NCBI GenBank assembly: GCA_902827205.1
Contig: LR792634.1
Span: 558,001 to 622,000 of the forward strand
Reading direction: 5' to 3'
Source of the DNA: Methanocaldococcus lauensis
GTDB lineage: Archaea > AGJL01 > Methanococci > Methanococcales > Methanocaldococcaceae
Length of the DNA: 64,000 nt
A program made the translations under genes and the position numbers. Under the pieces are notes generated by a model. It saw nothing but the letters and a program-made list of their open reading frames with translations, did no database searches and was not told where the DNA came from. This document shows positions 1-64,000 of the stretch, one piece after another; within the stretch, counting starts at the first letter, position 1; every line of letters begins with the position of its first letter.

Positions 1-596
1 TATATAAAGTTTTTCCAATAAATAAAGATGACATTTATTTAATTTACCCCAAAAAGGCAGTTATGGAAATTTGGAGAATAGAAAAGGTTAAAGTTAAAAA
101 TAATATTACTAAAGAAACCGTAGAAAAATATAGAGAGTATAATAAAACCCCTCCTCTATATCTTACAGAATATAAAGAAGTAAAGGTTGGAGAAAAGGTT
201 GTGAATATTAATGATTTACCGAAGTTAGAAAGCAATATAGAAGAAAATAAAAATTATACCTATGATATTAAAACCTACCTCTATGGAATTGAAAAAATTA
301 ACTTACAAAATAATAAAGTTGTTGAAATAAGGATAGACAATTTAAATCCAATAGATGTTGGTTATAATGGAAAATACTTTATTTTAATTGGAAATGATTC
401 ATCATTATATATCTTTAACAATGGAACTTACAAAAAAATTGCTAATTTGAATAAATTAAGTGAAAATATCCAAAAGTCTTCTAATAACAAAATAATTACT
501 GATAAATCTAGTAATAATCTGACGAATTATTACTTACTTGGAATTGTTATAGCAATAATTTTAATTTTTGGTTATATTTTATGGAAGAAAAATTAA
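1..596 (+). CDS. C-terminal part of a membrane-anchored exported protein, cut by window edge
   Basis: I do not recognise this gene. The frame is open without a stop from base 3 up to the first ATG at 63, and that ATG lacks a GGTGA-type ribosome binding site, so the gene starts before the window and only about 197 residues are seen. The visible part is hydrophilic with several N-x-T/S sequons and short beta-like strands (for example YFILIGNDSSLYIFNNGTYK), then one hydrophobic segment of about 20 residues ending in WKKN at the C-terminus. This is the layout of an extracytoplasmic domain held by a C-terminal membrane anchor. The strand pattern recalls beta-propeller repeats and the lipoprotein at 40137, but I cannot show homology. 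Confidence 0.6.
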   Translation, partial: YKVFPINKDDIYLIYPKKAVMEIWRIEKVKVKNNITKETVEKYREYNKTPPLYLTEYKEVKVGEKVVNINDLPKLESNIEENKNYTYDIKTYLYGIEKINLQNNKVVEIRIDNLNPIDVGYNGKYFILIGNDSSLYIFNNGTYKKIANLNKLSENIQKSSNNKIITDKSSNNLTNYYLLGIVIAIILIFGYILWKKN

Positions 597-701
597 ATTA
601 CTTTTTATTTACATTAATATTTTTACTAAACTTTCATTATACACTAATATAGAAAATTTTAAATATATTGAAAGAAAATTTATACTTATAAAATTATAAA
701 G

Positions 702-1181
702 GTGAATAGTATTTTAAACGTTCTAATGATATTTTTTCTAATATATGGAGTTTTATTTATCGTCTCATATATATTGTATATTGTTAAAAAGGATAAGTCG
801 TTCTTAATACTGTCTATATTATGTTTTATAGTGTTAATTTTACAATTCTTAAATATAAATCTATATTTGTATATATTTAAATTACTTTTAATTATGGGTA
901 TAATTATAACTACCTTATATATTTTAAGAAAAGATAAATTTTTGTTATTTTTAGCAGTTTTTGGATTAATAATTCCTTTTTTACAATTTGACATTCCAAA
1001 ATGGCTATTTAATATTTTATCATTTTCTTTATTTATCTATGTTAAATTATTTGTTCCTAAAAATATGGGAGGAAGTTATTATTACAGTCCTTTTGTAGTA
1101 ATTCCTCTATCTATGTATGGTTGGATATTGATTGGTTTAATAATAAAGATAATTTATAAATATTTAAATAAATTAAAATAG
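702..1181 (+). CDS. small integral membrane protein of unknown function
   Basis: A 159-residue, very hydrophobic protein with about five predicted membrane segments separated by short Lys-rich loops (IVKKDKS, LRKDKF). I recognise no family. The longest frame starts with a GTG that lies inside the sequence ggtgaa, which is itself the usual ribosome binding site here, so the true start may be downstream: the ATG at 726, or a non-standard ATT near 711. It is followed at 1210 and 1722 by two more small membrane genes on the same strand, which suggests a loosely spaced group of membrane proteins, but nothing shows a common function. Confidence 0.55.
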   Translation: MNSILNVLMIFFLIYGVLFIVSYILYIVKKDKSFLILSILCFIVLILQFLNINLYLYIFKLLLIMGIIITTLYILRKDKFLLFLAVFGLIIPFLQFDIPKWLFNILSFSLFIYVKLFVPKNMGGSYYYSPFVVIPLSMYGWILIGLIIKIIYKYLNKLK

Positions 1182-1209
1182 ATTATAATTCATAATAAAG
1201 GGGGTATTT

Positions 1210-1614
1210 ATGACAAAAAATATAAATATGGAGTATGTTTTGACATCTTTAACTTATATATCCTTCATAATACTTCCAGTTTTAGTTCCTTTGATATTTG
1301 CAATCATTTTTAGGAAAAATAAATTTATTTTATTCCATTCAATTCAGGCAATGTTTATTTACATAATTTTATTGGAATTTATATCTCTATCAATCCCATT
1401 CTTTAAATCTATTTGTAAATATATTTTTATTTTATCCATAAACACTCAAAATCCTATGATTGATAATTTAGAGTTTGTTTTGGTAATATTGTATCTATTA
1501 GTTGTTATAACACCAATTTTATTAGGAACATATTATTCCTCTGGTGGAAAATGGTTTAAATTTCCATTGATTGGGTTTATTTCTGAAAAGATTGTTTATT
1601 ATTTGGATAAATAA
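1210..1614 (+). CDS. small membrane protein, DUF4870/Tic20-like
   Basis: A 134-residue protein with a good ribosome binding site (ggggg) before ATG. It has about four membrane segments. The segment after the first hairpin reads FILFHSIQAMFIYI, which resembles the conserved 'F-H-x-x-Q-A' element of DUF4870/Tic20-like small membrane proteins, and a glycine-bearing segment follows near the C-terminus. The family has no firmly assigned biochemical role. The assignment rests on this one motif plus topology and is therefore tentative. Confidence 0.5.
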   Translation: MTKNINMEYVLTSLTYISFIILPVLVPLIFAIIFRKNKFILFHSIQAMFIYIILLEFISLSIPFFKSICKYIFILSINTQNPMIDNLEFVLVILYLLVVITPILLGTYYSSGGKWFKFPLIGFISEKIVYYLDK

Positions 1615-1721
1615 ATTTTATTATTTGGTCTGATTATAGTAGTTCCAATATTTTACACAATATAACAATGTATAAATATTTATAGATTAAAATAAACTTT
1701 AACAAAAATTAAGTGATAGTT

Positions 1722-2136
1722 ATGGATATAAATGAAATGCAAAATAAAAAACTGAAAAATAAAAGATTGGGGCTTATAATTGGTAGCATTATTTGGTTTG
1801 GAATATTATTCTTATTCAGTTATTATTGGTTTCTATCTGCTAATCATACAATTTAAATATACTGATGAAATTAGTTATTTATTGTATGTCATTACTACTC
1901 TTTTGTTTTCAACCTGTATTTTAATTGGGATTTATTGGTTTAATGAAGGAAATCCAATACTTAAAAAATTACTAAAAATAGATGGAACATTTTTAATAGT
2001 CGGAATTATAATAGCTATATTCGAGATTATATTAAATCAACCTTATCATCATTATAATGAATATTTACCTTTAACAATCTATATGATTAGGTTAATGCTT
2101 GTCTATATGTCAATTGATGAGTTAGTATTATATTAA
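1722..2136 (+). pseudogene. small membrane protein gene, probably frameshifted
   Basis: A start at 1722 (gtgatagtt before ATG) opens a frame giving a Lys-rich N-terminus (MDINEMQNKKLKNKRLG) and one membrane segment, but it stops at 1857. A second frame, open from 1780 to 2136, continues with three to four membrane segments (ITTLLFSTCILIGIYWF, FLIVGIIIAIFEII). The second frame has no proper start: its first codon is a TTG inside the first frame. The simplest reading is one membrane protein of about 137 residues broken by an indel near 1815-1830. Two overlapping genes, or a sequencing error, are alternatives. I do not recognise the family. Confidence 0.5.
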
Positions 2137-2178
2137 CATTTTTAAATTGATAATAATAAAAATTGATATGGTGAAAAC

Positions 2179-2901
2179 ATGAAAGTTCTCGTTTCTGGAA
2201 TTGTAGATTTATCCACAATTGACTACCCAAAAAAATGCTCTTCTGTTATATTTTTGTATGGTTGTAATATGAGATGTCCGTATTGTCACAATTTAAAATA
2301 TATCTTAGAGCATAAAAATGAAATGACTGTGGATGAGTTATTTAAAAATATAGATTTTTTCTTCTCTGAGGCAATAGTTATAAGTGGCGGAGAACCTACT
2401 TTACAAAAAGATGCAGTAATTGAAATAGCAAGATATGCGAAAAAAAATGGATTTCCAGTAAAAATTGATACTAATGGAACACATCCTGAGGTTATTGAAT
2501 ATTTAATAAATCATAATCTTATTGATTATGTAGCAGTTGATGTAAAATGTAGATTTGACAAATATAAGGAATTTACAAAATGTAAAGAAGATGGAGAAAC
2601 TATTAGAAATAAAATATTGAAGATAATTGATTTATGTAAAAAAAATAATGTATTTGTTGAATGTAGAACTACCTATGTTCCAAAGGTTATGGATAAAAGT
2701 GATATTGAGAAAATAGCAAAAACTGTTAAAAATTGTGATTTATATGTTATTCAACAATTTGAACCAAAAGATGCTTACGACGAAGAGTTTAGAAAACTGC
2801 TCTCTCCAAAAGAAAATGAATTAAGAGAATTGGGAAAAATAGCAAAGAAATATATTGATAATGTCAATATAAGAACTGTAAATGGTGTTTTTGAAATTTA
2901 A
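2179..2901 (+). CDS. radical SAM protein, anaerobic ribonucleotide reductase activase type
   Basis: A 240-residue radical SAM enzyme. The cluster-binding motif C-x3-C-x2-C is in GCNMRCPYCHN at about residues 28-38, followed by the glycine-rich ISGGEPTLQ strand at about 75 and KIDTNGTHPEV at about 100, both typical of the NrdG/PflA-like group (COG1180/TIGR02495). The family uses a [4Fe-4S] cluster and S-adenosylmethionine to make a glycyl radical on a partner enzyme, usually class III ribonucleotide reductase, but no nrdD gene lies nearby, so the partner is unknown. The start is secure: ggtgaaaac precedes ATG. It converges with the eIF5A gene, with only 17 bases between the stops. Confidence 0.85.
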   Translation: MKVLVSGIVDLSTIDYPKKCSSVIFLYGCNMRCPYCHNLKYILEHKNEMTVDELFKNIDFFFSEAIVISGGEPTLQKDAVIEIARYAKKNGFPVKIDTNGTHPEVIEYLINHNLIDYVAVDVKCRFDKYKEFTKCKEDGETIRNKILKIIDLCKKNNVFVECRTTYVPKVMDKSDIEKIAKTVKNCDLYVIQQFEPKDAYDEEFRKLLSPKENELRELGKIAKKYIDNVNIRTVNGVFEI

Positions 2902-2918
2902 ATAATTTATTTTTTATT

Positions 2919-3317
2919 TTATTTTCCACCAATTACTCTTACTATTTTATACTGACCAACTGCCTCTATATACTCTACTTCACATCCTGGTTCTAAACCT
3001 TCAATACCTTCTGGAATTGGTAATTCTAAGGTTTCATAAGTTTGTAAGTCCATTATTTGTACCATATCTCCCATAATTGCTAAAACTTGCCCTTTTCTTC
3101 TGTCAATTATTGGTACTTCTACTTTACTTGATGTTGGAGCAACGAATTCTTTTTTAACTTTTTCAAATAGTCCAATTCCCACTACTCTTGCCTTAGCTCC
3201 TCCGTGTTTTCCTGGCTTTGAAACACTGATATCTACAATTTCACATGGGATTCCATCTATCATAACATACTGTCCTACTTTCAATGAACCAACATTAACT
3301 TGCTTAGTTCCTGGCAT
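2919..3317 (-). CDS. translation factor aIF5A, hypusine-containing
   Basis: The archaeal homologue of eIF5A/EF-P, 132 residues from the ATG that follows ggtgataaa; the open frame extends 8 codons further but without a binding site. The N-terminal SH3-like domain carries the modification loop [12 protein letters not shown] at about residues 36-47, whose lysine in PGKHG is converted to deoxyhypusine/hypusine in archaea. The C-terminal half is the OB fold ([18 protein letters not shown]). It binds the ribosome between P and E sites and relieves stalling. It is transcribed alone, away from pycA, with a TATA box at about 3371-3383. Confidence 0.97.
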
Positions 3318-3370
3318 TTTATCACCTTTAACTAATTTCATTAAAGAGGTTTTTTATAACTATTTCTTTA

Positions 3371-3383
3371 TGTTATATAAATA
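3371..3383 (-). promoter_or_regulatory. TATA box upstream of aIF5A gene
   Basis: On the minus strand the sequence reads atatttatataac about 55-65 bases upstream of the aIF5A start. It fits the TTTATATA-type archaeal TATA box. The distance implies a leader of about 30 bases. Inferred from sequence only. Confidence 0.5.
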
Positions 3384-4889
3384 TTACTCTCCTTTATATT
3401 CTTGATTATTTTCTTTTATTATAAGGTTAATATGCATTGATATACCACCAATTGCTGCAGCAATCTTTTTGTTTTTTTCAAAGACTTTTTCTGAAACAAC
3501 ACTATATAGATCTCTTGATTCTAAAGCATATTTGACCATCAATTTCTTTAATTTAGGCATATTTTGTTCAACATAGTGTGTTGATATATTCCCTTTTAAG
3601 AAGTTTTCCTCCTCTAAAACAGCTCTATGAAATGGAATGTTTGTGGTAACACCAACAATAACATATTCTTTTAAAGCCCTTCTCATCCTTGCTATTGCCT
3701 CCTCTCTACTATTTCCATATGTTATTAATTTTGCAATCATTGGATCGTAATATGGAGGAATTTCAGCTCCCCCACAAACTCCACTATCTATTCTAACTCC
3801 TGGCCCTCCAGGAGATCTATAAAGTTTTATTTTTCCAGGGCATGGAACGAAGTCATTTAAAGGATCTTCCGCGTTAATTCTACACTCAATAGCATGTCCT
3901 CTTATCTTAACATCTTCCTGCTTTATACTTAACTCCTCTCCTGCCGCTATTCTAATCATAGCCTTAACTAAATCAATTCCAGTAACTTGTTCTGTAACTG
4001 TATGCTCAACCTGAATCCTTGTATTCATCTCTAAGAAGTAAAAGTTACCATTTTCATATAAGAATTCAACAGTCCCTGCACTATCGTAATTTATTGCCTT
4101 ACCTGCTTTGATTGCAGCCTCCCCCATCCTTTCTCTTAACTCTTCAGTCATTATTGGAGACGGAGCCTCCTCTATCAACTTTTGATGTCTTCTTTGAATT
4201 GAACACTCTCTATCTCCTAAATGAATAATATTTCCATGCTTATCTCCTAATAACTGTATCTCTATGTGTCTTGGATTCTCTAAGTATTTTTCAATAAATA
4301 CCGTTGGATCTCCAAATGCACTCTTTGCAATATTTCTTGCTGACTCAATAACTTCTTTTAACTCCTCTTTATTATAGGCAACACTCATTCCCATTCCGCC
4401 ACCGCCAGCGGAGGCCTTAACAACCACAGGAAACCCTATCTGTTCCGCAATTTCTATTGCCTCATCAACATCTTCAACAGCCCCTTCACTTCCGGGTATT
4501 AAAGGAACTCCTGCCTTTCTCATAATTTTTTTAGCATTAATCTTACTTCCCATAGCCTCTATAGCATCAGGATTAGGCCCAATAAATTCAAAACCAGCCT
4601 TTTTTACAGCCCTTGCAAATTCAGCATTCTCTGCTAAGAATCCATATCCTGGATGAATTGCATCAACTTTTGCCTTTTCAGCAACATTGAGGATTGCGTC
4701 AATATTTAAATAACTCTTTGCCGCTGGAGGTTCCCCTATACAGTATGCTTCATCTGCCAAAGAAACATGTAAAGATTTTTTATCTGCCTTAGAATATATA
4801 GCAACAGTTTTTATTCCAAGTTCCCAACAAGCTCTTATAATTCTAATGGCAATTTCTCCCCTATTCGCAATTAAAACCTTGTTAAACAT
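3384..4889 (-). CDS. pycA: pyruvate carboxylase subunit A (biotin carboxylase)
   Basis: A 501-residue ATP-dependent biotin carboxylase. It begins [17 protein letters not shown], carries the ATP-grasp glycine loop [12 protein letters not shown] at about 160-170, and the active-site strands [19 protein letters not shown] at about 275-295 with the catalytic Glu/Asn/Arg group. It carboxylates the biotin on PycB using bicarbonate and ATP, the first half-reaction of pyruvate to oxaloacetate. Start chosen at the ATG after ggtgaaaagt. pycB follows upstream in coordinates but is transcribed first? No: transcription is leftward, so pycB (ending 4933) precedes pycA by 43 bases and both are probably one operon. 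Length matches the two-subunit archaeal enzyme. Confidence 0.96.
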
Positions 4890-4932
4890 ACTTTTCACCC
4901 TAATATAAAAAAGATTAATTGAATTATTTAGG

Positions 4933-6636
4933 TTATTTTATAATCATAATTACATCTCCTACATTTACAGCATCTCCTTCGTCAATTAATATCTTCTCAA
5001 CAGTTCCTTCAACAGGGCTTTCTATTGGATGTTCCATCTTCATAGCTTCTAATACTACAATAACATCTCCTTTTTTAACTCTATCTCCTTCTTTAACTTT
5101 AATTTTTGTTACAATTCCTCTAAATGGAGATGTTACTGCTCCTTCAATTTCAGCAGTAATAATTTCTTTCTTTCTTTTCAATTCAGTTCCTATCTTTGGC
5201 TCAATTTTAACTTCAAACTTTTCTCCATCAACTTCTACAATATACTCTGTTGGAATTTCTAAAATCTTTCCTATATCTTTCTCTTTTGGTATTGGTTCAG
5301 GTTTTAACTCTCCTCTTAAGAATTTAACTGCTATTTGTGGATATAGTGCGTATGTTAAAATATCTTCTTCTTTTTTCACAATGCCTTTTTCTTCTGCTTC
5401 TTTCTTTACCTTCTCCCATTCTGGCTCTAACAAGTCTGCAGGTCTGCAAGTAATTGGTCTCTCACCTTCATCTAAAACTCTCTTTAATAATTCTGGATTT
5501 ATTGGTGCTGGTGGCTTTCCATAATATCCTTTTACATAATTAACGACTTCATTAGTGATAACTTTATATCTCTCCTCAGTTAAGACATTCAAAACTGCCT
5601 GAGTTCCAACAATTTGAGATGTAGGAGTAACCAATGGTGGATAACCTAAATCTTTTCTAACTCTTGGTATTTCTTTTAAGACATCTTCAAGTTTATCTAA
5701 GGCACCCTGCTCTTTAAGTTGTGAAATTAAGTTTGACAACATTCCCCCTGGAACTTGGTATATTAATACTCTTGCATCTACAATTTGGGATATTGGGGAT
5801 ATTAACATTTTGTATTTTTCTCTAACCTTCATAAAGTAATCTCTAATTTCATTTAATAATTTTAAGTCCAATCCTGTATCGTATTTAGTTCCTTTTAACG
5901 CCGCTACAATACTCTCTGTTGGAGGTTGGGAAGTTCCCATAGCAAATGGAGATATTGCACAATCTACAATATCTGCCCCTGCCTCAATAACCTTTATGTA
6001 TGTCATCGGAGCCAATCCACTTGTGCAGTGACTATGAACCCCAACAGGTATAGAAACTTCTTCTTTAAGTCTTTTAACTAACTCATAACCTTCATAAGGT
6101 GTTAATAATCCTGCCATATCTTTAATATATATTGTATCACATCCTAATTCTTCCAACTTTTTTGCTAATTCTACATACTGATCAATTGTATGAACTGGAC
6201 TTATTGTGTAACATATTGCCCCTTGAACCTCTGCCCCTACTCTTTTAGCAGTCTTTATAGCAGTTATCATATTTCTTATATCATTCAAGGCATCAAAAAT
6301 TCTGAATATATCAATTCCATTTTCGTATGCTTTAATTACAAATTTTTCAACTATATCGTCAGGGTAATGCCTATAACCAACTAAATTCTGCCCCCTTAAA
6401 AGCATCTGTAGTGGAGTATTTTGAATCCTCTTTTTTAACTCTCTCAACCTCTCCCAAGGATCTTCATTTAAATATCTAATACAGACATCAAAAGTAGCTC
6501 CTCCCCAGACTTCCATAGAATAGAATCCAACTTCATCCATCTTTTCGGCAATTGGCAACATATCTTCAGTTCTCATCCTTGTGGCTATTAACGATTGTTG
6601 TGCATCTCTAAAAGTAGTATCTGTTATTTTAACCAT
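4933..6636 (-). CDS. pycB: pyruvate carboxylase subunit B (carboxyltransferase, biotin carrier)
   Basis: A 567-residue protein with an N-terminal carboxyltransferase TIM barrel ([13 protein letters not shown] at 4-16, metal-binding GVHSHCTSG near 200) and a C-terminal biotinyl domain whose EAMKMEHP motif near 535 carries the lysine that receives biotin. With PycA it makes oxaloacetate from pyruvate, feeding aspartate synthesis and the reductive TCA branch. The related oxaloacetate decarboxylase alpha chain has the same domains; the adjacent biotin carboxylase gene argues for pyruvate carboxylase. It is the first gene of the pycB-pycA operon. The biotin operon at 35366-39429 supplies its cofactor. 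Confidence 0.95.
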
Positions 6637-6806
6637 TCTTATCCCTCATTATAGTTATGTCCATTTTTAAAATAGAATAGAAAACAATATTTGTGGCATT
6701 TATATCAAAAATTGATAAATTGAAGAGACTAAAAAGTGATTGATATTAAGTTTTATCGTGACATAAATATTGGGCGAAATAATATTTATGCTTTACTTAG
6801 AGAAAT

Positions 6807-7706
6807 CTATATTTTATTAACTACGAAATTTTCAGGAAATTTTCCGCTAATAATCTTTAATATATCTGTCCTTGTGATAATTCCAATGATTTTGTCATTT
6901 TCATCTACAATAACTAACCTACCCACATTGTTTTTATTCATAATAACCAATGCCTCATATATCTTTTCATCTTTATGAATTGTTATTACGTTTCTGTTCA
7001 TAACTTCCTCTACTTTTTTATCTACATTGTCTATATTCTCAGCAATATCGTGCAAACTGATTATTCCTACTAATCTATCATCATCGACAACAGGAGCCCC
7101 ACTAATGTTTTTTTCTGCAAATAACTTGGCTGTCTCTCTTAAAGTATTTTCAGGGGATACAGTATAAACCTCCTTAATTCCCACATCTCCAACTCTAATA
7201 TTTGGAATACTTGAAACTCCCAATACATCAATTAATAAAATTCTATGAATATCATCTCTTCCTATAATTCTACCATTTATTATTATTTTATTATGATATG
7301 TAGGTCCAACCCTTATAAGGTCTCCAATGTTGAAATATTTCGTATCTCCTTCAATGTGTATCTTAGAGGAACAACATTTTTCGTGAGTAACTGTATCAAA
7401 TTCAATCTTAATTACTTTAACTCCTTCAACTTTTTTTCCTTCTTTGTATATTGGAACTATAATTTCTCCTTCATCTCCCAAACCTAAGGCTCTATACGCT
7501 TTACTTGTAGGGACATAACCCCCTTTTGGTCCGGGAACACCATCAACTAAATCTAATGCCCTTAACGCCTGCATTTGGTTTCTAATGGTTCCTGGATTTC
7601 TATTTAATCTGAGAGCTATTTCAGTTCCTTTTATCGGCCTATTTTTTTCTCTATAAAGATTTATAAGTTCTTGTAAAATCTCTCTTTGGATGACAGTTAG
7701 TTCCAT
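6807..7706 (-). CDS. winged-helix DNA-binding protein with paired CBS domains
   Basis: A 299-residue probable transcription regulator. Residues 1-75 form a winged helix (TVIQREILQELINLY, then IALRLNRNPGTIRNQMQAL), followed by a middle domain with a CC pair (HEKCCSSKIHIEGD) and two CBS repeats at about 180-230 and 235-290 (ENTLRETAKLFAEKNISGAPVV; KDEKIYEALVIMNKNNVGRLVIV). CBS pairs usually sense adenosine nucleotides, so it may tie gene expression to energy state; the target is unknown. It is divergent from the methyltransferase gene at 7853 and lies next to the pyc operon. Start ATG is preceded by gggga. Confidence 0.85.
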   Translation of the reverse strand: MELTVIQREILQELINLYREKNRPIKGTEIALRLNRNPGTIRNQMQALRALDLVDGVPGPKGGYVPTSKAYRALGLGDEGEIIVPIYKEGKKVEGVKVIKIEFDTVTHEKCCSSKIHIEGDTKYFNIGDLIRVGPTYHNKIIINGRIIGRDDIHRILLIDVLGVSSIPNIRVGDVGIKEVYTVSPENTLRETAKLFAEKNISGAPVVDDDRLVGIISLHDIAENIDNVDKKVEEVMNRNVITIHKDEKIYEALVIMNKNNVGRLVIVDENDKIIGIITRTDILKIISGKFPENFVVNKI

Positions 7707-7852
7707 ATAAATCCCCTAAACTATGATTATAAATGATGATAAATTATTGACATATATGATAAATATTATGAAACTATATAAATATATAATTATCGATTTG
7801 ATTTTAATTGAAATTTTATGATTATAATGAGAACAACTTTTTGGTGAAGATT

Positions 7853-8710
7853 ATGAATTATTTAACATCAAAAATTGCTAAGGAAATTTTAAACTCAAAA
7901 TCTAACGAAATTTTTATAAATTTGGACTTAAATAAAACTGATAAAAAAGAAAAAATAATAATTGATAGAAAAAATGAAGTAGTTAAGTTTCCTGAGGGAA
8001 ATATTAGTTTTGAAATTTTAAAGAAAATATCTAAGGATGAAGGGCATATATACTTTATAAAAGATGGAAATGTCTTTAAAGCGGCAATTTCTAATAATGG
8101 CTATTATAAGTTAGTTCCTACAATACCTCCAACAATTGAAATAAATGGAATAAGAATGCACAGAACTAAGGAAGTTGATCCATATCAAGATACTTTAAAT
8201 AAAATCAACTCTGTAAAAGTTAAAAAAGGAGAGAAGGTTTTAGACACCTGTATGGGTTTGGGTTATACGGCAATTGAAGCATATAAAAGAGGAGCAAAGG
8301 TTATAACGATAGAAAAAAATCCAAATGTTTTGGAGTTGGCTAAAATTAATCCATACAGTGAGGAGTTATTTAAAGGAGATATAAAGATAATATTAGGGGA
8401 TGCCTTTGATGTTATAAAGACCTTTGATAATGAAGAGTTTGATGTAGTTATTCACGACCCTCCAAGATTTAGTTTAGCAGGACATCTATACAGTGAAGAA
8501 TTTTACAAAGAAATTTTTAGAGTTTTAAAACCTGGAGGTAGATTGTTTCATTATGTAGGCAATCCAGGAAAAAAATATAGAGGAAAAGATTTACAAAAGG
8601 GAGTAATGGATAGATTGAGAAAAGTAGGTTTTATAAAAGTTAAAAGAGTTCCAGAGGCTTTGGGAGTTGTAGCTATAAAACCAAAAGAAAAAGAAACTGA
8701 AAAAATTTAA
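7853..8710 (+). CDS. predicted class I SAM-dependent methyltransferase
   Basis: A 285-residue protein starting at the ATG after ggtgaagatt; the longer frame from 7808 has no binding site. The Rossmann methyltransferase core runs from about residue 125: LDTCMGLGYTAIEA (SAM-binding loop), ITIEKNPNVLELA (acidic residue for ribose), then the DPPRF element at about 205 and RVLKPGGRLFHYVG at about 235. The DPPR motif resembles the DPPY-type catalytic motif of amino- and RNA methyltransferases, so an RNA or protein nitrogen target is possible. The N-terminal 115 residues look like an extra substrate-binding domain. A TATA-like stretch lies at about 7774-7788. Substrate not known. Confidence 0.8.
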   Translation: MNYLTSKIAKEILNSKSNEIFINLDLNKTDKKEKIIIDRKNEVVKFPEGNISFEILKKISKDEGHIYFIKDGNVFKAAISNNGYYKLVPTIPPTIEINGIRMHRTKEVDPYQDTLNKINSVKVKKGEKVLDTCMGLGYTAIEAYKRGAKVITIEKNPNVLELAKINPYSEELFKGDIKIILGDAFDVIKTFDNEEFDVVIHDPPRFSLAGHLYSEEFYKEIFRVLKPGGRLFHYVGNPGKKYRGKDLQKGVMDRLRKVGFIKVKRVPEALGVVAIKPKEKETEKI

Positions 8711-8725
8711 AAATATTAAAATATT

Positions 8726-10003
8726 CTATTTCCAATATTCCAATGCTTTTTTTAGTTCTGGAATCTCCTCAGCCTTCTCTTCCAATGGTTTATTTTCCAT
8801 TACTGCCTCAATTGCCGCTCTCATAGCCTTAGCCCCTGTTACTGTTCCATCTGGATGTCCGTGAATCCCTCCCCCTGCCTGAATAATCAAATCTCTACCT
8901 AAAATTTCAACTATCTTAGGAACCAATCTTGGATGAACTCCACCAGAAGACACTGGAAACATTGATTTTATATTTGCCCAATCTTGATCAAAGAATATAT
9001 TTTCATCATCTTTTTTAACTTTACTATAAATTATTTCATCTCTTATTGCCTTAACTTCCTTTTCCCCTCCCTCCATCTTTCCAACAACTGTTCCTATATG
9101 TAGTTGATCAACTCCTAACAATCTATATATTTTAGCCAATACAAGCATTGAAATACCAAAATCCTTACTCCTTGTAATTGCCGCGTGCATTGCCCTATGT
9201 CCGTGTATTATAAAGTTAAAGTCTTCCTCTCTAAATGACTGAACTGCTGAAAATCCAGTAACTACCACATCTATCATAACATACTCACTACCCGCATCTT
9301 CACATATTTCAGCCCTTCTTATCATTTCTCTATATGGAGCAGTTATATTTGGCATATATGCCTTCCTTTCTCCAGTCTCTTCCTCTGCCTTATCTCTCAT
9401 CTCTAAGGTTTTATAAACTCTATCTTCAAACTTATTAAATTCCTGAGAGGTTAAATTTTCATCATCTTTAACTAAATCAACCCCCCCAATCCATGCATCA
9501 TAAGCTACTTTAGCATGTTCCTCTGTCTTTAAACCAACCTTTGGCTTAACTATAGTTCCTAATAATGGCCTTTCTTTAATCTTTAAAGTTTCTCTAACCC
9601 CCTCAATTCCATACCTTGGCCCTTTATATTCTTTAACAAACTTTTTTGGAAATCTATAATCTAATATTCTTAAACCTTTAAGTATCTTCATTCCAAATAT
9701 ATTTCCAGCAATTCCTGCTAAGACACCAGGCATGTTGTTTATTTCAAAATCATACAATGGATATGCAATTTTTATTAAACCAACTTTATATCCATTTTCT
9801 TCTTTTAACTCTTTAATTTCATATACATTTGGTTTTAATTTTTCATAAATTTCGCTTTTCATTGTTTGAACTTTAGTCCAAGTCCCAATAGAACTTTCTC
9901 CAGCAATTTCATTTGCTAATTTTTTTAGGTTATCTCCTTTAATTATCATACAAGATAACAAATCATCCTCTGTAGGAACATATTCTAAGTTTATATAATC
10001 CAT
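8726..10003 (-). CDS. rbcL: ribulose-bisphosphate carboxylase, form III large subunit
   Basis: A 425-residue archaeal form III RuBisCO. The first catalytic lysine is in GTIVKPKVGL (about 152-161), the carbamylated lysine and metal ligands in GGVDLVKDDENL (about 173-184), and phosphate-binding loops are SSGGVHPRL and QAGGGIHGHPDGT in the last 80 residues. It carboxylates ribulose 1,5-bisphosphate to 3-phosphoglycerate, in archaea mostly within the AMP/nucleoside salvage pathway or as reported in a hexulose-phosphate variant. No small subunit gene is seen, as expected. It converges with the methyltransferase gene and is divergent from cofA. Confidence 0.96.
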   Translation of the reverse strand: MDYINLEYVPTEDDLLSCMIIKGDNLKKLANEIAGESSIGTWTKVQTMKSEIYEKLKPNVYEIKELKEENGYKVGLIKIAYPLYDFEINNMPGVLAGIAGNIFGMKILKGLRILDYRFPKKFVKEYKGPRYGIEGVRETLKIKERPLLGTIVKPKVGLKTEEHAKVAYDAWIGGVDLVKDDENLTSQEFNKFEDRVYKTLEMRDKAEEETGERKAYMPNITAPYREMIRRAEICEDAGSEYVMIDVVVTGFSAVQSFREEDFNFIIHGHRAMHAAITRSKDFGISMLVLAKIYRLLGVDQLHIGTVVGKMEGGEKEVKAIRDEIIYSKVKKDDENIFFDQDWANIKSMFPVSSGGVHPRLVPKIVEILGRDLIIQAGGGIHGHPDGTVTGAKAMRAAIEAVMENKPLEEKAEEIPELKKALEYWK

Positions 10004-10056
10004 TGTAATACCCCCACATCAATTTTTAATTAATCACATAATTTTAAGTATCAGTT

Positions 10057-10068
10057 ATTATATAAATA
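10057..10068 (+). promoter_or_regulatory. TATA box for cofA
   Basis: The sequence ttatataaatag lies about 35 bases before the cofA start in the rbcL-cofA divergent interval. The spacing fits a TATA box with a very short leader that still contains the ggtgaaaat binding site. Sequence-only inference. Confidence 0.5.
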
Positions 10069-10099
10069 GATTTAGTTAAACCCTTAGTGGTGAAAATTT

Positions 10100-11491
10100 A
10101 TGTTTATAGATGGAAAGTGGATAGATAGAGAAGATTTAGAAGTTATAAATCCCTACACCTTAGAAGTTATTAAAAAGATACCTGCATTGAGTAGAGAAGA
10201 AGTTAAAGAAACTATAGATAATGCTGAAAAATATAAGGATGTTATGAAAAATCTTTCCATTGCTAAGAGATATAACATTTTAATGAACATTGCTAAACAA
10301 ATTAAAGAAAAAAAAGAAGAATTATCTAAAATATTGGCAATTGATGCAGGAAAACCTATAAAGCAGGCAAGAGTTGAGGTTGAGAGAAGTATAGGAACCT
10401 TTAAATCAGCGGCTTTTTATGTTAAGGAGTTTAGAAATGAAGTAATTCCTTCAGATGATAAGTTAATTTTTACTCTCAGAGAACCTGTAGGAATTGTAGG
10501 GGCGATAACTCCATTTAACTTCCCTTTAAATTTATCAGCACATAAGATAGCTCCAGCAATTGCTACAGGAAATGTTATTCTTCATCATCCATCATCAAAA
10601 GCACCTCTCGTCTGTATAGAGTTAGCCAAAATAATAGAAAACGCTTTAAAAAAGTATAATGTTCCTTTAGGTGTTTATAATTTACTTACTGGTAATGGAG
10701 AGATTGTTGGAGATGAAATTGTAGTCAATGAAAAGGTTAATATGATATCTTTTACTGGAAGTGTTAAAGTTGGAGAATTAATAACTAAAAAGGCAGGTTT
10801 TAAAAAGATTGCATTAGAGTTAGGAGGGGTTAATCCAAATATTGTTTTAAAGGATGCTGATTTAAAAAAGGCAGTAAATTCATTAATAAAAGGAAGTTTT
10901 ATCTACGCTGGACAAGTTTGTATTTCAGTTGGAATGATTATAGTTGATGAAAGTATATCTGACAAATTTATAGAGATGTTTGTAAATAAGGCTAAAGAAC
11001 TCAATGTAGGTAATCCATTAGATGAAAAAACTGATTTAGGACCATTAATAAGTTTAGAGCACGCAGAGTGGGTTGAGAAAATTGTTAAAAAATCTATAGA
11101 TGAAGGAGGAAAACTATTATTAGGAGGTAAAAGAGAAAAGGCAGTATTTTATCCAACAATATTAGAGGTTGATAAAGATAATATCTTATGTAAAACTGAA
11201 ACATTTGCTCCAGTAGTTCCAATAATTAGGGCTAAGGAGGAGGAGATGATAGACATAGCCAATAGCACAGAGTATGGATTACATTCAGCAGTATTTACTA
11301 AAGATATTAATAAAGCTTTATACTTTACTGAAAACTTAAAGTTTGGTGGAGTTATTATAAATGACTCCTCACTATTCAGGCAGGATAATATGCCATTTGG
11401 GGGAATTAAGAAGAGTGGGTTAGGTAGAGAAGGTGTTAAATATGCAATGGAAGAAATGAGTAATATAAAAACGGTGATAATTACAAAATAA
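10100..11491 (+). CDS. cofA: lactaldehyde dehydrogenase for coenzyme F420 biosynthesis
   Basis: A 463-residue aldehyde dehydrogenase. It shows the NAD-fold GSVKVGELI near 215, the general base glutamate in LELGG at about 240 and the catalytic cysteine in YAGQVCISVG at about 275. In Methanocaldococcus the orthologue (CofA) oxidises L-lactaldehyde to L-lactate, the side-chain precursor for coenzyme F420; glyceraldehyde has also been described as a substrate. Other non-phosphorylating aldehyde dehydrogenases would share these motifs, but length and neighbour mmp3 match the cofA locus as I remember it. It is 15 bases before the next gene, which makes an operon likely. Confidence 0.88.
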   Translation: MFIDGKWIDREDLEVINPYTLEVIKKIPALSREEVKETIDNAEKYKDVMKNLSIAKRYNILMNIAKQIKEKKEELSKILAIDAGKPIKQARVEVERSIGTFKSAAFYVKEFRNEVIPSDDKLIFTLREPVGIVGAITPFNFPLNLSAHKIAPAIATGNVILHHPSSKAPLVCIELAKIIENALKKYNVPLGVYNLLTGNGEIVGDEIVVNEKVNMISFTGSVKVGELITKKAGFKKIALELGGVNPNIVLKDADLKKAVNSLIKGSFIYAGQVCISVGMIIVDESISDKFIEMFVNKAKELNVGNPLDEKTDLGPLISLEHAEWVEKIVKKSIDEGGKLLLGGKREKAVFYPTILEVDKDNILCKTETFAPVVPIIRAKEEEMIDIANSTEYGLHSAVFTKDINKALYFTENLKFGGVIINDSSLFRQDNMPFGGIKKSGLGREGVKYAMEEMSNIKTVIITK

Positions 11492-11506
11492 TTATATGGT
11501 GAAAGC

Positions 11507-13003
11507 ATGGCTAAGGTTATAGTTAATGGAAAAGAAAAAGTAGGAGAAACTTTAAAAGATGTTATAAAGGATGAGTATTACAAAAAAGAGACAAATATTG
11601 TTATAATAAAAGGAGTTAAAAAAGAGGCAGAGAAAATTCCTAAAAAGTTTTTAATTAAAACTACCAAGGGAAATATAACAATTGCGATAACTGAAAATAA
11701 CGAAACTGCCAAATTTTTCATAAATAATTATAAAAACTTCGTAAAAAAACTTAGATGGGTTAGTGGTATAGATGTGGCATTTGGTTCTACAAGAATTGAT
11801 TTAAACATATCTACAGAACCAAAAGAATTTAAAAAATGGGATGTTGTATTGAGTATATCAGGTTTGGATAAAGATGAAGGGCATATTGTATTTGTTAAGA
11901 GAAGAGGAGAGGCTGTTTATGGTTTAAAAGAACCAAAAATTGGAATTGTTGTAGGAGGTAAGTGGGTTATTGATAAACTAAATATTGGAGATGAAATTAT
12001 TGATATAGAGCCAATTAGAGAGGAAAAAGAGGCAGTTGATTACTTTGTAACAACAGATTTAAATACAAAGTTGGAAGATGGTTGGAAAATTTATACTTAC
12101 TTCATTGCAGAATTTGATGGAACTCCCTCAGCAGTTGAGCACTGTTTGGCACTTATGGAAGATGGAATATTTGAAATTTCTGAAAATACTAAAACATACA
12201 TTGCAGATTGTAGATTACAAACCTTAAAAATTGAAGAGGGTAGTTTAATAGATAGAGATAGAGGAACTATAACTGTAAGGAATTATGGAGTAGGAGAGGG
12301 GAAGGTTTATATTTATAGAGAAAGTAGAAGTTCCTCTCTATCTCATACAGTTGTAGGAAGAGTGAAGGAGGGGATTGAGCTTATAGACTTCTCAGACTCT
12401 GGAATTTTGTCAGTAAAAACTATACCTGAAAGGTTATGTGCTATTGGTTTAACCATAGATGAGGCAGAGGAATTGTTTAAAAAGTATAATATAGAGGTAG
12501 AAAAAGAGGGAGATTTAGAAAATGCTATTGTTGTTGAACAAGAGCCTGAATATACATTGGAAGTATTAAAAAAGAAAAAAGTTAAAATCACTGGGCTAAA
12601 TAAGAACAAAATAGTGGTAATAGAATTATTTGAGGATAAGGCTCCAATATCCTCATGGTATTTCAGAAAAACTACTGGATTAACTACTAAGAGAGTAGGA
12701 AAACTACATGTTTATTTCAAACACAAAGATGTTATTATGTTTAAAGGTAATCCTGACTATGCAAAAGGTTTATTGCCAGAAAATACTCCAAAAGAAAAAG
12801 TTGAAAAATACTACATTGGAGTAACTAATATGGTTAGTAGATACAAAGGGATGATTGGAGTTAGATTCAGTGACAGTGAAAGATTTGGTCCAACTGGAGA
12901 AAGTTTTGAAAAAACCAACATTGTTGGAAGAATCGTTGAAAATGCCGAGTATTTAAAAAATGTTAAACATGGAGAAGATGTCTATATACTATTAAAAAAG
13001 TAG
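11507..13003 (+). CDS. methanogenesis marker protein 3
   Basis: A 498-residue protein that I assign to the UPF0288/methanogenesis marker 3 family. It begins [20 protein letters not shown], a beta-grasp-like start, and has a long middle part followed by a C-terminal region near 365-498 that resembles a cyclophilin-like peptidyl-prolyl isomerase fold ([17 protein letters not shown]). The family occurs in methanogens and is probably connected with methyl-coenzyme M reductase or its cofactors, but the biochemical role is not established. It starts at ATG after ggtgaaagc, right behind cofA. Confidence 0.85.
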
Positions 13004-13138
13004 AATAACATCTAAATTTTTTTTGCTTATTAGTATATAATTTCATTTTAAGTTTTTAAGTCTTATTTTAATTAAACTATTTTTATGAGTTTTTAATCTA
13101 ATAATTGTTAATTAGTTAGAAAATAAAAGGTGAGATTT

Positions 13139-14242
13139 ATGGAATTAACGCCATGGGAAACTCCGACAGTTATAGATTATAGAAAAACAATGGAACAGTT
13201 TGGAATAAAACCAATAGATAATATCTTAAAGGATTTAAAAGATGAACATCATTTTTTTAGGAGAAATATTATACTCGGACATAGAGATTTTGAAAAAATA
13301 GTGGAATCTATAAAAAATAATAAAGAGTTTGCTGTAGTTAGTGGAATGATGCCCTCTGGAAAAATGCACTTTGGGCATAAGATGGTTGTTGATTTATTAA
13401 AATATTATCAAAAATACACTGACAATATAAATATTCCTATAGCAGACTTAGAGGCATACTGGGCAAGAAACATGAGTTTTGAAAAAACTAAAAAACTTGC
13501 TTTAAATGAATATATAACCAACTATATTGCCCTTGGATTGGAGCCAGAAAAAATAAATGTATATTTACAGTCAAAATATCAAAAAGTTAAAGATTTGACT
13601 TTAATTTTATCTAAAAAAACAAATTGGAGCGAAATGAGTGCAATTTATGGATTTAAAGGAGAGACAAATATAGGACATGTGATTGCTCCAATAGTTCAAG
13701 TTGCAGATATACTACATCCTCAACTCGACGAAAATTTAAATCCAGAACCAAAACCAGTTGTTGTTCCAGTAGGGATTGATCAAGATCCACACATTAGATT
13801 AACAAGGGATATAGCCAACAGAGCCAAAGAATTTAAATTTATTCCTCCCTCCTCAACATATCATAGATTTATGACTGGATTGTTAGGAGGAAAAATGAGT
13901 TCTTCAAAGCCAGAGACAGCAATATTTTTAACTGATGATGAAGAAACTGTTAAAAAGAAAATATTTTCAGCTAAAACTGGCGGTAGAAAAACTTTAGAAG
14001 AACATAAGAAATATGGAGGTATTCCAGAGGAATGTGTCATTTATGAGTTATTCTTATATCACTTAATTTTAGATGATAATGAACTTTTAGAAATTTATAG
14101 AAAATGTAAAAGTGGAGAATTAACATGTGGAAAGTGTAAAAAAATGGCTTATGAAATGGTTATAGAATTTTTAAAAGATTTAAATGAAAAGAGAAAACAG
14201 GCAAAAGAAATTGCACTAAAAATATTAGAAGGAAAGTATTAA
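13139..14242 (+). CDS. trpS: tryptophanyl-tRNA synthetase
   Basis: A class I aminoacyl-tRNA synthetase of 367 residues starting at MELTPWETPTV, after ggtgagattt; the frame from 13130 adds three codons without support. The HIGH signature appears as SGKMHFGHKMV at about 85-95 and the KMSKS signature as GGKMSSSKPE at about 250-260. The VGIDQDPHIRLTRDIA element is the tryptophan-type (as opposed to tyrosyl) active site of archaeal enzymes. A Cys pair near the C-terminus (CGKCKKM) is also seen. It charges tRNA-Trp. It is followed at once by the C/D box RNA gene. Confidence 0.95.
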   Translation: MELTPWETPTVIDYRKTMEQFGIKPIDNILKDLKDEHHFFRRNIILGHRDFEKIVESIKNNKEFAVVSGMMPSGKMHFGHKMVVDLLKYYQKYTDNINIPIADLEAYWARNMSFEKTKKLALNEYITNYIALGLEPEKINVYLQSKYQKVKDLTLILSKKTNWSEMSAIYGFKGETNIGHVIAPIVQVADILHPQLDENLNPEPKPVVVPVGIDQDPHIRLTRDIANRAKEFKFIPPSSTYHRFMTGLLGGKMSSSKPETAIFLTDDEETVKKKIFSAKTGGRKTLEEHKKYGGIPEECVIYELFLYHLILDDNELLEIYRKCKSGELTCGKCKKMAYEMVIEFLKDLNEKRKQAKEIALKILEGKY

Positions 14243-14270
14243 AAATTTAAAATTAAATTAATAAAAAAGA

Positions 14271-14337
14271 TTGGCGATGATGACAATTTCGCTATCTGAT
14301 TTTTGTATAATGATGACTACTCCCGCAGCTGAGCCAA
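14271..14337 (+). ncRNA. C/D box guide RNA (sRNA)
   Basis: A complete archaeal double-guide C/D RNA of 67 bases. It has a closing stem TTGGC/GCCAA (14271-14275 with 14333-14337), C box GATGATGA (14276-14283), D' box CTGA (14296-14299), C' box ATGATGA (14310-14316) and D box CTGA (14329-14332). The two guides are 12 bases each. The D' guide is complementary to UAGCGAAAUU, a highly conserved segment of 23S rRNA domain IV, placing 2'-O-methylation on the C of UAGC by the fifth-base rule. The D guide would pair with CUGCGGGAGUAG; I cannot place that target. A T-run follows at 14341-14346 and may end transcription. Confidence 0.9.
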
Positions 14338-14344
14338 ACCTTTT

Positions 14345-15967
14345 TTAAATTCTCTTTAAATATTCATCAACATCATAATCTACCTTTTCAAACCATATTT
14401 TATTATCTTTTATAACTATATTTCCTCTCCATTCTTCTTTACTTTCTGGATGATCTTCTCTATAATGTGCTCCTCTACTTTCCTCTCTATACAAGGCTGA
14501 TTTTGTAACTAATTTAGCAACGGTAATCATATTTTTTAATTCAAAATATTTTTGCATGTCAATTATTCCACTAACTTTAACATATTTTATATTTTTTTCA
14601 ATTTCTTCAATTTTTTTTAGACCTTTTTTTAAACCTTCTTCACATCTAACAATAGATACGTAATCCCACATTACTTTTTTTAAATCTTTAATTAAATTGT
14701 AAAGATTTAAATTTCCTTCTAAGTTATTTACTTCTTCTTTAAAGTCTGTAATCAAATCCTCTACATTAATATATTCAAATTCACAATTTTCAGCGAATTC
14801 CTTTGCTGATTTTCCAGCGATAGAACCAAAAACTTGAGTATCTGCCAAGGCATTTCCTCCTAATCTATTAGCCCCATGAATTCCACCAGTAACTTCTCCA
14901 CAAGCAAACAATCCCTCTATATTAGTTTCACATTTTTCATTAATTCTCAAACCACCCATAAAATGATGAGCGGTTGGAGAAACTATCATAGGCTCCTTTC
15001 TAATATCAATTCCAATCTTTAAAAATTGTTTAAGCATTGTCTCTAATTTTTTCTCAATAACTTCGTTAGGTAAGTGAGATACATCCAAATAAACTCCTCC
15101 ATTAACTCCTCTACCTTCTTGAATCTCTTTATAAATAGCTCTTGCAACTATATCCCTTGTAGATAACTCCATTCTTTCCTTGTCGTATCTTGCCATAAAT
15201 CTTTCTTTATTTTTGTTATATAGTATTCCTCCCTCTCCTCTCACAGCCTCTGTAACCAAGATTCCTGAACCCACTATGCCAGTAGGATGAAATTGAACCA
15301 TTTCCATATCTATAAGTTCAGCTCCTTCATTATATGCTATAGCAAATCCATCTCCAACCTTTTGAATAGGATTTGATGTTACAGGATAGAGTTGTCCAGC
15401 TCCTCCAGTTGCCAATATTGTTGCCTTTGCAAATATTGGAAATATATCTCCAGTTTTCAAATCTAAAAAAATAGCTCCATAGCATCTATTATTATTTACA
15501 ATTAACTTTATTGCCATAACATCTTCTAAGATTTTAATCCTTTCAAATTTTGATATATATTCCATCAAACCTCTCATTATTTCATGTCCAGTTCTATCTC
15601 CACAGTAACATGTTCTATTAAAACTCTGCCCTCCAAAAGGTCTCTGAGCTATAAAACCATTTTCATCCCTATCAAATAGACAGCCGAACTTTTCTAAGTT
15701 TAAAAGTTCCTTAGGAGCATTTTTTACTAATATTTCCACTAATTTAGGGTTATTTATAAATCCTCCACCTTTTACTGTATCATAAAAATGCTTTTTAAAA
15801 CTATCCTTTGGATTAAATACTGCATTATAACCTCCTTCAGCCATTACTGTGCATCCACTTTTTCCAAATAATCCTTTTACTGCTATTATAACATCTTTAT
15901 TTCTACATTCTATTGCCGATCTAACTGCTGAACCTCCTCCACCTATAATTAGAATATCAGTTTTCAT
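14345..15967 (-). CDS. tfrA: thiol:fumarate reductase subunit A (flavoprotein)
   Basis: A 540-residue flavoprotein of the succinate dehydrogenase/fumarate reductase family. The FAD-binding GGGGSAVRSAIECR is at residues 9-22, the substrate region MVQFHPTGIVGSG near 220, and a His-tRNA-like C-terminal helical domain holds YREESRGAHYREDHPE near 495. In methanogens TfrA with the Fe-S/heterodisulfide-type TfrB reduces fumarate to succinate with coenzyme M and coenzyme B thiols. tfrB is not in the window. The closely similar L-aspartate oxidase is the main alternative. Start is the ATG after ggtgataag. Confidence 0.88.
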   Translation of the reverse strand: MKTDILIIGGGGSAVRSAIECRNKDVIIAVKGLFGKSGCTVMAEGGYNAVFNPKDSFKKHFYDTVKGGGFINNPKLVEILVKNAPKELLNLEKFGCLFDRDENGFIAQRPFGGQSFNRTCYCGDRTGHEIMRGLMEYISKFERIKILEDVMAIKLIVNNNRCYGAIFLDLKTGDIFPIFAKATILATGGAGQLYPVTSNPIQKVGDGFAIAYNEGAELIDMEMVQFHPTGIVGSGILVTEAVRGEGGILYNKNKERFMARYDKERMELSTRDIVARAIYKEIQEGRGVNGGVYLDVSHLPNEVIEKKLETMLKQFLKIGIDIRKEPMIVSPTAHHFMGGLRINEKCETNIEGLFACGEVTGGIHGANRLGGNALADTQVFGSIAGKSAKEFAENCEFEYINVEDLITDFKEEVNNLEGNLNLYNLIKDLKKVMWDYVSIVRCEEGLKKGLKKIEEIEKNIKYVKVSGIIDMQKYFELKNMITVAKLVTKSALYREESRGAHYREDHPESKEEWRGNIVIKDNKIWFEKVDYDVDEYLKRI

Positions 15968-16074
15968 CTTATCACCAACAATAAGATTAAGGATAAATAA
16001 ACATAAATAAGTTATCTAAGTTTATATTTATCAAACAAAAAATAGAAAATAAATTAAATTTTTAGGGTGAAATA

Positions 16075-16539
16075 ATGGAAGTCATAATTAAAGCAAAGGT
16101 AAAGCCAACTGAAGATAAATATAAAGTTAAAAAGGCAATATTAAACATATTTCCAAAGGCAAAACTTAATTTTGTTAAAGGAGAGGATGAATTTGGTAAG
16201 TGGGAAGGAGTTACTAAGAATGTAGAGAAATTTAAAGAAATTTTGAGACAGCAGGCAATTTTAGACACTGCAAGAATGGTTTTAGAAAAAGGAATTATGG
16301 AAAGTTCAACTAAATTTTATTTAAATAAGCAAGCTGCCTATGTAGGGGCGGTAAATTTTGACATAGATACACATGGAGGACTTTTTGTAAAAATAGTTGC
16401 TGATAAAAATGAAGATATTATGAAAATTATAAAAGACATTGCTCCAAGAACAAAAGGAGGAGTTATAATTAATGAGGATGAATTAGAAACTGTAGAAGAA
16501 ACTAATAATACAGAAACTGAATTTAAAAAGAGTGAATAA
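16075..16539 (+). CDS. UPF0201 family RNA-binding-like protein
   Basis: A 154-residue member of the archaeal UPF0201 family (Pfam 'RNA_binding', PF01877) as I recognise it: MEVIIKAKVKPTEDKYKVKKAI at the start (first strand and helix) and FDIDTHGGLFVKIVADK at about 100. The fold resembles ribosomal protein L5, which suggests RNA binding, but no function is proved. The last 15 residues are acidic and probably disordered. The start is preceded by agggtgaaata. It converges with the leftward cluster 16569-19104, whose members are also RNA-linked. Confidence 0.8.
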   Translation: MEVIIKAKVKPTEDKYKVKKAILNIFPKAKLNFVKGEDEFGKWEGVTKNVEKFKEILRQQAILDTARMVLEKGIMESSTKFYLNKQAAYVGAVNFDIDTHGGLFVKIVADKNEDIMKIIKDIAPRTKGGVIINEDELETVEETNNTETEFKKSE

Positions 16540-16568
16540 ATATTGAACCAAATTTTAAGATTATTGAT

Positions 16569-17912
16569 TTACTGTTTTAAAGCTTTCTTCTTCTTATATT
16601 CAATACAAACTTTTCCAAAGTATATTCCAAGAATTATAACAGATACCATTATCCAAAAATTTAGTGGAAATCCTAATATTTTAAAATGTTCTAAGATTTC
16701 CTCTTTTCCAGAAGTTATTAATAAGACATGAGTCGCTTCTAAGGCATAGACACCAAAGATTCCAATTTCAAGAACTTCCATTGCCTCTCCTATAGCTACT
16801 TGATATTTTGTGTTTTCAGCCAATTGGTTTGCTATATTTCTCTCCAAATCTTCTGATATCGTTGTTAGTAATCTTGTTAAACTTGTAGCCAATTTTTCAT
16901 TACTTTCTAAGATATTCTCTATTTCGATGATTCTATAAACAAGTCGTTTTATTTTTCTTTCTGCCTCAACCTTTTCTAAGAGCATTAGGTCAAAATCTCC
17001 AAAGTTAGGAGGGTAGTTATTATCTAACAATTCAATAATCTCTTTTAAATATCCACAGACAATTTCTATAACTGACAGTTCTCTATCTATTCTACTTAAC
17101 TCTCCTCTAATATCTCCAATTTCTTCCAAATTTATGCCTGATTCGAGAGTTCTACTTATAATTTCTAACTTTGAGGCGATACTATTTAATTTATAAAATA
17201 AATCTCTTGAAACTCCTGTAATACTCCTTATGAATGGATAATAGCATATAAATCTCTCAAACTTCTCTGGATTTGGACTTGAAATTAATATTCCAAAATC
17301 TCCAAAGATTATTAAACTATCATCTATATTAATAATATTTTTTACTTGACCTACAACTTGATTAATTTCTGGTAAAGATTCCTCAGTAATGTTTATTTTT
17401 GTCTCTGTTAAAATTGTAACATGTTTATAAACCTTTAATTCTCCATATAAAGTTTCTAAGAGATACCTTTGAGATGCTGCTATTAGATGGGACATTATTC
17501 TTGAAGATGTTAATATTAAGTCAGGCAAAATAAAGGATAAATAATCTAAACTTATAAACTCCTCTTCATCCTCTGCCTTAAAAATTTCTGAGGAATATAT
17601 GCATCTTCCAAGGTAATCAACATATACAAAAAAATCTTTTTTTGCATCTCCTCTTATTTCAGCAGTAAATTTTACAGATGTTTCTGGAATGAAGTCAATA
17701 ATATTTACTGTTGTTTGATATTCAGATGTTTCAAAAATAGGTTTATTTATTACTTCTCTATTTTTTGAAGTTGTAAAATATTTTATTCTCTTTTTTTGAT
17801 ACTCCTTTAATGTAATTCTATCAATAAATTCAGTCATATAGTTTTTACCAAATGGAATCCACTCTGTTAAAATCACTTTTGGTTTCTTTATCTTTACAAT
17901 TTTGTATCCCAT
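16569..17912 (-). CDS. unknown 447-residue protein with coiled coil and two C-terminal membrane helices
   Basis: I do not recognise this protein. Residues 1-120 are a beta-rich domain, 120-240 a mixed domain, 245-380 a strongly heptad-like helical region ([18 protein letters not shown]), and the last 60 residues hold two membrane helices joined by about 15 residues, ending in a Lys-rich tail. A long helix followed by two C-terminal membrane helices is the plan of CorA-type channels, but the GMN signature of CorA is absent. Start is the ATG after aaggtatcatt, overlapping the previous gene by 19 bases, so the two are surely co-expressed. Confidence 0.65.
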
Positions 17913-18418
17913 AATGATACCTTCATCTTATATTCTCTTGATTTATACTTAATTTTTTTAATCTTAGTAATCTTTATTTCAATATTATTTCCATCTTTTG
18001 ATTTTATAATTATACCATTGTCAGTAATCTCAATATCTTTTATTTTACCATCATCTTCTAAGAGAGTTCTATCTATAACTTCTTTGTCTTCAACATTAAA
18101 TTTATATTCAATTTTTTTTCCAATGCTATAACCAACTACAAAATCATTTACTCCTATAACTGATAAAAGAATTTCATTTAAATATCCATTGTCTAATAGA
18201 AAATTTATGTCCTTTAACGCTTCATAGGAGATATTTATAAATTTTATTTTATCGTTCCACATAAAGGGAGTAGGAGCATAGTCATAATCTTTAAAGACAT
18301 TTAATTTTATAAAATAATATATTAAAGTTAATAAAACTATCTGCCTTAAACCTTTTTTCCTATCACCATTTGTCAGTAAATTAACAATATAATGTATTTT
18401 TTGCTGATTTTCATTCAT
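17894..18418 (-). CDS. unknown soluble protein in the ThpR cluster
   Basis: A 174-residue protein of unknown family. The N-terminal 70 residues are helical ([24 protein letters not shown]), and the C-terminal 70 residues are a charged beta-rich domain with repeated strand pairs ([20 protein letters not shown]). Start placed at the ATG just after the thpR stop, three codons downstream of the longest frame. It overlaps the following membrane protein gene by 19 bases, so the pair may form a complex in which this is the cytoplasmic partner. That is inference from overlap only. Confidence 0.6.
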
Positions 18419-18420
18419 TA

Positions 18421-18942
18421 CTACCACTCTTTAATGACTTCATATATTGGTCCACTTGGTGTTAATGTTGATTTATACAACTTTAATTTTTTAGCCTCAA
18501 ATTCTCCAAAATCAATATCTTTGAATTTCTCAATTTTATTTTTTAGTTGTTTCTTATTTTCAATAAATTTAACTCTACCTATTGTTAAATGAGGAACATA
18601 TTCTCTCTCTTTTTTAAATCCCAAGTTTGCCAGTTTTTTATCAACATCTTCAAAAATTTTTATAAGATTTTCTCCATAAGCCCCAATCCATATAACTCTT
18701 ATATAATTCATATTTGGAAAGACATTAAGTTGATTTAATTTTATTTTTATAGGTTTGATTGATAAATCCAAATCTAATATTTTACTCAGTAAATTTTCAT
18801 CAACGTCTCCTAAGAATTTTACTGTTATATGTAAATTTTCCTTTTCAACTAATTTTATTCCTTTCATTTTTATCTGTTTTTGGAAAGTGGCTATTTTTTC
18901 TTTTAACTCTTCTGGAATATCTATCGCTATAAACAATCTCAT
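18421..18942 (-). CDS. thpR: RNA 2',3'-cyclic phosphodiesterase (2H family)
   Basis: A 173-residue 2H phosphoesterase. Both active-site signatures are present: LHITVKFLG at about 42-50 and PHLTIGRVK at about 122-130. The N-terminus [17 protein letters not shown] is typical of the LigT/ThpR family, which opens 2',3'-cyclic phosphate ends of RNA and was first described as a 2'-5' RNA ligase. It is second in a leftward cluster behind a Trm112-like gene (9 bases between them) and in front of two unknown genes. The RNA-processing setting agrees with a role in tRNA or RNA repair, which is not proved. Confidence 0.92.
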
Positions 18943-18951
18943 TTTATCACT

Positions 18952-19104
18952 TTAATATCTTAATAGTATTGGAATTCCATCAATTATATCATAAACTCTT
19001 TTACACTTTTTACATACTAACTTATTTTTATCTTTATCTAAATATAACTCTCCCTTACAATAAGGACATTGGAATATATCTATATATTTTTCAATCCAGT
19101 TCAT
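18952..19104 (-). CDS. Trm112-like zinc ribbon protein, 50 residues
   Basis: A short gene that is easily missed. It reads MNWIEKYIDIFQCPYCKGEL, then a charged hairpin, then VCKKCKRVYDIIDGIPILL. The four cysteines (C-x2-C and C-x2-C) and the ending Y-x-I-x-D-G-I-P-x-L are the signature of the Trm112/UPF0434 family. Archaeal and eukaryotic Trm112 bind and activate methyltransferases acting on tRNA, rRNA and release factors. It lies 9 bases before thpR, which supports both its reality and an RNA-related role. The zinc ribbon need not retain metal in all homologues. Confidence 0.85.
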   Translation of the reverse strand: MNWIEKYIDIFQCPYCKGELYLDKDKNKLVCKKCKRVYDIIDGIPILLRY

Positions 19105-19330
19105 AAAACCACCGAGATTACTATAAATTTCTTTTATAGAGTGATATCCATTCAGCTTTTAAAATTGATAAATTAAATATAGAGAAGTATTTAAATATGT
19201 ATTGAATTATCAAAATGTTTTATCATAGAATACATATTGAATGGATTAAAAAAACAAACTAAAACTACCGAAATCAAATGAATTCAAAAAATAAAAAAAT
19301 TAGTTATAAAACGATAACGATTTTAGTTAA

Positions 19331-19423
19331 TCTGCCTATACTTCAACAACCTGTCCCATATGCGGGAGTAAAATGGAGTCCTAAAAGAGACATGTCGTTT
19401 ATTGTCCAAATTGTAAAAAGTAG
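19331..19423 (+). pseudogene. tnpB relic: zinc-ribbon fragment (type 1)
   Basis: Within the 375-base gap between the Trm112-like gene and the ZIP gene, one frame reads SAYTSTTCPICGSKMES, a TAA stop, then KRHVVYCPNCKK. The C-x2-C-x13-C-x2-C spacing and the preceding AYTSTTC are typical of the C-terminal zinc ribbon of IS200/IS605-family TnpB. No other part of the protein can be read in the surrounding AT-rich DNA, so this is an ancient fragment. Its first 25 bases from 19360 match the relic at 34878 in 24 positions. The rest of the gap (19105-19330, 19424-19480) shows nothing I can name. Confidence 0.65.
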
Positions 19424-19480
19424 TCTATAATCGCCTATATATTACCTATATCGGGAGAATCTCATAACTATAAAAACATT

Positions 19481-20194
19481 TTAAACTTTAAAAAGTGTGA
19501 TGAGAGTTACAAAGATATATCCTAACAGTATATATAAGAAAGATTTTTCTTTTTTATGCTCATAAATATGAGGAGCTATTGTAAGAAATGTTCCTAAAAA
19601 TACTCCTCCAGAAACTGCCAATAGTGATTTTAAAGATATTTGAGAAAGATTATTTAATAATATTAAACCAACAATAGTTCCTATAACTGTTCCTAAGGAT
19701 ACAATAACTCCTGTAATTAATGGATTTTTATAAACAGCTTTTAATGGGGACATTAATACAAAACCTGCTGGTAATTTATGCATTAGTATAGCAAGATATA
19801 GAGGAAGTCCGATATTACTAATGTAAGATATTGAAATTATTACTCCATCTATAAAAGTATGTATGAAGAAAGATGTAGGATATAGAAATTTAATTTTAAA
19901 TTCATCTATTTCATTACATTCTAAGCAGTATTTTTTTGATAAGGGGCAGTATGAAAGATATTTTTCAATAATATAAACTAAACCCATTCCCAACACTACA
20001 AATATTTCAAATCCTTTAAAAACTGCCTTTGGAATTAATATTAATGTTGCAACTCCCAAAATAAATCCAAAAGATATTGCCTCTATTTCATATTTATATT
20101 TTAGTGAAACAGAATAGTATGCTAAAATCTCACCAAGGCACATAATAATAAAACTCAAAACTGCAACAATTATAGGTATTTCAATGTTACTCAT
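19481..20194 (-). CDS. ZIP family metal transporter
   Basis: A 237-residue membrane protein with about eight predicted helices. The metal-site helices of ZIP carriers are visible: FFIHTFIDGVIIS at about 110-122 and LAILMHKLPAGFVL at about 134-147, and the C-terminal HIYEH element near 208. A Cys-rich loop (CPLSKKYCLECNE, about 85-97) lies between helices 3 and 4 and may bind zinc. It should import Zn2+ or another divalent metal into the cytoplasm. The gene is divergent from mtd with a 130-base AT-rich promoter region between them. Start ATG follows gggattatt. Confidence 0.88.
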   Translation of the reverse strand: MSNIEIPIIVAVLSFIIMCLGEILAYYSVSLKYKYEIEAISFGFILGVATLILIPKAVFKGFEIFVVLGMGLVYIIEKYLSYCPLSKKYCLECNEIDEFKIKFLYPTSFFIHTFIDGVIISISYISNIGLPLYLAILMHKLPAGFVLMSPLKAVYKNPLITGVIVSLGTVIGTIVGLILLNNLSQISLKSLLAVSGGVFLGTFLTIAPHIYEHKKEKSFLYILLGYIFVTLITLFKV

Positions 20195-20323
20195 AATAAT
20201 CCCATATTTATTAAAATTTTTAATAATGTCTATTAATAATAGTAATATATATTATTTTTAATAAGAAAGGCTACATAGAAAATATATAGAGAATAGAAAA
20301 TATAAAAATTAATGGGTGAAACT

Positions 20324-21157
20324 TTGGTAGTAAAAATAGGAGTAATAAAATGTGGGAATTTAGGTATAAGTCCAATGATTGACTTAGCGTTAGATGAAAG
20401 AGCTGATAGGAAAGATATAGCCGTTAGAGTGTTAGGTAGTGGGGCTAAGATGGATCCTGAATCAGTTGAAGAAGTTACAAATAAGATGGTTAATGAAATT
20501 AAGCCAGACATTATTATATATGTAGGTCCAAATCCAGGGGCTCCTGGACCAAAGAAAGCAAGAGAAATATTAAGTAAGAGTGGAATTCCATCAGTAATAG
20601 TTGGAGATGCTCCTGGATTGAAAGTTAAGGATGAGATGGAACAGCAAGGATTGGGTTACATAATAATAAAATGCGATGCGATGATTGGAGCTAGAAGAGA
20701 GTTTTTAGACCCTGTAGAAGTAGCGATGTTTAATTCAGACATTTTAAGAATCATTGGAGGTACTGGAGCTTTAAGGATTGTCCAAAATGCAATTGATGAA
20801 ATGATTACTGCAATAAAAGAAGGAAGACATGTAGAATTACCAAGAATAGTTATTAATGAAGAGAAAGCAGTTGAAGCAATGGAATTTACTAATCCTTACG
20901 CGAAGGCAAAGGCAATGGCAGCCTTCGTTATCGCTGAAAAAGTAGCTGATGTAGATGTTAAAGGATGCTTTATGATAAAAGATGCAGAGAGATATATTCC
21001 TATCGTAGCATCTGCCCATGAAATGTTGAGGTATGCGGCTAAGTTAGTTGATGAGGCAAGAGAGTTAGAAAAAGCTATGGATGCAGTTAGTAGAAAACCA
21101 CACGCATCAGATGGAAGAATATTAAGCAAGAAAAAATTAATGGAGAAACCTCAATAA
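20324..21157 (+). CDS. mtd: F420-dependent methylenetetrahydromethanopterin dehydrogenase
   Basis: Reduces methenyl-H4MPT to methylene-H4MPT with F420H2, a central step of methanogenesis from CO2. The sequence VKIGVIKCGNLGISPMIDLALDERADR and RVLGSGAKM are characteristic; later blocks include GPNPGAPGPKKAREIL and DAPGLKVKDEM. The ATG at 20312 overlaps the ribosome binding site gggtga, so the start is more likely TTG at 20324, giving 277 residues, the usual family length. It stands alone on the plus strand and its stop overlaps that of srp19 by 7 bases. Confidence 0.95.
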   Translation: MVVKIGVIKCGNLGISPMIDLALDERADRKDIAVRVLGSGAKMDPESVEEVTNKMVNEIKPDIIIYVGPNPGAPGPKKAREILSKSGIPSVIVGDAPGLKVKDEMEQQGLGYIIIKCDAMIGARREFLDPVEVAMFNSDILRIIGGTGALRIVQNAIDEMITAIKEGRHVELPRIVINEEKAVEAMEFTNPYAKAKAMAAFVIAEKVADVDVKGCFMIKDAERYIPIVASAHEMLRYAAKLVDEARELEKAMDAVSRKPHASDGRILSKKKLMEKPQ

Positions 21158-21417
21158 TCCTTATTTTTTATTATTTTGCAAATTTCTTTTAATAACTTTA
21201 ATTTATTTCCTTTGTAATCAACTTCTACACATCCACAAATCTCCCAATGTTGTCTTGGATATCTCTTCTCTCTATAAATTTTAGGCTCTAAACCAAGTTT
21301 TTTTAAAGATCTTTCAATATCTCTTAAACAAGGATTCTCTATCGCTAAATTTTTTGGAACTCTTCTTCCTTCTCTTCTACTTTTGTTTTTATCAATATAT
21401 GATGGCCAAATAATCAC
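21151..21417 (-). CDS. srp19: signal recognition particle 19 kDa protein
   Basis: An 88-residue SRP19 that binds the tips of SRP RNA helices 6 and 8 and prepares the site for SRP54. Family blocks are IIWPSYIDKNKSRREGRRVP at the start and RYPRQHWEICGCVEVDYKG at about 55-73. The open frame runs 30 codons further upstream into corA, but the gaggtgat binding site followed by GTG at 21417 gives the standard family length and removes the overlap. Probably last gene of the leftward operon that begins with ksgA. Confidence 0.95.
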   Translation of the reverse strand: MIIWPSYIDKNKSRREGRRVPKNLAIENPCLRDIERSLKKLGLEPKIYREKRYPRQHWEICGCVEVDYKGNKLKLLKEICKIIKNKDY

Positions 21418-21431
21418 AAAATCACCTCTTA

Positions 21432-22385
21432 CTAAATCCATCCTGACCTTTTGAATATATACACAAATATTATAATAATAATAATCATTAAAGATAATAT
21501 AATCCAAAAACCATCTGGATTATTTGCTAATGGTAAATAGGAAAAGTTCATTCCATATATTCCTGTAATCCACATCGGAACAGCAAAAATTGTAGTAACC
21601 ATAGTCAGAATTTTCATAATTTGGTTCATCTTTATATTCTCCAACGATAAAGTTATGTCCATCATAGAAGTTAAAACTTCTCTATAGGTTACGGACATAT
21701 CTATTAACTGCAAAGTGTCGTAGTATAAATCTTCAAAATTTTCTCTATCTTCTTTTGTAGTTATTGGTAAATACTTTCTTTTTAATATAACTAAGACATC
21801 TCTATTAGCAATTAAAGATTTGTTAAAATAAACTAATGTTTTTCTTAAACTAAGTATATCTTCCATAACCTCTCTATCATACCCTACCAACACTTTATCC
21901 TCTAACTCTTCTAATTCTTCCTCTAAACTAATCAAAATCCTCGAAAAACTTCTCGTTATTTCATTCAGTATGTTGTATAATAAAAAACCAATACCTCTTT
22001 CAAATATAACCTTTGGCTTTCTTGTTAATATTAACTTGTGTAATCTTCCAATAGCTTTTATTTTATTTGTATGTATCGTCAATAATATATTATCTTTGAT
22101 AAAAATACCTAAAGAAGTTGTGGTAATATCCTCTTCAAATAATGGAGCTTTGTAGATAATTAAATAGTAATCTTCATTTTCCTCAACTCTGGGGATTTCT
22201 TGCTCATCTAAACCTATATATAACTCAGATACTTCTATACCTATTTTTTTAGAAAGTTTATAAATTTCTTCATCATTAGGATTGTAACAATCAATCCAAA
22301 TAAGTTTGTAATTCTCTAAATTGAGATCATCAAATTTTACTTCCACAATACTACCATCCTTTGATATTCCCATTACTGTAATCAT
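21432..22385 (-). CDS. corA: CorA family divalent cation channel
   Basis: A 317-residue CorA protein. The cytoplasmic domain fills residues 1-255 with the long stalk helix (about 160-255), followed by two membrane helices. The signature GIYGMNFSYLP lies at the end of the first helix near 275-285, and the C-terminus is basic (FKRSGWI). CorA channels carry Mg2+, and some homologues Co2+ or Ni2+, into the cell. Its ATG overlaps the stop of the DUF373 gene by 4 bases (translational coupling). Confidence 0.93.
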   Translation of the reverse strand: MITVMGISKDGSIVEVKFDDLNLENYKLIWIDCYNPNDEEIYKLSKKIGIEVSELYIGLDEQEIPRVEENEDYYLIIYKAPLFEEDITTTSLGIFIKDNILLTIHTNKIKAIGRLHKLILTRKPKVIFERGIGFLLYNILNEITRSFSRILISLEEELEELEDKVLVGYDREVMEDILSLRKTLVYFNKSLIANRDVLVILKRKYLPITTKEDRENFEDLYYDTLQLIDMSVTYREVLTSMMDITLSLENIKMNQIMKILTMVTTIFAVPMWITGIYGMNFSYLPLANNPDGFWIILSLMIIIIIIFVYIFKRSGWI

Positions 22386-23461
22386 AATTTTGCCCTATTT
22401 TTATTGTTTGATTTGGTGAATAAGATAACAGAAAGGATAATTATAATTGATATATAAACTATTATTTCAAGAACGAATGTAATAAATTCAATATTACCTA
22501 ACAGATAGTTACCACCACTTATAATTAATTCTCTTGCAATAAATATGCATATTAAATAGAAGAAATACTTCTTAAAAATCTCTAAAATTTCATTATCAGA
22601 GTGTATAACACTGTCTATAAATTTTCCAACCATTAAAACTATTAGTGATAATGTTAAAAAATTCACAAAATGTAGGAAAAATTTTCCAATGAGTAGGTTA
22701 AGTTCTTTTATTTGATGAATTAAACTTATAGAGTAGGTAAGTCCTATAATTAGTATAAACAAGGAAATAGTTGCAGAGATTGGAAATATTCTCCCTATTG
22801 AAAACTCTTCTTTCTTTTTAATTTTTTCATAAAGTAACTTTCTAACTCCTAAACCTTCTGATAGTATGTAAAGTCCTAATATTCCTACAACAATTCTCCA
22901 ACCAATGTCTGCAAATATTGCATAAAGCAACAATGAAAATCCAACAAACGATAAAATTAGTGGAATGTATTCTTCCATTGTCTTTTTTATAAATTCTTGA
23001 ATTAAATAGTATGTAGATTCTAAGGTTTCACTCTGTTTAACAATAATCCTCTTTTTCCAAACAAAAACATCTTTTGATTCTAAATATTTTAAAATTAACT
23101 CATCTTCCTTACCATCAGAAACCAAGTAAATAAAATCTGGATTATACAAATAAAGAATAAAATCAATCTGTTCCTTTAATCTTAAAGCACATTCTTCTGA
23201 CTCAACATTCACATCTCCTGATATCGTAACTATTTCAACATTTTTTCCAGAACTTTTTAATTCATCATAAATTTTAACACCCCCCAAAATTGCATTAACA
23301 TCACTATCTCCGGGGTCTGCTAAACCTAATTTTATCAATGCCTTTATATTTTCTTCTCTTCCCAATATAGGAGTATTTAATCCTGCCTTTCTTCCAATGT
23401 CATCATCAATATCAACAACAAGAACAAGATAATTTTTTATAGAGTTTTTTCTTTTTGTCAT
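22382..23461 (-). CDS. DUF373 family membrane protein
   Basis: A 359-residue archaeal protein of DUF373, function unknown. The first 150 residues are soluble with a conserved acidic start (LVLVVDIDDDIGRKAGLNTP) and ADPGDSDVNAILGG near 52-65, which look like a nucleotide- or phosphate-handling Rossmann-type domain. Residues 165-350 hold about six or seven membrane helices. It sits between an auxin-efflux-type carrier and corA in a leftward operon, so a part in membrane transport or its control is possible, but that is context only. Confidence 0.8.
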   Translation of the reverse strand: MTKRKNSIKNYLVLVVDIDDDIGRKAGLNTPILGREENIKALIKLGLADPGDSDVNAILGGVKIYDELKSSGKNVEIVTISGDVNVESEECALRLKEQIDFILYLYNPDFIYLVSDGKEDELILKYLESKDVFVWKKRIIVKQSETLESTYYLIQEFIKKTMEEYIPLILSFVGFSLLLYAIFADIGWRIVVGILGLYILSEGLGVRKLLYEKIKKKEEFSIGRIFPISATISLFILIIGLTYSISLIHQIKELNLLIGKFFLHFVNFLTLSLIVLMVGKFIDSVIHSDNEILEIFKKYFFYLICIFIARELIISGGNYLLGNIEFITFVLEIIVYISIIIILSVILFTKSNNKNRAKL

Positions 23462-23516
23462 TTTAATCCCCTACATAATAAATATAAATTAAATATAGAA
23501 CATTGAACAAAAAATA

Positions 23517-24431
23517 TTAACAGAGAATCCAACTCCAAAGACCTATAACCAATAAAGATAAAGTTGTAGTTATAAATATAGAGGAGGCAATTAATTTAAC
23601 ATCTAATTCATACAATGTTCCTAAGACAAGGGACATCATTGCAGAGGGCATAGAGCTCTCAACTAATAAAACATTTCTATCTAATCCCTTTATATTGATT
23701 ATCTCAGATAGTGTAAAAGATAATGTTGGAGAAATAATAAATCTAAATAAAGATGCTATTAATCCCCAAAAGATTCCAAACTTTAAGGATTTTGGAGATA
23801 AAGATAAACCTAAGGACATCATAATTAAGGGAACAGTTGCAGAAGACAGATAATTTAAAGATTTTAATAGAAAGTTAGGCAAATAGTTTAAATTAAAATT
23901 AAAAATTATTAATATTATGGAGAGAATTCCAGTCAAAAGGGGAGGGAACTTTATCATCTCTTTTAAAACACTTTTATTTTTACTCTTTCCAAATCTTATT
24001 CCTACATAAGTGCCTAAAAGCATAGTAGCAAAAACACTCCCCAAGTCGCAAAATATTGCCCTCGCCAACCCAATCTCTCCAAACATTCCTAAGATAACAG
24101 GATAACCTAAGAAACCTGTATTTCCAAGCATTGAAACTAATATTAATCCACCAAGTTTTTTATCATCCAATTTAAATATATACTTTCCTAATAGATAAGA
24201 TAGTAATCCAACTAACATAAAGGAAATAAAAATAATTATTGGTAGTTTTAAAAAATTTAATATTTGATTAGAGGAGACATTTTTTATTATAGTTAAAAAT
24301 ATTGTTGATGGCATTGCAAAATAGATAACAATACTATTCAAAATTTTTGCATGTTCTTCATTTAATATATTTAAAACTTTTGAGATATAGCCAACCATAA
24401 TTAAAGTTAATATAATTAGAACTACATCCAT
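23517..24431 (-). CDS. AEC (auxin efflux carrier) family transporter
   Basis: A 304-residue carrier with ten predicted membrane helices in two similar halves. Family features are a glycine/proline-rich crossover in each half (GNTGFLGYPVILGMFG at about 107-122; LVESSMPSAMMSLVLGT near 255-271). Prokaryotic members export small organic acids such as malate or malonate; the substrate here is unknown. Start ATG follows gtgatact. It lies 35 bases after coaD on the same strand and is likely co-transcribed with it. Confidence 0.85.
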   Translation of the reverse strand: MDVVLIILTLIMVGYISKVLNILNEEHAKILNSIVIYFAMPSTIFLTIIKNVSSNQILNFLKLPIIIFISFMLVGLLSYLLGKYIFKLDDKKLGGLILVSMLGNTGFLGYPVILGMFGEIGLARAIFCDLGSVFATMLLGTYVGIRFGKSKNKSVLKEMIKFPPLLTGILSIILIIFNFNLNYLPNFLLKSLNYLSSATVPLIMMSLGLSLSPKSLKFGIFWGLIASLFRFIISPTLSFTLSEIINIKGLDRNVLLVESSMPSAMMSLVLGTLYELDVKLIASSIFITTTLSLLVIGLWSWILC

Positions 24432-24466
24432 AGTATCACATTTTTAAATAAAAATTTAACAAAAGA

Positions 24467-24910
24467 TTATTTTATTAATCTTCCCTTTTCATCTATTTCT
24501 CCTTTTCTGATCCTTGTTGTAGATATTGGTTTTCCATTTTCAGCAGTAATTTGTTTAAAAACAATTATTTTTAATGGCTTTAAACCTCTAAGTTTTCTAA
24601 TTTCATTTATTTTTTCAGCGTTTTTTAAAGTTTCTTTAGTTACTACAATAATGTCATAATCTTCTGTAATTGCATCGCCATAAGGGTCATTTATAATTTT
24701 AATTTCGTAATCTGCATTTATACTATCTAAAAATTTTTTTAAATTTTCAATTCTTGTTTTTAAATCATTTATTTCATGTGTTTTATATTTTTTTGCAAAA
24801 TTATCACTTGTTATTCCAACGGTTAATTTACCCAACGAAGAGGCAAACTTTAACAGTTCCTTATGCCCCTTATGTAATATATCAAATGTTCCTCCTACAA
24901 CTACTTTCAT
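24467..24910 (-). CDS. coaD: archaeal phosphopantetheine adenylyltransferase
   Basis: A 147-residue nucleotidyltransferase that joins 4'-phosphopantetheine and ATP to dephospho-coenzyme A. The nucleotidyltransferase signature [14 protein letters not shown] is at residues 7-20 (the H-x-G-H motif) and the ISTTR motif near 131 is the second ATP-binding element. The archaeal enzyme is closer to the eukaryotic than to the bacterial CoaD. The start follows the ksgA stop by 5 bases, which indicates one operon. Confidence 0.93.
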
Positions 24911-24915
24911 ACTAT

Positions 24916-25737
24916 CTAACCTTTGGACAAAAATCTATAGAATTTATTTGAAAGATTAACAATTTCATCAACAGAAAGTTTAAATACCTTTTTATTTATT
25001 ATATCTTTTACATCTAAATTATTTTTCACGAATTCATCTAAAATTTTTTTCATCTCCTCTTTACTATAATTTAATTCCTTAGAGGAGTCAATTAAAGATT
25101 TCCTAACTGATTTATTTCTATGTTGAAATATTGCTCTCAAAAAATTATCAAAAAATTCTTCATTTTCTATTTTTTTCTTCTTCTCAATGTTTGGAGTTAT
25201 TTTAACTAAGGCAGAATAAACCTTTGGTTTTGGATTAAATGCAGTTGGAGGAACTTTACACAATATTTCTGGGTCAGATCTTGCTTTTACAGCCACAGTT
25301 AATCTACCATAATCTTTTGTTCCTTCTTTTGCCACCATTCGCTTTGCAAATTCATATTGATACATCAAAACTGCCAAATCAAAACCTCTCTTTAACAGTT
25401 TAAAAGTTATTGGAGATGAGATTTGATAAGGAAGATTGGCAACTACCTTATTAAAATCCAATTTATTTAAATCAAATTTTACAGCATCTCCCCAGATAAT
25501 TTCAACATTGTTATAATTTTCCATTAATTTTTTAGCATAAGGTTCTAAATTTTTGTCAATTTCAATAACATAAACTTTTTTAGCATTTTTAGATAGTTCT
25601 TCAGTTAAAATTCCTTTTCCTAAACCAATCTCTAAAACAATATCATTTTTCGTTAACTTTGCAGATTCTATTGCCTTATTTACAAAGTTTTTATCTATTA
25701 AAAAACACTGTCCTAATTTTTTCTTTGGTTTGAACAT
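24916..25737 (-). CDS. ksgA: 16S rRNA dimethyladenosine transferase (KsgA/Dim1)
   Basis: A 273-residue SAM-dependent enzyme that dimethylates two adjacent adenosines in the terminal loop of 16S rRNA helix 45 and checks 30S maturation. It starts [15 protein letters not shown], with SAM loop [14 protein letters not shown] at about 36-49 and the catalytic NLPYQIS at about 101-107. The longest frame adds three codons from a GTG, but the ATG at 25737 gives the family N-terminus. First gene of a leftward run to srp19. The decayed tnpB right end begins about 50 bases upstream and may have displaced its original promoter. Confidence 0.95.
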
Positions 25738-25779
25738 TGTTTCCACTCTATTTTATAACAACTCTTCACATAAAGCGGA

Positions 25780-25905
25780 GGATTTAGGAGAGGGAGCCTA
25801 AGCTCACCTCTATGGGTTGCCAAGCCCACTATCCTTACCGTAGCGAAGCGAGGGCTACGAAATCCGTAAGGATTTCGTTTAATCCCCATTCGGGATTTGG
25901 GAGTA
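25780..25905 (-). other. GC-rich hairpin array: right end and possible omega-RNA region of the decayed tnpB element
   Basis: This stretch is far richer in G and C than its surroundings and carries at least three stem-loops: AGAGGGAGC with GCTC-A-CCTCT at 25789-25811, GTAGC/GCTAC at 25840-25858, and a perfect 8-bp stem CGAAATCC/GGATTTCG with a GTAA loop at 25858-25877. It overlaps the 3' end of the tnpB relic and runs beyond its stop. In intact IS200/IS605 elements this is where the TnpB guide (omega) RNA scaffold and the right-end hairpin lie. That identity is inferred from position and structure. Confidence 0.55.
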
Positions 25906-26343
25906 CCTTAAACAAAATATTCCTCGCACCATTAATATCTGCATTAATAACCATTTTACATTCAGAACAAACATATAAACCTCTGTATTTCCTATTCGAT
26001 TTCTTTATTACTCCACAAACACTGCATTTTTTAGATGTATAACTTTCATCTATCAACTCCACTGATATTCCTTCTTCTTCAGATTTATAAGTTACTCTAT
26101 GTATTAGTTTTCCGAATGGTATTCTGTGCAGTTGTTGATTTATTCTATCCCCAATATCAATTTTAGTTAAATTTTCAGTTAAATTTCCTATAACAATCCT
26201 TTAAAACACCCTTTTCTTTCGCTAAATTTACAACTGAATATAGTCATTAACATAATTCCTTTCCTTCACGGCTAACTTTGATAATCGCTTGCAAGTCTTC
26301 AAACCTTGTTCTGCAATTTGTGATTTAGACAACAAAATTTTTC
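25835..26343 (-). pseudogene. decayed tnpB of an IS200/IS605-type element (type 2)
   Basis: The minus strand encodes the C-terminal two thirds of a TnpB nuclease in broken frames. From 26343: LLSKSQIAEQGLKTCKRLSK and KERNYVNDYIQ, then a shift, then LTKIDIGDRINQQLHRIPFG and IDESYTSKKCSVCG, and finally YVCSECKMVINADINGARNI. These are the RuvC-II glutamate (IDES), the zinc ribbon C-x2-C/C-x2-C, and the RuvC-III aspartate (ADING). At least one frameshift and one stop are present near 26190-26220, and the N-terminal part with RuvC-I is gone. No tnpA is present, so the element is dead. The remaining bases to 26384 show nothing further. Confidence 0.88.
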
Positions 26344-26384
26344 CATCTAATGAAATCTAAAAGATCTCATCTGAATTCATTAAA

Positions 26385-27008
26385 CTATCTAATTACTTTT
26401 GATAGTTGGAAGGTTATTGTTCCCTCAATAATTCCAGCGATTAAAAATAAGATTATAGCCAAAGTTAAGAGTTTTAATGACTCTTTTATGTAGTATGAAA
26501 CTTCTTTGTTAGTTCCAAATTTTATATTTGCTAATAAGTTAATTATTCCAATATTAAATAAAATTCCACTTGATGCTGAAAGTATTAAAGCGGGAATTTC
26601 AAATATTCCATGAGGAAGAATTAAATAGATAAATGCTAATATCCCGAATTTATACAATACATAGGACAATATATAGGAGTTAAAAATTATTACAAATGTT
26701 GAAAATATTCCAATAACATAATCCATTATGCACACTGACAAATTATGTTTCCATATAAATAGAATAATCTTTAAATTATCCTCTGTATTCAAAATACCAT
26801 AAGCTTCTACCTCTTTTTTAAAATTGTCAAATAATAAATTTCCTAAACCTGAAAAGTATGGGACATAATCTATAAGTAAGTATGAAACAATAAATGATAT
26901 TAAAAATATTGCAGTAACAAATAAAACTACTTTTTTATGCCTTATGGGACTTTTTAAGATTTCTTTTAAATCAGTTATTTCTTTTAGAGAATCAATTATA
27001 ACCATCAT
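26385..27008 (-). CDS. SpoIIM/DUF95 family membrane protein
   Basis: A protein of about 207 residues with five predicted membrane helices. The pattern of an amphipathic N-terminal helix, a first membrane helix, and a conserved ILPHGIFEIPALILSASSG block (about 135-155) identifies the SpoIIM/DUF95 family. In Bacillus the homologue is part of the engulfment machinery; the archaeal role is unknown. The frame opens at 27026, but gagagg lies 8 bases before the ATG pair at 27008/27005, so I prefer that start. It directly follows hmgA and is likely in its operon. Confidence 0.75.
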   Translation of the reverse strand: MMVIIDSLKEITDLKEILKSPIRHKKVVLFVTAIFLISFIVSYLLIDYVPYFSGLGNLLFDNFKKEVEAYGILNTEDNLKIILFIWKHNLSVCIMDYVIGIFSTFVIIFNSYILSYVLYKFGILAFIYLILPHGIFEIPALILSASSGILFNIGIINLLANIKFGTNKEVSYYIKESLKLLTLAIILFLIAGIIEGTITFQLSKVIR

Positions 27009-27028
27009 TAAATAAACCTCTCTCATAG

Positions 27029-28246
27029 TTATCTACCAAGTTCTTGATGTGCTTTTCCTAAATGACCTGCGGCTAAAGCTCCTAATAAAGATAATTCTCC
27101 AGCCAATACAGCCCCTCCTACAATCTCAGCAAACTTTAAAACTTTGTTATCTCCATAGCATCCAAGCATTTCTAAGCATTCTTTTTGAGTCTCAACCCTT
27201 GTCCCTCCTCCAACAGTCCCAAGTGGAACATCTGGAAGTGTAACTGAGAAGTATAAACCATCATCTTCAACCTCTGCCATAGTAATTCCTAAACTACCTT
27301 CCACTATTTGAGCTTCATCCTGTCCAGTTGCTAAGAATATGGCCCCAATAATATTTGCATAGTGTGCATTGAAACCCATTGAGTTACTTATTGCTGACCC
27401 TATATAATTTTTAAGTCTATTAACTTCTGCAATTGCCTCTGATGTAGTTTTTAAATATTTATTAACTTCTTTTTCCTTTAAATAAACCTCTGCCACGATA
27501 GATTTTCCTCTACCATTGATTAAATTCATTCCACTTGGTTTTTTATCTACACATGCGTTCCCACTAACAGCAACAGTTTTAACAAATATTCCTTCCTTTT
27601 TTAACTCATTTTCAATAAAATTGCAAGCTTTTTCAGTAGCAATTGTAACCATATTCATTCCCATAGCATCTCCTGTTTTAAATACAAATCTTGGATATAA
27701 ATTTCTTCCAACTATTAAAATTGGCTCTATCTTTATTAATTTTCCATGCCTTGTTGTTGATTCAGCAACTTCCTTTATCTTTTCAAAGTTTTCTTTAATC
27801 CAATCTCTAACTTTTATAGCATCCACAACACTCTTCGTTTTTAAACACGGAGCTCTTGTCATCTTATCGTCAATAACTCTAACCGTTGCTCCACCACACT
27901 TTGTTATTACTGAACAACCTCTATTAACTGACGCAACCAAAGCCCCTTCGGTTGTAGCAAGAGGGATATAAAATTCTCCTTTTGCATATTCACCATTTAT
28001 TTTTAGAGGACCAGCGAAACCTAAAGGGATTTGTATAGCTCCAATCATATTTTCAATATTTTTCTTTATAGCCATTTCCTCGTCTATTGAATATTTACTA
28101 ATGTGTTCAAATTTAATTCCCAAAGTTTTTTCTAAAAACTTTCTTCTGATTTCAGTTGAAATTTTTGGATTAAACATTTTATCTAACTGATAAGGTTTTA
28201 TTTCTCCTTTTATCATTTTTTTAATTATTTCATCATAATCTACCAT
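27029..28246 (-). CDS. hmgA: 3-hydroxy-3-methylglutaryl-CoA reductase, class I
   Basis: A 405-residue class I HMG-CoA reductase making mevalonate from HMG-CoA with NADPH, the committed step of isoprenoid lipid synthesis. Signatures: ENMIGAIQIPLGFAGPL near 45-61 with the ENVIG-like element, TTEGALVASVNRG near 80, GDAMGMNM near 190, TGQDEAQ near 300, and the catalytic histidine in HLGKAHQELGR at the C-terminus. It begins at ATG after ggtgatacaa, four codons inside the longest frame. It follows a HisA-like gene by 20 bases. Later enzymes of the archaeal mevalonate route are at 48126 and 56823. Confidence 0.97.
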   Translation of the reverse strand: MVDYDEIIKKMIKGEIKPYQLDKMFNPKISTEIRRKFLEKTLGIKFEHISKYSIDEEMAIKKNIENMIGAIQIPLGFAGPLKINGEYAKGEFYIPLATTEGALVASVNRGCSVITKCGGATVRVIDDKMTRAPCLKTKSVVDAIKVRDWIKENFEKIKEVAESTTRHGKLIKIEPILIVGRNLYPRFVFKTGDAMGMNMVTIATEKACNFIENELKKEGIFVKTVAVSGNACVDKKPSGMNLINGRGKSIVAEVYLKEKEVNKYLKTTSEAIAEVNRLKNYIGSAISNSMGFNAHYANIIGAIFLATGQDEAQIVEGSLGITMAEVEDDGLYFSVTLPDVPLGTVGGGTRVETQKECLEMLGCYGDNKVLKFAEIVGGAVLAGELSLLGALAAGHLGKAHQELGR

Positions 28247-28266
28247 TTGTATCACCAATTTTTTAA

Positions 28267-28947
28267 TTAATCCTTAAACTTATAGATAATCTCTTTTAAA
28301 TTTAAGATTCCTTTATGTATTGCAGTTGCTATTAAAACTCCATCTACTCCCAAATCATAGCATATTTTTAAATCATCCATTCCTTTAATTCCTCCACCAA
28401 CATATATCGGATTGTTTGTTTTATTCATTACATATTTTATCAAATCAATATTAACTCCTCTTTGAGTTCCTACTGACGAAATATCCAATACTATTAGAGG
28501 AGTATTTTCCCTAACATAGGATAAAATATCATCTAAACTATAATTTAAAAGTTCGTTATTTTTAAAATCTAAACTAACAACTATATCTTTTTCTTTAAGT
28601 AAATTAATATCCCTTAATGTCTCTGTTCCTACAATAGCCTTATCATCTTTATTTAAAAATTTTTTAATATTCTCTAAGTCCTTTTTTTCTCTTAGACCAA
28701 CATCTACAATTTTATTTACAAAATTTATATTTTTTATGATTTCAAAATTATCTCCATTATTCATTATAGCATTTAAATCAGCAATGTAAATAGTTTCAGC
28801 TCCTCTTTCTTTATAAGCCATTGCTACATCTATTGGATTATATGAATTGCAAATAACTGATTTTAATGGTTTGTATTTATCTCTATTTCCACTCTTTCCC
28901 ATAACTGCTACTTTGTTCATTAAATCAATAACTGGGATTATCTCCAT
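28267..28947 (-). CDS. HisA/HisF-like (beta/alpha)8-barrel protein
   Basis: A 226-residue barrel related to HisA. It starts MEIIPVIDLMNKVAVMGKSG with the catalytic-type aspartate of HisA strand 1, has IYIADLNAIM near 53-62, VSLDFKNNELL near 130 (strand 5 acid), and the phosphate loops YVGGGIKGMDDL and GVDGVLIATAIHKG in the C-terminal half. It is not the normal HisA: it lacks the usual KGKVVRL start, so its substrate is probably another phosphorylated sugar or amine. It sits just before hmgA on the same strand. Function unknown. Confidence 0.78.
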   Translation of the reverse strand: MEIIPVIDLMNKVAVMGKSGNRDKYKPLKSVICNSYNPIDVAMAYKERGAETIYIADLNAIMNNGDNFEIIKNINFVNKIVDVGLREKKDLENIKKFLNKDDKAIVGTETLRDINLLKEKDIVVSLDFKNNELLNYSLDDILSYVRENTPLIVLDISSVGTQRGVNIDLIKYVMNKTNNPIYVGGGIKGMDDLKICYDLGVDGVLIATAIHKGILNLKEIIYKFKD

Positions 28948-29033
28948 ATTTTCACCAATTTAATTTAGACAGGAAAGATTTAAATACAAAATAATTGTTT
29001 AAATTTAAATAAAATTCAAAATGGTGATAATTA

Positions 29034-29479
29034 GTGGATATTAGTTTTATAGTCTTAGTGTTAATTTTTGGATGTATATTTATCTTTGTTTTTAATATAC
29101 TATTTAAAGAATTGTTTGATTTATATAAAACCATTAAAGAAATCGAAATTAGGAGTGTTGTTATAACGTTGGTTAGTTTAGGTATATCAATACTTTTTAT
29201 TAAACTTTTAAACATAAAATTTACAGTATTTAATGTTGTTGTTTTATTTTTAGTTATTAAAACACTTTTTGAAGTTATCATATATAAAAACTACCTTTTA
29301 CTAAAATATCTAAAAATGACTTATTATGGTGGATTTTATTAGGTTTTGTTTTAGTATGGATGTATTTTATACCTAATCTTCTAAATTATTTGGAAATAAA
29401 CTCAGCAATTGTATATATTTTAATCTTTACTATACCAATAATATTATTGCTTTTTATCGCTGTATTCGTTGAGTTTTAA
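29034..29479 (+). pseudogene. small membrane protein gene with a one-base frameshift in an A-run
   Basis: A GTG start after ggtgataatta opens a frame with three membrane segments that stops at 29342. The next frame carries on at once with further membrane segments (LLWWILLGFVLVWMYFIPN, then IVYILIFTIPIILLLFIAVF) and ends at 29479 without any start of its own. The frames join smoothly at ctaaaaatgac near 29309-29319 if one more A is assumed in the A-run. So this is one membrane protein of about 149 residues with a one-base deletion. Possibilities are a true pseudogene, slippage during transcription, or a sequencing error. Family not recognised. Confidence 0.65.
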
Positions 29480-29788
29480 ACATTTATTGGAATAATTATA
29501 TATAAATTCTATAATTACAACTTCATAAAATTAGATAAAAATCTATTTTTTAACCGTTTATAAATTTTAAGAAATAACAAATGTCTAATAAGTATGGACG
29601 ACAATATCAACATAAATACTAAATACTTTAACAAGATGAGAATATCTTAGTTGTTTTAGAAAATTTATCGAATAGCAACAGCACTAATTATATTTAAATT
29701 TTTGTCAGTATATAGGAATACTGTGGTTTTATATATTCCTAAAAATATATGTAATCTTATCAAAAAATATCATTTTTATCACCAAACT
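29480..29788. other. 309-base gene-free AT-rich interval
   Basis: No coding frame, guide-RNA boxes or tRNA are visible. One inverted repeat, TAGGAATA at 29713-29720 and TATTCCTA at 29734-29741 with a 13-base loop, could be a weak hairpin downstream of the leftward polB gene or of the frameshifted gene. A short stretch near 29580-29640 is a little less AT-rich but shows no feature I can name. Confidence 0.4.
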
Positions 29789-31546
29789 TTAATATCTAAC
29801 CTCTAAAATGCCTCTATCCCACTCTAAGTAATGCCCTCTCTCCCCAATTTTTGATAAATTAACTATTGGAACTATTGCTGGAGTTGGAGAAATACCCATT
29901 CTCTTCTGGAAGTCAGTTTGTTCTTGGAATGTTCCACTATTAACCATAACAATTCCTCTATAAATCCCATAACCATTGATATGAATATGTCCAGTATGTA
30001 AAATATCAATGTCTCTATCAATAACTAAGTAATCTTTATGCTCTGGAGCTATTGGACATCTTCCCCCATAAGTTGGGCATAACAATCTTCTCTTTATTAA
30101 TTCTTTCATAATTGTTACTGGATTTTCGTAAGTGGCAGTTCTTATTTGTCCCACTAAATCGTCAAAACTTCTACCGTGATATAGTAAAGTGTCAAAGCCG
30201 TGTATATTTAAAGTGCATGGATTTCCAACGAAGTAAATATTGTCTCTGTTAAATAATTTTGTTATTTTATCTGGCAATCTTGGTTGTGGCTCTGCAGGCC
30301 TAACAGCATCGTGGTTGCCGGGCGAGATTATTAAAGTTATATGCTCTGGAATTTGCTCTAAATACATCGCTATCTCTTCATATTGATTAATAATATCTAC
30401 CACATACAAATCTTCTTCTTGTCCGGGATAAACGCCAACTCCATCAACTAAATCTCCCGCTATGCAGATATATTTTAATCTACTAACAACTCTCTCCTCT
30501 AATTCATTATCAACATCTCCATTTAAAAATCTAATAAACTTTTCAAATTCTTTATGTAAAAATTCCTTACTACCAACATGAATATCTGACAAAAATGCCA
30601 TATATATCTCTTCATCAATCCTTTTTGGTTTTGGTTTTGGAGGTATTGCTGGGCGAATAATTTCATCAACATACATAACTCTTCCCGTTCTACTAACCAC
30701 ACCAATAGCTCCAATAACCTCATCTAAGAGAATATCAGTAGGTAATCTTCCATTTTCTATTTTTTCTTTTGGTAATATTAAAGTTAGTTCATCTTCAGTA
30801 TCTTCAATTCTAACTATTAAATCACCATTTTTTGATGTATCTACATCGCTAACAATTCCTACGACAAAAACATCCTTTTCTCCCTTCATCTTAGCAATAT
30901 CCTTTAGAGGATAACCCTTTCTTTGAGCCTTTCTTTCTATGAAGGATTTTAATCTTTCATATCTATCTCTAAAGTATTTAACAAAGTCATCAATGGTTCC
31001 TGTGCAGGTAGATTTTCCAGAAACATCAGTATCTTCATAAATTTCAACTTTTGCCTCTATATCTTTGGCTATCCATTTTATTCTGCTATTTACACTTTCT
31101 CTTATTTTACTTATAGTTTCAAATCTTTTAATTCTTTCAATATCCCTCTCTTTCTTTTCTTCCTCTTTGTGAGTATCTTTAGAAGATAGTTCTTTTAACT
31201 TACTTTCAACGACCTCTTCCTTCTCTATAAATTTCTCTTTTTCTTCTTTCTCATCTTTTTTACTTTCTTTTTCTTTTACTTTTTCATCTACTTTTTCTTC
31301 CTCTCCAGTATAGTAAAATATAAAGTTAAAATCCTTATACTTTTTTATTATTTCATTTAAATCTTCACATAAAAAAATGTTTAAAAAATTGTCATCTAAC
31401 AAAATAAAAGAGTCGTTATACTTTTTAAATTCTCTAATTTTTTCAATTAATTTGTTAATCTCATTTTCGCTAAAATTTTTCAACTTTTCATAAACTGTTG
31501 GTGATAACAATAACTCTAAATCCAAAAATTTATTTATTATTTCCAT
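29789..31546 (-). CDS. polB: DNA polymerase D small subunit DP1 (3'-5' exonuclease)
   Basis: A 585-residue DP1. An N-terminal helical domain is followed by a highly charged Glu/Lys linker (about 85-130), an OB fold (VFVVGIVSDVDTSKNG near 225) and the calcineurin-like nuclease domain with LSDIHVGSKEF near 325, AGDLVDGVGV near 370, SPGNHDAVR near 415 and HTGHIHINGYG near 525. These metal-binding motifs are intact, so the proofreading exonuclease should be active. It pairs with DP2, not seen here. The gene overlaps priL by 17 bases and has a strong ggaggat site. Confidence 0.95.
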   Translation of the reverse strand: MEIINKFLDLELLLSPTVYEKLKNFSENEINKLIEKIREFKKYNDSFILLDDNFLNIFLCEDLNEIIKKYKDFNFIFYYTGEEEKVDEKVKEKESKKDEKEEKEKFIEKEEVVESKLKELSSKDTHKEEEKKERDIERIKRFETISKIRESVNSRIKWIAKDIEAKVEIYEDTDVSGKSTCTGTIDDFVKYFRDRYERLKSFIERKAQRKGYPLKDIAKMKGEKDVFVVGIVSDVDTSKNGDLIVRIEDTEDELTLILPKEKIENGRLPTDILLDEVIGAIGVVSRTGRVMYVDEIIRPAIPPKPKPKRIDEEIYMAFLSDIHVGSKEFLHKEFEKFIRFLNGDVDNELEERVVSRLKYICIAGDLVDGVGVYPGQEEDLYVVDIINQYEEIAMYLEQIPEHITLIISPGNHDAVRPAEPQPRLPDKITKLFNRDNIYFVGNPCTLNIHGFDTLLYHGRSFDDLVGQIRTATYENPVTIMKELIKRRLLCPTYGGRCPIAPEHKDYLVIDRDIDILHTGHIHINGYGIYRGIVMVNSGTFQEQTDFQKRMGISPTPAIVPIVNLSKIGERGHYLEWDRGILEVRY

Positions 31547-32645
31547 TTTTATCCTCCTTTTTTATTAAACTTTTACTCTTTTTTATCTTTTTTAATTTTA
31601 AATGCCTATTTATATTATAGCATAGATAATCTAAGGGATGAATAATATTTCTTTTTTTACAAATATTGTCTGGTTTGCAGTAATAACTCAATCCTTTACC
31701 ATCATCAGATTTCCAATTTTTACAGTATTCGCAATGAGTAAATCTTCCATGCCCTACTTTATAGCCAATGTTATGCATAATATAATATCTCGTCTTATTT
31801 TCATCGAAATCTTCTACATTTTTAAATATTTCAATAACTTCATCAATAAATTTTTCAATATTTTCCTCAGAGGTTATATCAGTGGCTGAAACATTTATTA
31901 AATTGCCCTCCTTATCTAATGGTCTTAAATTTGGATTAAACTTTGCACAAAACCAATAAACAACGAAACTCCTCCTTGCATAATGAGAGGGAGAGCCACC
32001 ACTTAAAATGTCATGTAGAATTCCTCTTATACATGGAGGATGCCATCCCAATGGAATATTTTCACATAAAATATTGTTATTTACTTTAATCTCTTCTGTA
32101 TATTCATATTTAACCTTATCTTTTAAATAATCATTTATTTCTTTCAATAAATCTTTTACAATTTCATCATCAGGAAGTTTAACATTTTTTGCCAACTCTC
32201 CGAGATGCTTTAATTCAACTCTAATAAATTCTCTTGCGTAGATTTTTTTAATTTCAGTTATATCAACATATCCATTTTCTAAATCCAACCTTTCTAAGTG
32301 TAAATCGTTATTTCTCGACTTTGAAGCAGTTTTTATAAATTCCCAAACAGATATTTTATTAGGGAGTTTTTTTATTAAATCATATTTTTTTATTTCAGAA
32401 TATTCCTTTATGAACGAGTTAAAATAATTAGTGTGAGATAAAAGAATAATTAAAAGGTAGTCAATTAAGGCTTCTAACTTTTTTTTGTCTATGTTATCCA
32501 ATACTAAATATAGCTTTAAATCCTTTTTGTATTCTTCATTTTTCTCATAGATGTATCTTAACTTTGATAGTATTAGATTTCTATATTTCTTTATAGATTC
32601 TAAAAAATCAATATCTTTAAATTCCTCTAAATATTCTAAGAGCAT
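31530..32645 (-). CDS. priL: DNA primase large subunit
   Basis: A 371-residue archaeal PriL, partner of the catalytic PriS in primer synthesis. The C-terminal Fe-S domain shows the conserved cysteines in HPPCIRGILHDIL (about 210), THCEYCKNW (about 312) and YYCKPDNICKK (about 330). These ligate a [4Fe-4S] cluster. The N-terminal 180 residues are helical. The ATG at 32645 after gtgattatt is preferred to the GTG nine bases upstream. It lies in one operon with mscS before it and polB after it, so primase and polymerase D small subunits are co-expressed. Confidence 0.95.
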   Translation of the reverse strand: MLLEYLEEFKDIDFLESIKKYRNLILSKLRYIYEKNEEYKKDLKLYLVLDNIDKKKLEALIDYLLIILLSHTNYFNSFIKEYSEIKKYDLIKKLPNKISVWEFIKTASKSRNNDLHLERLDLENGYVDITEIKKIYAREFIRVELKHLGELAKNVKLPDDEIVKDLLKEINDYLKDKVKYEYTEEIKVNNNILCENIPLGWHPPCIRGILHDILSGGSPSHYARRSFVVYWFCAKFNPNLRPLDKEGNLINVSATDITSEENIEKFIDEVIEIFKNVEDFDENKTRYYIMHNIGYKVGHGRFTHCEYCKNWKSDDGKGLSYYCKPDNICKKRNIIHPLDYLCYNINRHLKLKKIKKSKSLIKKEDKNGNNK

Positions 32646-32650
32646 AATAA

Positions 32651-33628
32651 TCACGTATTTTTAGAGATGTTTTCTGATTCAATAACTGCCTTAATATGAG
32701 GATATGAGAATTTTACATCATTTTCTCTATTAACCTTCTCTAAAATTTTTTTATTAATTTCAGATTTTACTTTTGCTTTTTCATAAATATTTACTAAATA
32801 TATTGCTTTTACATAAAAGGAGCTTCTTGTAATTCCTATTCTTATTATAGGTTTATCTGATAGATATCCAGAGGTTAAATATTTCCTTTTAGACCACTTT
32901 TCATAGAGTTTTTTCATCAAATCTCCAACAACTTCATTTGTAGATTCAAAAACAATATTTTCTGCCTTTTCTACATTACTGTCATAAGTGAAGTGAATAG
33001 TAATTGTATCCCATATATATGGCGTACCCCTTGTAAGATTTTCTATTGATGATGTAAATATATAAGAATTTGGAACTATTAATACCCTACCTGTTGGGTC
33101 ATGAGTTTCAGGATTTAATTCACTTAAATACATATGCTGAGTGTCAAAATCAAACACATCTCCAGCACCAACATTTTTTATATAAATTCTGTCTCCTATT
33201 TTTATAGTTCTCGTATATAATATAACCAACCATCCGGCAAAGTTTAAAATTGGCTTTTGTAAGGCATAAGTAATAGCTGCTCCAATTAAACCAACTGAAA
33301 CTACTAAGGATGAGACATTTTGATAAACAACGCTAAATAACATTACAATTATACAAAAATAAACAAAATATTTAAATATGTAATTTAGAGTTAAATATTC
33401 TCCAGCCTTATCCACATTTTTTTGAGCATATTTTTTAAACAACTCTGAGGAAACATCAATAATAATTAACCCAGAGAGTATAATTATAACTGCTATAATT
33501 ATCTGATTTTTATATTTCAACAATAAACTTATATATTCATTTAGATTAAAAATTGAAATTAAACTGTGTAGTAATATAACTAATAATACAATTTTTATCC
33601 CTAACTTTACTCTACTGTCTATATTCAT
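32651..33628 (-). CDS. MscS family mechanosensitive channel
   Basis: A 325-residue small-conductance mechanosensitive channel. Four or so membrane helices lie in residues 10-150; the pore-lining helix has the glycine/alanine-rich run [16 protein letters not shown], then the beta domain with [15 protein letters not shown] near 152 and [15 protein letters not shown] near 195. It protects the cell against osmotic downshock. It is the first gene of the mscS-priL-polB operon, and its stop abuts the priL start. It is divergent from the amidohydrolase gene with 26 bases between. Confidence 0.92.
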
Positions 33629-33654
33629 AAAACATACCTCATTGGTGGTTTATT

Positions 33655-34782
33655 ATGTTAATTAAATCTCAATTTTTATATGGAGAAGACTTTGAATTAA
33701 AAAAAGGAACTTTAGTTGTTGAAGATGGAATAATAAAAGGTTTTACAAATGAGCATAGTAAAGATGTTATAAATTTTAATGGTTTAGTTATTCCCCCTCT
33801 TATAAATGCTCATACACACATTGCTGATAATTGTATAAAGGACATAGGAATTAATAAAACTTTGGATGAGTTGGTAAAGCCACCTAATGGTTTAAAACAT
33901 AGATATCTATCAAAAGTAAGTAGAGAGATTTTAATAGAAAGTATAAAACTTGGTTTAGATGATTTAAAAAATAATGGTATAAGATATTTTTGCGATTTTA
34001 GAGAGAATGGAATTGAAGGAGTAAAAATACTAAAAATCTCTTTAAAGGATTATAATTATCCAAAGGCAAAAATCTTAGGAAGACCTACAAAGATTAACAA
34101 AGTTGATAAAAATGAAGTTAAAAAGATTTTAAGAATTTCTGATGGTTTAGGTTTAAGTGGGGCTAATGAATTTGAAGATTATAATTTAAAGGCAATATAT
34201 AAAGTTTATAAAGATTTTAAGGATAAATTATTTGCTATCCACGCGTGTGAGCATAGAGGTTCTGTAGAGTATAGTTTAAAAAAATATGGGCAGACAGAAG
34301 TTGAGAGGTTGATAAATTTAAATGTATATCCTGATTTTATAGTTCATGGAACCTATCTTACAGATAATGAGATAGATTTATTAAAAGAAAATAATATTCC
34401 AGTTGTTGTATGTGTAAGGGCAAATCTATCTTTTAATGTTGGCTATCCTCAATTAAATAAACTCATAGATAAGGGTTTATTGATAGGGATAGGGAGTGAC
34501 AATTTTATGGCAAACTCTCCATCAATTTTTAGAGAGATGGAATTTATATATAAATTATATCACATAGATCCTAAAGAGATTTTAAAAATGGCTACAATTA
34601 ACAATGCAAAAATCTTAAAATTAGAAAATGTTGGTTTAATAGAAGAGGGCTTTAAGGGAGTTTTTACTTTTATAAAACCTACCAATGCAATATTATTTTC
34701 TAAAAATATAGTTGCATCAGTAGTTACAAGATGTGAAAAGAGTGATGTTATAGTGATAAATATACCGTTTGAAACTGTTTAA
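33655..34782 (+). CDS. amidohydrolase superfamily protein
   Basis: A 375-residue metal-dependent hydrolase of the cytosine deaminase/chlorohydrolase type. The metal motif is NAHTHIADN near 52-60, with later ligands in AIHACEHRG near 195, FIVHGTYL near 228 and the aspartate of GIGSDNFMAN near 280. The substrate is not evident; purine or pterin deamination is common for this group. The gene is divergent from mscS, has ggtggttt before its ATG, and its 3' side opens into the disturbed 580-base region before bioA. Confidence 0.85.
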   Translation: MLIKSQFLYGEDFELKKGTLVVEDGIIKGFTNEHSKDVINFNGLVIPPLINAHTHIADNCIKDIGINKTLDELVKPPNGLKHRYLSKVSREILIESIKLGLDDLKNNGIRYFCDFRENGIEGVKILKISLKDYNYPKAKILGRPTKINKVDKNEVKKILRISDGLGLSGANEFEDYNLKAIYKVYKDFKDKLFAIHACEHRGSVEYSLKKYGQTEVERLINLNVYPDFIVHGTYLTDNEIDLLKENNIPVVVCVRANLSFNVGYPQLNKLIDKGLLIGIGSDNFMANSPSIFREMEFIYKLYHIDPKEILKMATINNAKILKLENVGLIEEGFKGVFTFIKPTNAILFSKNIVASVVTRCEKSDVIVINIPFETV

Positions 34783-34878
34783 TTTTTCATAAGACAAATA
34801 TAGACATTTATAGATTTTCATTACCGAAAGATTTAGATGTAAGTATGTATAAGAAATAGAGATTATAATTGACTCAGA

Positions 34879-34935
34879 TGCGGGAGTGAAATGGAGTCCT
34901 AAGAGGGGCAGTTATTATAAATTCAACTCTAATAT
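34879..34935 (+). pseudogene. tnpB relic: zinc-ribbon fragment (type 1, second copy)
   Basis: The frame reads CGSEMES and then a TAA stop, as in the relic at 19331, and 24 of 25 bases from 34878 are the same as from 19360. The second half of the zinc ribbon is broken by small deletions. It stands directly before the inverted-repeat island at 34946. Upstream (34783-34877) I see nothing recognisable. I assign it to TnpB only through its similarity to the better copy. Confidence 0.5.
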
Positions 34936-34945
34936 GGCCATTTCC

Positions 34946-35376
34946 CATTTCCATAGCATATCATAGCGTTTAACAACTTTAATTTATATAAAATTCGATA
35001 GCTATGGAAATGGATTGTCATCAACCCACAGATTCATCGTGAATACCAATCTCTCTGCCATAGGTTCATTGGACTTCGGGCTGAACGGAAACATCCCCAT
35101 AAAAGGAATTTATAATAACCTCGAAGGCAGAGCCCTCTCATCGGTTAATTAATAATATAATTAAATTAAGTATTGTGGTGCGTTACAGAAATTAAGAAAC
35201 TGTTTCGAACCCTCTAACAATTGATGGGAGGAGAACTAAAACCTCGACAGGGGCAAAGACCGAACCTATAAGAGGCGAGGTTGATGATGTCCAAGTCTAA
35301 ATATAGGTATTTGTCTATATTTGTCCATATTGGACAGCCTCTTATTTTCATACTCTATGATATGCTTATGGAAATG
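34946..35376. repeat. 431-base GC-rich island bounded by inverted repeats
   Basis: The left end (34946-34966) reads CATTTCCATAGCATATCATAG, 21 bases written here only as its halves CATTTCCATA and GCATATCATAG, and the right end (35355-35376) is its inverted copy with one extra base. A third copy of the inner half is at 35001-35013, in perfect 13-base inversion to 34945-34957. Inside are stems ACCTCG/CGAGGT (35241-35281) and TGTCC/GGACA (35322-35336), and a 45-codon open frame ending at about 35153 with no start. It may be a tnpB 3' end plus its RNA, or a non-autonomous mobile element. Its right end replaces the last codons of bioA. Confidence 0.55.
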
Positions 35377-36769
35377 AGAAACTGTTTAAATCTGCCTCTT
35401 TTATTGCCTCGTATAAAGCGTTGCATAAATATTTAATCTCTTCTTCAGTAATTGATAGAGGAGGACATAAGATAATAACATTTCCTATTGGTCTCATATA
35501 CACACCTTTTTCAAGCAATTTTTCAGCAACTCTATAGCCAGCTTTATAACCATAAGGATATGGCTCTTTTGTTTCTTTGTTCTTTACAAGCTCTATACCA
35601 ACCATAAAGCCTTTTCCTCTAATATCTCCAACATGTTCAAGTTCTTTTAATTTTCTAAGCTCTTCGTGGAAAAGCTTTATTTTTGGTTGGATATTTTCTA
35701 CTACATTCTCTTTTTCAAAAATTTCCAATGTTGCTAAAGCAGCAGAGCATAGAAGTTGATTTCCTGTATATGTGTGTCCATGATATAGTTGTTTGCTTTC
35801 TCCAAACTCTCCTAAGAATTGATTGTATATTTCATCAGTTGTTAGAGTTGCAGCTAAAGGTAGATAACCTCCAGTTATACCTTTACCTAAGCAGAGAATA
35901 TCTGGCTTTTCTAATTTTTTTAATTTCTCATTATCACAAAAGAACATTTTTCCAGTTCTTCCAAATCCTGTAGCAACTTCATCAAGAATAAAGATTATAT
36001 CATTCTCTTTACAAGCCTTTGCTACTTCTTCAATATATCCATCTGGAAATGGTATCATTCCAGCAGAGCCCATAACTCCTCCTTCAAGGATAACACAAAA
36101 TACTTCATCAGCATGCTTCTCAATTAACTCAAGCATCTCATTTAAACACTCCATTCCACAGCCTTTTTCATTTCTCTCATCAGTGTCTTTAAAGTTATAA
36201 TATCTACATCTATAACAGTATGGAGGATTTGCATGATAGCCTTTAAACAAAAGAGGTTTAAATACTCCATGGAATAATTCGCTTCCTCCAACACTCATTG
36301 CTCCAAAAGTATCTCCATGATAACCCTCTTTAACTGAAATGAATTTAGTTCTTCCTTTATCTCCTCTCAAAACGTAATATTGATATGCCATTTTAACTGC
36401 AATCTCAACAGCCTCTGCCCCATCCTCAGAATAAAACACCTTTGTTAAATGCTTTGGAGTGATGTCTATTAATTTTTTTGCTAATAAGATAGAAGGGACG
36501 TTTCCACAACCTAAGAGTGTTGAGTGACAAATTTTATCAGCCTGATTTTTTATTGCTTCAATAATTTCTCTTCTACTATGTCCAAATAGATTGCACCATA
36601 TTGATGAAACAGCATCTAAGTATTTGTTTCCATAAATATCAATTAAATAATTCCCTTCCCCTCTTTCAATAATTAAGTTTTTTGATTCCCCATATTCTTT
36701 CATTTGTGTATATGGATGCCAAATGTATTCTTTATCCCATTTTTCAAGTAAATTTTTATCAATATCCAT
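35366..36769 (-). CDS. bioA: adenosylmethionine-8-amino-7-oxononanoate aminotransferase
   Basis: A 467-residue PLP aminotransferase that converts 7-keto-8-aminopelargonate to 7,8-diaminopelargonate in biotin synthesis, with SAM as amino donor in most species. Motifs: WHPYTQMKEYG near 16-26, the PLP lysine in CLGKGITGGYLP near 295, HGHTYTGNQLL near 335. Start is the ATG after ggtgaataaa; the 22 extra codons upstream have no binding site. It follows bioD by one base. The last residues (SFSFP) are encoded by the right arm of the inverted-repeat island, so the original C-terminus may have been changed. Confidence 0.94.
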   Translation of the reverse strand: MDIDKNLLEKWDKEYIWHPYTQMKEYGESKNLIIERGEGNYLIDIYGNKYLDAVSSIWCNLFGHSRREIIEAIKNQADKICHSTLLGCGNVPSILLAKKLIDITPKHLTKVFYSEDGAEAVEIAVKMAYQYYVLRGDKGRTKFISVKEGYHGDTFGAMSVGGSELFHGVFKPLLFKGYHANPPYCYRCRYYNFKDTDERNEKGCGMECLNEMLELIEKHADEVFCVILEGGVMGSAGMIPFPDGYIEEVAKACKENDIIFILDEVATGFGRTGKMFFCDNEKLKKLEKPDILCLGKGITGGYLPLAATLTTDEIYNQFLGEFGESKQLYHGHTYTGNQLLCSAALATLEIFEKENVVENIQPKIKLFHEELRKLKELEHVGDIRGKGFMVGIELVKNKETKEPYPYGYKAGYRVAEKLLEKGVYMRPIGNVIILCPPLSITEEEIKYLCNALYEAIKEADLNSFSFP

Positions 36770-36770
36770 T

Positions 36771-37445
<675 letters not shown>

Positions 37446-37447
37446 TC

Positions 37448-37505
37448 AGTTATTTAAATAACTTACAAAAATGATAATTTCAATTATCATAATTATAATT
37501 ATCAT
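37448..37505 (-). promoter_or_regulatory. candidate operator/promoter of bioDA with nested palindromes
   Basis: The 84 bases between bioF and bioD hold a perfect 16-base palindrome AGTTATTTAAATAACT (37448-37463), which also resembles a TATA box at a suitable distance from bioD, and an inverted pair ATGATAATT/AATTATCAT (37471-37479, 37482-37490) with a third half-site AATTATCAT at 37497-37505. Such repeated half-sites look like a repressor site. In AT-rich DNA chance palindromes are common, so this is tentative. Confidence 0.45.
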
Positions 37506-37517
37506 TGATATAGGAAA

Positions 37518-38627
37518 CTAATAAACTTCTTTAATCTTCTCACACAACAACTCAAAATCCTCCTTTTTATGCCCAACATTTATACTTACTCTTATCCTCT
37601 CTGAACCTTTAGGAACTGTTGGATATCTAATTCCAACACAAAAGATGTTATTTTTTATTAAATATTCTGCTATCTCCATTGTCTTTTCTTTAAAAATGAA
37701 TGGATATATTGGAGTTAAATTATCCTCCTTAATAAATCCATTTTTCTTAAAAATCTCATTTGCTATTTTTATGTTTTTTTGGAGTTTTTTAACAACCTCT
37801 CCCCTTTCAATAATCTCAAATGCTTTGATACAACCTTCAACAACATGAGGGGGGAGAGCGGTTGAAAAAATAAAACTCCTCGAAGTGTTTATTAAATACT
37901 CTATAACTTCCTCAATTCCACAAACAAATCCTCCTAATCCTCCAATAGCCTTTGATAATGTCCCAATTTGAATGATGTTGTCAGAAGGTTTTAAATTAAA
38001 GTGCTTTAAACTTCCTTTCCCATTACCTAAAACTCCTGTGCCGTGTGCATCATCAATAATTAAAATGGCATTAAACTCATCCGCTATCTTCTTTAAATTT
38101 TTTAAAGGAGCTATATCACCATCCATACTAAAAACGCCGTCAGTTATAATAAATAGATTGTTGTATTTTTTCCAATTTTCCTCAATTAAATTAAATAGAT
38201 GTTCTACATCACAATGATTATAAATCAAAACATCTGCTTTACTCAACCTACAGCCATCAATGATAGAGGCATGATTAAGTTTATCACTCAAAATTAAATC
38301 TCCTTTTTTGCATAATGCAGAGATAACTCCAACATTTGTTGCATAGCCAGAGGAATAAACCAAAGCTCTCTCTGTTTCTTTAAACTCCGCTATTTTATCT
38401 TCCAATCTTTGATGATTTATATTTCCAGATGTTAATCTTGAGCCAGTTGAACCAGTTCCATATTTTAGCCCTTCTTTCACAGCTTCAATAACCTCTGGAT
38501 GTTTTGATAGGCATAGATAATCATTTGAAGAAAAATCTAAAACATTATCATCTTTTTTTCTTAAAAATCTATACAATCCATTGTTTTTTATGACTTCAAT
38601 TTCTTTTCTTAATTTTTCCCTAAACAT
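37518..38627 (-). CDS. bioF: 8-amino-7-oxononanoate synthase
   Basis: A 369-residue PLP enzyme of the alpha-oxoamine synthase family. It condenses pimeloyl-CoA with L-alanine. Key blocks: DFSSNDYLCLSKHPEV near 29-44, GTGSTGSRLTSG near 58-69, IIDDAHGTGVLG near 190 (PLP-ring aspartate and histidine) and the PLP lysine in GTLSKAIGGLGG near 223-234. Length and order of motifs are normal. It lies between bioW and bioD in the leftward biotin operon. Confidence 0.95.
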   Translation of the reverse strand: MFREKLRKEIEVIKNNGLYRFLRKKDDNVLDFSSNDYLCLSKHPEVIEAVKEGLKYGTGSTGSRLTSGNINHQRLEDKIAEFKETERALVYSSGYATNVGVISALCKKGDLILSDKLNHASIIDGCRLSKADVLIYNHCDVEHLFNLIEENWKKYNNLFIITDGVFSMDGDIAPLKNLKKIADEFNAILIIDDAHGTGVLGNGKGSLKHFNLKPSDNIIQIGTLSKAIGGLGGFVCGIEEVIEYLINTSRSFIFSTALPPHVVEGCIKAFEIIERGEVVKKLQKNIKIANEIFKKNGFIKEDNLTPIYPFIFKEKTMEIAEYLIKNNIFCVGIRYPTVPKGSERIRVSINVGHKKEDFELLCEKIKEVY

Positions 38628-38727
38628 AGGAAATCCCTTTTATAGTTGTGAGCAAAAATAAACTAAATAATTTTAGTGTATAATTAAAATCCTCCAAAAA
38701 AGGAAACTTTTAATTTTTAAATTTAAA

Positions 38728-39429
38728 TTATTTTATAATAAATGGCTTGTTTTCTAATTTATATATCAAATCTTCTATATCAACATCATTTTTAACAAAA
38801 AATACTCTTCCTCCATTCTCTCCTTTTTCTTTTAAATTTGTAATCCTAAAATAGCCCTTTTTAGTAGCTACATATCCAGTAGTATAACTCTTATTATCTG
38901 ATGTGCATAACTCAGCTATTACTCCCAAATGAATAACCTTAGATGCTATTGCAATAGCATCAACAGTTCTCTCTGTCCCTAATTTTTCTTTTAAAATCTT
39001 CTCCTTTAGTTCTTTTGTTGTATCTATATTTTTTACTCTAACACCTCTTTCTTTATCTACCTCTAATCTCTCCCCTCTTAAATTTAAAATTGCCGCCCCT
39101 CTCATTCCTCCTTTATCAATAATCTCAAATGCATAATCTATTAATTCATCTGGAATGCCCTCATTTCTTAATAACTCTCTGGCTTTTTCTCTTGCCTCCT
39201 CTTTATTTTTACATTCTATTGTTTTTATTGGTAAGTGATTAATGTAGGTTATATCTTCCTTAATCTCCTCAATCTTTAGGTTTATAAAGTCAGGAACTCC
39301 ATTTTCATGCATTAACGCCCTTCTTATTAATTCTCTCGCAACATCCTCAATTTCCTCTTTATTTACAATTCTTTCAGCCCCAGAAATGTGTTTTCCATCT
39401 TTTGAAGCTCTCATTTTTATGCTATACAT
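38728..39429 (-). CDS. bioW: 6-carboxyhexanoate-CoA ligase (pimeloyl-CoA synthetase)
   Basis: A 233-residue BioW that activates pimelate to pimeloyl-CoA with ATP. The N-terminus [20 protein letters not shown] and the [14 protein letters not shown] block near 110-123 with the conserved GGMRGA are family features. It provides the substrate for BioF and implies that this organism uses free pimelate, like Bacillus, and not the BioC/BioH fatty-acid route. It is 100 bases before bioF and 16 bases after a HAD phosphatase. No bioB is in the window. Confidence 0.92.
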
Positions 39430-39445
39430 ATTCTCCCATTTTAGT

Positions 39446-39895
39446 TTAATCTCTCATTGTAGCCTTCAATCTTTTTTCCTTTAAAATTAAATCTAAACCG
39501 TTATCAATATCTTTAACAACAATGTCAGCATTTAATAGAGTTTTAGTCCAAGCCCCTTCATCTCCCAAAACACATATTCCTAAATCAGCATTTTTTAATA
39601 ATAATTCATCATTAGCCCCATTCCCAAAGGCTACAATTTTTTCATTTTTATATTTTTCTCTAATCTCCTTCAAAATTTCATTTTTTGCTATTTTTTCACT
39701 TTTAAACTTTTCTTTGTTAATTTTTATTCCTTTTACTCCTAACTTTCTTTCTATATCTTTTAATGTTCCAAATGTATCAGCAGATAATATAAAAATTTGG
39801 TGATTTTTACATAATTCTTTTATTTTTTCTTTCGTAGACTCTTTTATAACTCCATCTGTTGCTATTGTTCCATTTAAGTCAAGTATTATAATCAC
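39446..39895 (-). CDS. HAD superfamily phosphatase, P-type-ATPase-like
   Basis: A 149-residue minimal HAD protein. Motif I is [12 protein letters not shown] (the first Asp is nucleophile; the DLNGT form is near the DKTGT of P-type ATPases), motif II is the SADT at about 38-41, motif III is a lysine near 65-70 and motif IV is [13 protein letters not shown] near 92-104. It has no cap domain. This matches the soluble COG4087 group. It starts at GTG behind a strong ggaggtgat. It is the first gene of the biotin cluster, but no link to biotin is known. Confidence 0.85.
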
Positions 39896-40037
39896 ATTAT
39901 CACCTCCAATCCTAATTATGGTTAAACAAAGATTTAAAAAGTATTTAATTTATTATATTTATATAAACTAAAATACAAATTAAAATTTATTTTTATTATT
40001 TTATATTATAAATTATTAATTTTTATAATTTTTATTA

Positions 40038-40096
40038 TCTAAAATCGTAAAGAGAAAAATATTTATATATTAAAATGGAAACTCTAAAATTGTAAA
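40038..40096 (+). promoter_or_regulatory. TATA box flanked by a repeated 14-base element
   Basis: A TATA box (tttatatat, 40062-40070) lies about 70 bases before the lipoprotein gene. It is flanked by two near-identical elements, TCTAAAATCGTAAA at 40038-40051 and TCTAAAATTGTAAA at 40083-40096, 45 bases apart. Further on is a 10-base palindrome TAGGCGCCTA near 40106-40115, unusually GC-rich. The pair could be binding sites of a regulator that spans the promoter. Confidence 0.45.
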
Positions 40097-40136
40097 TAGC
40101 GTTTTAGGCGCCTATGGGATTTATGGGGTGTAAATT

Positions 40137-42875
40137 ATGAGTAATAAAGTAATAACTACATTTTTTATATTATTTATAGGTGTAATAGTTATTATGAGTG
40201 GTTGTGTAAGTGAGTCAGAAGTAAATGAACAATCTACTGAATCTGCATCATCAACCTCAGTATCTGGGCATGAGGAGCATAACATAAAAAATATAGAGGA
40301 ATCTACGAAAAATGAAATATCTTCAATATCAGACCTTGAAAATCTCTATAAAAATACTCATTTAGGGTTTATATCAAATGATTATATAAAAGGACTATAT
40401 TTGTGGGTAGATAATGCCCAATGGAAATCTGATTCTGAAGATCTTCTTTATGATGTATATGATAGAGTATGGTTTTATAAAAATGGTTATTTGTATATGT
40501 ATGACCGTGCTGGGGATGTGTTATATTCCTACGCTGAGGAAGATGAAAAAAATCCATATCCATGGTTTGTGTTTAGAATACCATACAATAATGTAGTAGA
40601 TTTTGCTACGGGGGGAGAGTCCATAGCCATTTTAGATAGTAATAGAAATCTTCACTTAGTTCAATATGATAGTGATAATATCATGATGTGGCCTAATGAA
40701 AAAGATGAAGAAGATAAAAGTCTTTTAAATAAAAAAATCATATACTTTGGAAAAATTAAAAACGATATTTCGTGGAATGTTGGAGGAAATAACTTAGCCA
40801 CAGGGACAGATTATGATGATAACTATGCCTATTATGTAACATGGGATAAATACAAAGTTTGGATAATAGGACTAAGTGCTCATGAACTAAATGAACTTTT
40901 TGAGAATAATGGAATAAAGCCAGAACCAAAAACATTTACATTTGATTCTGAAATAAAAAATGTAGTTGTTGGAGGGCATGCAATTTATGTTCTAACTGAA
41001 AATAAATTATATATTTTTGATATTACCCAAGGGTTTGAGAACATTAAGGAAACCTCAACTACAGAAATCCCTACAAATGCTCGTCTCTATGTAGATCCAG
41101 GTTATGATAAAGATACCTTATCTATCTATAATGGTAAAAATGGGAAGATTCTATTTATAAAAAATGGTAAAATAGATGAGACAGGGGATTTAAAGTTAAA
41201 AGGATATGATTTTGTAGGATATGACTCAAAAGAGTTTAAACTCCTTGCATTTAAGGATAATAAAATTGATGTATATGATGTGTATGATATTGACTCTATG
41301 ACAACAGAATATGAAGGTAGTTTAACATTGCCTGAAAAAGTCAAAATAGGTTATGCCTTTATTGACGTAGGTACAGGTAAAGTATGGACATATTTCTGGG
41401 GAGTTGATGGTAAATACTATGCATTAGTTGGGGAGATAAATGAAAATACAGAACCCGCTATAAATGTTGAAACTACTTCAGAAATTGATAAAACCTCAAA
41501 TTATGTTTATGAAACAAATGAATATGAACAAACCAATACTTATAATGAAGACAAATCTTATGAAGAATCTGAAACACAAACCTATGAAAGTGAAAGTTCA
41601 GAGCAAAGTTTTGAAACAGAAACAAATTCAAAAAATGAAATTGAAAAAAATCCTATTGAATATGAAATTAAGGAGATTATTAATAACTTTGATATAGAAA
41701 ATACTCAAATTGAAGACCTTTGGGGAGTTAGAGTTCATCTTAAAAAAACTCCTGATTATAAAAATATTCACGATTGGCTACAAACAAGAACGTATGAGCC
41801 ATGTGGCTTACCAGGACTTTATTTAGCATATGGAAATTGTTTAATAGGAATTAGTGAAGTTGGGGAGAGTTTAAAAGTATTGGGTGAAAATAAAGAACCA
41901 ATAAATAAGTATGATGTAATAAGCAATATTTATATATTCCCAACTACTCCAAAGGATTTTACTATAGGTTTTTACTCTTCATATAATATATTTATGGCGG
42001 GCAAAGATGGAAATCTTTATCTCCTTCCATATGATTATGGGAAAAGCAGTGAATTAGAGTTAAACGATGAAAGTATATATTATACTGAATATCCTAAATA
42101 TATAACTTGGAATATAGACGCAGATGGTGTAAATTGGATTAGTTCATATAGTGGAGATAAATACTATCTCGTAGCATGGAAAGGAGACGAGTTGTATATA
42201 TTCACATATCCTGCAGAACTACTTAGGGCAGAAAATAACGAGATTCCTAAAGTAGAGCCATCAGTTATTTCGTTACCAGAGAAAATAACTGCAGTCTATA
42301 GATTACCTTATGGTAGAATGCTCATAAGAACTGATAGCGGTCTTTATCTCTATGATACAGATGGCTATTATGATTATGGACCTGGAAAATTATATACCTT
42401 ACTTAAAAATTTCCTAGGAAAAACAGTTATTGAAGAATATAATGGTGTAGATTATAATGGTAATCTTGTAATATACAATGATGATAAGTTCTACTGGATA
42501 GAGATATTTAGTAAATATGACGAAAATGACAAAAATGTTCCAATTGCTTTAGTTTATAAGTCAGACAAAACATTTCCAAATGTTGTAGCATTCTCACCAA
42601 TGTATAACACTTATGATGAGCAACTTATAATAGGATATGACGGAAAAGTAGATATCTATAATGTATCTAGAGTTACTTTATATGATGAGAATGGTAATGA
42701 AAAACTGTATCTTAATTTAACTTATGACATGACATTTAATATCCCATTTACTCCAGAATTTGTATATGGAGAAGATGAATGCTATTGTCATGTCCATAAA
42801 TATGAGCAGTATATATATGCTTGGGCTGGGAATGATTTCTATATTCTCTTTGGTCCAAAACATGGATGGTTTTAA
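40137..42875 (+). CDS. large lipoprotein with two related beta-propeller-like lobes
   Basis: A 912-residue exported protein of no family I recognise. The N-terminus is a signal sequence ending in a lipobox (MSGCVSE, Cys near 22), so it is probably lipid-anchored outside the cell. A Ser/Thr/Glu linker follows to about 65. Lobe 1 (about 70-440) and lobe 2 (about 525-910) are similar: ISWNVGGNNLATGTD and WDKYKVWIIGLSAHEL in the first correspond to ITWNIDADGVNWISS and WKGDELYIFTYPAELL in the second. The lobes are joined by an acidic Glu/Thr/Ser linker with repeated YE/SE units (about 455-515). Repeated short strands such as GNKLYIFD suggest propeller blades. Preceded by ggggtg. Confidence 0.75.
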   Translation: MSNKVITTFFILFIGVIVIMSGCVSESEVNEQSTESASSTSVSGHEEHNIKNIEESTKNEISSISDLENLYKNTHLGFISNDYIKGLYLWVDNAQWKSDSEDLLYDVYDRVWFYKNGYLYMYDRAGDVLYSYAEEDEKNPYPWFVFRIPYNNVVDFATGGESIAILDSNRNLHLVQYDSDNIMMWPNEKDEEDKSLLNKKIIYFGKIKNDISWNVGGNNLATGTDYDDNYAYYVTWDKYKVWIIGLSAHELNELFENNGIKPEPKTFTFDSEIKNVVVGGHAIYVLTENKLYIFDITQGFENIKETSTTEIPTNARLYVDPGYDKDTLSIYNGKNGKILFIKNGKIDETGDLKLKGYDFVGYDSKEFKLLAFKDNKIDVYDVYDIDSMTTEYEGSLTLPEKVKIGYAFIDVGTGKVWTYFWGVDGKYYALVGEINENTEPAINVETTSEIDKTSNYVYETNEYEQTNTYNEDKSYEESETQTYESESSEQSFETETNSKNEIEKNPIEYEIKEIINNFDIENTQIEDLWGVRVHLKKTPDYKNIHDWLQTRTYEPCGLPGLYLAYGNCLIGISEVGESLKVLGENKEPINKYDVISNIYIFPTTPKDFTIGFYSSYNIFMAGKDGNLYLLPYDYGKSSELELNDESIYYTEYPKYITWNIDADGVNWISSYSGDKYYLVAWKGDELYIFTYPAELLRAENNEIPKVEPSVISLPEKITAVYRLPYGRMLIRTDSGLYLYDTDGYYDYGPGKLYTLLKNFLGKTVIEEYNGVDYNGNLVIYNDDKFYWIEIFSKYDENDKNVPIALVYKSDKTFPNVVAFSPMYNTYDEQLIIGYDGKVDIYNVSRVTLYDENGNEKLYLNLTYDMTFNIPFTPEFVYGEDECYCHVHKYEQYIYAWAGNDFYILFGPKHGWF

Positions 42876-42948
42876 ATCCTATCTTTAATCTTTTTTATAT
42901 AAAGCTTAATTATTATTTTGGAGATTCTAAATTTATATGGGTATTTGT

Positions 42949-43770
42949 ATGAAACTAAAACTCATTAAAATAAAAGCTAAAAAATCTTTCACTCCAACCA
43001 AGATTCCGGAAGCGGATTATGTCATAAATCAATATGTTGGTTGTCAGTATAGTTGTATGTATTGCTATGCTAAATTTATGTGTAGATGGTATAAATATGG
43101 GAAATGGGGAGAGTGGATTGTTGTTAAAGAAAATCTCCCAGAACTTATTAAGAAAGAAAATGTAAAAGGAAAAGTCTATATGAGTAGTGTTAGTGATCCT
43201 TATCAACCAATTGAGAAAAAATTAGAACTTACAAGAGATATTTTAAAGAGTATGAATAAAAACATTAAATTAGGAATTTTAACCAAATCTAATTTAGTTT
43301 TAAGAAATATAGATGTTTTTAAAGAGTTTATAAATATAGAAGTAGGTTTAACAATAAATGGATTTAATAAATATATTAAAAAGAAAATAGAACCCTTCTC
43401 TCCCACAACTGAAAAAAGGATAGATGCTTTAAAAATACTTCATGAAAATGGTATTAAGAACTATGCATTTATCTCACCAATAATTCCAAATTTAGTTGAT
43501 GTTGGAGAATTAATCAAAGAAACGAAAAATTTTACAGATTTTTACTGGTTTGAGTTTTTAAACTTAAGGGCAAGCGGTAAAGAGTTTTGAAAATGGCTAA
43601 AACAAAATTATCCAGAAAGTTATGAAATACTATCTAACAAAGATAAGGTTGAGAAGTATATAAAGGAAGTTATTAAAATTATAAAAAGTAATAATATCAA
43701 AGTTAGAGGTGTTTGTATCAATCATCCAAAAATAAATAAAATAAATAACTCATTTTTTAAGATTTTTTAG
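42949..43770 (+). pseudogene. radical SAM protein (SPL-like) interrupted by an in-frame TGA
   Basis: The reading frame from the ATG at 42949 gives KIPEADYVINQYVGCQYSCMYCYAKFM, here cited as its motif GCQYSCMYCYAKF (C-x3-C-x2-C), then MSSVSDPYQPIEKK and LTKSNLVLRNID, as in the SplB-like COG1533 radical SAM group. At 43588 a TGA stops it, yet the same frame stays open for 60 more codons (KWLKQNYPESYEILSNK) to a TAG at 43770, which look like the normal family C-terminus. I read it as a nonsense mutation of an Arg/Trp-type codon. Selenocysteine is less likely because no SECIS-like GC-rich hairpin is seen in the 10 bases to, or within, the convergent gene. The ATG at 42937 is an alternative start. 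Confidence 0.75.
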
Positions 43771-43779
43771 TGTTTAGTT

Positions 43780-44532
43780 TTACAACTCCACCAACTTAAA
43801 AATTAAATCTGATTTTTTACAGTATTTTTTTAATCTTTCCCTAACTTCATAAGATTTTCCAAGAACAGGCCAAAGAATAGAATCAATATGTAGTGGAGGA
43901 ATATTAGTTTCTTTACCTATTTTTTTCCAAAATTTTATAGGATCTTCGTTAGTGAATTTTTTTGTATATTTTTCAATTCTACTATCTTTTGGTATTTCTA
44001 TTTCCATAGGGTATGGGATGAATTTATTAAACGATATCCTTGATGCGTATCCAAACATTTTAACTGTAAATACTACTGTCTTAGATTCTTTTTTTGTTTT
44101 TAACTGGTTTGCTATAAGATTCCTAAAAACATTCATATTTTTGTAATATTCTTTAATATCCTCAATATTTAGATTTTCTAAGAAAGGTTTTATCTTATCA
44201 ATTCTTTTTATTTTTATATTTAAAAGTCTTCTATTACTTTTACAATTTAATAAAAAATCCTTATATTCTTTAAAGATATTCTCTTTAATCTCTTTATTTG
44301 ACCAATAATTTGAAAATTCTTTCCACCAAAGTTCTCCAGTTGATGATAGTTGATAACTAACCAATGCATTGAGAATAACCAATTTAATAAATAGTTCATC
44401 ATCTTTAAGATTTTTTTGGAGATTTTTTAAATACAAATACTGCAAATCAACATTTTCCTCTAATTCTCTTGCAGTATCTATCCCAAGTTCTTTTAATATT
44501 GATTTTAGTTTATCTATTTTTTCTCCATTCAT
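43780..44532 (-). CDS. 8-oxoguanine DNA glycosylase/lyase, AGOG family
   Basis: A 250-residue helix-hairpin-helix glycosylase that I place in the archaeal AGOG (OGG3) family. Blocks: LVSYQLSSTGELWWKEFSNYW near 64-84 (aromatic residues that stack on the base), the catalytic lysine in KTVVFTVKMFGYASR near 150-164, and the essential aspartate in PPLHIDSILWPVLG near 220-233. It removes 8-oxoguanine from DNA. The ATG at 44532 after ggtgagttttaat gives the best start. It is convergent with the broken radical SAM gene. Confidence 0.85.
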   Translation of the reverse strand: MNGEKIDKLKSILKELGIDTARELEENVDLQYLYLKNLQKNLKDDELFIKLVILNALVSYQLSSTGELWWKEFSNYWSNKEIKENIFKEYKDFLLNCKSNRRLLNIKIKRIDKIKPFLENLNIEDIKEYYKNMNVFRNLIANQLKTKKESKTVVFTVKMFGYASRISFNKFIPYPMEIEIPKDSRIEKYTKKFTNEDPIKFWKKIGKETNIPPLHIDSILWPVLGKSYEVRERLKKYCKKSDLIFKLVEL

Positions 44533-44661
44533 ATTAAAACTCACCATTTAGGACTAATTATCAATTAAAAAATATTAATATAATTAAGCCAGATTATGTT
44601 GAAAAATCTTAAATGAGATATTTAACTTTATTTAAATCTGTATCAAATAATTGGTGATAAG

Positions 44662-45315
44662 ATGAGGTATGATTTTCATACACATACTGTATTTAGCGAT
44701 GGAGAATTAATTCCTTCTGAATTGGTTAGAAGAGCAAAATTTTTAAAACATAAGGCAATAGCAATAACTGACCACGCTGATTTTAGCAACTATAAGGAAT
44801 TAATTGAAAAAACGACCCTTGCAAAAGAGGAGTTAAAAAACTACTGGGATATTGAGGTTATTGTTGGAGTTGAGCTAACCCACATCCCACCAAAATCAAT
44901 ACCAAAGATGGCAAAAAAAGCAAAGGATTTTGGGGCAGAAATTGTTGTTGTTCATGGAGAGACAGTAGTTGAGCCGGTTGAAGAAAAAACTAATTATTAT
45001 GCATCAATATCTGAGGATGTTGATATATTGGCTCATCCTGGATTTATTGATAAAGAGGTTGCTGAAAATTTAAAGGAAAACGATATATTTGTTGAGATTA
45101 CCTCAAGAAGAGGGCATAATATAACAAATGGTTTTGTAGCTAATATTGCAAGAGAATTTGGATTAAAAACTTTGATAAATACTGATGCACATTCACCAGA
45201 TGATTTAATAGATATAGAATTTGCAAAAAAGGTTGGTTTAGGAGCAGGATTAACACATAAAGAATTGGAAAATACTTTATTACATTATCCAAAAGAGTTA
45301 TTGAAGAGAATTTAA
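44662..45315 (+). CDS. PHP domain phosphoesterase
   Basis: A 217-residue PHP-domain protein. The metal-binding motifs are complete: DFHTHTVFSDGE at residues 4-15, ITDHADFSN near 35, VGVELTHI near 68, VVHGETV near 93, LAHPGFID near 122 and NTDAHSPDD near 170. A trinuclear metal site for phosphate ester hydrolysis is expected. It is close to histidinol-phosphatase and to 3',5'-nucleotidases in type, but I cannot say which substrate. It starts at the ATG after ggtgataag and is 76 bases before the fumarase gene. Confidence 0.88.
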   Translation: MRYDFHTHTVFSDGELIPSELVRRAKFLKHKAIAITDHADFSNYKELIEKTTLAKEELKNYWDIEVIVGVELTHIPPKSIPKMAKKAKDFGAEIVVVHGETVVEPVEEKTNYYASISEDVDILAHPGFIDKEVAENLKENDIFVEITSRRGHNITNGFVANIAREFGLKTLINTDAHSPDDLIDIEFAKKVGLGAGLTHKELENTLLHYPKELLKRI

Positions 45316-45391
45316 TATTTTATTTAGAATCATAACTATTTTATAAGATTTACTTTTAAAGAATACAAAAAGCCATAATTTAGGTGAAAGA

Positions 45392-46249
45392 ATGAAAATC
45401 TCTGATATTGTTGTTGAATTGTTTAAGGAGGCAGTTATCTACCTTCCAGATGATGTCAAAAAAGCTATTGAAGATGCCTATATTAAAGAGGAAGGCATAT
45501 CAAAAAACATTTTAAAAGCAATCATAGAAAACAACAAAATTGCAGAGGAAAAAGAGATTCCACTATGTCAAGATACTGGTGTTCCAATAATATTTTTAAA
45601 AATTGGGAAAAACATAAATTCATCAGAAATTATGAAAATTATCGAAGAAATTAAAAAAGGAGTGGAAAGAGCAACAAAGGAAATTCCATTAAGACCTAAT
45701 GTAGTTCATCCATTGACGAGAGAAAATTTTGGCACTAATGTTGGTTTAAATGCTCCATTTATAAATATTGAGTTTGATAAAAACTTGGATAGTGAGATAG
45801 AAATAACTGTTTTCCCAAAAGGTGCTGGTAGCGAAAATATGAGTGCTCTAAAGATGCTTACTCCTTCAGAGGGAATTAAAGGAATAAAGAAATTTGTCCT
45901 TGAAACTGTTGCAAATGCTGGAGGAAAGCCATGTCCTCCAATAGTTGTTGGTATAGGTATTGGAGGAACATCTGATATAGCGTTAAAATTAGCTAAAAAA
46001 GCATTGTTAAGAAATATAGGAGAGAGACATAAAGATGAAAATATAGCAAAATTGGAAAGGGAACTTTTAAAAGATATAAATAAATTGGGTATTGGGGCTA
46101 TGGGTTTGGGAGGCAAAATAACTGCCTTGGATGTATTTATTGAAATATCTGGATGTCATACTGCCTCATTACCAGTAGGAATTTGCATTCAATGCTGGGC
46201 GGATAGAAAAGCATATAAAAAAGTAAAAATAGATGAAATAACCATTTAA
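45392..46249 (+). CDS. fumarate hydratase alpha subunit, class I two-subunit type
   Basis: A 285-residue N-terminal-type subunit of the [4Fe-4S] fumarase. It interconverts malate and fumarate with the beta subunit. Cluster cysteines are in [13 protein letters not shown] near 55, and near the C-terminus in [12 protein letters not shown] and [11 protein letters not shown]; the [18 protein letters not shown] block near 145-162 is the family signature. L-tartrate dehydratase alpha is similar. The beta subunit gene is not in the window; the nearby small gene at 48126 is of another (aconitase X) family. It connects pyruvate carboxylase with TfrA in the reductive C4 branch. Confidence 0.92.
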
Positions 46250-46374
46250 TTAGGTATGGGAACTTATATAAATTATAGCCTCTGATAGATAGTTTTATAA
46301 ATGCTAATTATCTTAATTTAAATTGTAAGTAAATAGAAAAACATTGGAAAAGACAGTCACATAAGGTGGGATAA

Positions 46375-47658
46375 ATGTTTACAGAACCAGTAAAAGAAAT
46401 AATGACAAGAGATGTTGTTACAGTAACTCCTGAAACCCCAATATCAAAAGCAATAGGTATAATGGAAGAGAATGGCTTTCACCATTTAATTGTAGTTGAT
46501 AAGAAAGATGATAAAGAAGAATACTATTTAATAAGTATAAGAGATTTATTATTAGCATCGTCAGTTCAGGAAGAAGTTAGAACATTAATGTATAAGCCAC
46601 ACTACATACACGAAGATACTCCTGTTTTAGACGCTGTATGTGAAATGCTTGAAAGTGGGCAAAGAGCAGCACCAATAGTAAATGATGAAGGAAAATTAGT
46701 AGGGATAATTACTGACTATGACATTATGGCAAGAGCCGCAAGATCAAAGATAATGAAAGATACTAAAATTACAAAGATAATGACGAGAAATGTAATAACA
46801 ATCAATGAAAATGATTCTATTGGTAAGGCAAGAGCATTAATGAGAGATAATAACATTGGTAGGTTGGTAGTTGTTGATGATGAAGGAAATCCTGTTGGAA
46901 TGGTTACTGAGGTAGATATTATCAAAAAGATTTACAAACCAAAAAGAAGAATGACTTATGGAGAAGTAAAAGGAGAAAAAGTTCCAAGAATGGGACAGCC
47001 AGTTAAGTTAATTATGAATACCCCATTAATAACTGTTGATGTAGATGCAAGTGCAGCAGATGCGGCAAAAGTTATGCAAGAGTATGATATTAGGGGAGTT
47101 CCTGTTGTAAAAGGTAAGTCTTTAAAAGGTATTGTTACAAGGTTAGACATTATAAAGTATATAGCTGATTTGAAGAAAGGAGCAATGATTGAAGTAGAAA
47201 TTCATGGAATGTTAGACCCAGAAGTTAAAGATCTTGCAGAAAGAATTATTGCAACAGAAGTCAAAAAGATGGTTAAACAGGCTGGAAAAATTCACTGGAT
47301 AAAGATAAATATTAAAAAAGATAGAGATAAGGGAGGAGTTCCATATTATAGAATTACAACATATGTAAAAACTCCAAATAAGTTGTATGTTGGAGAAGGC
47401 AGACCAAAAGCTTCATTACCTAATAAATTAGAAGCAGAAGGAGAAGATATCGCATATATTTCAGAGCACGAAAGATGGGAATTTATAGACATATTAAAGG
47501 AATCATTAGACTCAGTGTTAAGACAGTTGGAGGCTGATTTTGATAAATATCATCCAAAACATATAGGAAGAGAAATTAAAGAGCAACTATATGAAGAATA
47601 TGTTCCCGAAGAATATACCAAAGAAAATGAAAATATAGAACAAAATGAAGAAAAATAA
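46375..47658 (+). CDS. four-CBS-domain protein with a C-terminal hibernation-factor-like domain
   Basis: A 427-residue protein. Four CBS repeats are at about 5-60, 70-128, 135-190 and 215-272; each shows the I-M-T/N pattern, for example VKEIMTRDVVTVTPETPISK, KIMTRNVITINENDSIGKA and KLIMNTPLITVDVDASAADA. They should bind adenosine ligands. Residues 278-405 form a beta-alpha-beta-beta-beta-alpha pattern (IEVEIHGMLDPEVKDLAERI, then HWIKINIKKD, YRITTYVKT and WEFIDILKESLDSVLRQLEA) that looks like the HPF/S30EA ribosome hibernation fold. The last 20 residues are acidic. If so, it would be a nucleotide-controlled ribosome factor. That function is inference. Ribosome binding site ggtggg. Confidence 0.8.
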   Translation: MFTEPVKEIMTRDVVTVTPETPISKAIGIMEENGFHHLIVVDKKDDKEEYYLISIRDLLLASSVQEEVRTLMYKPHYIHEDTPVLDAVCEMLESGQRAAPIVNDEGKLVGIITDYDIMARAARSKIMKDTKITKIMTRNVITINENDSIGKARALMRDNNIGRLVVVDDEGNPVGMVTEVDIIKKIYKPKRRMTYGEVKGEKVPRMGQPVKLIMNTPLITVDVDASAADAAKVMQEYDIRGVPVVKGKSLKGIVTRLDIIKYIADLKKGAMIEVEIHGMLDPEVKDLAERIIATEVKKMVKQAGKIHWIKINIKKDRDKGGVPYYRITTYVKTPNKLYVGEGRPKASLPNKLEAEGEDIAYISEHERWEFIDILKESLDSVLRQLEADFDKYHPKHIGREIKEQLYEEYVPEEYTKENENIEQNEEK

Positions 47659-47671
47659 CATTGGTGATCTT

Positions 47672-48112
47672 TTGAGTGAATTAAAAGTAAGAAAAATATA
47701 TAATGGAACGGTAATTGACCACATAGATGCAGGAAAGGCATTAATAGTTTTTAAAGTTCTAAATATACCTAATGAAACCTCTGTAATGATAGCAATAAAT
47801 GTTCCTTCAAAAAAGAAGGGGAAAAAAGATATTCTAAAAATTGAAGGAATTGAATTAAAAAAGAAGGATGTTGATAAAATATCTTTAATTTCTCCAGATG
47901 TTACTATAAATATCATAAGAAATGGAAATGTCGTCAAAAAACTTAAACCACAGATACCAAATAACATAGAGGGAATATTAAAATGTACAAATCCAAATTG
48001 CATAACAAATAAAGAAAATATTAAAGGAAAATTTATAATTGAAAATAAAAATCCATTAAAAATTAGATGTTACTATTGTGAAAAAGTTTTAAATAAAATA
48101 GTTTTTGAATAA
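47672..48112 (+). CDS. pyrI: aspartate carbamoyltransferase regulatory subunit
   Basis: A 146-residue PyrI. The allosteric domain is at residues 1-95 (KIYNGTVIDHIDAGKAL near 7-23, SVMIAINVPSKKKGKKDI near 45), and the zinc domain at the end has four cysteines in LKCTNPNCITN and IRCYYCEK. It binds nucleotides and controls PyrB in pyrimidine synthesis. pyrB is not in the window. The binding site ggtgat lies three bases before TTG at 47672; the open frame begins at 47645 within the CBS gene, but that start has no support. Confidence 0.93.
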   Translation: MSELKVRKIYNGTVIDHIDAGKALIVFKVLNIPNETSVMIAINVPSKKKGKKDILKIEGIELKKKDVDKISLISPDVTINIIRNGNVVKKLKPQIPNNIEGILKCTNPNCITNKENIKGKFIIENKNPLKIRCYYCEKVLNKIVFE

Positions 48113-48125
48113 TTTAGGGATTTTT

Positions 48126-48518
48126 ATGGAATTAAAAGGTAGAAGTATATCAAAAGGAGTTGTTAGAGGAATTGCGATTGTCTCAAACAAACCCTTCTCT
48201 TTTTTGGGAGGAGTTGATAAGGATGGAAAGGTTATAGACAAAGATAGCGACATATATGGACAATCATTGAAAGGAAAAATTTTTGTATTTCCTTATGGGA
48301 AAGGAAGCACTGTTGGTTCTTATGTTATATATGGTTTGGCAAAAAGAGGAATTTTAAAAGGGATAGTTAATAAAGAATGTGAGCCTATTGTAGCCACAGG
48401 TGCTATTTTAGGAGGAATTCCATTGGTTGATAAAGTAGATATAGAAAAAATAAAAACAGGAGATACAATAATAGTTGATGGAAATAGAGGAGTTGTAAAG
48501 ATTTTAAACAAAGAGTAA
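48126..48518 (+). CDS. phosphomevalonate dehydratase small subunit (aconitase X swivel domain)
   Basis: A 130-residue DUF126/AcnX small subunit. It starts MELKGRSISKGVVRGIAIVS; the conserved GKGSTVGSYVIYGLAKRG block at about 58-75 with the active-site serine, and ATGAILGGIPLVDK near 88, are typical. With the large subunit at 56823 it forms the Fe-S enzyme that dehydrates mevalonate 5-phosphate to trans-anhydromevalonate 5-phosphate in archaea lacking the classical phosphomevalonate kinase. Start is the ATG after ttaggga, downstream of the longest frame. It follows pyrI after 13 bases. Confidence 0.88.
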   Translation: MELKGRSISKGVVRGIAIVSNKPFSFLGGVDKDGKVIDKDSDIYGQSLKGKIFVFPYGKGSTVGSYVIYGLAKRGILKGIVNKECEPIVATGAILGGIPLVDKVDIEKIKTGDTIIVDGNRGVVKILNKE

Positions 48519-48649
48519 TATATTTATTTTTAATTATTTAATTGGATTTTAGGTTTGTTGTTTTTAGTTTTTAATGATTTTGATATAATTTATTTGTAGG
48601 TTAAATTTTTTAAATTTTTAAAATTTTAAACTAAAATGTGGTGAAATCT

Positions 48650-49675
48650 ATGAGTAAAGAAGAAAATCCTTTTAAAAAAATGCCTACTATATTGATGCCT
48701 GATGAATTAATGGCTAAGGCATTAAGAAGGGGAGAAAAAGTAGCCAATGAAATGAGAAAAAAAGAATTACCTTGGTTGTTAAAGGCGAGATATGTAGAGG
48801 AGCATAAAGTGAGAACTATTGCGTCAGTTGTGGCAGACAATTTACAAAAAGTTATAGATAAAACTCCCCCAGTAAGAAAACTGCCTAAATTTTATCAGGA
48901 AATGGTTGAAGTTTTAGTAGGAGTAGATGAATTTAAAAAGTCAATGGGTGCATTTAAGTGGGCCTCTGAATTAGTTAGAAAATTAGGTAATGAGTATGCT
49001 AAAAAGATTAGAAAAGCAAGAACTCCACAACAGGCAGGAAAATTAAGAAAAGAATTCGTTGGGAGAGTAAAGTCAATATTAAATCAAATTCATCCAGAAA
49101 TGGCTTTTGTGGCAGTTGCAAGAGAAAAATTGAAAAATTTACCAACATTCAAAAATCTTCCAACTGTTGTAATCGCTGGCTATCCAAATGTTGGAAAATC
49201 CACATTGTTAAAAAAATTAACAGGGGCGGATGTTGAAATAAACAACTATCCATTTACAACTAAAGGAATAAATATGGGATATATGGAAGATATTCAGATT
49301 GTAGATACTCCTGGATTGTTAGATCGTCCATTATATGAAAGAAATGATATAGAGTTGCAGGCAATATTGGCATTAAACTATTTAGCAAATTTAATTTTGT
49401 TTATTATAGATGCAAGTGAGTTTTGCGGCTATACAATTGAAGAGCAATTAAATTTATTAAAAGAGATAAAAGAATTATTTAATGTGCCAATTGTTGTAGC
49501 AATAAATAAAATTGATTTAGTTAAGGATGAAGGAAAAATTAAAAATATAGAGGAAAAGTTAAAAGAGATAGGAGTGGAGAAAATATTTAAAATATCTGCT
49601 GATAAAGGAATTGGTTTGGAGGAGTTAAAAGAATATTTCTTTAAAAAACTTTTATCTCCAAATAATAGTAATTAA
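48650..49675 (+). CDS. Nog1-like GTPase (ribosome assembly)
   Basis: A 341-residue GTPase of the Obg/Nog1 group. An N-terminal helical domain of about 165 residues (KMPTILMPDELMAKALRRGE) is followed by the G domain: G1 AGYPNVGKSTLLKKL near 172, G2 NNYPFTTKG near 195, G3 VDTPGLLDRP near 213, G4 INKIDLVKD near 290 and G5 ISADKG near 317. In eukaryotes Nog1 acts in 60S subunit maturation; the archaeal protein probably has a similar role on 50S. The ATG follows ggtgaaatct; four upstream codons of the longest frame are discarded. Confidence 0.9.
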   Translation: MSKEENPFKKMPTILMPDELMAKALRRGEKVANEMRKKELPWLLKARYVEEHKVRTIASVVADNLQKVIDKTPPVRKLPKFYQEMVEVLVGVDEFKKSMGAFKWASELVRKLGNEYAKKIRKARTPQQAGKLRKEFVGRVKSILNQIHPEMAFVAVAREKLKNLPTFKNLPTVVIAGYPNVGKSTLLKKLTGADVEINNYPFTTKGINMGYMEDIQIVDTPGLLDRPLYERNDIELQAILALNYLANLILFIIDASEFCGYTIEEQLNLLKEIKELFNVPIVVAINKIDLVKDEGKIKNIEEKLKEIGVEKIFKISADKGIGLEELKEYFFKKLLSPNNSN

Positions 49676-49686
49676 TTTTTTATTTT

Positions 49687-50490
49687 TTATTCATTTTCAA
49701 TTTCGTTAATTAAGTTTAATGAATCAGTATCACCATATTTGTTAGCAATATTTTTGATTTTTTCGAGAATCTTTGGCTTTTTGTTAGTTAATTTTTTTAA
49801 CTCTTTACAGTATTTTATAACATCTCTATATCCTATCTCTAACACTTTACTTTTAAATTTTGAAAGTTCATAAGCCAAAAGTCCTCTTAAAACATCATCA
49901 TTTGAAAATAAAAATACAGGATGTATCCAAATTATTATTTTGTTATCATCATATTTTTCTACAAAGTTCTCTATTTTATTTATATCCATAAACACATCTA
50001 CATAAACTGATATTTCCTCTTTTATGTTTATATTTTCCAATAAATCTTCAAGTATATTATTAATTTTAGTATCAAATTCAATAATCTTTTCATCTAATTC
50101 TTCATCATTTAACTCCATCCATTTTAACATTCTCTCTTTAAGTTCTATTGTTGTGTTGTTATTTGAAGGATAAACTATTGAGTAATTATTCCCTTCAAAT
50201 TTGTAGTTTTTACTAACTCTCGAAGATAAATTAATAATCATTAAACCATCGTCTAAGTTTTTTAAATTAATACTTTTTAATTTATACTTTCTCATTTCTA
50301 CTTCAAAATCTTCCAAGTTTTCAAAGTCTTCTATATTTCTAATATAAACTTTCTCTCCATTTTTTCCTTTTATGTAAAATCCTTTAAATTCAATTTCAGC
50401 AAGATCTCCTCTAATTATGTCCTTTGAAAATTCATCTAAATTTTTGTAAATATCTAATAATATTTTTTGAGCTAATTCTTTAGACTTCAT
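49687..50490 (-). CDS. unknown archaeal protein with degenerate metalloprotease-like motif
   Basis: A 267-residue soluble protein that I do not recognise. The N-terminal part is beta-rich (IEFKGFYIKGKNGEKVYIRN). A central helix is Glu/Asp-rich (ERMLKWMELNDEELDEKI). Near 200-225 the sequence WIHPVFLFSNDDVLRGLLAYELSKF resembles, over LLAYELSKF, the HELxH helix of gluzincin proteases, but both histidines are replaced, so catalysis by that mechanism is not expected. Start ATG follows ggtgaaatta. It converges with the Nog1 gene and follows the PUA gene on the same strand. Confidence 0.65.
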   Translation of the reverse strand: MKSKELAQKILLDIYKNLDEFSKDIIRGDLAEIEFKGFYIKGKNGEKVYIRNIEDFENLEDFEVEMRKYKLKSINLKNLDDGLMIINLSSRVSKNYKFEGNNYSIVYPSNNNTTIELKERMLKWMELNDEELDEKIIEFDTKINNILEDLLENINIKEEISVYVDVFMDINKIENFVEKYDDNKIIIWIHPVFLFSNDDVLRGLLAYELSKFKSKVLEIGYRDVIKYCKELKKLTNKKPKILEKIKNIANKYGDTDSLNLINEIENE

Positions 50491-50548
50491 TAATTTCACC
50501 AATATTAATTTTAACAGTTAAATATTATTTGTTAATGTAATTATTAAA

Positions 50549-51028
50549 TTATCCCCCTTCTCTTAAATACCATCCTTTGTCTTTTATGTTTCTAATAATA
50601 TTATCTTCTAAAAATCCTATACCTAAAACCTCCCTATTCTCATTAAATATAACTATCCTCCCAGAGCCCTTAACTTCTATAATTGACTCTTTAAATATAT
50701 CTCTTCCATATAAAAATAATGTTTCACCTCTTTTATTTACAACTGCATAGTTATTTATTATATAGGAAGATATTAATGTAAAGCCCTCTAAAGATAATCT
50801 AAATTTTCTTTTAATTTCACCAAATATATTTCCTACTGAAAATATCTCCTCAAACTTATTTAAATTTTTTATTGTTTCTTCATTAGCATAGCAAACAGTT
50901 AACCAATTCCCCTCTAAAACAACTAAATTTTCATATTTGAAATTATTAGCGTAACTTTTTTCAGTATATCTACATAACTCCTCTTTTATCAAATCAATTT
51001 CTCTTTTTTTTAATTTTCTAAATTTCAT
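50549..51028 (-). CDS. PUA domain protein, Nip7-like
   Basis: A 159-residue protein with a C-terminal PUA domain (about 88-155): [20 protein letters not shown], then [20 protein letters not shown]. The N-terminal 85 residues ([18 protein letters not shown]) resemble the pre-PUA domain of Nip7-type proteins of ribosome assembly. PUA domains bind structured RNA. No catalytic domain is present, so it should be an RNA-binding accessory factor. It is near the Nog1-like gene, which fits a ribosome-assembly neighbourhood. Start ATG follows gtgaaact. Confidence 0.72.
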
Positions 51029-51229
51029 AGTTTCACATTTTGCTTAATTTTACATAATTTAATTTATAGAAATATTTATATATACACATATTTAAAATCT
51101 TATAACTATATAATATCTACTATATCAAAATTTAGTCCTTTCAAAGATTCATTGAGATATTACATAAAAGGAGAGTAAAATATTGTAGGACTTAAACAAA
51201 TAAGCTCAAATAAAAAAGTAAAAGTATGA

Positions 51230-51314
51230 CGCGGGGGCCGGGATTTGAACCCGGGCTGGGCGATGCCCAACGGGATTAGCAGTCCCGCGCCGTACCAGGC
51301 TGGGCCACCCCCGC
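51230..51314 (-). tRNA. tRNA-Ser (anticodon GCU)
   Basis: On the minus strand a complete class II tRNA is seen: acceptor GCGGGGG/CCCCCGC, anticodon stem CGGGA/TCCCG with loop CTGCTAA (anticodon GCT), a long variable arm GTTGGGCATCGCCCAGC and the T arm CCGGG-TTCAAAT-CCCGG. The discriminator base is G, as in archaeal serine tRNAs. CCA is not encoded. The very high G+C stem content is as expected for a hyperthermophile. It reads AGC/AGU codons. There is no intron. Confidence 0.97.
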
Positions 51315-51345
51315 ACTAAGAAAGCAAACAGTATTTGGGTATAAG

Positions 51346-51366
51346 ACATATATATATTTTTCGTTT
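51346..51366 (-). promoter_or_regulatory. BRE/TATA promoter of tRNA-Ser
   Basis: On the minus strand a purine-rich cgaaaaa element is followed by atatatatatg, about 33-45 bases before the tRNA 5' end. This is the usual strong archaeal tRNA promoter, giving a 5' leader of roughly 10-15 bases. Sequence-based inference. Confidence 0.6.
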
Positions 51367-51465
51367 TGAAATCATAATGTGGAATGTAGGAAAAATAATA
51401 TATAATAATATAACTCAATAGTGTCTTTAAAAATAATTTTAAAATAATTGGACTTAGGTGAAATT

Positions 51466-53286
51466 ATGAAAAAACTACTAACATTGCTATTCTTATTTAT
51501 ATTATTAAATACTACTTTTGCTGTAATTATAAAGGCTCCAGCAGTTTCTTTAACTGATATAGGTCCAGAAGGAGTTCCTATAAGTATACAAATAAATGTG
51601 AGTAAAGGAAATGGACATGTTTTTATGGATACTTTGCCATTAACACAGTTAGATATGCAAGGTTCAGCAAGAATTGCGGCAAAAGTTGCTGGAGAGATTA
51701 CTGGAAAGGATATGAATAAATATAATGTCTATATTACTGTAAGAAGTGATGTTCCAGTAGTTGGAGGACCATCAGCAGGAGCAACAATGACTATTGGAAT
51801 TATCTGTGCATTAATGAATTGGAGCATTAACCACAATGTTATGATGACTGGGACTATAAACCCAGATGGAAGTATTGGTCCAGTAGGAGGAATATTAGAA
51901 AAAATAGAAGCCGCTAAAAAGGCAAACTGTACAATTATGTTAATCCCAAAAGGGCAAAGATATGTTACTGAAAATAATATGAAAATAGACACTGTTAAAT
52001 TTGGACAAAAATTGGGTATTAAGGTTATAGAGGTTGGAAGTATTTATGAAGCACTTCCATACTTTACAAATAGAAAGATTACTATGAAGAAATATCCTGA
52101 AAATCCAATTATTGAAGAAAAATATCAAAAAATAATGAAAGATTTATGTGATAAAATTTTGAAAACAGCATATGAGAAATATGATAATATCTTCAATGAA
52201 TTAAATAATGAGTATTTTGGTTATAATTATCAAAATAAACTATCATCTGAATTAAAAGAAGCTAAAAAATTATTAGATAATGCAAACGATGAATATATGG
52301 ATAAAAAATATTATTCTGCAACATGTTCAGCATTTAACGCACTAATTAAATTAGAAACAATCGACCATACAATAAAATATCTTACAGGAGAAGAAGATAT
52401 TAAAACGTATCTTAACAATGTTCAGAATCAAATAAATTATGATAAAAAAGTAGTTTATTCAAAAAATTTAACTTTAAATAACTTTGAAGAAATTTTAGCT
52501 GGGAGGGTTAGAATATCTGAGGCTGAGAGTTTATTAGATAAAGCATGGAAATCTTACTACTTAGGAAACTATGAAGATGCAATAAAATACGGTAGTTTTG
52601 CAAAGTTGAGAGGAGAAAGTGCAATTTGGTGGGTTACACTATGTGAAAATAATTGTAATGATAGCAACAATAAAATAATAAATGAATCCTCTCTAAAATC
52701 TTTGTCTCAGCAATATTTAGATAATGCTGAGACAATTACAACATATGTTGAGACATTATATCCAAATTTAGTAAGTGATGAAGTTTTAGATGATTTAGAA
52801 TCTGCTAAAAAAGCATACAATAAAGGAGATTATGTATTAACAATTGCTAAAAGTATTGACTCATGCGTAGAGGCAGAGATTCCCTTGGTTATATTTGAGG
52901 ATAAAGATTATTTAAATTACTTAGACAGTTTTTCAAAGAATAAAATAAATATGGCTGAAACTATGGGAATAAATCCAATATCAGCCCTTGGTTATTATGA
53001 ATATGCTAATAGTTTAAATGATAGTTTATTAAAGATTATGTACTATAAATATAGCTCTTACTATGCTCAAATGGACATAGATGTAGTAAAAGAGTTGAAT
53101 AAAGATAATAAAGGAATCAAAGAGAGTTTTGATAATGAAATTAACATAATTAATACAAATGAGAACATTGTTAATGCTGAAGAATCTACAAAAGAAAATA
53201 ATAATATTGCCATTATTATATCTGCAATAGTTGGAGGATTAATAGGGTTTGTAGGAGGATATATTGCAAGAAAAGTTTCTACTTAA
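51466..53286 (+). CDS. exported Lon-type (S16) serine protease with C-terminal membrane anchor
   Basis: A 606-residue protein. Residues 1-20 are a signal peptide ([18 protein letters not shown]). The S16 protease domain follows (about 25-205) with the catalytic serine in [11 protein letters not shown] near 102 and the lysine in [14 protein letters not shown] near 143-156. There is no ATPase domain. A long helical region, TPR-like in character (about 220-550, with repeated A/Y pairs such as [20 protein letters not shown]), leads to one membrane helix ([20 protein letters not shown]) and a basic tail. So it is anchored outside the cell. Substrates unknown. Start ATG follows ggtgaaatt. Confidence 0.88.
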
Positions 53287-53392
53287 TAAGACTCTCACAA
53301 AAATTACTATTTTTAATTTTATAATTAAGAGAATATAAACTGATAAAAATTTTATTTAACTTTTTCATCATTATTTTTTTATGGTGAGAAAT

Positions 53393-54574
53393 GTGGAAAA
53401 ACAAAATTTACAAAAGAATAATAAGGAATTATCTAAAAATGTCTATTTATTGGGTTTTACAAGCTTTTTGAATGATATGAGTAGTGAGATGATAATGCCA
53501 ATTTTACCAATGCTTATTACAAGTTTAGGAGGAGGTAGTTTATCAATTGGCTTAGTTGGAGGTTTGAGGGAGCTTATCTCAAATATTTTGATGGTTTTAA
53601 TTGGGTATTATTCAGATAAAATAAAAAAAAGAAAGATTTTTGTTATTTTAGGTTACTTAACATCTTCAATGTTTAAACTCCTCTTAGGTTTATCAAAAAG
53701 CTGGTTAAAGGCAATTATATTTTCATCCCTTGAAAGAATGGGAAAAGGAATAAGAACTGCCCCAAGAGATGCAATAATATCTGAAAGTATGCCTAAAACT
53801 TTGGGTAAAGGTTTTGGAATACAGAGAGCTTTTGATACTGCTGGAGCTATATTGGGTTCCACTATTTCGCTATTGTTTATATTGTTTTTTCAATATAAGT
53901 TTAATCAGATAATTTTAATAGCAGCAGTTATTGGATTTTTTTCTATTATTCCTTTATACTTTGTTAAAGAAAAAAAGATTATCAATAATAACAAAATAAC
54001 ATTTAGAGTTGGAATTAAAAACGTGTCAAAAGAGTTAAAGCTATTTATTCTAATCTCAGCCATATTTACTCTAAGTAATTTTAGCTATATGTTTTATATT
54101 TTGAGAGCTCAGGAATTTTTAATGATAGTGGATGAAAAGATGGCTGTTGTAATTCCTATAGCTCTTTATATATTATATAACATCTTTTATGCCACATTTT
54201 CAATTCCATTTGGAATTTTATCAGATAAAATTGGAAGAAAAAGTGTTTTAACCTTAGGATATATACTTTATGGAATTACCTCATTAGGATTTGCTTACTT
54301 TATTTCTCAAAAAAGCTTAATATTGTTGTTTGCTTTATATGGAATTGCCTATGCCTCATTTGCTGGAAATCAGAAAGCTTATGTATCTGATTTATCGTCA
54401 GAAGATATTAGAGCTACAGCTTTAGGATTGTTTTATACTGTAGTAGGATTAACGAGCTTACCTGCAAGTTTGATAGCTGGCTATCTATGGAAAATAAATC
54501 CAGAAATAACATTTTTATATGGAAGTTTCTTAGCAATATTTTCAGGTTTGTTGTTGTTATTTTTAAAAACCTAA
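53393..54574 (+). CDS. MFS transporter
   Basis: A 393-residue major facilitator with twelve predicted helices. The loop 2-3 signature is GYYSDKIKKRK (the G-x3-D-x2-G-R-R motif) near 75, repeated in the second half as GILSDKIGRKS near 270; helix 1 has FLNDMSSEMIMPILP. The ERMGKGIRTAPRDAIIS block near 115 is typical of a group of uncharacterised prokaryotic MFS proteins. Substrate unknown; drug or metabolite export is possible. ATG at 53381 overlaps ggtgag, so GTG at 53393 is the more likely start. Its stop overlaps the convergent DUF504 gene by 12 bases. Confidence 0.85.
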   Translation: MEKQNLQKNNKELSKNVYLLGFTSFLNDMSSEMIMPILPMLITSLGGGSLSIGLVGGLRELISNILMVLIGYYSDKIKKRKIFVILGYLTSSMFKLLLGLSKSWLKAIIFSSLERMGKGIRTAPRDAIISESMPKTLGKGFGIQRAFDTAGAILGSTISLLFILFFQYKFNQIILIAAVIGFFSIIPLYFVKEKKIINNNKITFRVGIKNVSKELKLFILISAIFTLSNFSYMFYILRAQEFLMIVDEKMAVVIPIALYILYNIFYATFSIPFGILSDKIGRKSVLTLGYILYGITSLGFAYFISQKSLILLFALYGIAYASFAGNQKAYVSDLSSEDIRATALGLFYTVVGLTSLPASLIAGYLWKINPEITFLYGSFLAIFSGLLLLFLKT

Positions 54575-54805
54575 TTTTTTATACAAAATTTCACCAGTCT
54601 TTTTGTTTCTAATCTCTAATATTCTATGTAGTGGAATGTAAGTATCTTCATATATCAGATAGTTCCCTTTAAGTTCAACATCCTCCAAAGGAATGATTTT
54701 TTTATTTTCTTCAGCCCCTCTATGGATTATAACAATCTCAAAATTATCTATTTTATCCTTATAATTTGGATGCCAGAAGATTTTGTTTAATATTTCTTTA
54801 AGCAT
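54563..54805 (-). CDS. DUF504/UPF0248 family protein
   Basis: An 80-residue protein of UPF0248. Conserved blocks are NKIFWHPNYKDK, IVIIHRGAEENKKIIPL and YIPLHRILEIRNKKTGEILY, present in that order. The family is widespread in archaea; a link to RNA processing (it is found fused or adjacent to RNA-repair and polymerase-type genes) has been proposed but not proved. Starts at ATG after gtgagatat. It follows the Clp1-like gene's coordinates but is transcribed leftward away from it, as the last gene of the run from the PMDh large subunit gene. Confidence 0.82.
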   Translation of the reverse strand: MLKEILNKIFWHPNYKDKIDNFEIVIIHRGAEENKKIIPLEDVELKGNYLIYEDTYIPLHRILEIRNKKTGEILYKKLGF

Positions 54806-54832
54806 ATATCTCACATTTTATGATATTATTTT

Positions 54833-55903
54833 TTATATTAAATCTCTATCTAATAAACCAAGTTCTTCCCCATTTTCATTAACTTTTATTCTTCCAAACC
54901 TTATTTCTTTAAGATTTTTAATTTCATCTTCATTAATAGGGGATAGAATCTCTAATGTTTCATTCTCAAAATCAATAGCTTTTAAAATACCCAATCCAAT
55001 GCAAAAGCCCTCTTTATCAATCAATCCAACTATTAAGTTGTTAAATCTTTCTGGCTCAATGTAGTATAGAATGTTTTTATCAATCTGTTTTACCATATTT
55101 GCCAAATCTCTTTTTACTATTGTATATCTTCCCTCACATTTACTTCCATAGAGTATTTTCCATTTAAAAAGTGATTCTAATAGGTATTTTTCATCTTCCA
55201 AAATCTTCTCTCCTTGAAATATCTTAGTTCCACTAATAATTACATCATTAAAACCAATATTATAAATTTTTGAGTTTTTAAAGTATTCTTTCCATTTTTC
55301 TACTCTAATTTCCTTTCTCTCTTCCCTACTAAATGATTTTGCATTTTCATAAACTTTTAAGTAAAAAATTTTAATTTTATCTTCAAAAGGTTTTAATATA
55401 GATTTAAGTTCATTTCTTTTTTCTAATGCTATTATAATATCTGGCTTAATCATCTCTATTTTCATCCTCTTTAAATCAGCTCCAGAGCCTGTTATTAATC
55501 CAGTGGTATCGATTATAACAACATCTGCCTTATCCTCTGCATAATCACACAGCAACTTAGTTCCTACAACCATCTCACCAAAAAATTGAATTGGAGCTGT
55601 TGAACCAACAAAATAACTTTTATAAGGTTTAAGTTCATACAAATTGTTATTTGTTTCTGGAAATGATAAGCTTATAGTTGCTGGTGGTAAAATACTTTTT
55701 TGTCCAATATCACAATCAATTATAGCCACTTTATAATTTAAATTTAAAAGTTCATTAGATAAAAAAGTAGTTAGAGTAGTTTTACCACTGTCTAATCCTC
55801 CAAGTAATAGAATTTTAATGGGCTTTTGACTATCTTTAAGATTATTTAAAACCTCAAATCTATCATCTGGAACTTCTGATGGATAATGAGATTTGCTTAT
55901 CAT
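54833..55903 (-). CDS. polynucleotide 5'-hydroxyl kinase, Clp1/Grc3 type
   Basis: A 356-residue P-loop protein. The Walker A loop LLGGLDSGKTTLTTFLSN is near 34-51, IIDCDIGQKSILPPATISL near 63-81 (Walker B region and the conserved D-x-G-Q-S/P), and VIIDTTGLITGSGADLKR near 135-152. These are the signatures of archaeal Clp1, which phosphorylates 5'-OH ends of RNA and DNA. The C-terminal 120 residues are a beta-rich domain. Its ATG overlaps the cbiB stop (ATGA), so the two are translationally coupled. Confidence 0.87.
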   Translation of the reverse strand: MISKSHYPSEVPDDRFEVLNNLKDSQKPIKILLLGGLDSGKTTLTTFLSNELLNLNYKVAIIDCDIGQKSILPPATISLSFPETNNNLYELKPYKSYFVGSTAPIQFFGEMVVGTKLLCDYAEDKADVVIIDTTGLITGSGADLKRMKIEMIKPDIIIALEKRNELKSILKPFEDKIKIFYLKVYENAKSFSREERKEIRVEKWKEYFKNSKIYNIGFNDVIISGTKIFQGEKILEDEKYLLESLFKWKILYGSKCEGRYTIVKRDLANMVKQIDKNILYYIEPERFNNLIVGLIDKEGFCIGLGILKAIDFENETLEILSPINEDEIKNLKEIRFGRIKVNENGEELGLLDRDLI

Positions 55904-56823
55904 AATATCAACCATATTAAACTGTAAATTATTAAAAAAGTTATTACTGTAAAATCAACAGCCTTAAATGCATTTAAAGATTTTTCAATGTCTATTTTTC
56001 CAGAACCTAATTTATAATATCCTATTTTTTCTAATGTTATATTTAAAGCATTAGCCAATGTAGCCATTGTATAGCCAGAGTTTGGAGAACTTACCTTATT
56101 AGCTTCCTTTAAAAATCCATATATTGCTTTTCTTATATTTCCTTTATAAAATGGAGCAGTTATTATTAATAATAGTCCAGATATTCTTGAAGGGATAAAA
56201 TTTACTATGTCATCCAATCTCGCGGCAATTTTTCCATACCATAAATATTTTTTATTTTTATAACCTATCATAGCATCTAATGTATTTATTGCTCTATAAA
56301 CAAAAGCCCCAGGCAATCCAAAAATAATTGCATAAAATAAAGCTCCAATTATACTGTCAGTTATGTTTTCAGACAAACTTTCTATAGCAGCAGAGAGAAT
56401 ATGTTCCTTATCTAACTTAGATGCATCCCTACTTACAATATGCTGAACAGCCTCTCTTGCTTTTTCAATGTTGCCCTCTTTAATATACAAAATTGGCTTT
56501 TTACAAAAATCGAATAAAGATTTATATCCAATAGTTGTTGATAGTAAAAAAGCATATACTATATAGTTTAAAGGAAAATATAGAGATAAAATAATTTTTT
56601 CTACATAGATTGATATAATAGCAACAACAGATATTGTTATAAATGTTACTATAAAACCAAATAAAAAATCCTTATATCTATTTTTGCTGTTTGTAGATTT
56701 AAATATTTTTTCTAAGGAATATATTAATTTACCTATCCAAACAGTTGGATGAATTTTTTCTGGAGGTTCTCCAATTATTTTATCAAAAATAACTGCTAAA
56801 ATTAATATTATTGGATTTAACAT
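55900..56823 (-). CDS. cbiB: adenosylcobinamide-phosphate synthase
   Basis: A 307-residue membrane enzyme (CbiB/CobD) that attaches the aminopropanol phosphate arm to adenosylcobyric acid in corrinoid synthesis. Family blocks: KIIGEPPEKIHPTVWIGKL near 14-32, AVQHIVSRDASKLDKEHI near 122-139, ESLSENITDSIIGALFY near 148-164, and INTLDAMIGYKNKKYLWYGK near 183-202. About five membrane helices. It overlaps by one base the upstream PMDh gene (TAATG) and by four bases the downstream Clp1-like gene, so an operon of three unrelated functions. Confidence 0.93.
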   Translation of the reverse strand: MLNPIILILAVIFDKIIGEPPEKIHPTVWIGKLIYSLEKIFKSTNSKNRYKDFLFGFIVTFITISVVAIISIYVEKIILSLYFPLNYIVYAFLLSTTIGYKSLFDFCKKPILYIKEGNIEKAREAVQHIVSRDASKLDKEHILSAAIESLSENITDSIIGALFYAIIFGLPGAFVYRAINTLDAMIGYKNKKYLWYGKIAARLDDIVNFIPSRISGLLLIITAPFYKGNIRKAIYGFLKEANKVSSPNSGYTMATLANALNITLEKIGYYKLGSGKIDIEKSLNAFKAVDFTVITFLIIYSLIWLIL

Positions 56824-58031
56824 TATTTCCCTATTATATTTTTTAAATCATCAAAAATTACCTCACTTTTACAAAAACTTGGCAAATAAACAGATGCCTT
56901 TCCAGAGTTTGTAGCAACAACTTTATAACCTAAATCTTCAATTGGAGAGACAACCATACAAGTGTCTTTAATTATTTTTCCTCCTGCCTTTTCAATTATC
57001 TTTGTATATCCCATTCTATCGGCAATAGATTTTATATGTAGAGAGCTACAAACCCATAAATCAGATTTTAATTTCTTATCCTTTAACATTTCAGTAATTT
57101 TTTTAATTTCCATTAGAGAGCAGTGAGGACAGCCAATACAAATTAAATCTGGTTCTTCGTTTGTTGTATTTAATTTTTCATAACTCTCTTTTATATCATC
57201 AATTCCAATAGTTATCTTTTCAACTTTGTCATCAATAACATTTTTAACTTTGCACTCTGCTGTCAAATTTTTAGCATGGTATAAGGCAACTCCACCACTC
57301 GCCGCCATTGCCGCCCCTAAGGATTTTAAGTCATCATTATTAGGATTTAGTTTGTATAAATTTTCAAAATAAGGAACTCCATTTTTTACAATTTTTCCAA
57401 CTAAGTAACCTAAGGCACCATAAAAACTCTCTTCTTTATTAATATTTTTTATTAATTGGCTGTCTAACTCTATAACATAATTTGCTTTTCTATTTTCATC
57501 TAAGTGATAACCATAGTATGGTGTTTTTCCAATAATTGCTGATGCTAATGCTGAAGGTCCTCCTTCTCTATTTGTTCTTGCTCCAATAACTGAATTTGCA
57601 AAACTCACAGCTGAACTTTCAGCCCAACTTATATGTTCTCCAAATTTAGGTACGTTTCCAGTTAAATAAGGAGTGCAAGTGCAACCAATTTCAACACCCA
57701 TTTTTTTAAACGCCTCTATTATTCTTAACTGTTTTTTAGCAAATTCTTCACTTATGCCTAATTCTCTCCATATATCTAAATCCATTCCAGATGGGTTTAA
57801 TGTAGAATGAACCTTAACTTTAACATTTTCTTTAGAAAAATCCTCTAAAAATTCCAATCCAATGTCTCCTATTGTTTTATATGAAACCCCAGAAATTTGA
57901 GCAGATTTTATTGGAATTAATCTTTCAGCCCCATATATGTCTCCTAACGAAACAAGTAAATTCATACATTTTCTTAAAATTTCTCCATATTCTCCATCTA
58001 AAATTTTTTCCTCCTCTTTTGTAATGTACAT
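56823..58031 (-). CDS. phosphomevalonate dehydratase large subunit (aconitase X)
   Basis: A 402-residue DUF521/AcnX catalytic subunit. It begins MYITKEEEKILDGEYG; STLNPSGMDLD near 96-106, GCTCTPYLTGNVPKFGEH near 134-151 and FANSVIGARTNREGGPSAL near 163-181 are conserved; the Fe-S cysteines are in CTCTP, in IGCPHCSLMEI near 300, and in the late VCSSLH. With the small subunit (48126) it dehydrates mevalonate 5-phosphate in the modified archaeal mevalonate pathway. In bacteria related proteins act on cis-3-hydroxyproline, but the lipid role is expected in an archaeon with hmgA. Confidence 0.9.
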   Translation of the reverse strand: MYITKEEEKILDGEYGEILRKCMNLLVSLGDIYGAERLIPIKSAQISGVSYKTIGDIGLEFLEDFSKENVKVKVHSTLNPSGMDLDIWRELGISEEFAKKQLRIIEAFKKMGVEIGCTCTPYLTGNVPKFGEHISWAESSAVSFANSVIGARTNREGGPSALASAIIGKTPYYGYHLDENRKANYVIELDSQLIKNINKEESFYGALGYLVGKIVKNGVPYFENLYKLNPNNDDLKSLGAAMAASGGVALYHAKNLTAECKVKNVIDDKVEKITIGIDDIKESYEKLNTTNEEPDLICIGCPHCSLMEIKKITEMLKDKKLKSDLWVCSSLHIKSIADRMGYTKIIEKAGGKIIKDTCMVVSPIEDLGYKVVATNSGKASVYLPSFCKSEVIFDDLKNIIGK

Positions 58032-58117
58032 TTATTCCACCAAAATCTTTTTTAGACAAAAATAACCAAACTTTAGAATTAAAATAAAAATAATTTAAAC
58101 AAAAATAAAATAATAAA

Positions 58118-58951
58118 TTACTCTTTTATTTTATTTTTTTCAAACAATCTTTCATTAGCAATTTCTAAATATTCCTTTAAAATATCTTTACTTTTTACAG
58201 CATCTCTTATATTTTTATTTTCTATACTTATTATTCCATCATACTTAATTTCTTTTAATTTTTCCAAAACTTCAATAAAGTTAATATTTCCTTCTCCAAT
58301 CTTTAAATGTTCATCTTCATATCCATTATTGTCATGGGCATGAATATGAATTATCCCAATTCCAATGTTTTGAAGTTTTTCAACGAATTCTGAAGGATTT
58401 CCAACAGTATTTGCATGCCCTATATCAAAAGTTATTCCTAAATTTTTTGAATCAATGTCCTTAACAATTTCTAATAAAGATTCGGGAGTAGTTCCTAAGA
58501 GCCCTTTATAATTTGGCATATTTTCCAAGCCAATTTTTATTCCATAATCTTCTGCTATTTCTACGATTTCTGAGAGAGTTGAAAAGTTGTTATCTAAGAT
58601 GTCATTTACATAGTTACTCCAAAGTTCTGGAATGTATCCAGGATGAACTACAACAACTTCAGAGTCAAGTTCAAAAGCCCCTTCAATGGCATCTCTTATA
58701 CAATCAACAGTTAATTTTCTAACTCTTTCATTCATAGATGCTGGATTTAAGTCAGCAAAAGGAGCATGGACTACAATATCAACTTCATATTTGTTTTTTA
58801 ACTCCATAAGATACTTTATGTTTTTTGGAGATAAATAATGAGTTCCTTCGCAAACAATCTCCCAAGCATCAAAGTTGTGCTCAGCAATCTTTTCCAATGA
58901 GGATGTTAAACTCTCTGGTAAAAAAACTAATGATGAAACTCCAAATCTCAT
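58118..58951 (-). CDS. sugar phosphate isomerase/epimerase family (AP endonuclease 2-like TIM barrel)
   Basis: A 277-residue TIM barrel. It starts MRFGVSSLVFLPESLTSS; metal-ligand segments are VVHAPFADLNPAS near 60-72, VVVHPGYIPE near 99, IGLENMPNYKGLLGTTPE near 141-158, ITFDIGHANTVGNPSEF near 175-191, IIHIHAHDNNGYEDEH near 206 and ISIENKN near 248. The three-metal site is complete, so it is either an isomerase or an endonuclease IV-like enzyme; the short length and the lack of endonuclease IV DNA-binding loops favour the isomerase type. It starts 20 bases after the PIN gene ends. Confidence 0.82.
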   Translation of the reverse strand: MRFGVSSLVFLPESLTSSLEKIAEHNFDAWEIVCEGTHYLSPKNIKYLMELKNKYEVDIVVHAPFADLNPASMNERVRKLTVDCIRDAIEGAFELDSEVVVVHPGYIPELWSNYVNDILDNNFSTLSEIVEIAEDYGIKIGLENMPNYKGLLGTTPESLLEIVKDIDSKNLGITFDIGHANTVGNPSEFVEKLQNIGIGIIHIHAHDNNGYEDEHLKIGEGNINFIEVLEKLKEIKYDGIISIENKNIRDAVKSKDILKEYLEIANERLFEKNKIKE

Positions 58952-58972
58952 ATTTAATCACCAAACTATTTT

Positions 58973-59368
58973 TTATAGCATTCCAAAAACTTCAAAGTAT
59001 TTTTTCTGCCTAACCACCATAACTGGAATATTATTTTCTATCAATTTCTCTTTAAGTTCTTTATCATTCGTAGCCACGATAACATTTTTATTTTGTAGGG
59101 CATACTTTAAAATAGCTTCGTCTGCATAACCTTCATAGTTTATTACTTTATAATTTTTTATTTTATTAAGAGCCAATTTAATAGCTAATCTTTCTTTACC
59201 TTTTAAATTAGGATTATTTAATAACTTTTCTAATTCTTCTTTTATAGGGGATAATATAACAATTTCAAATTTTGAGTTTATAGCCCTCTCTATTTCATAG
59301 TCAAAGTTAATCTTATGTTTAAAAACATAGATTAGAAAGTTTGTATCTGGAACTATTTTGTATATAAT
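58973..59368 (-). CDS. PIN domain RNase-like protein with an ATT start
   Basis: A 131-residue PIN domain. Residues begin IIYKIVPDTNFLIYVF with the first acid in PDTNF, then KEELEKLL, the YADEAILKYA acid near 85 and VATNDKELKEKL near 100. No ATG, GTG or TTG exists in frame at the N-terminus; ggtgat is followed after two bases by ATT at 59368, which fits the M of homologues as I remember them. An ORF caller would begin at a TTG at 59176 and lose half the domain, including the first catalytic Asp. Family role is rRNA-processing-type or toxin-type nuclease; no antitoxin gene is next to it. Confidence 0.82.
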   Translation of the reverse strand: MIYKIVPDTNFLIYVFKHKINFDYEIERAINSKFEIVILSPIKEELEKLLNNPNLKGKERLAIKLALNKIKNYKVINYEGYADEAILKYALQNKNVIVATNDKELKEKLIENNIPVMVVRQKKYFEVFGML

Positions 59369-59405
59369 TAATCACCCTCTTTTATTATTTTTTATTTAGA
59401 AATTA

Positions 59406-60749
59406 TCACTCCAAAGGAGACCTACCATATTTTATGAAAACTCTCAACTCTTTATTTTTTCTCTTTAAGTAATTCATTAGGGCATTGAGTTCTATCTTAA
59501 AAGTCTGTTGTTCAATCTTTACTCCTTCATGAGCCTTCTGAAGAGGTCTTATATAACCACTGTTTTCATGCCATAGAAGTTTTCCTATTAGTTCATCGTT
59601 GATTATGTTATTAGATTGAAGTAAATATATTACTCCCCCTTTCATCGTCCTGATGTATGCTGAGGGAACTCCTTTTTCTATGAACTTCTGAACTGTTGGA
59701 AAGTAGTTTCTTAAAACCCTTGGTAAGCAGTGAGATATATTCTTTTTCTCATAATCTCTTTCTGGGTCGTAAATAACATAGTATCCCGGAATTTCTTCAC
59801 CGTAAATTTTTAATAAATATGCATCAAGGAATGGAACATCAACTGTATTGATGCCAAGTTTTGAAGTAATTTTTCTACTGTAGAAGCTCTTTGCAATGTA
59901 TATAAGTTCTCTTTGGAGAAGTCTTTCAAGGGAGTAGAGATATTCAAGGTAACTCAAAACTACATGGATAGTGTTTTTAGCATCTTCAATAGTTAGTGTT
60001 CTTTCTTCTCCATATTCAGAAAGATAGTGATATATAACATCTTCAATCGTCTCCCCTTTTTCAACAGATTCCATCAGAGTTTCTAATGAAACTTTCAGTT
60101 TTTTAAGATTACTTGGAATTGGAGCGTCTCTATATGAATAACCTTCCATAGCTTTATAAAATTCTGAATATTCTTCTACAACATCATCTGCCAATATTAC
60201 AGAATCATATATTTCTCTTTTTTCTTCAAGCTTTTTTTCAAGTTCTTCATAGTGATAATTAAGTCTATTGATAAAATCATCAATAAGTTTTTTTAAACAT
60301 TTCTCACCTAAAGCATTCATCACAGTAGTTATTCCTCTAACGCTCTCTGGATAAACTGGAGGTCTCGTCAAAGAACCTGTAAGAGTTCCATCCATTAATA
60401 TAGTATATTCATTATTTCCAACTATAGAGCCAAGCATATTTTCAAGTGTTTCCATCTGCAACCTAATAATTTGGTCGGAAATTCCATGATTGTATGTCAT
60501 AGCATTAGTATAGACAAAACGAGCATTTTTTCCATTACCAAAGGCATAAGATGCAACAGTATAGATAATAGTTCCACTAAGCCTTGCCTTTCCTTGACTA
60601 CCATCAATGGCATAAACCTTACTTTCTCTCTTTTCTGGTAGAGGTTTCCAATCAATTTTTTCATTTAAAATATATTCTACCTCTTTAAGTTCATCGGTGA
60701 GCATTTTTAAAATTTTATCAGCGTGATTTTTTGAAATTAAACGATACAT
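59406..60749 (-). CDS. nurA: NurA 5'-3' nuclease
   Basis: A 447-residue NurA that works with the HerA helicase and Mre11-Rad50 in DNA end resection. The catalytic acids are in [12 protein letters not shown] near 46-57 and [15 protein letters not shown] near 118-132, and the [13 protein letters not shown] and DPERDYEK blocks are near 320-370. Starts at ATG after gaggtg; three codons from a GTG upstream are possible. It follows rad50 with practically no gap. herA is not in the window but may lie before mre11. Confidence 0.93.
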
Positions 60750-60751
60750 TT

Positions 60752-63406
60752 TTAACACACCTCAACCTCTTCCACTTTCGAGACACCATTCTCAAGTCTA
60801 ATTCTAACTACTTTATCTGCGGCATCTTTTAATTCCTCATCGTGAGAAACTATTATCACTTGAGGAATTTTTTTAAGGTAGCACTCCATTATATCAACGA
60901 GCCTTCTCCTTCTTTCATCATCAAGATATGGTGTTGGCTCGTCCATTATTAGTAATGGGATTTCTCCAGCAAGGTATAAAGATAGTGCAAGTCTAAATGC
61001 TAATCCAAGTGCTATTCTTTCCCCACCACTAAGGAAGGATAACTCTCTCTCTTTTCCATCATAAACAATTCCAAGAACAACTTTATTATCTTTAGCCTTT
61101 ACAGTTACATTGGAATACTTTTCCTCTGTTAGTTCTTCAAAAATTTCACTTGCATATTCTCCAACTTTTGCCAAGGCATCTTCTTTGAGGATATTTTTAA
61201 ACTTTCTAACTTTTTCTCTTAGTTCTTGAACTTTTTCTTTAACTTTCTTTAAGTTTTCAAGGTCTTTTTTCTTAATTTCAACTTTTTCTTTTTCATTTTT
61301 TAATTTATCTAAGTTTTTGGAAAGGTCTTCTTTCCTCTTTTCAAGATTTTTAAGTTCAGTTTCCGCCTCTCTAAGGGATTCCCTCTTTTCAATATACTCA
61401 TTTCTAACTCTTTCATGTTCTTCTTTGCTATAACTATTTTCAAGATTTTCTAACTTTTCTTTTACCTCATTTAATTCTTTTTCTATTTCAAATTTTTTCT
61501 TTTTAAGGGAATTTAATTCATTTATTTCATTTTCAAGTAGATTTTTTTCTTTTATTAATTCTTTAACTGAATCAGAGAGTTTTATATATTTTTCATAAAT
61601 TAGTTTTAATCTCTCAATCTCATCTTTTAAAGTTTCTATATTTTCAAATCCAAGATTTTTAAGTTTAACATTATATTTTTGTAAATTATTTTTAATTTCA
61701 TAAATTTTTCTCTCTAAATATGTTTTTCTTTTTTCTAATACAGTTTTATTCCTTAATTCATCATGAATACCCTTTAATCTACCTTCGAGTTTATTTTTTT
61801 CAGATAAAAGATTATTATATTTATTAAATTTTTTTTCAAGTTCTTCAAGATTATATTTAGAAAGTTTCTCTTCGTTTTCTTTTATTTGATTGAGAATCTC
61901 TTCATTGGCTATAATAATCTTCTCTTTCTTTAAAATATTTTCAACTCTTACTTGTTCTGCTCTAAGGTTTTGTTCTCTATTATGTAGATGTTTCAATTCT
62001 TTTCCATAATTCTCTATTTCTAAAGTGTATTTTTTAATTAACTCTTGTCTATGTTCCTCTGTTAGTTCAGAACCACAGACTGGACATTTACCTTTGGCTT
62101 TTCTAAGTTCAAGAATAGCCTTTTCCTTCTCCCTTATAGCATTTTTTAATTCCCCTTTTCTCTTTTCAATTTCTCTAATTTCATTGAGAATCTCTTCTTT
62201 TCTTAATTTGGCTTTTTCAATTTCAGATTTGAGTTCTTTTAGATTATCTTCATCTAAACTAATCCGTTTTCTAAGAGATTCAATAGTATTTTTAATTCTT
62301 AAATATTCCTCATACTGTTTAACATATTCTTCCAGTTCTTTAAGCTGTTTATCAATTTCTGATATTTTCTCTTGTAATTCTTTAAGTTCATTAGCCTTTT
62401 TCTCCAACTCATTAAGTCGTTCTTCAATCTGAGATATTTGTCCCTCATAACCTTTAATCTCTCGATCTGCCTTAGATTTTATTTCACTGTATTCATTATA
62501 AAATTTTTCAAGTTCTATATACTTTTCTGCATCATCTTTAATTTTCTCAAGTTCTTTAACTTTTTCTTCAAGGTCTTTAACTTTTGACTCTCTCTCAGCT
62601 ATGGAATTATTAAGGGATTTTATCCTTGTATTTATTCTTTCAAGTGTTTTTTCAATTTCAGATTTGTTTTCTTTTAAGTTTTCAATCTCTTTAGCAATTT
62701 TATCAAGTTTTTCTAATTTTTTTCTAAGGGCATTAATTTCATTTTTAATTTTTGGAATTTGAGGGGAAATTTCTTCTATCTCTTTAATAACATTATTTAA
62801 ATTATCTTCAGTCTCTTTAATCATATCATCTATGTTTTTCATAGCATTTAAATATTCTTCAATTCCTTTAATTTTTGATTCAATCACTTTTCTTACTTCA
62901 AGGAGATTTTTATATGCATTTTCGTATTTATCAAGCCCTAACACCTTTCTCACAACTTTTTCTCTACTCTCATCACTTTCAAGAATTGCATCAATCTCTC
63001 CCTGTCTTATATAAATAGCATTGACAAAAATGTCATAAGGAATTAGTTTCTCTACCCAATTTTTAACAGAAATGTGGTTTGCCTCAGATACATGGTGCCA
63101 AGTGCCATTATCATAGTATTTAGCAAAGGCGATATTCCTTGTTATGTTTCTATGAACTTGATACTTTACTCCATCTTTTTCGAAGAATATCGTTATTTCT
63201 GTACTCTTCCCATTAACTCGGAGGAAGTTATCTTTTATAAGGTCTCTGGGTCTTTTAGGCCAGTATAATCCAACAAGAATAGCATCAAGTAGAGAACTTT
63301 TTCCAGAACCATTCTGTCCAATTATAAGATTTATTCCAGATGTAAAACTTACTTTGGTAAATTCATGGGAACGAAAGTCCCTCACAATGATTTTTTCTAT
63401 TTTCAT
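60752..63406 (-). CDS. rad50: DNA double-strand break repair ATPase Rad50
   Basis: An 884-residue SMC-like ATPase. Walker A is [16 protein letters not shown] near 29-44; the zinc hook [13 protein letters not shown] is near 445; the ABC signature [18 protein letters not shown] near 800 and Walker [15 protein letters not shown] near 825. Between them are two long coiled coils, each about 250 residues of charged heptads. It is somewhat shorter than the roughly 1,000-residue M. jannaschii protein as I remember it, so the coil arm is shorter. With Mre11 it tethers and processes DNA ends. Start ATG follows ggtgagaaga. Confidence 0.96.
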
Positions 63407-63426
63407 TTCTTCTCACCATATTTAAA

Positions 63427-64000
63427 TTATTTCAACCAATCTAAAAGCGTATATTTTTTATTTGGAGTAATTTTTTTAATATTTTCCTCAGTTTTTTGAA
63501 CTTTTATATTTTCTTCCAATTTTAACTCTGTTTTTTGAAGATTCTCATTTTTCTCAGTTTTTTCTTTCTCTTTTTCAATATTAATTGGTTTATTTAACTC
63601 CTCTAAAATAAGATTTATTATATCATCAAATTCTTCAAAGTTCTTCTCTCCAACTCTTTCAATTATTTTAAGTTCTATAGGAGTAAAGAACTCACTCGCA
63701 GTAGTTCCTTTTGTAGATATTGTTCTATGTTTTCCAAACTTTGTTCTTATGTGTAGATATTTAACCCTAAAAATATCATGAAGGAAAGAGACATCAAAAG
63801 GCTTTTCCCACTCAATACTAACTCTTAAGAATGCTTCACTTGGAATATAATTTACTAACCTCTTTAATTCACTTTTAACAACATTTTCATCTGCCTTTAT
63901 CTTAACATCATAGAAAGGTCTTACATTTAATTTAATAAATTTAGGCTTAAAGTCTTCAACTATAAAAAAGCCCTTATCATATCCAGATTGTTGCAGAAAT
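63427..64000 (-). CDS. mre11: Mre11 nuclease, C-terminal part, cut by window edge
   Basis: The minus strand encodes the last 190 residues of an Mre11 protein, open to the window end. The visible part holds the capping domain (VEDFKPKFIKLNVRPFYDVK, EWEKPFDVSFLHDIFRVKYL) and a Glu/Lys-rich tail (ELNKPINIEKEKEKTEKNEN) ending TPNKKYTLLDWLK, which should be the Rad50-binding motif. The nuclease domain lies beyond 64000. The identification relies on position before rad50 and on the capping-domain pattern. It is 20 bases before the rad50 start, in one operon with rad50 and nurA. Confidence 0.88.
   Translation of the reverse strand, partial: FLQQSGYDKGFFIVEDFKPKFIKLNVRPFYDVKIKADENVVKSELKRLVNYIPSEAFLRVSIEWEKPFDVSFLHDIFRVKYLHIRTKFGKHRTISTKGTTASEFFTPIELKIIERVGEKNFEEFDDIINLILEELNKPINIEKEKEKTEKNENLQKTELKLEENIKVQKTEENIKKITPNKKYTLLDWLK

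Follow-up and report, generated by a model that had tools for sequence, protein, structure and literature searches.

The sR39 gene and its family

The window, a 64,000-nucleotide stretch of Methanocaldococcus lauensis DNA, holds a C/D box sRNA gene on its plus strand at positions 14271–14337, located between trpS (13130–14242, plus strand; TIGR00233, PF00579) and the convergent tfrA (TfrA; 14345–15967, minus strand; NF004900). The original prediction had named both neighbors correctly; the contact it had proposed with each of them is in fact a gap, since the sRNA starts 28 nt past the trpS stop (14242) and stops 7 nt short of the tfrA end (14345). From 5′ to 3′ the gene reads TTGGC-G-ATGATGA-CAATTTCGCTAT-CTGA-TTTTTGTATAA-TGATGA-CTACTCCCGCAG-CTGA-GCCAA and comprises, all on the plus strand, the 5′ arm of the closing stem TTGGC (14271–14275), the C box ATGATGA (14277–14283), the D′ guide CAATTTCGCTAT (14284–14295), the D′ box CTGA (14296–14299), an 11-nt D′–C′ spacer TTTTTGTATAA (14300–14310), the C′ box TGATGA (14311–14316), the D guide CTACTCCCGCAG (14317–14328), the D box CTGA (14329–14332) and the 3′ arm GCCAA (14333–14337). 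The sequence and coordinates of a C/D box RNA with four boxes, a closing stem and two 12-nt guides, as first proposed, are hereby confirmed. The archaeal box motifs RUGAUGA, CUGA, UGAUGA and CUGA follow one another in this order, with both guides inside the 9–14 nt range, and the 5 bp stem adjoins the C and D boxes, from which a kink-turn geometry is predicted. The three innermost stem pairs form in all 37 sequences compared, and a compensated variant, GGGT/ACCC, occurs at locus L016. Scanning the window for the C–D′–C′–D pattern returned this sRNA as the single match, and the pattern, even when relaxed, gave no match in 60 simulated windows matched to it in dinucleotide content.

A search against Rfam assigns the gene to RF01122 (sR39). 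Its score of 70.2 bits (E 4.7e-15 over the window) clears the family's gathering score of 50 bits, and the match runs over the full model (1–56 of 56), spanning 14273–14334. Judged by its sequence, 14271–14337 is the Methanocaldococcus ortholog of the catalogued sR39, a family already known from heat-loving archaea; the original prediction was incomplete here, as the RNA is not an unrecorded one. The window copy shares with the RF01122 sR39 the boxes, the D′ guide AATTTCGCTA, the register of the D guide and the GGC/GCC closing stem, and differs from it at position 1 of the D′ guide (T in the window, G in RF01122 sR39) and from the Thermococcales copies in the D guide (TACTCCCGC versus TACCCTCGC).

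Each of the 14 genomes of the genus, among them that of the window, has a single sR39 match (12 above cut-off), and the named control genome of M. jannaschii has one too. Among the Thermococcales, 38 of the 41 genomes searched have a match, 34 of the 41 above cut-off. The family search found no sR39 in the 22 genomes of the order's other family, where a pattern scan allowing two mismatches returned one poor match only (G023), with D′ box and guide disrupted. No sR39 turned up in this sister family (G014–G035) although its helix 69 and D′ target sequences are unchanged where the 23S rRNA was inspected.

Across the sR39 copies the guides and boxes are near-invariant, and it is the D′–C′ spacer and the flanks that vary. 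The spacer measures 4–13 nt in the genus and 3–9 nt in Thermococcales; the 11 nt found in the window (up to 13 nt in close relatives) compare with 3–5 nt in most other copies and with about 4 nt in most Thermococcales sR39. In one Thermococcales genome (L159, G063:C1:1694700-1695650) some 400 nt of inserted sequence split sR39 within this spacer; the insertion has GC-rich hairpins near both ends and resembles the remnant of an IS200/IS605-type element. The same genome holds a weaker second match elsewhere, with the same D′ guide as the split sR39.

Predicted targets of the two guides

Pairing was compared in the 31 genomes for which both the sRNA and 23S rRNA were at hand (9 of the Methanocaldococcus group and 22 Thermococcales), with E. 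coli positions given in rrlB numbering, in which U1939 coincides with the known m5U1939. The D′ guide pairs with GTAGCGAAATTC at 23S 2035–2046, and its nine core positions (3–11) are all Watson–Crick paired in 31 of 31 genomes. This bears out the clear site first proposed for this guide in domain IV, at UAGCGAAAUU. This target ranks first among 2970 23S columns and is equalled by 0 of 1000 permuted guides. Under the rule that the methylated site faces the fifth guide base upstream of the D box (PMC4644070), position +5 of the D′ guide, G14291, faces 23S C2039 (E. coli C1934), for which the guide predicts a Cm, in our view a highly probable one.

The D guide pairs with helix 69, at 23S 2007–2018 (CGGCGGGGGTAA), with position +5, C14324, facing G2011 (E. 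coli G1906). The duplex consists of nine contiguous pairs, one of them G–U, and a further pair at position 1; position 2, beside the D box, carries a fixed mismatch. Nine contiguous pairs, with one G–U or none, form in all 31 genomes. The D guides of the two lineages, TACTCCCGC and TACCCTCGC, each leave one G–U wobble and the U that faces G has moved between them, and in one genome all nine pairs are Watson–Crick. Helix 69 is the best of the 2970 columns for this guide as well, and none of 1000 permuted guides does as well. Its sequence is invariant across the set and covariation of target and guide is therefore not visible. Complementarity covers position +5 in both cases, strictly for the D′ guide at C2039 and in relaxed form for the D guide at G2011. 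With its G–U wobble, the helix 69 duplex falls under the relaxed double-guide definition of PMC4644070 only, rather than under that of nine Watson–Crick pairs; because of this, and of the mismatch near the box, we rate a Gm at G2011 lower than the mark at C2039, as a likely modification.

The two predicted sites, 2011 and 2039, lie 28 nt apart, and a double guide is defined as one whose D and D′ targets are separate sites within 100 nt (PMC4644070). Since both guides show conserved pairing at this short distance, sR39 is very probably a double guide acting on the H69–H71 region of the subunit interface and would place two methyl marks in 23S rRNA. Helices 68, 69 and 71 are methylation hotspots at this interface (PMC4644070). 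The arrangement resembles that of the Tte sR114/Pca sR28/Sac sR115 group (PMC4644070), in which both guides also act on linked sites and different species keep the coupling; those RNAs act on 16S helix 18, whereas the sR39 targets are in 23S rRNA. The analysis yields two concrete, testable methylation predictions (corresponding to E. coli C1934 and G1906) in a part of 23S rRNA in contact with the small subunit, and a guide RNA whose coupling of both sites is kept in Methanocaldococcus and Thermococcales. No new kind of system is needed to place the guide once taken for an orphan, and the importance of the result is modest.

In C/D RNPs, L7Ae binds the C/D and C′/D′ kink-turns, and Nop5 and fibrillarin assemble on them. 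Starting from the observed family membership, box anatomy and conserved complementarity, we infer from such established knowledge that the RNA is expressed and that L7Ae, Nop5 and fibrillarin assemble on it. Each guide would then hold its stretch of rRNA in place for fibrillarin, which would methylate the nucleotide facing the fifth guide base before each D box, the D′ guide giving the mark at C2039 and the D guide that at G2011, at the base of helix 69. One particle could hold both sites because they are within about 40 nt of each other, and the same particle may also chaperone the folding of H69–H71.

A second C/D sRNA present in several Thermococcales (L160–L166), scoring below the RF01122 gathering score, couples the same region. 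It carries the D′ guide of sR39, AATTTCGCTA, directed to C1934, together with a D guide, CCCTGCCGTTA, that is unrelated in sequence to that of sR39 but likewise pairs with helix 69. The best 23S match of CCCTGCCGTTA is shifted by 3 nt relative to that of sR39, with a predicted E. coli position of 1903, and provides an independent hint that helix 69 is the D target. Three genomes (G052, G084 and G087) have no full sR39 match, but the second sRNA is present in them.

Other candidate targets of the D guide

In this genome a second 23S site, 1318–1329 (CTGCGGGGGTAG), pairs with the D guide better than helix 69 does, forming 12 pairs, 11 Watson–Crick and one G–U wobble, and is among the few mismatch-free sites genome-wide, the gene itself aside. 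It might be the working target here, instead of or besides helix 69, with G1322 (aligned with E. coli 1204) as the nucleotide marked. That one guide can have two targets is on record (PMC4644070, Table 3), and in one genome (G002) two changes in the D guide fit the sequence of this site. The pairing decays among relatives, however: within the Methanocaldococcus group a core position is mismatched in G013 and G012 and position 2 is mismatched in four other species, and Thermococcales, which keep the guide, have the pairing broken throughout. The site also lies about 700 nt away from the D′ target. We consider 1318–1329 rather unlikely as the working target in this genome, hold an additional methylation at G1322 to be similarly doubtful, and reject the site as a D target shared between the lineages. 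Rather less probable still is a D guide with two 23S targets in this Methanocaldococcus lineage, the helix 69 site shared with Thermococcales and the lineage-specific 1318–1329; were this true, a third methylation would arise from one sRNA.

Helix 69 remains our preferred target. It lies 28 nt upstream of the D′ target, and its pairing, conserved in 31 of 31 genomes and out of reach of the shuffled guides (0 of 1000), overturns the earlier description of the D guide as an orphan, as does the match to 23S 1318–1329 in this genome. In a survey, roughly a third of archaeal C/D sRNAs were without a significant rRNA match (PMC4644070), and weak tRNA matches to the D guide do exist. A functional D′ guide combined with a D guide that is a true orphan, or is aimed at a tRNA or another RNA, is nevertheless improbable in view of the conserved helix 69 complementarity and of the lower scores of the tRNA matches in this genome (pairing scan, 30 of 36 tRNAs). 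A whole-genome pattern scan with the D guide gave no mismatch-free tRNA match. One site at the 5′ end of tRNA-Ser (G000 609305–609316, one mismatch) was judged a chance match, as it overruns the tRNA 5′ end.

Neighboring genes and expression

Most archaeal C/D sRNAs are without a promoter of their own; they frequently overlap a gene at its 3′ end, and their maturation is possible from any transcribed surroundings (PMC7994747). Processing of the sRNA from the trpS transcript, as raised in the original prediction, is on this ground plausible at the present locus; as a general dependence it does not hold, because trpS lies upstream in only 2 of the 14 loci (the window's own and that of another genome of its species) and no same-strand gene lies upstream in three (G003, G009 and G010). 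A SufBD-core protein is the upstream neighbor in 6 of the 14 loci (PF01458 in the two loci tested, the remainder assigned by the same C-terminal sequence), and other same-strand genes precede the sRNA in the remaining 3. The linkage to trpS is a local arrangement and not a conserved property. That the locus is a functionless sequence relic or part of a UTR, as its position 28 nt behind trpS might suggest, has a negligible likelihood, given that boxes and guides are kept in 14 of 14 loci while flanks drift and neighbors change, and that this conservation is common to Thermococcales as well. At two loci (L015 and L016, from G012 and G008; at about base 1500–1560, on the sRNA strand) the upstream reading frame enters the sRNA gene: the protein ends ...GDDENFAI, its stop codon lies within the D′ box, and the C box and the D′ guide are translated.

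What the first reader, a model, noticed from the sequence alone, without database searches (positions are those of the whole stretch)
42949..43770. Radical SAM gene with one in-frame TGA and an intact 60-codon tail
Only one base change separates this from a full gene. Methanocaldococcus does use TGA for selenocysteine, so readthrough must be considered; but the site is outside the Cys motifs, and no SECIS-like element is visible. A recent nonsense mutation or a sequencing error is most likely.
Basis: partly seen in the sequence, partly recalled or inferred. Interest (0 to 1): 0.5.

Follow-up and report, generated by a model that had tools for sequence, protein, structure and literature searches.

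The report
Strain-specific nonsense mutation, radical SAM gene
One copy of an accessory enzyme gene in a methane-making archaeon is cut short by a stop codon that another genome of the same species does not have, so this is most likely an ordinary recent gene break and not a hidden selenium-containing protein.

Summary
In detail: an in-frame TGA at 43588-43590 interrupts a radical SAM gene (ORF from 42949), and the frame runs on to a TAG at 43768-43770. A same-species genome (G061, locus L044) has the gene in the same place (2711 of 2829 aligned positions identical), uninterrupted, with AGA (Arg) at this codon. In 37 homologues examined the residue is Q 16, R 14, V 3, E 2, K 1, T 1; Cys 0. The genome decodes Sec (tRNA-Sec; selD with one internal TGA), but a SECIS scan that finds a hairpin in 13 of 13 selD loci finds only one poor candidate around this gene. 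Selenocysteine is not supported; a recent nonsense substitution is the best reading, with a base error in the record as the rival. The "intact" tail is only partly native: 47 codons are homologous, and the last 12 follow from a 2-base difference that puts the natural stop out of frame. Pairwise dN/dS shows no long decay. A side observation is more interesting than the finding: selD mRNAs of this genus carry a covarying 17-22-nt long-range helix beside the Sec codon.

The parts
42949..43590 (+). Truncated radical SAM ORF, 213 aa plus TGA (217 aa if the ATG at 42937 is used)
   Evidence: homologues start near this point
43042..43065 (+). CX3CX2C radical SAM cluster motif (Cys 32, 36, 39), upstream of the TGA
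   Evidence: translation; the three Cys are invariant in the four-sequence alignment
43588..43590 (+). In-frame TGA; AGA (Arg) in the same-species genome G061 and in L025, L026, L027
43591..43731 (+). Native tail beyond the TGA, 47 codons homologous to the C-terminus of relatives
43732..43770 (+). Non-native in-frame extension (12 codons plus TAG); the stop used by L044 is out of frame here through a 2-base difference in an A run
39906..43779 (.). Variable block holding a 912-aa ORF (40137-42875) and the radical SAM gene; genomes G009 and G005 keep both flanks with about 2.9 kb of other sequence between them (three other ORFs in G009)

Best explanation
This is a strain-specific nonsense mutation in a dispensable accessory radical SAM gene. 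A single base substitution turned an Arg codon into TGA in this genome. Translation should stop after residue 213 and give a protein that keeps the 4Fe-4S/SAM motif but lacks the last helices and the C-terminal strand. The event is recent relative to the split from the sister genome, because neither body nor tail shows decay beyond the TGA and the shifted natural stop. Shown: the TGA, the sense codon in the sister genome and homologues, no recognisable SECIS, the patchy occurrence of the gene. Inferred: that the truncated product is inactive or unstable, and that the change is in the organism and not only in the record.
For: The same-species locus L044 is intact in the same place and has AGA at the codon. 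Among 37 homologues the residue varies (Q 16, R 14, V 3, E 2, K 1, T 1) and is never Cys. No convincing SECIS lies in 42501-44600, + strand, while the same scan finds one in 13 of 13 selD loci. The gene is dispensable: 3 of 14 genus genomes match (four of the 14 are only 81-89% complete), and G009 and G005, which keep both flanks, hold other sequence there. The table (not complete, sequences not inspected) shows other copies that look broken: G110 1 TGA + 1 TAG, G138 in pieces with a TGA, G151 in two pieces. Pairwise dN/dS with L044 is 0.215 overall, 0.194 body, 0.239 tail (14 nonsynonymous, 14 synonymous), inside the 0.018-0.349 range of 13 neighbouring ORFs (two antisense ORFs, 0.436 and 0.334, set aside).
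Against: There are no reads and no third genome of the species, so a base error in the record is not excluded. A branch codon model puts both terminal branches (this copy and L044) at omega 0.28 against 0.044 elsewhere (lnL -5991.1 vs -6000.2); the intact copy shares that rise. Fits that separate the two copies are unstable: query alone 20 (the bound), both free 0.27 and 0.29, body only 0.41 here vs 0.11 in L044, tail only 0.001 vs 20. So they neither date the break nor show or exclude faster change here. Derived replacements are about equal: body 3 here vs 2 in L044 (3 not polarised), tail 1 vs 4 (1 not polarised).
Confidence: 0.77

Rival explanations
1. The TGA is a sequencing or assembly error and the organism's gene is intact.
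For: Single substitution against L044; no general decay; a second small difference sits in an A run at the gene's end, where indel errors are common (general knowledge).
Against: It is a substitution, not a homopolymer indel. The record is one contig of 1.48 Mb. Of 9 sense ORFs of 130 aa or more that one search lists in the matching stretch of G061, 7 have the same length in the window, the HAD-like ORF differs at its start only (171 vs 149 aa), and the radical SAM gene is the one cut short, so this stretch does not look error-ridden.
Confidence: 0.18
2. UGA is decoded as selenocysteine.
For: The genome has tRNA-Sec (72.3 bits) and a selD with one internal TGA, so Sec insertion exists here. 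A 16-nt stretch around the TGA can pair with sequence after the ancestral stop, a length reached in 3 of 395 random position pairs of the window.
Against: Arg in the same species; 0 of 37 homologues with Cys at the column. No SECIS with GAA, AAA or CAA opposite A in 42501-44600, + strand, beyond one candidate at 43225 inside the gene with one G-C pair in the upper stem, none in the lower and a mismatch; 13 of 13 positive controls found. The 16-nt pairing relies on G-U pairs: its longest Watson-Crick run is 7 nt, no more than other windows of the gene (7-12 nt), and pairing with the 140 nt after the TAG (12 nt) or with the 5' side (11 nt) is near controls.
Confidence: 0.01
3. The stop is leaky or tolerated: low-level Sec-independent UGA suppression, or the 213-aa product itself, keeps some function.
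For: Tail and body have similar dN/dS in the strain comparison; the catalytic motif is kept; PMC9622424 (passages) describes Sec-independent UGA suppression in M. maripaludis, with SECIS-independent reporter activity under 1% of wild type.
Against: The 37 homologues aligned all carry the tail (they were chosen as the best matches, so partial copies are left out). The model places the break inside a helix and removes two further helices and a strand (mean pLDDT 62, so only moderately reliable). The constraint signal may predate the mutation.
Confidence: 0.04

Closest known systems
Strain-specific nonsense pseudogenes of accessory genes in prokaryotes
   Same: One stop in an otherwise open frame, intact allele in a genome of the same species, patchy gene
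   Different: No further decay seen, apart from a natural stop put out of frame
Archaeal selenoprotein genes (for example selD/SPS of the same genome)
   Same: In-frame TGA in an organism that makes Sec
   Different: No convincing SECIS, no Cys at the column in 37 homologues, Arg in close relatives
TIGR04470 radical SAM mobile pair protein B (NCBIfam)
   Same: Best NCBIfam match, 144.1 bits over residues 8-236
   Different: Far below the curated cut-off of 410 bits, so not a member
Spore photoproduct lyase fold (PDB 4fhg)
   Same: Radical SAM fold; highest query-normalised TM (0.51) among the 50 PDB matches listed, although rank 18 by E-value
   Different: 17% identity, E 5.9e-4, with a moderate-confidence model; function not transferable

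Membership tests
Archaeal selenoprotein | Sec decoding machinery in the genome | tested here: met
   tRNA-Sec 72.3 bits, over the gathering score of 47; selD with an internal TGA. SelB, PSTK and SepSecS were not searched for.
Archaeal selenoprotein | SECIS hairpin with GAA/A motif in a UTR | tested here: not met
   None convincing in 42501-44600 on the + strand; 13 of 13 selD controls found
Archaeal selenoprotein | Cys or Sec at the aligned position in homologues | tested here: not met
   0 of 37 Cys; AGA in the same species
Archaeal selenoprotein | Selenium incorporation shown | not testable with these tools
   needs 75Se labelling or mass spectrometry
Radical SAM superfamily | PF04055 domain and CX3CX2C motif | tested here: met
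   (64.5 bits, cut-off 29.5); motif
TIGR04470 rSAM_mob_pairB | Score over the curated cut-off | tested here: not met
   144.1 vs 410 bits
Recent nonsense pseudogene | Intact allele in a close relative at the same locus | tested here: met
   L044
Recent nonsense pseudogene | Relaxed selection or decay in the broken copy | tested here: inconclusive
   Pairwise dN/dS within the range of neighbours; branch fits unstable
Recent nonsense pseudogene | Stop present in the organism itself, not only in the record | not testable with these tools
   no reads available

The most novel reading that the evidence does not exclude
The TGA is a tolerated leaky stop: Sec-independent UGA suppression in this archaeon supplies a little full-length radical SAM enzyme, or the truncated 213-aa form still works.
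Probability: 0.04. Interest if true: 0.4.

Novelty: new member of a known kind. Interest (0 to 1): 0.13.

Why it matters
It matters little beyond annotation: the gene should be recorded as interrupted in this strain and not as a candidate selenoprotein. It shows that a same-species comparison plus a SECIS scan with positive controls settles such a case quickly in a Sec-decoding archaeon. The control work turned up a conserved long-range helix in selD mRNAs, which bears on how a distant SECIS might be brought to its UGA.

Tried and rejected
Selenocysteine: rejected (homologue column, codon in the same species, SECIS scan with controls). That scan is loose: it gives 3 + strand and 15 - strand matches over the 64-kb window, none with both stems fully paired and two or more G-C pairs in the upper stem. 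Branch codon models to date the break: unstable. A SECIS pattern over the own genome gave 15 matches (its reversed control 19); one is the selD SECIS, none is near this gene, and the others look rRNA-like to me but were not checked. My first control for pairing around the TGA was faulty: its two windows that reached 16 overlapped the TGA region itself; one search replaces it. Viral contigs: 7 pattern matches, none encoding a relative. PDB by sequence: no match at E up to 1. Searches, meant as a check of the genus, did not name it. Literature: 'Methanocaldococcus lauensis' (a guess at the species) found 0 papers; the 10 papers listed show nothing on this gene (listing only).

Full report
What is there. 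The frame starting at ATG 42949 encodes a radical SAM protein (PF04055 at 1.7e-17) with CX3CX2C at residues 32-39. After 213 codons there is TGA at 43588-43590, and the frame continues for 59 sense codons to TAG at 43768-43770. The tail is homologous to relatives, so this is a broken gene and not chance.

Same-species comparison. One search covered 36 genomes of the phylum; 3 match: the window's own genome, G061 (marked same species) and G008 (same genus). One search, over 61 genomes of wider kinship, lists matches in 13, many of them distant (down to 17 bits). In G061 the locus L044 lies in the same context, with 2711 of 2829 aligned positions identical. It encodes an uninterrupted protein of 266 aa (from the upstream ATG) with AGA at the window's TGA codon. 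The window copy also has two A's fewer in the run just before the stop used by L044.

Homologue column. I aligned 37 homologues: L044, L025, L026, L027, L002, L003, L004 and the 30 loci fetched (its best matches). Weaker matches and the distant matches (L005-L024) were not used. The residues at the TGA column are Q 16, R 14, V 3, E 2, K 1, T 1, Cys 0. The codon AGA occurs in 7 of the 37, among them L044, L025, L026 and L027.

Is Sec possible? The genome has tRNA-Sec (72.3 bits) and a selD with one internal TGA. The methanogen SECIS is marked by a GAA/A kink-turn-like motif (PMC11881835, passages). A scan for GAA, AAA or CAA with an opposite A, a 3-bp upper stem and a 6-bp lower stem (one mismatch allowed) finds the hairpin in 13 of 13 selD loci of the genus. 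In window 42501-44600, + strand, it finds only one poor candidate at 43225 inside the gene. Around the TGA a 16-nt stretch can pair with sequence after the ancestral stop. 3 of 395 random position pairs of the window do as well, and the pairing leans on G-U pairs: its longest Watson-Crick run is 7 nt, against 7-12 nt in other windows of this gene. Selenocysteine is not supported.

Age and effect of the break. Pairwise counts against L044 give dN/dS 0.215 (14 nonsynonymous, 14 synonymous), body 0.194, tail 0.239. Thirteen neighbouring ORFs lie between 0.018 and 0.349 (two antisense ORFs, 0.436 and 0.334, set aside). The branch model raises omega on both sister copies together (0.28 against 0.044), and fits that separate them are unstable. 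There is thus no clear sign that this copy has decayed longer than its intact sister. The AlphaFold model (4 sequences, mean pLDDT 62, pTM 0.67) places residue 214 inside helix 211-220; helices 222-229 and 231-247 and strand 252-257 are lost. The PDB fold search gives mainly radical SAM enzymes with weak scores, so no specific function is claimed. UGA suppression without Sec is known in M. maripaludis at a low level (PMC9622424, passages), so traces of full-length protein are possible.

Setting. G009 and G005 keep both flanks: on the left to 39904 and 39905, on the right from 43780, at 92-96% identity. Between them they hold about 2.9 kb that does not match the window. In G009 this has three ORFs of 220, 272 and 428 aa, the last of which I read as phosphoglycerate-mutase-like from its sequence, without a family search. 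The gene therefore sits in a variable block, as a dispensable accessory gene would. Identity to copies on Archaeoglobaceae and Methanophagales contigs (69%) is slightly higher than to the copy of G008 in the same genus (66%), which suggests horizontal movement; the support for that grouping is weak (0.65).

Side observation, selD. In the 13 selD genes found in 14 genus genomes, sequence at or just after the stop codon (at the stop codon itself in 9 of 13, 2-23 nt later in 4), 5' of the SECIS, pairs over 17-22 nt with the coding sequence that starts 9-13 nt after the Sec UGA. Other 100-nt windows of the same genes reach at most 10-16. With the register set by the best pairing, columns UGA+13 to +28 are Watson-Crick pairs in all 13 sequences, with double-sided changes at +14, +20, +21, +23, +26 and +27; related sequences share changes, so these are not independent events. 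Outside the genus, 20 more selD matches were found, of which 17 gave loci. Two (L121, L123, both of one other genus) have the helix (20 and 18 nt), and 15 do not (7-11 nt). [quoted passage not shown] the passages I read do not report it for selenophosphate synthetase. Searches (listings) and passages of PMC2933860, PMC13188914 and PMC9622424 showed no mention. This is not a full literature search, and the helix has not been tested for function.

Verdict.

Noticed in passing
L028 (own-genome selD; CDS about 1541-1560 and 2524-2543 at the stop codon), 12 further genus loci L093-L104; L121 and L123 outside the genus: A 17-22-nt long-range helix pairs sequence at the selD stop codon/3' UTR start with coding sequence 9-13 nt after the Sec UGA: 13 of 13 genus loci, with double-sided changes at six core positions; 2 of 17 other loci of the order have it, 15 do not. 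It may bring the distant SECIS to the UGA.
   Followed up: partly
window 39906-43779: Variable block: flanks conserved in G009 and G005 while the interior differs; in G009 it has three other ORFs.
   Followed up: partly
table: G110, G138, G151, G118: Other copies of this radical SAM family look broken or partial in the search table (internal TGA/TAG, split matches, N-terminal stub), as if the gene were lost repeatedly. Sequences not inspected.
   Followed up: no
L026 3339-3794 and 5974-6798: The Methanophagales contig carries a second, shorter ORF (151 aa) of the same radical SAM family upstream of the full one.
   Followed up: no
L028 about 2560-2600: Rfam (cmscan, E up to 5) does not detect the archaeal SECIS of selD although the GAA/A hairpin is there, so an Rfam negative for archaeal SECIS says little.
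   Followed up: partly
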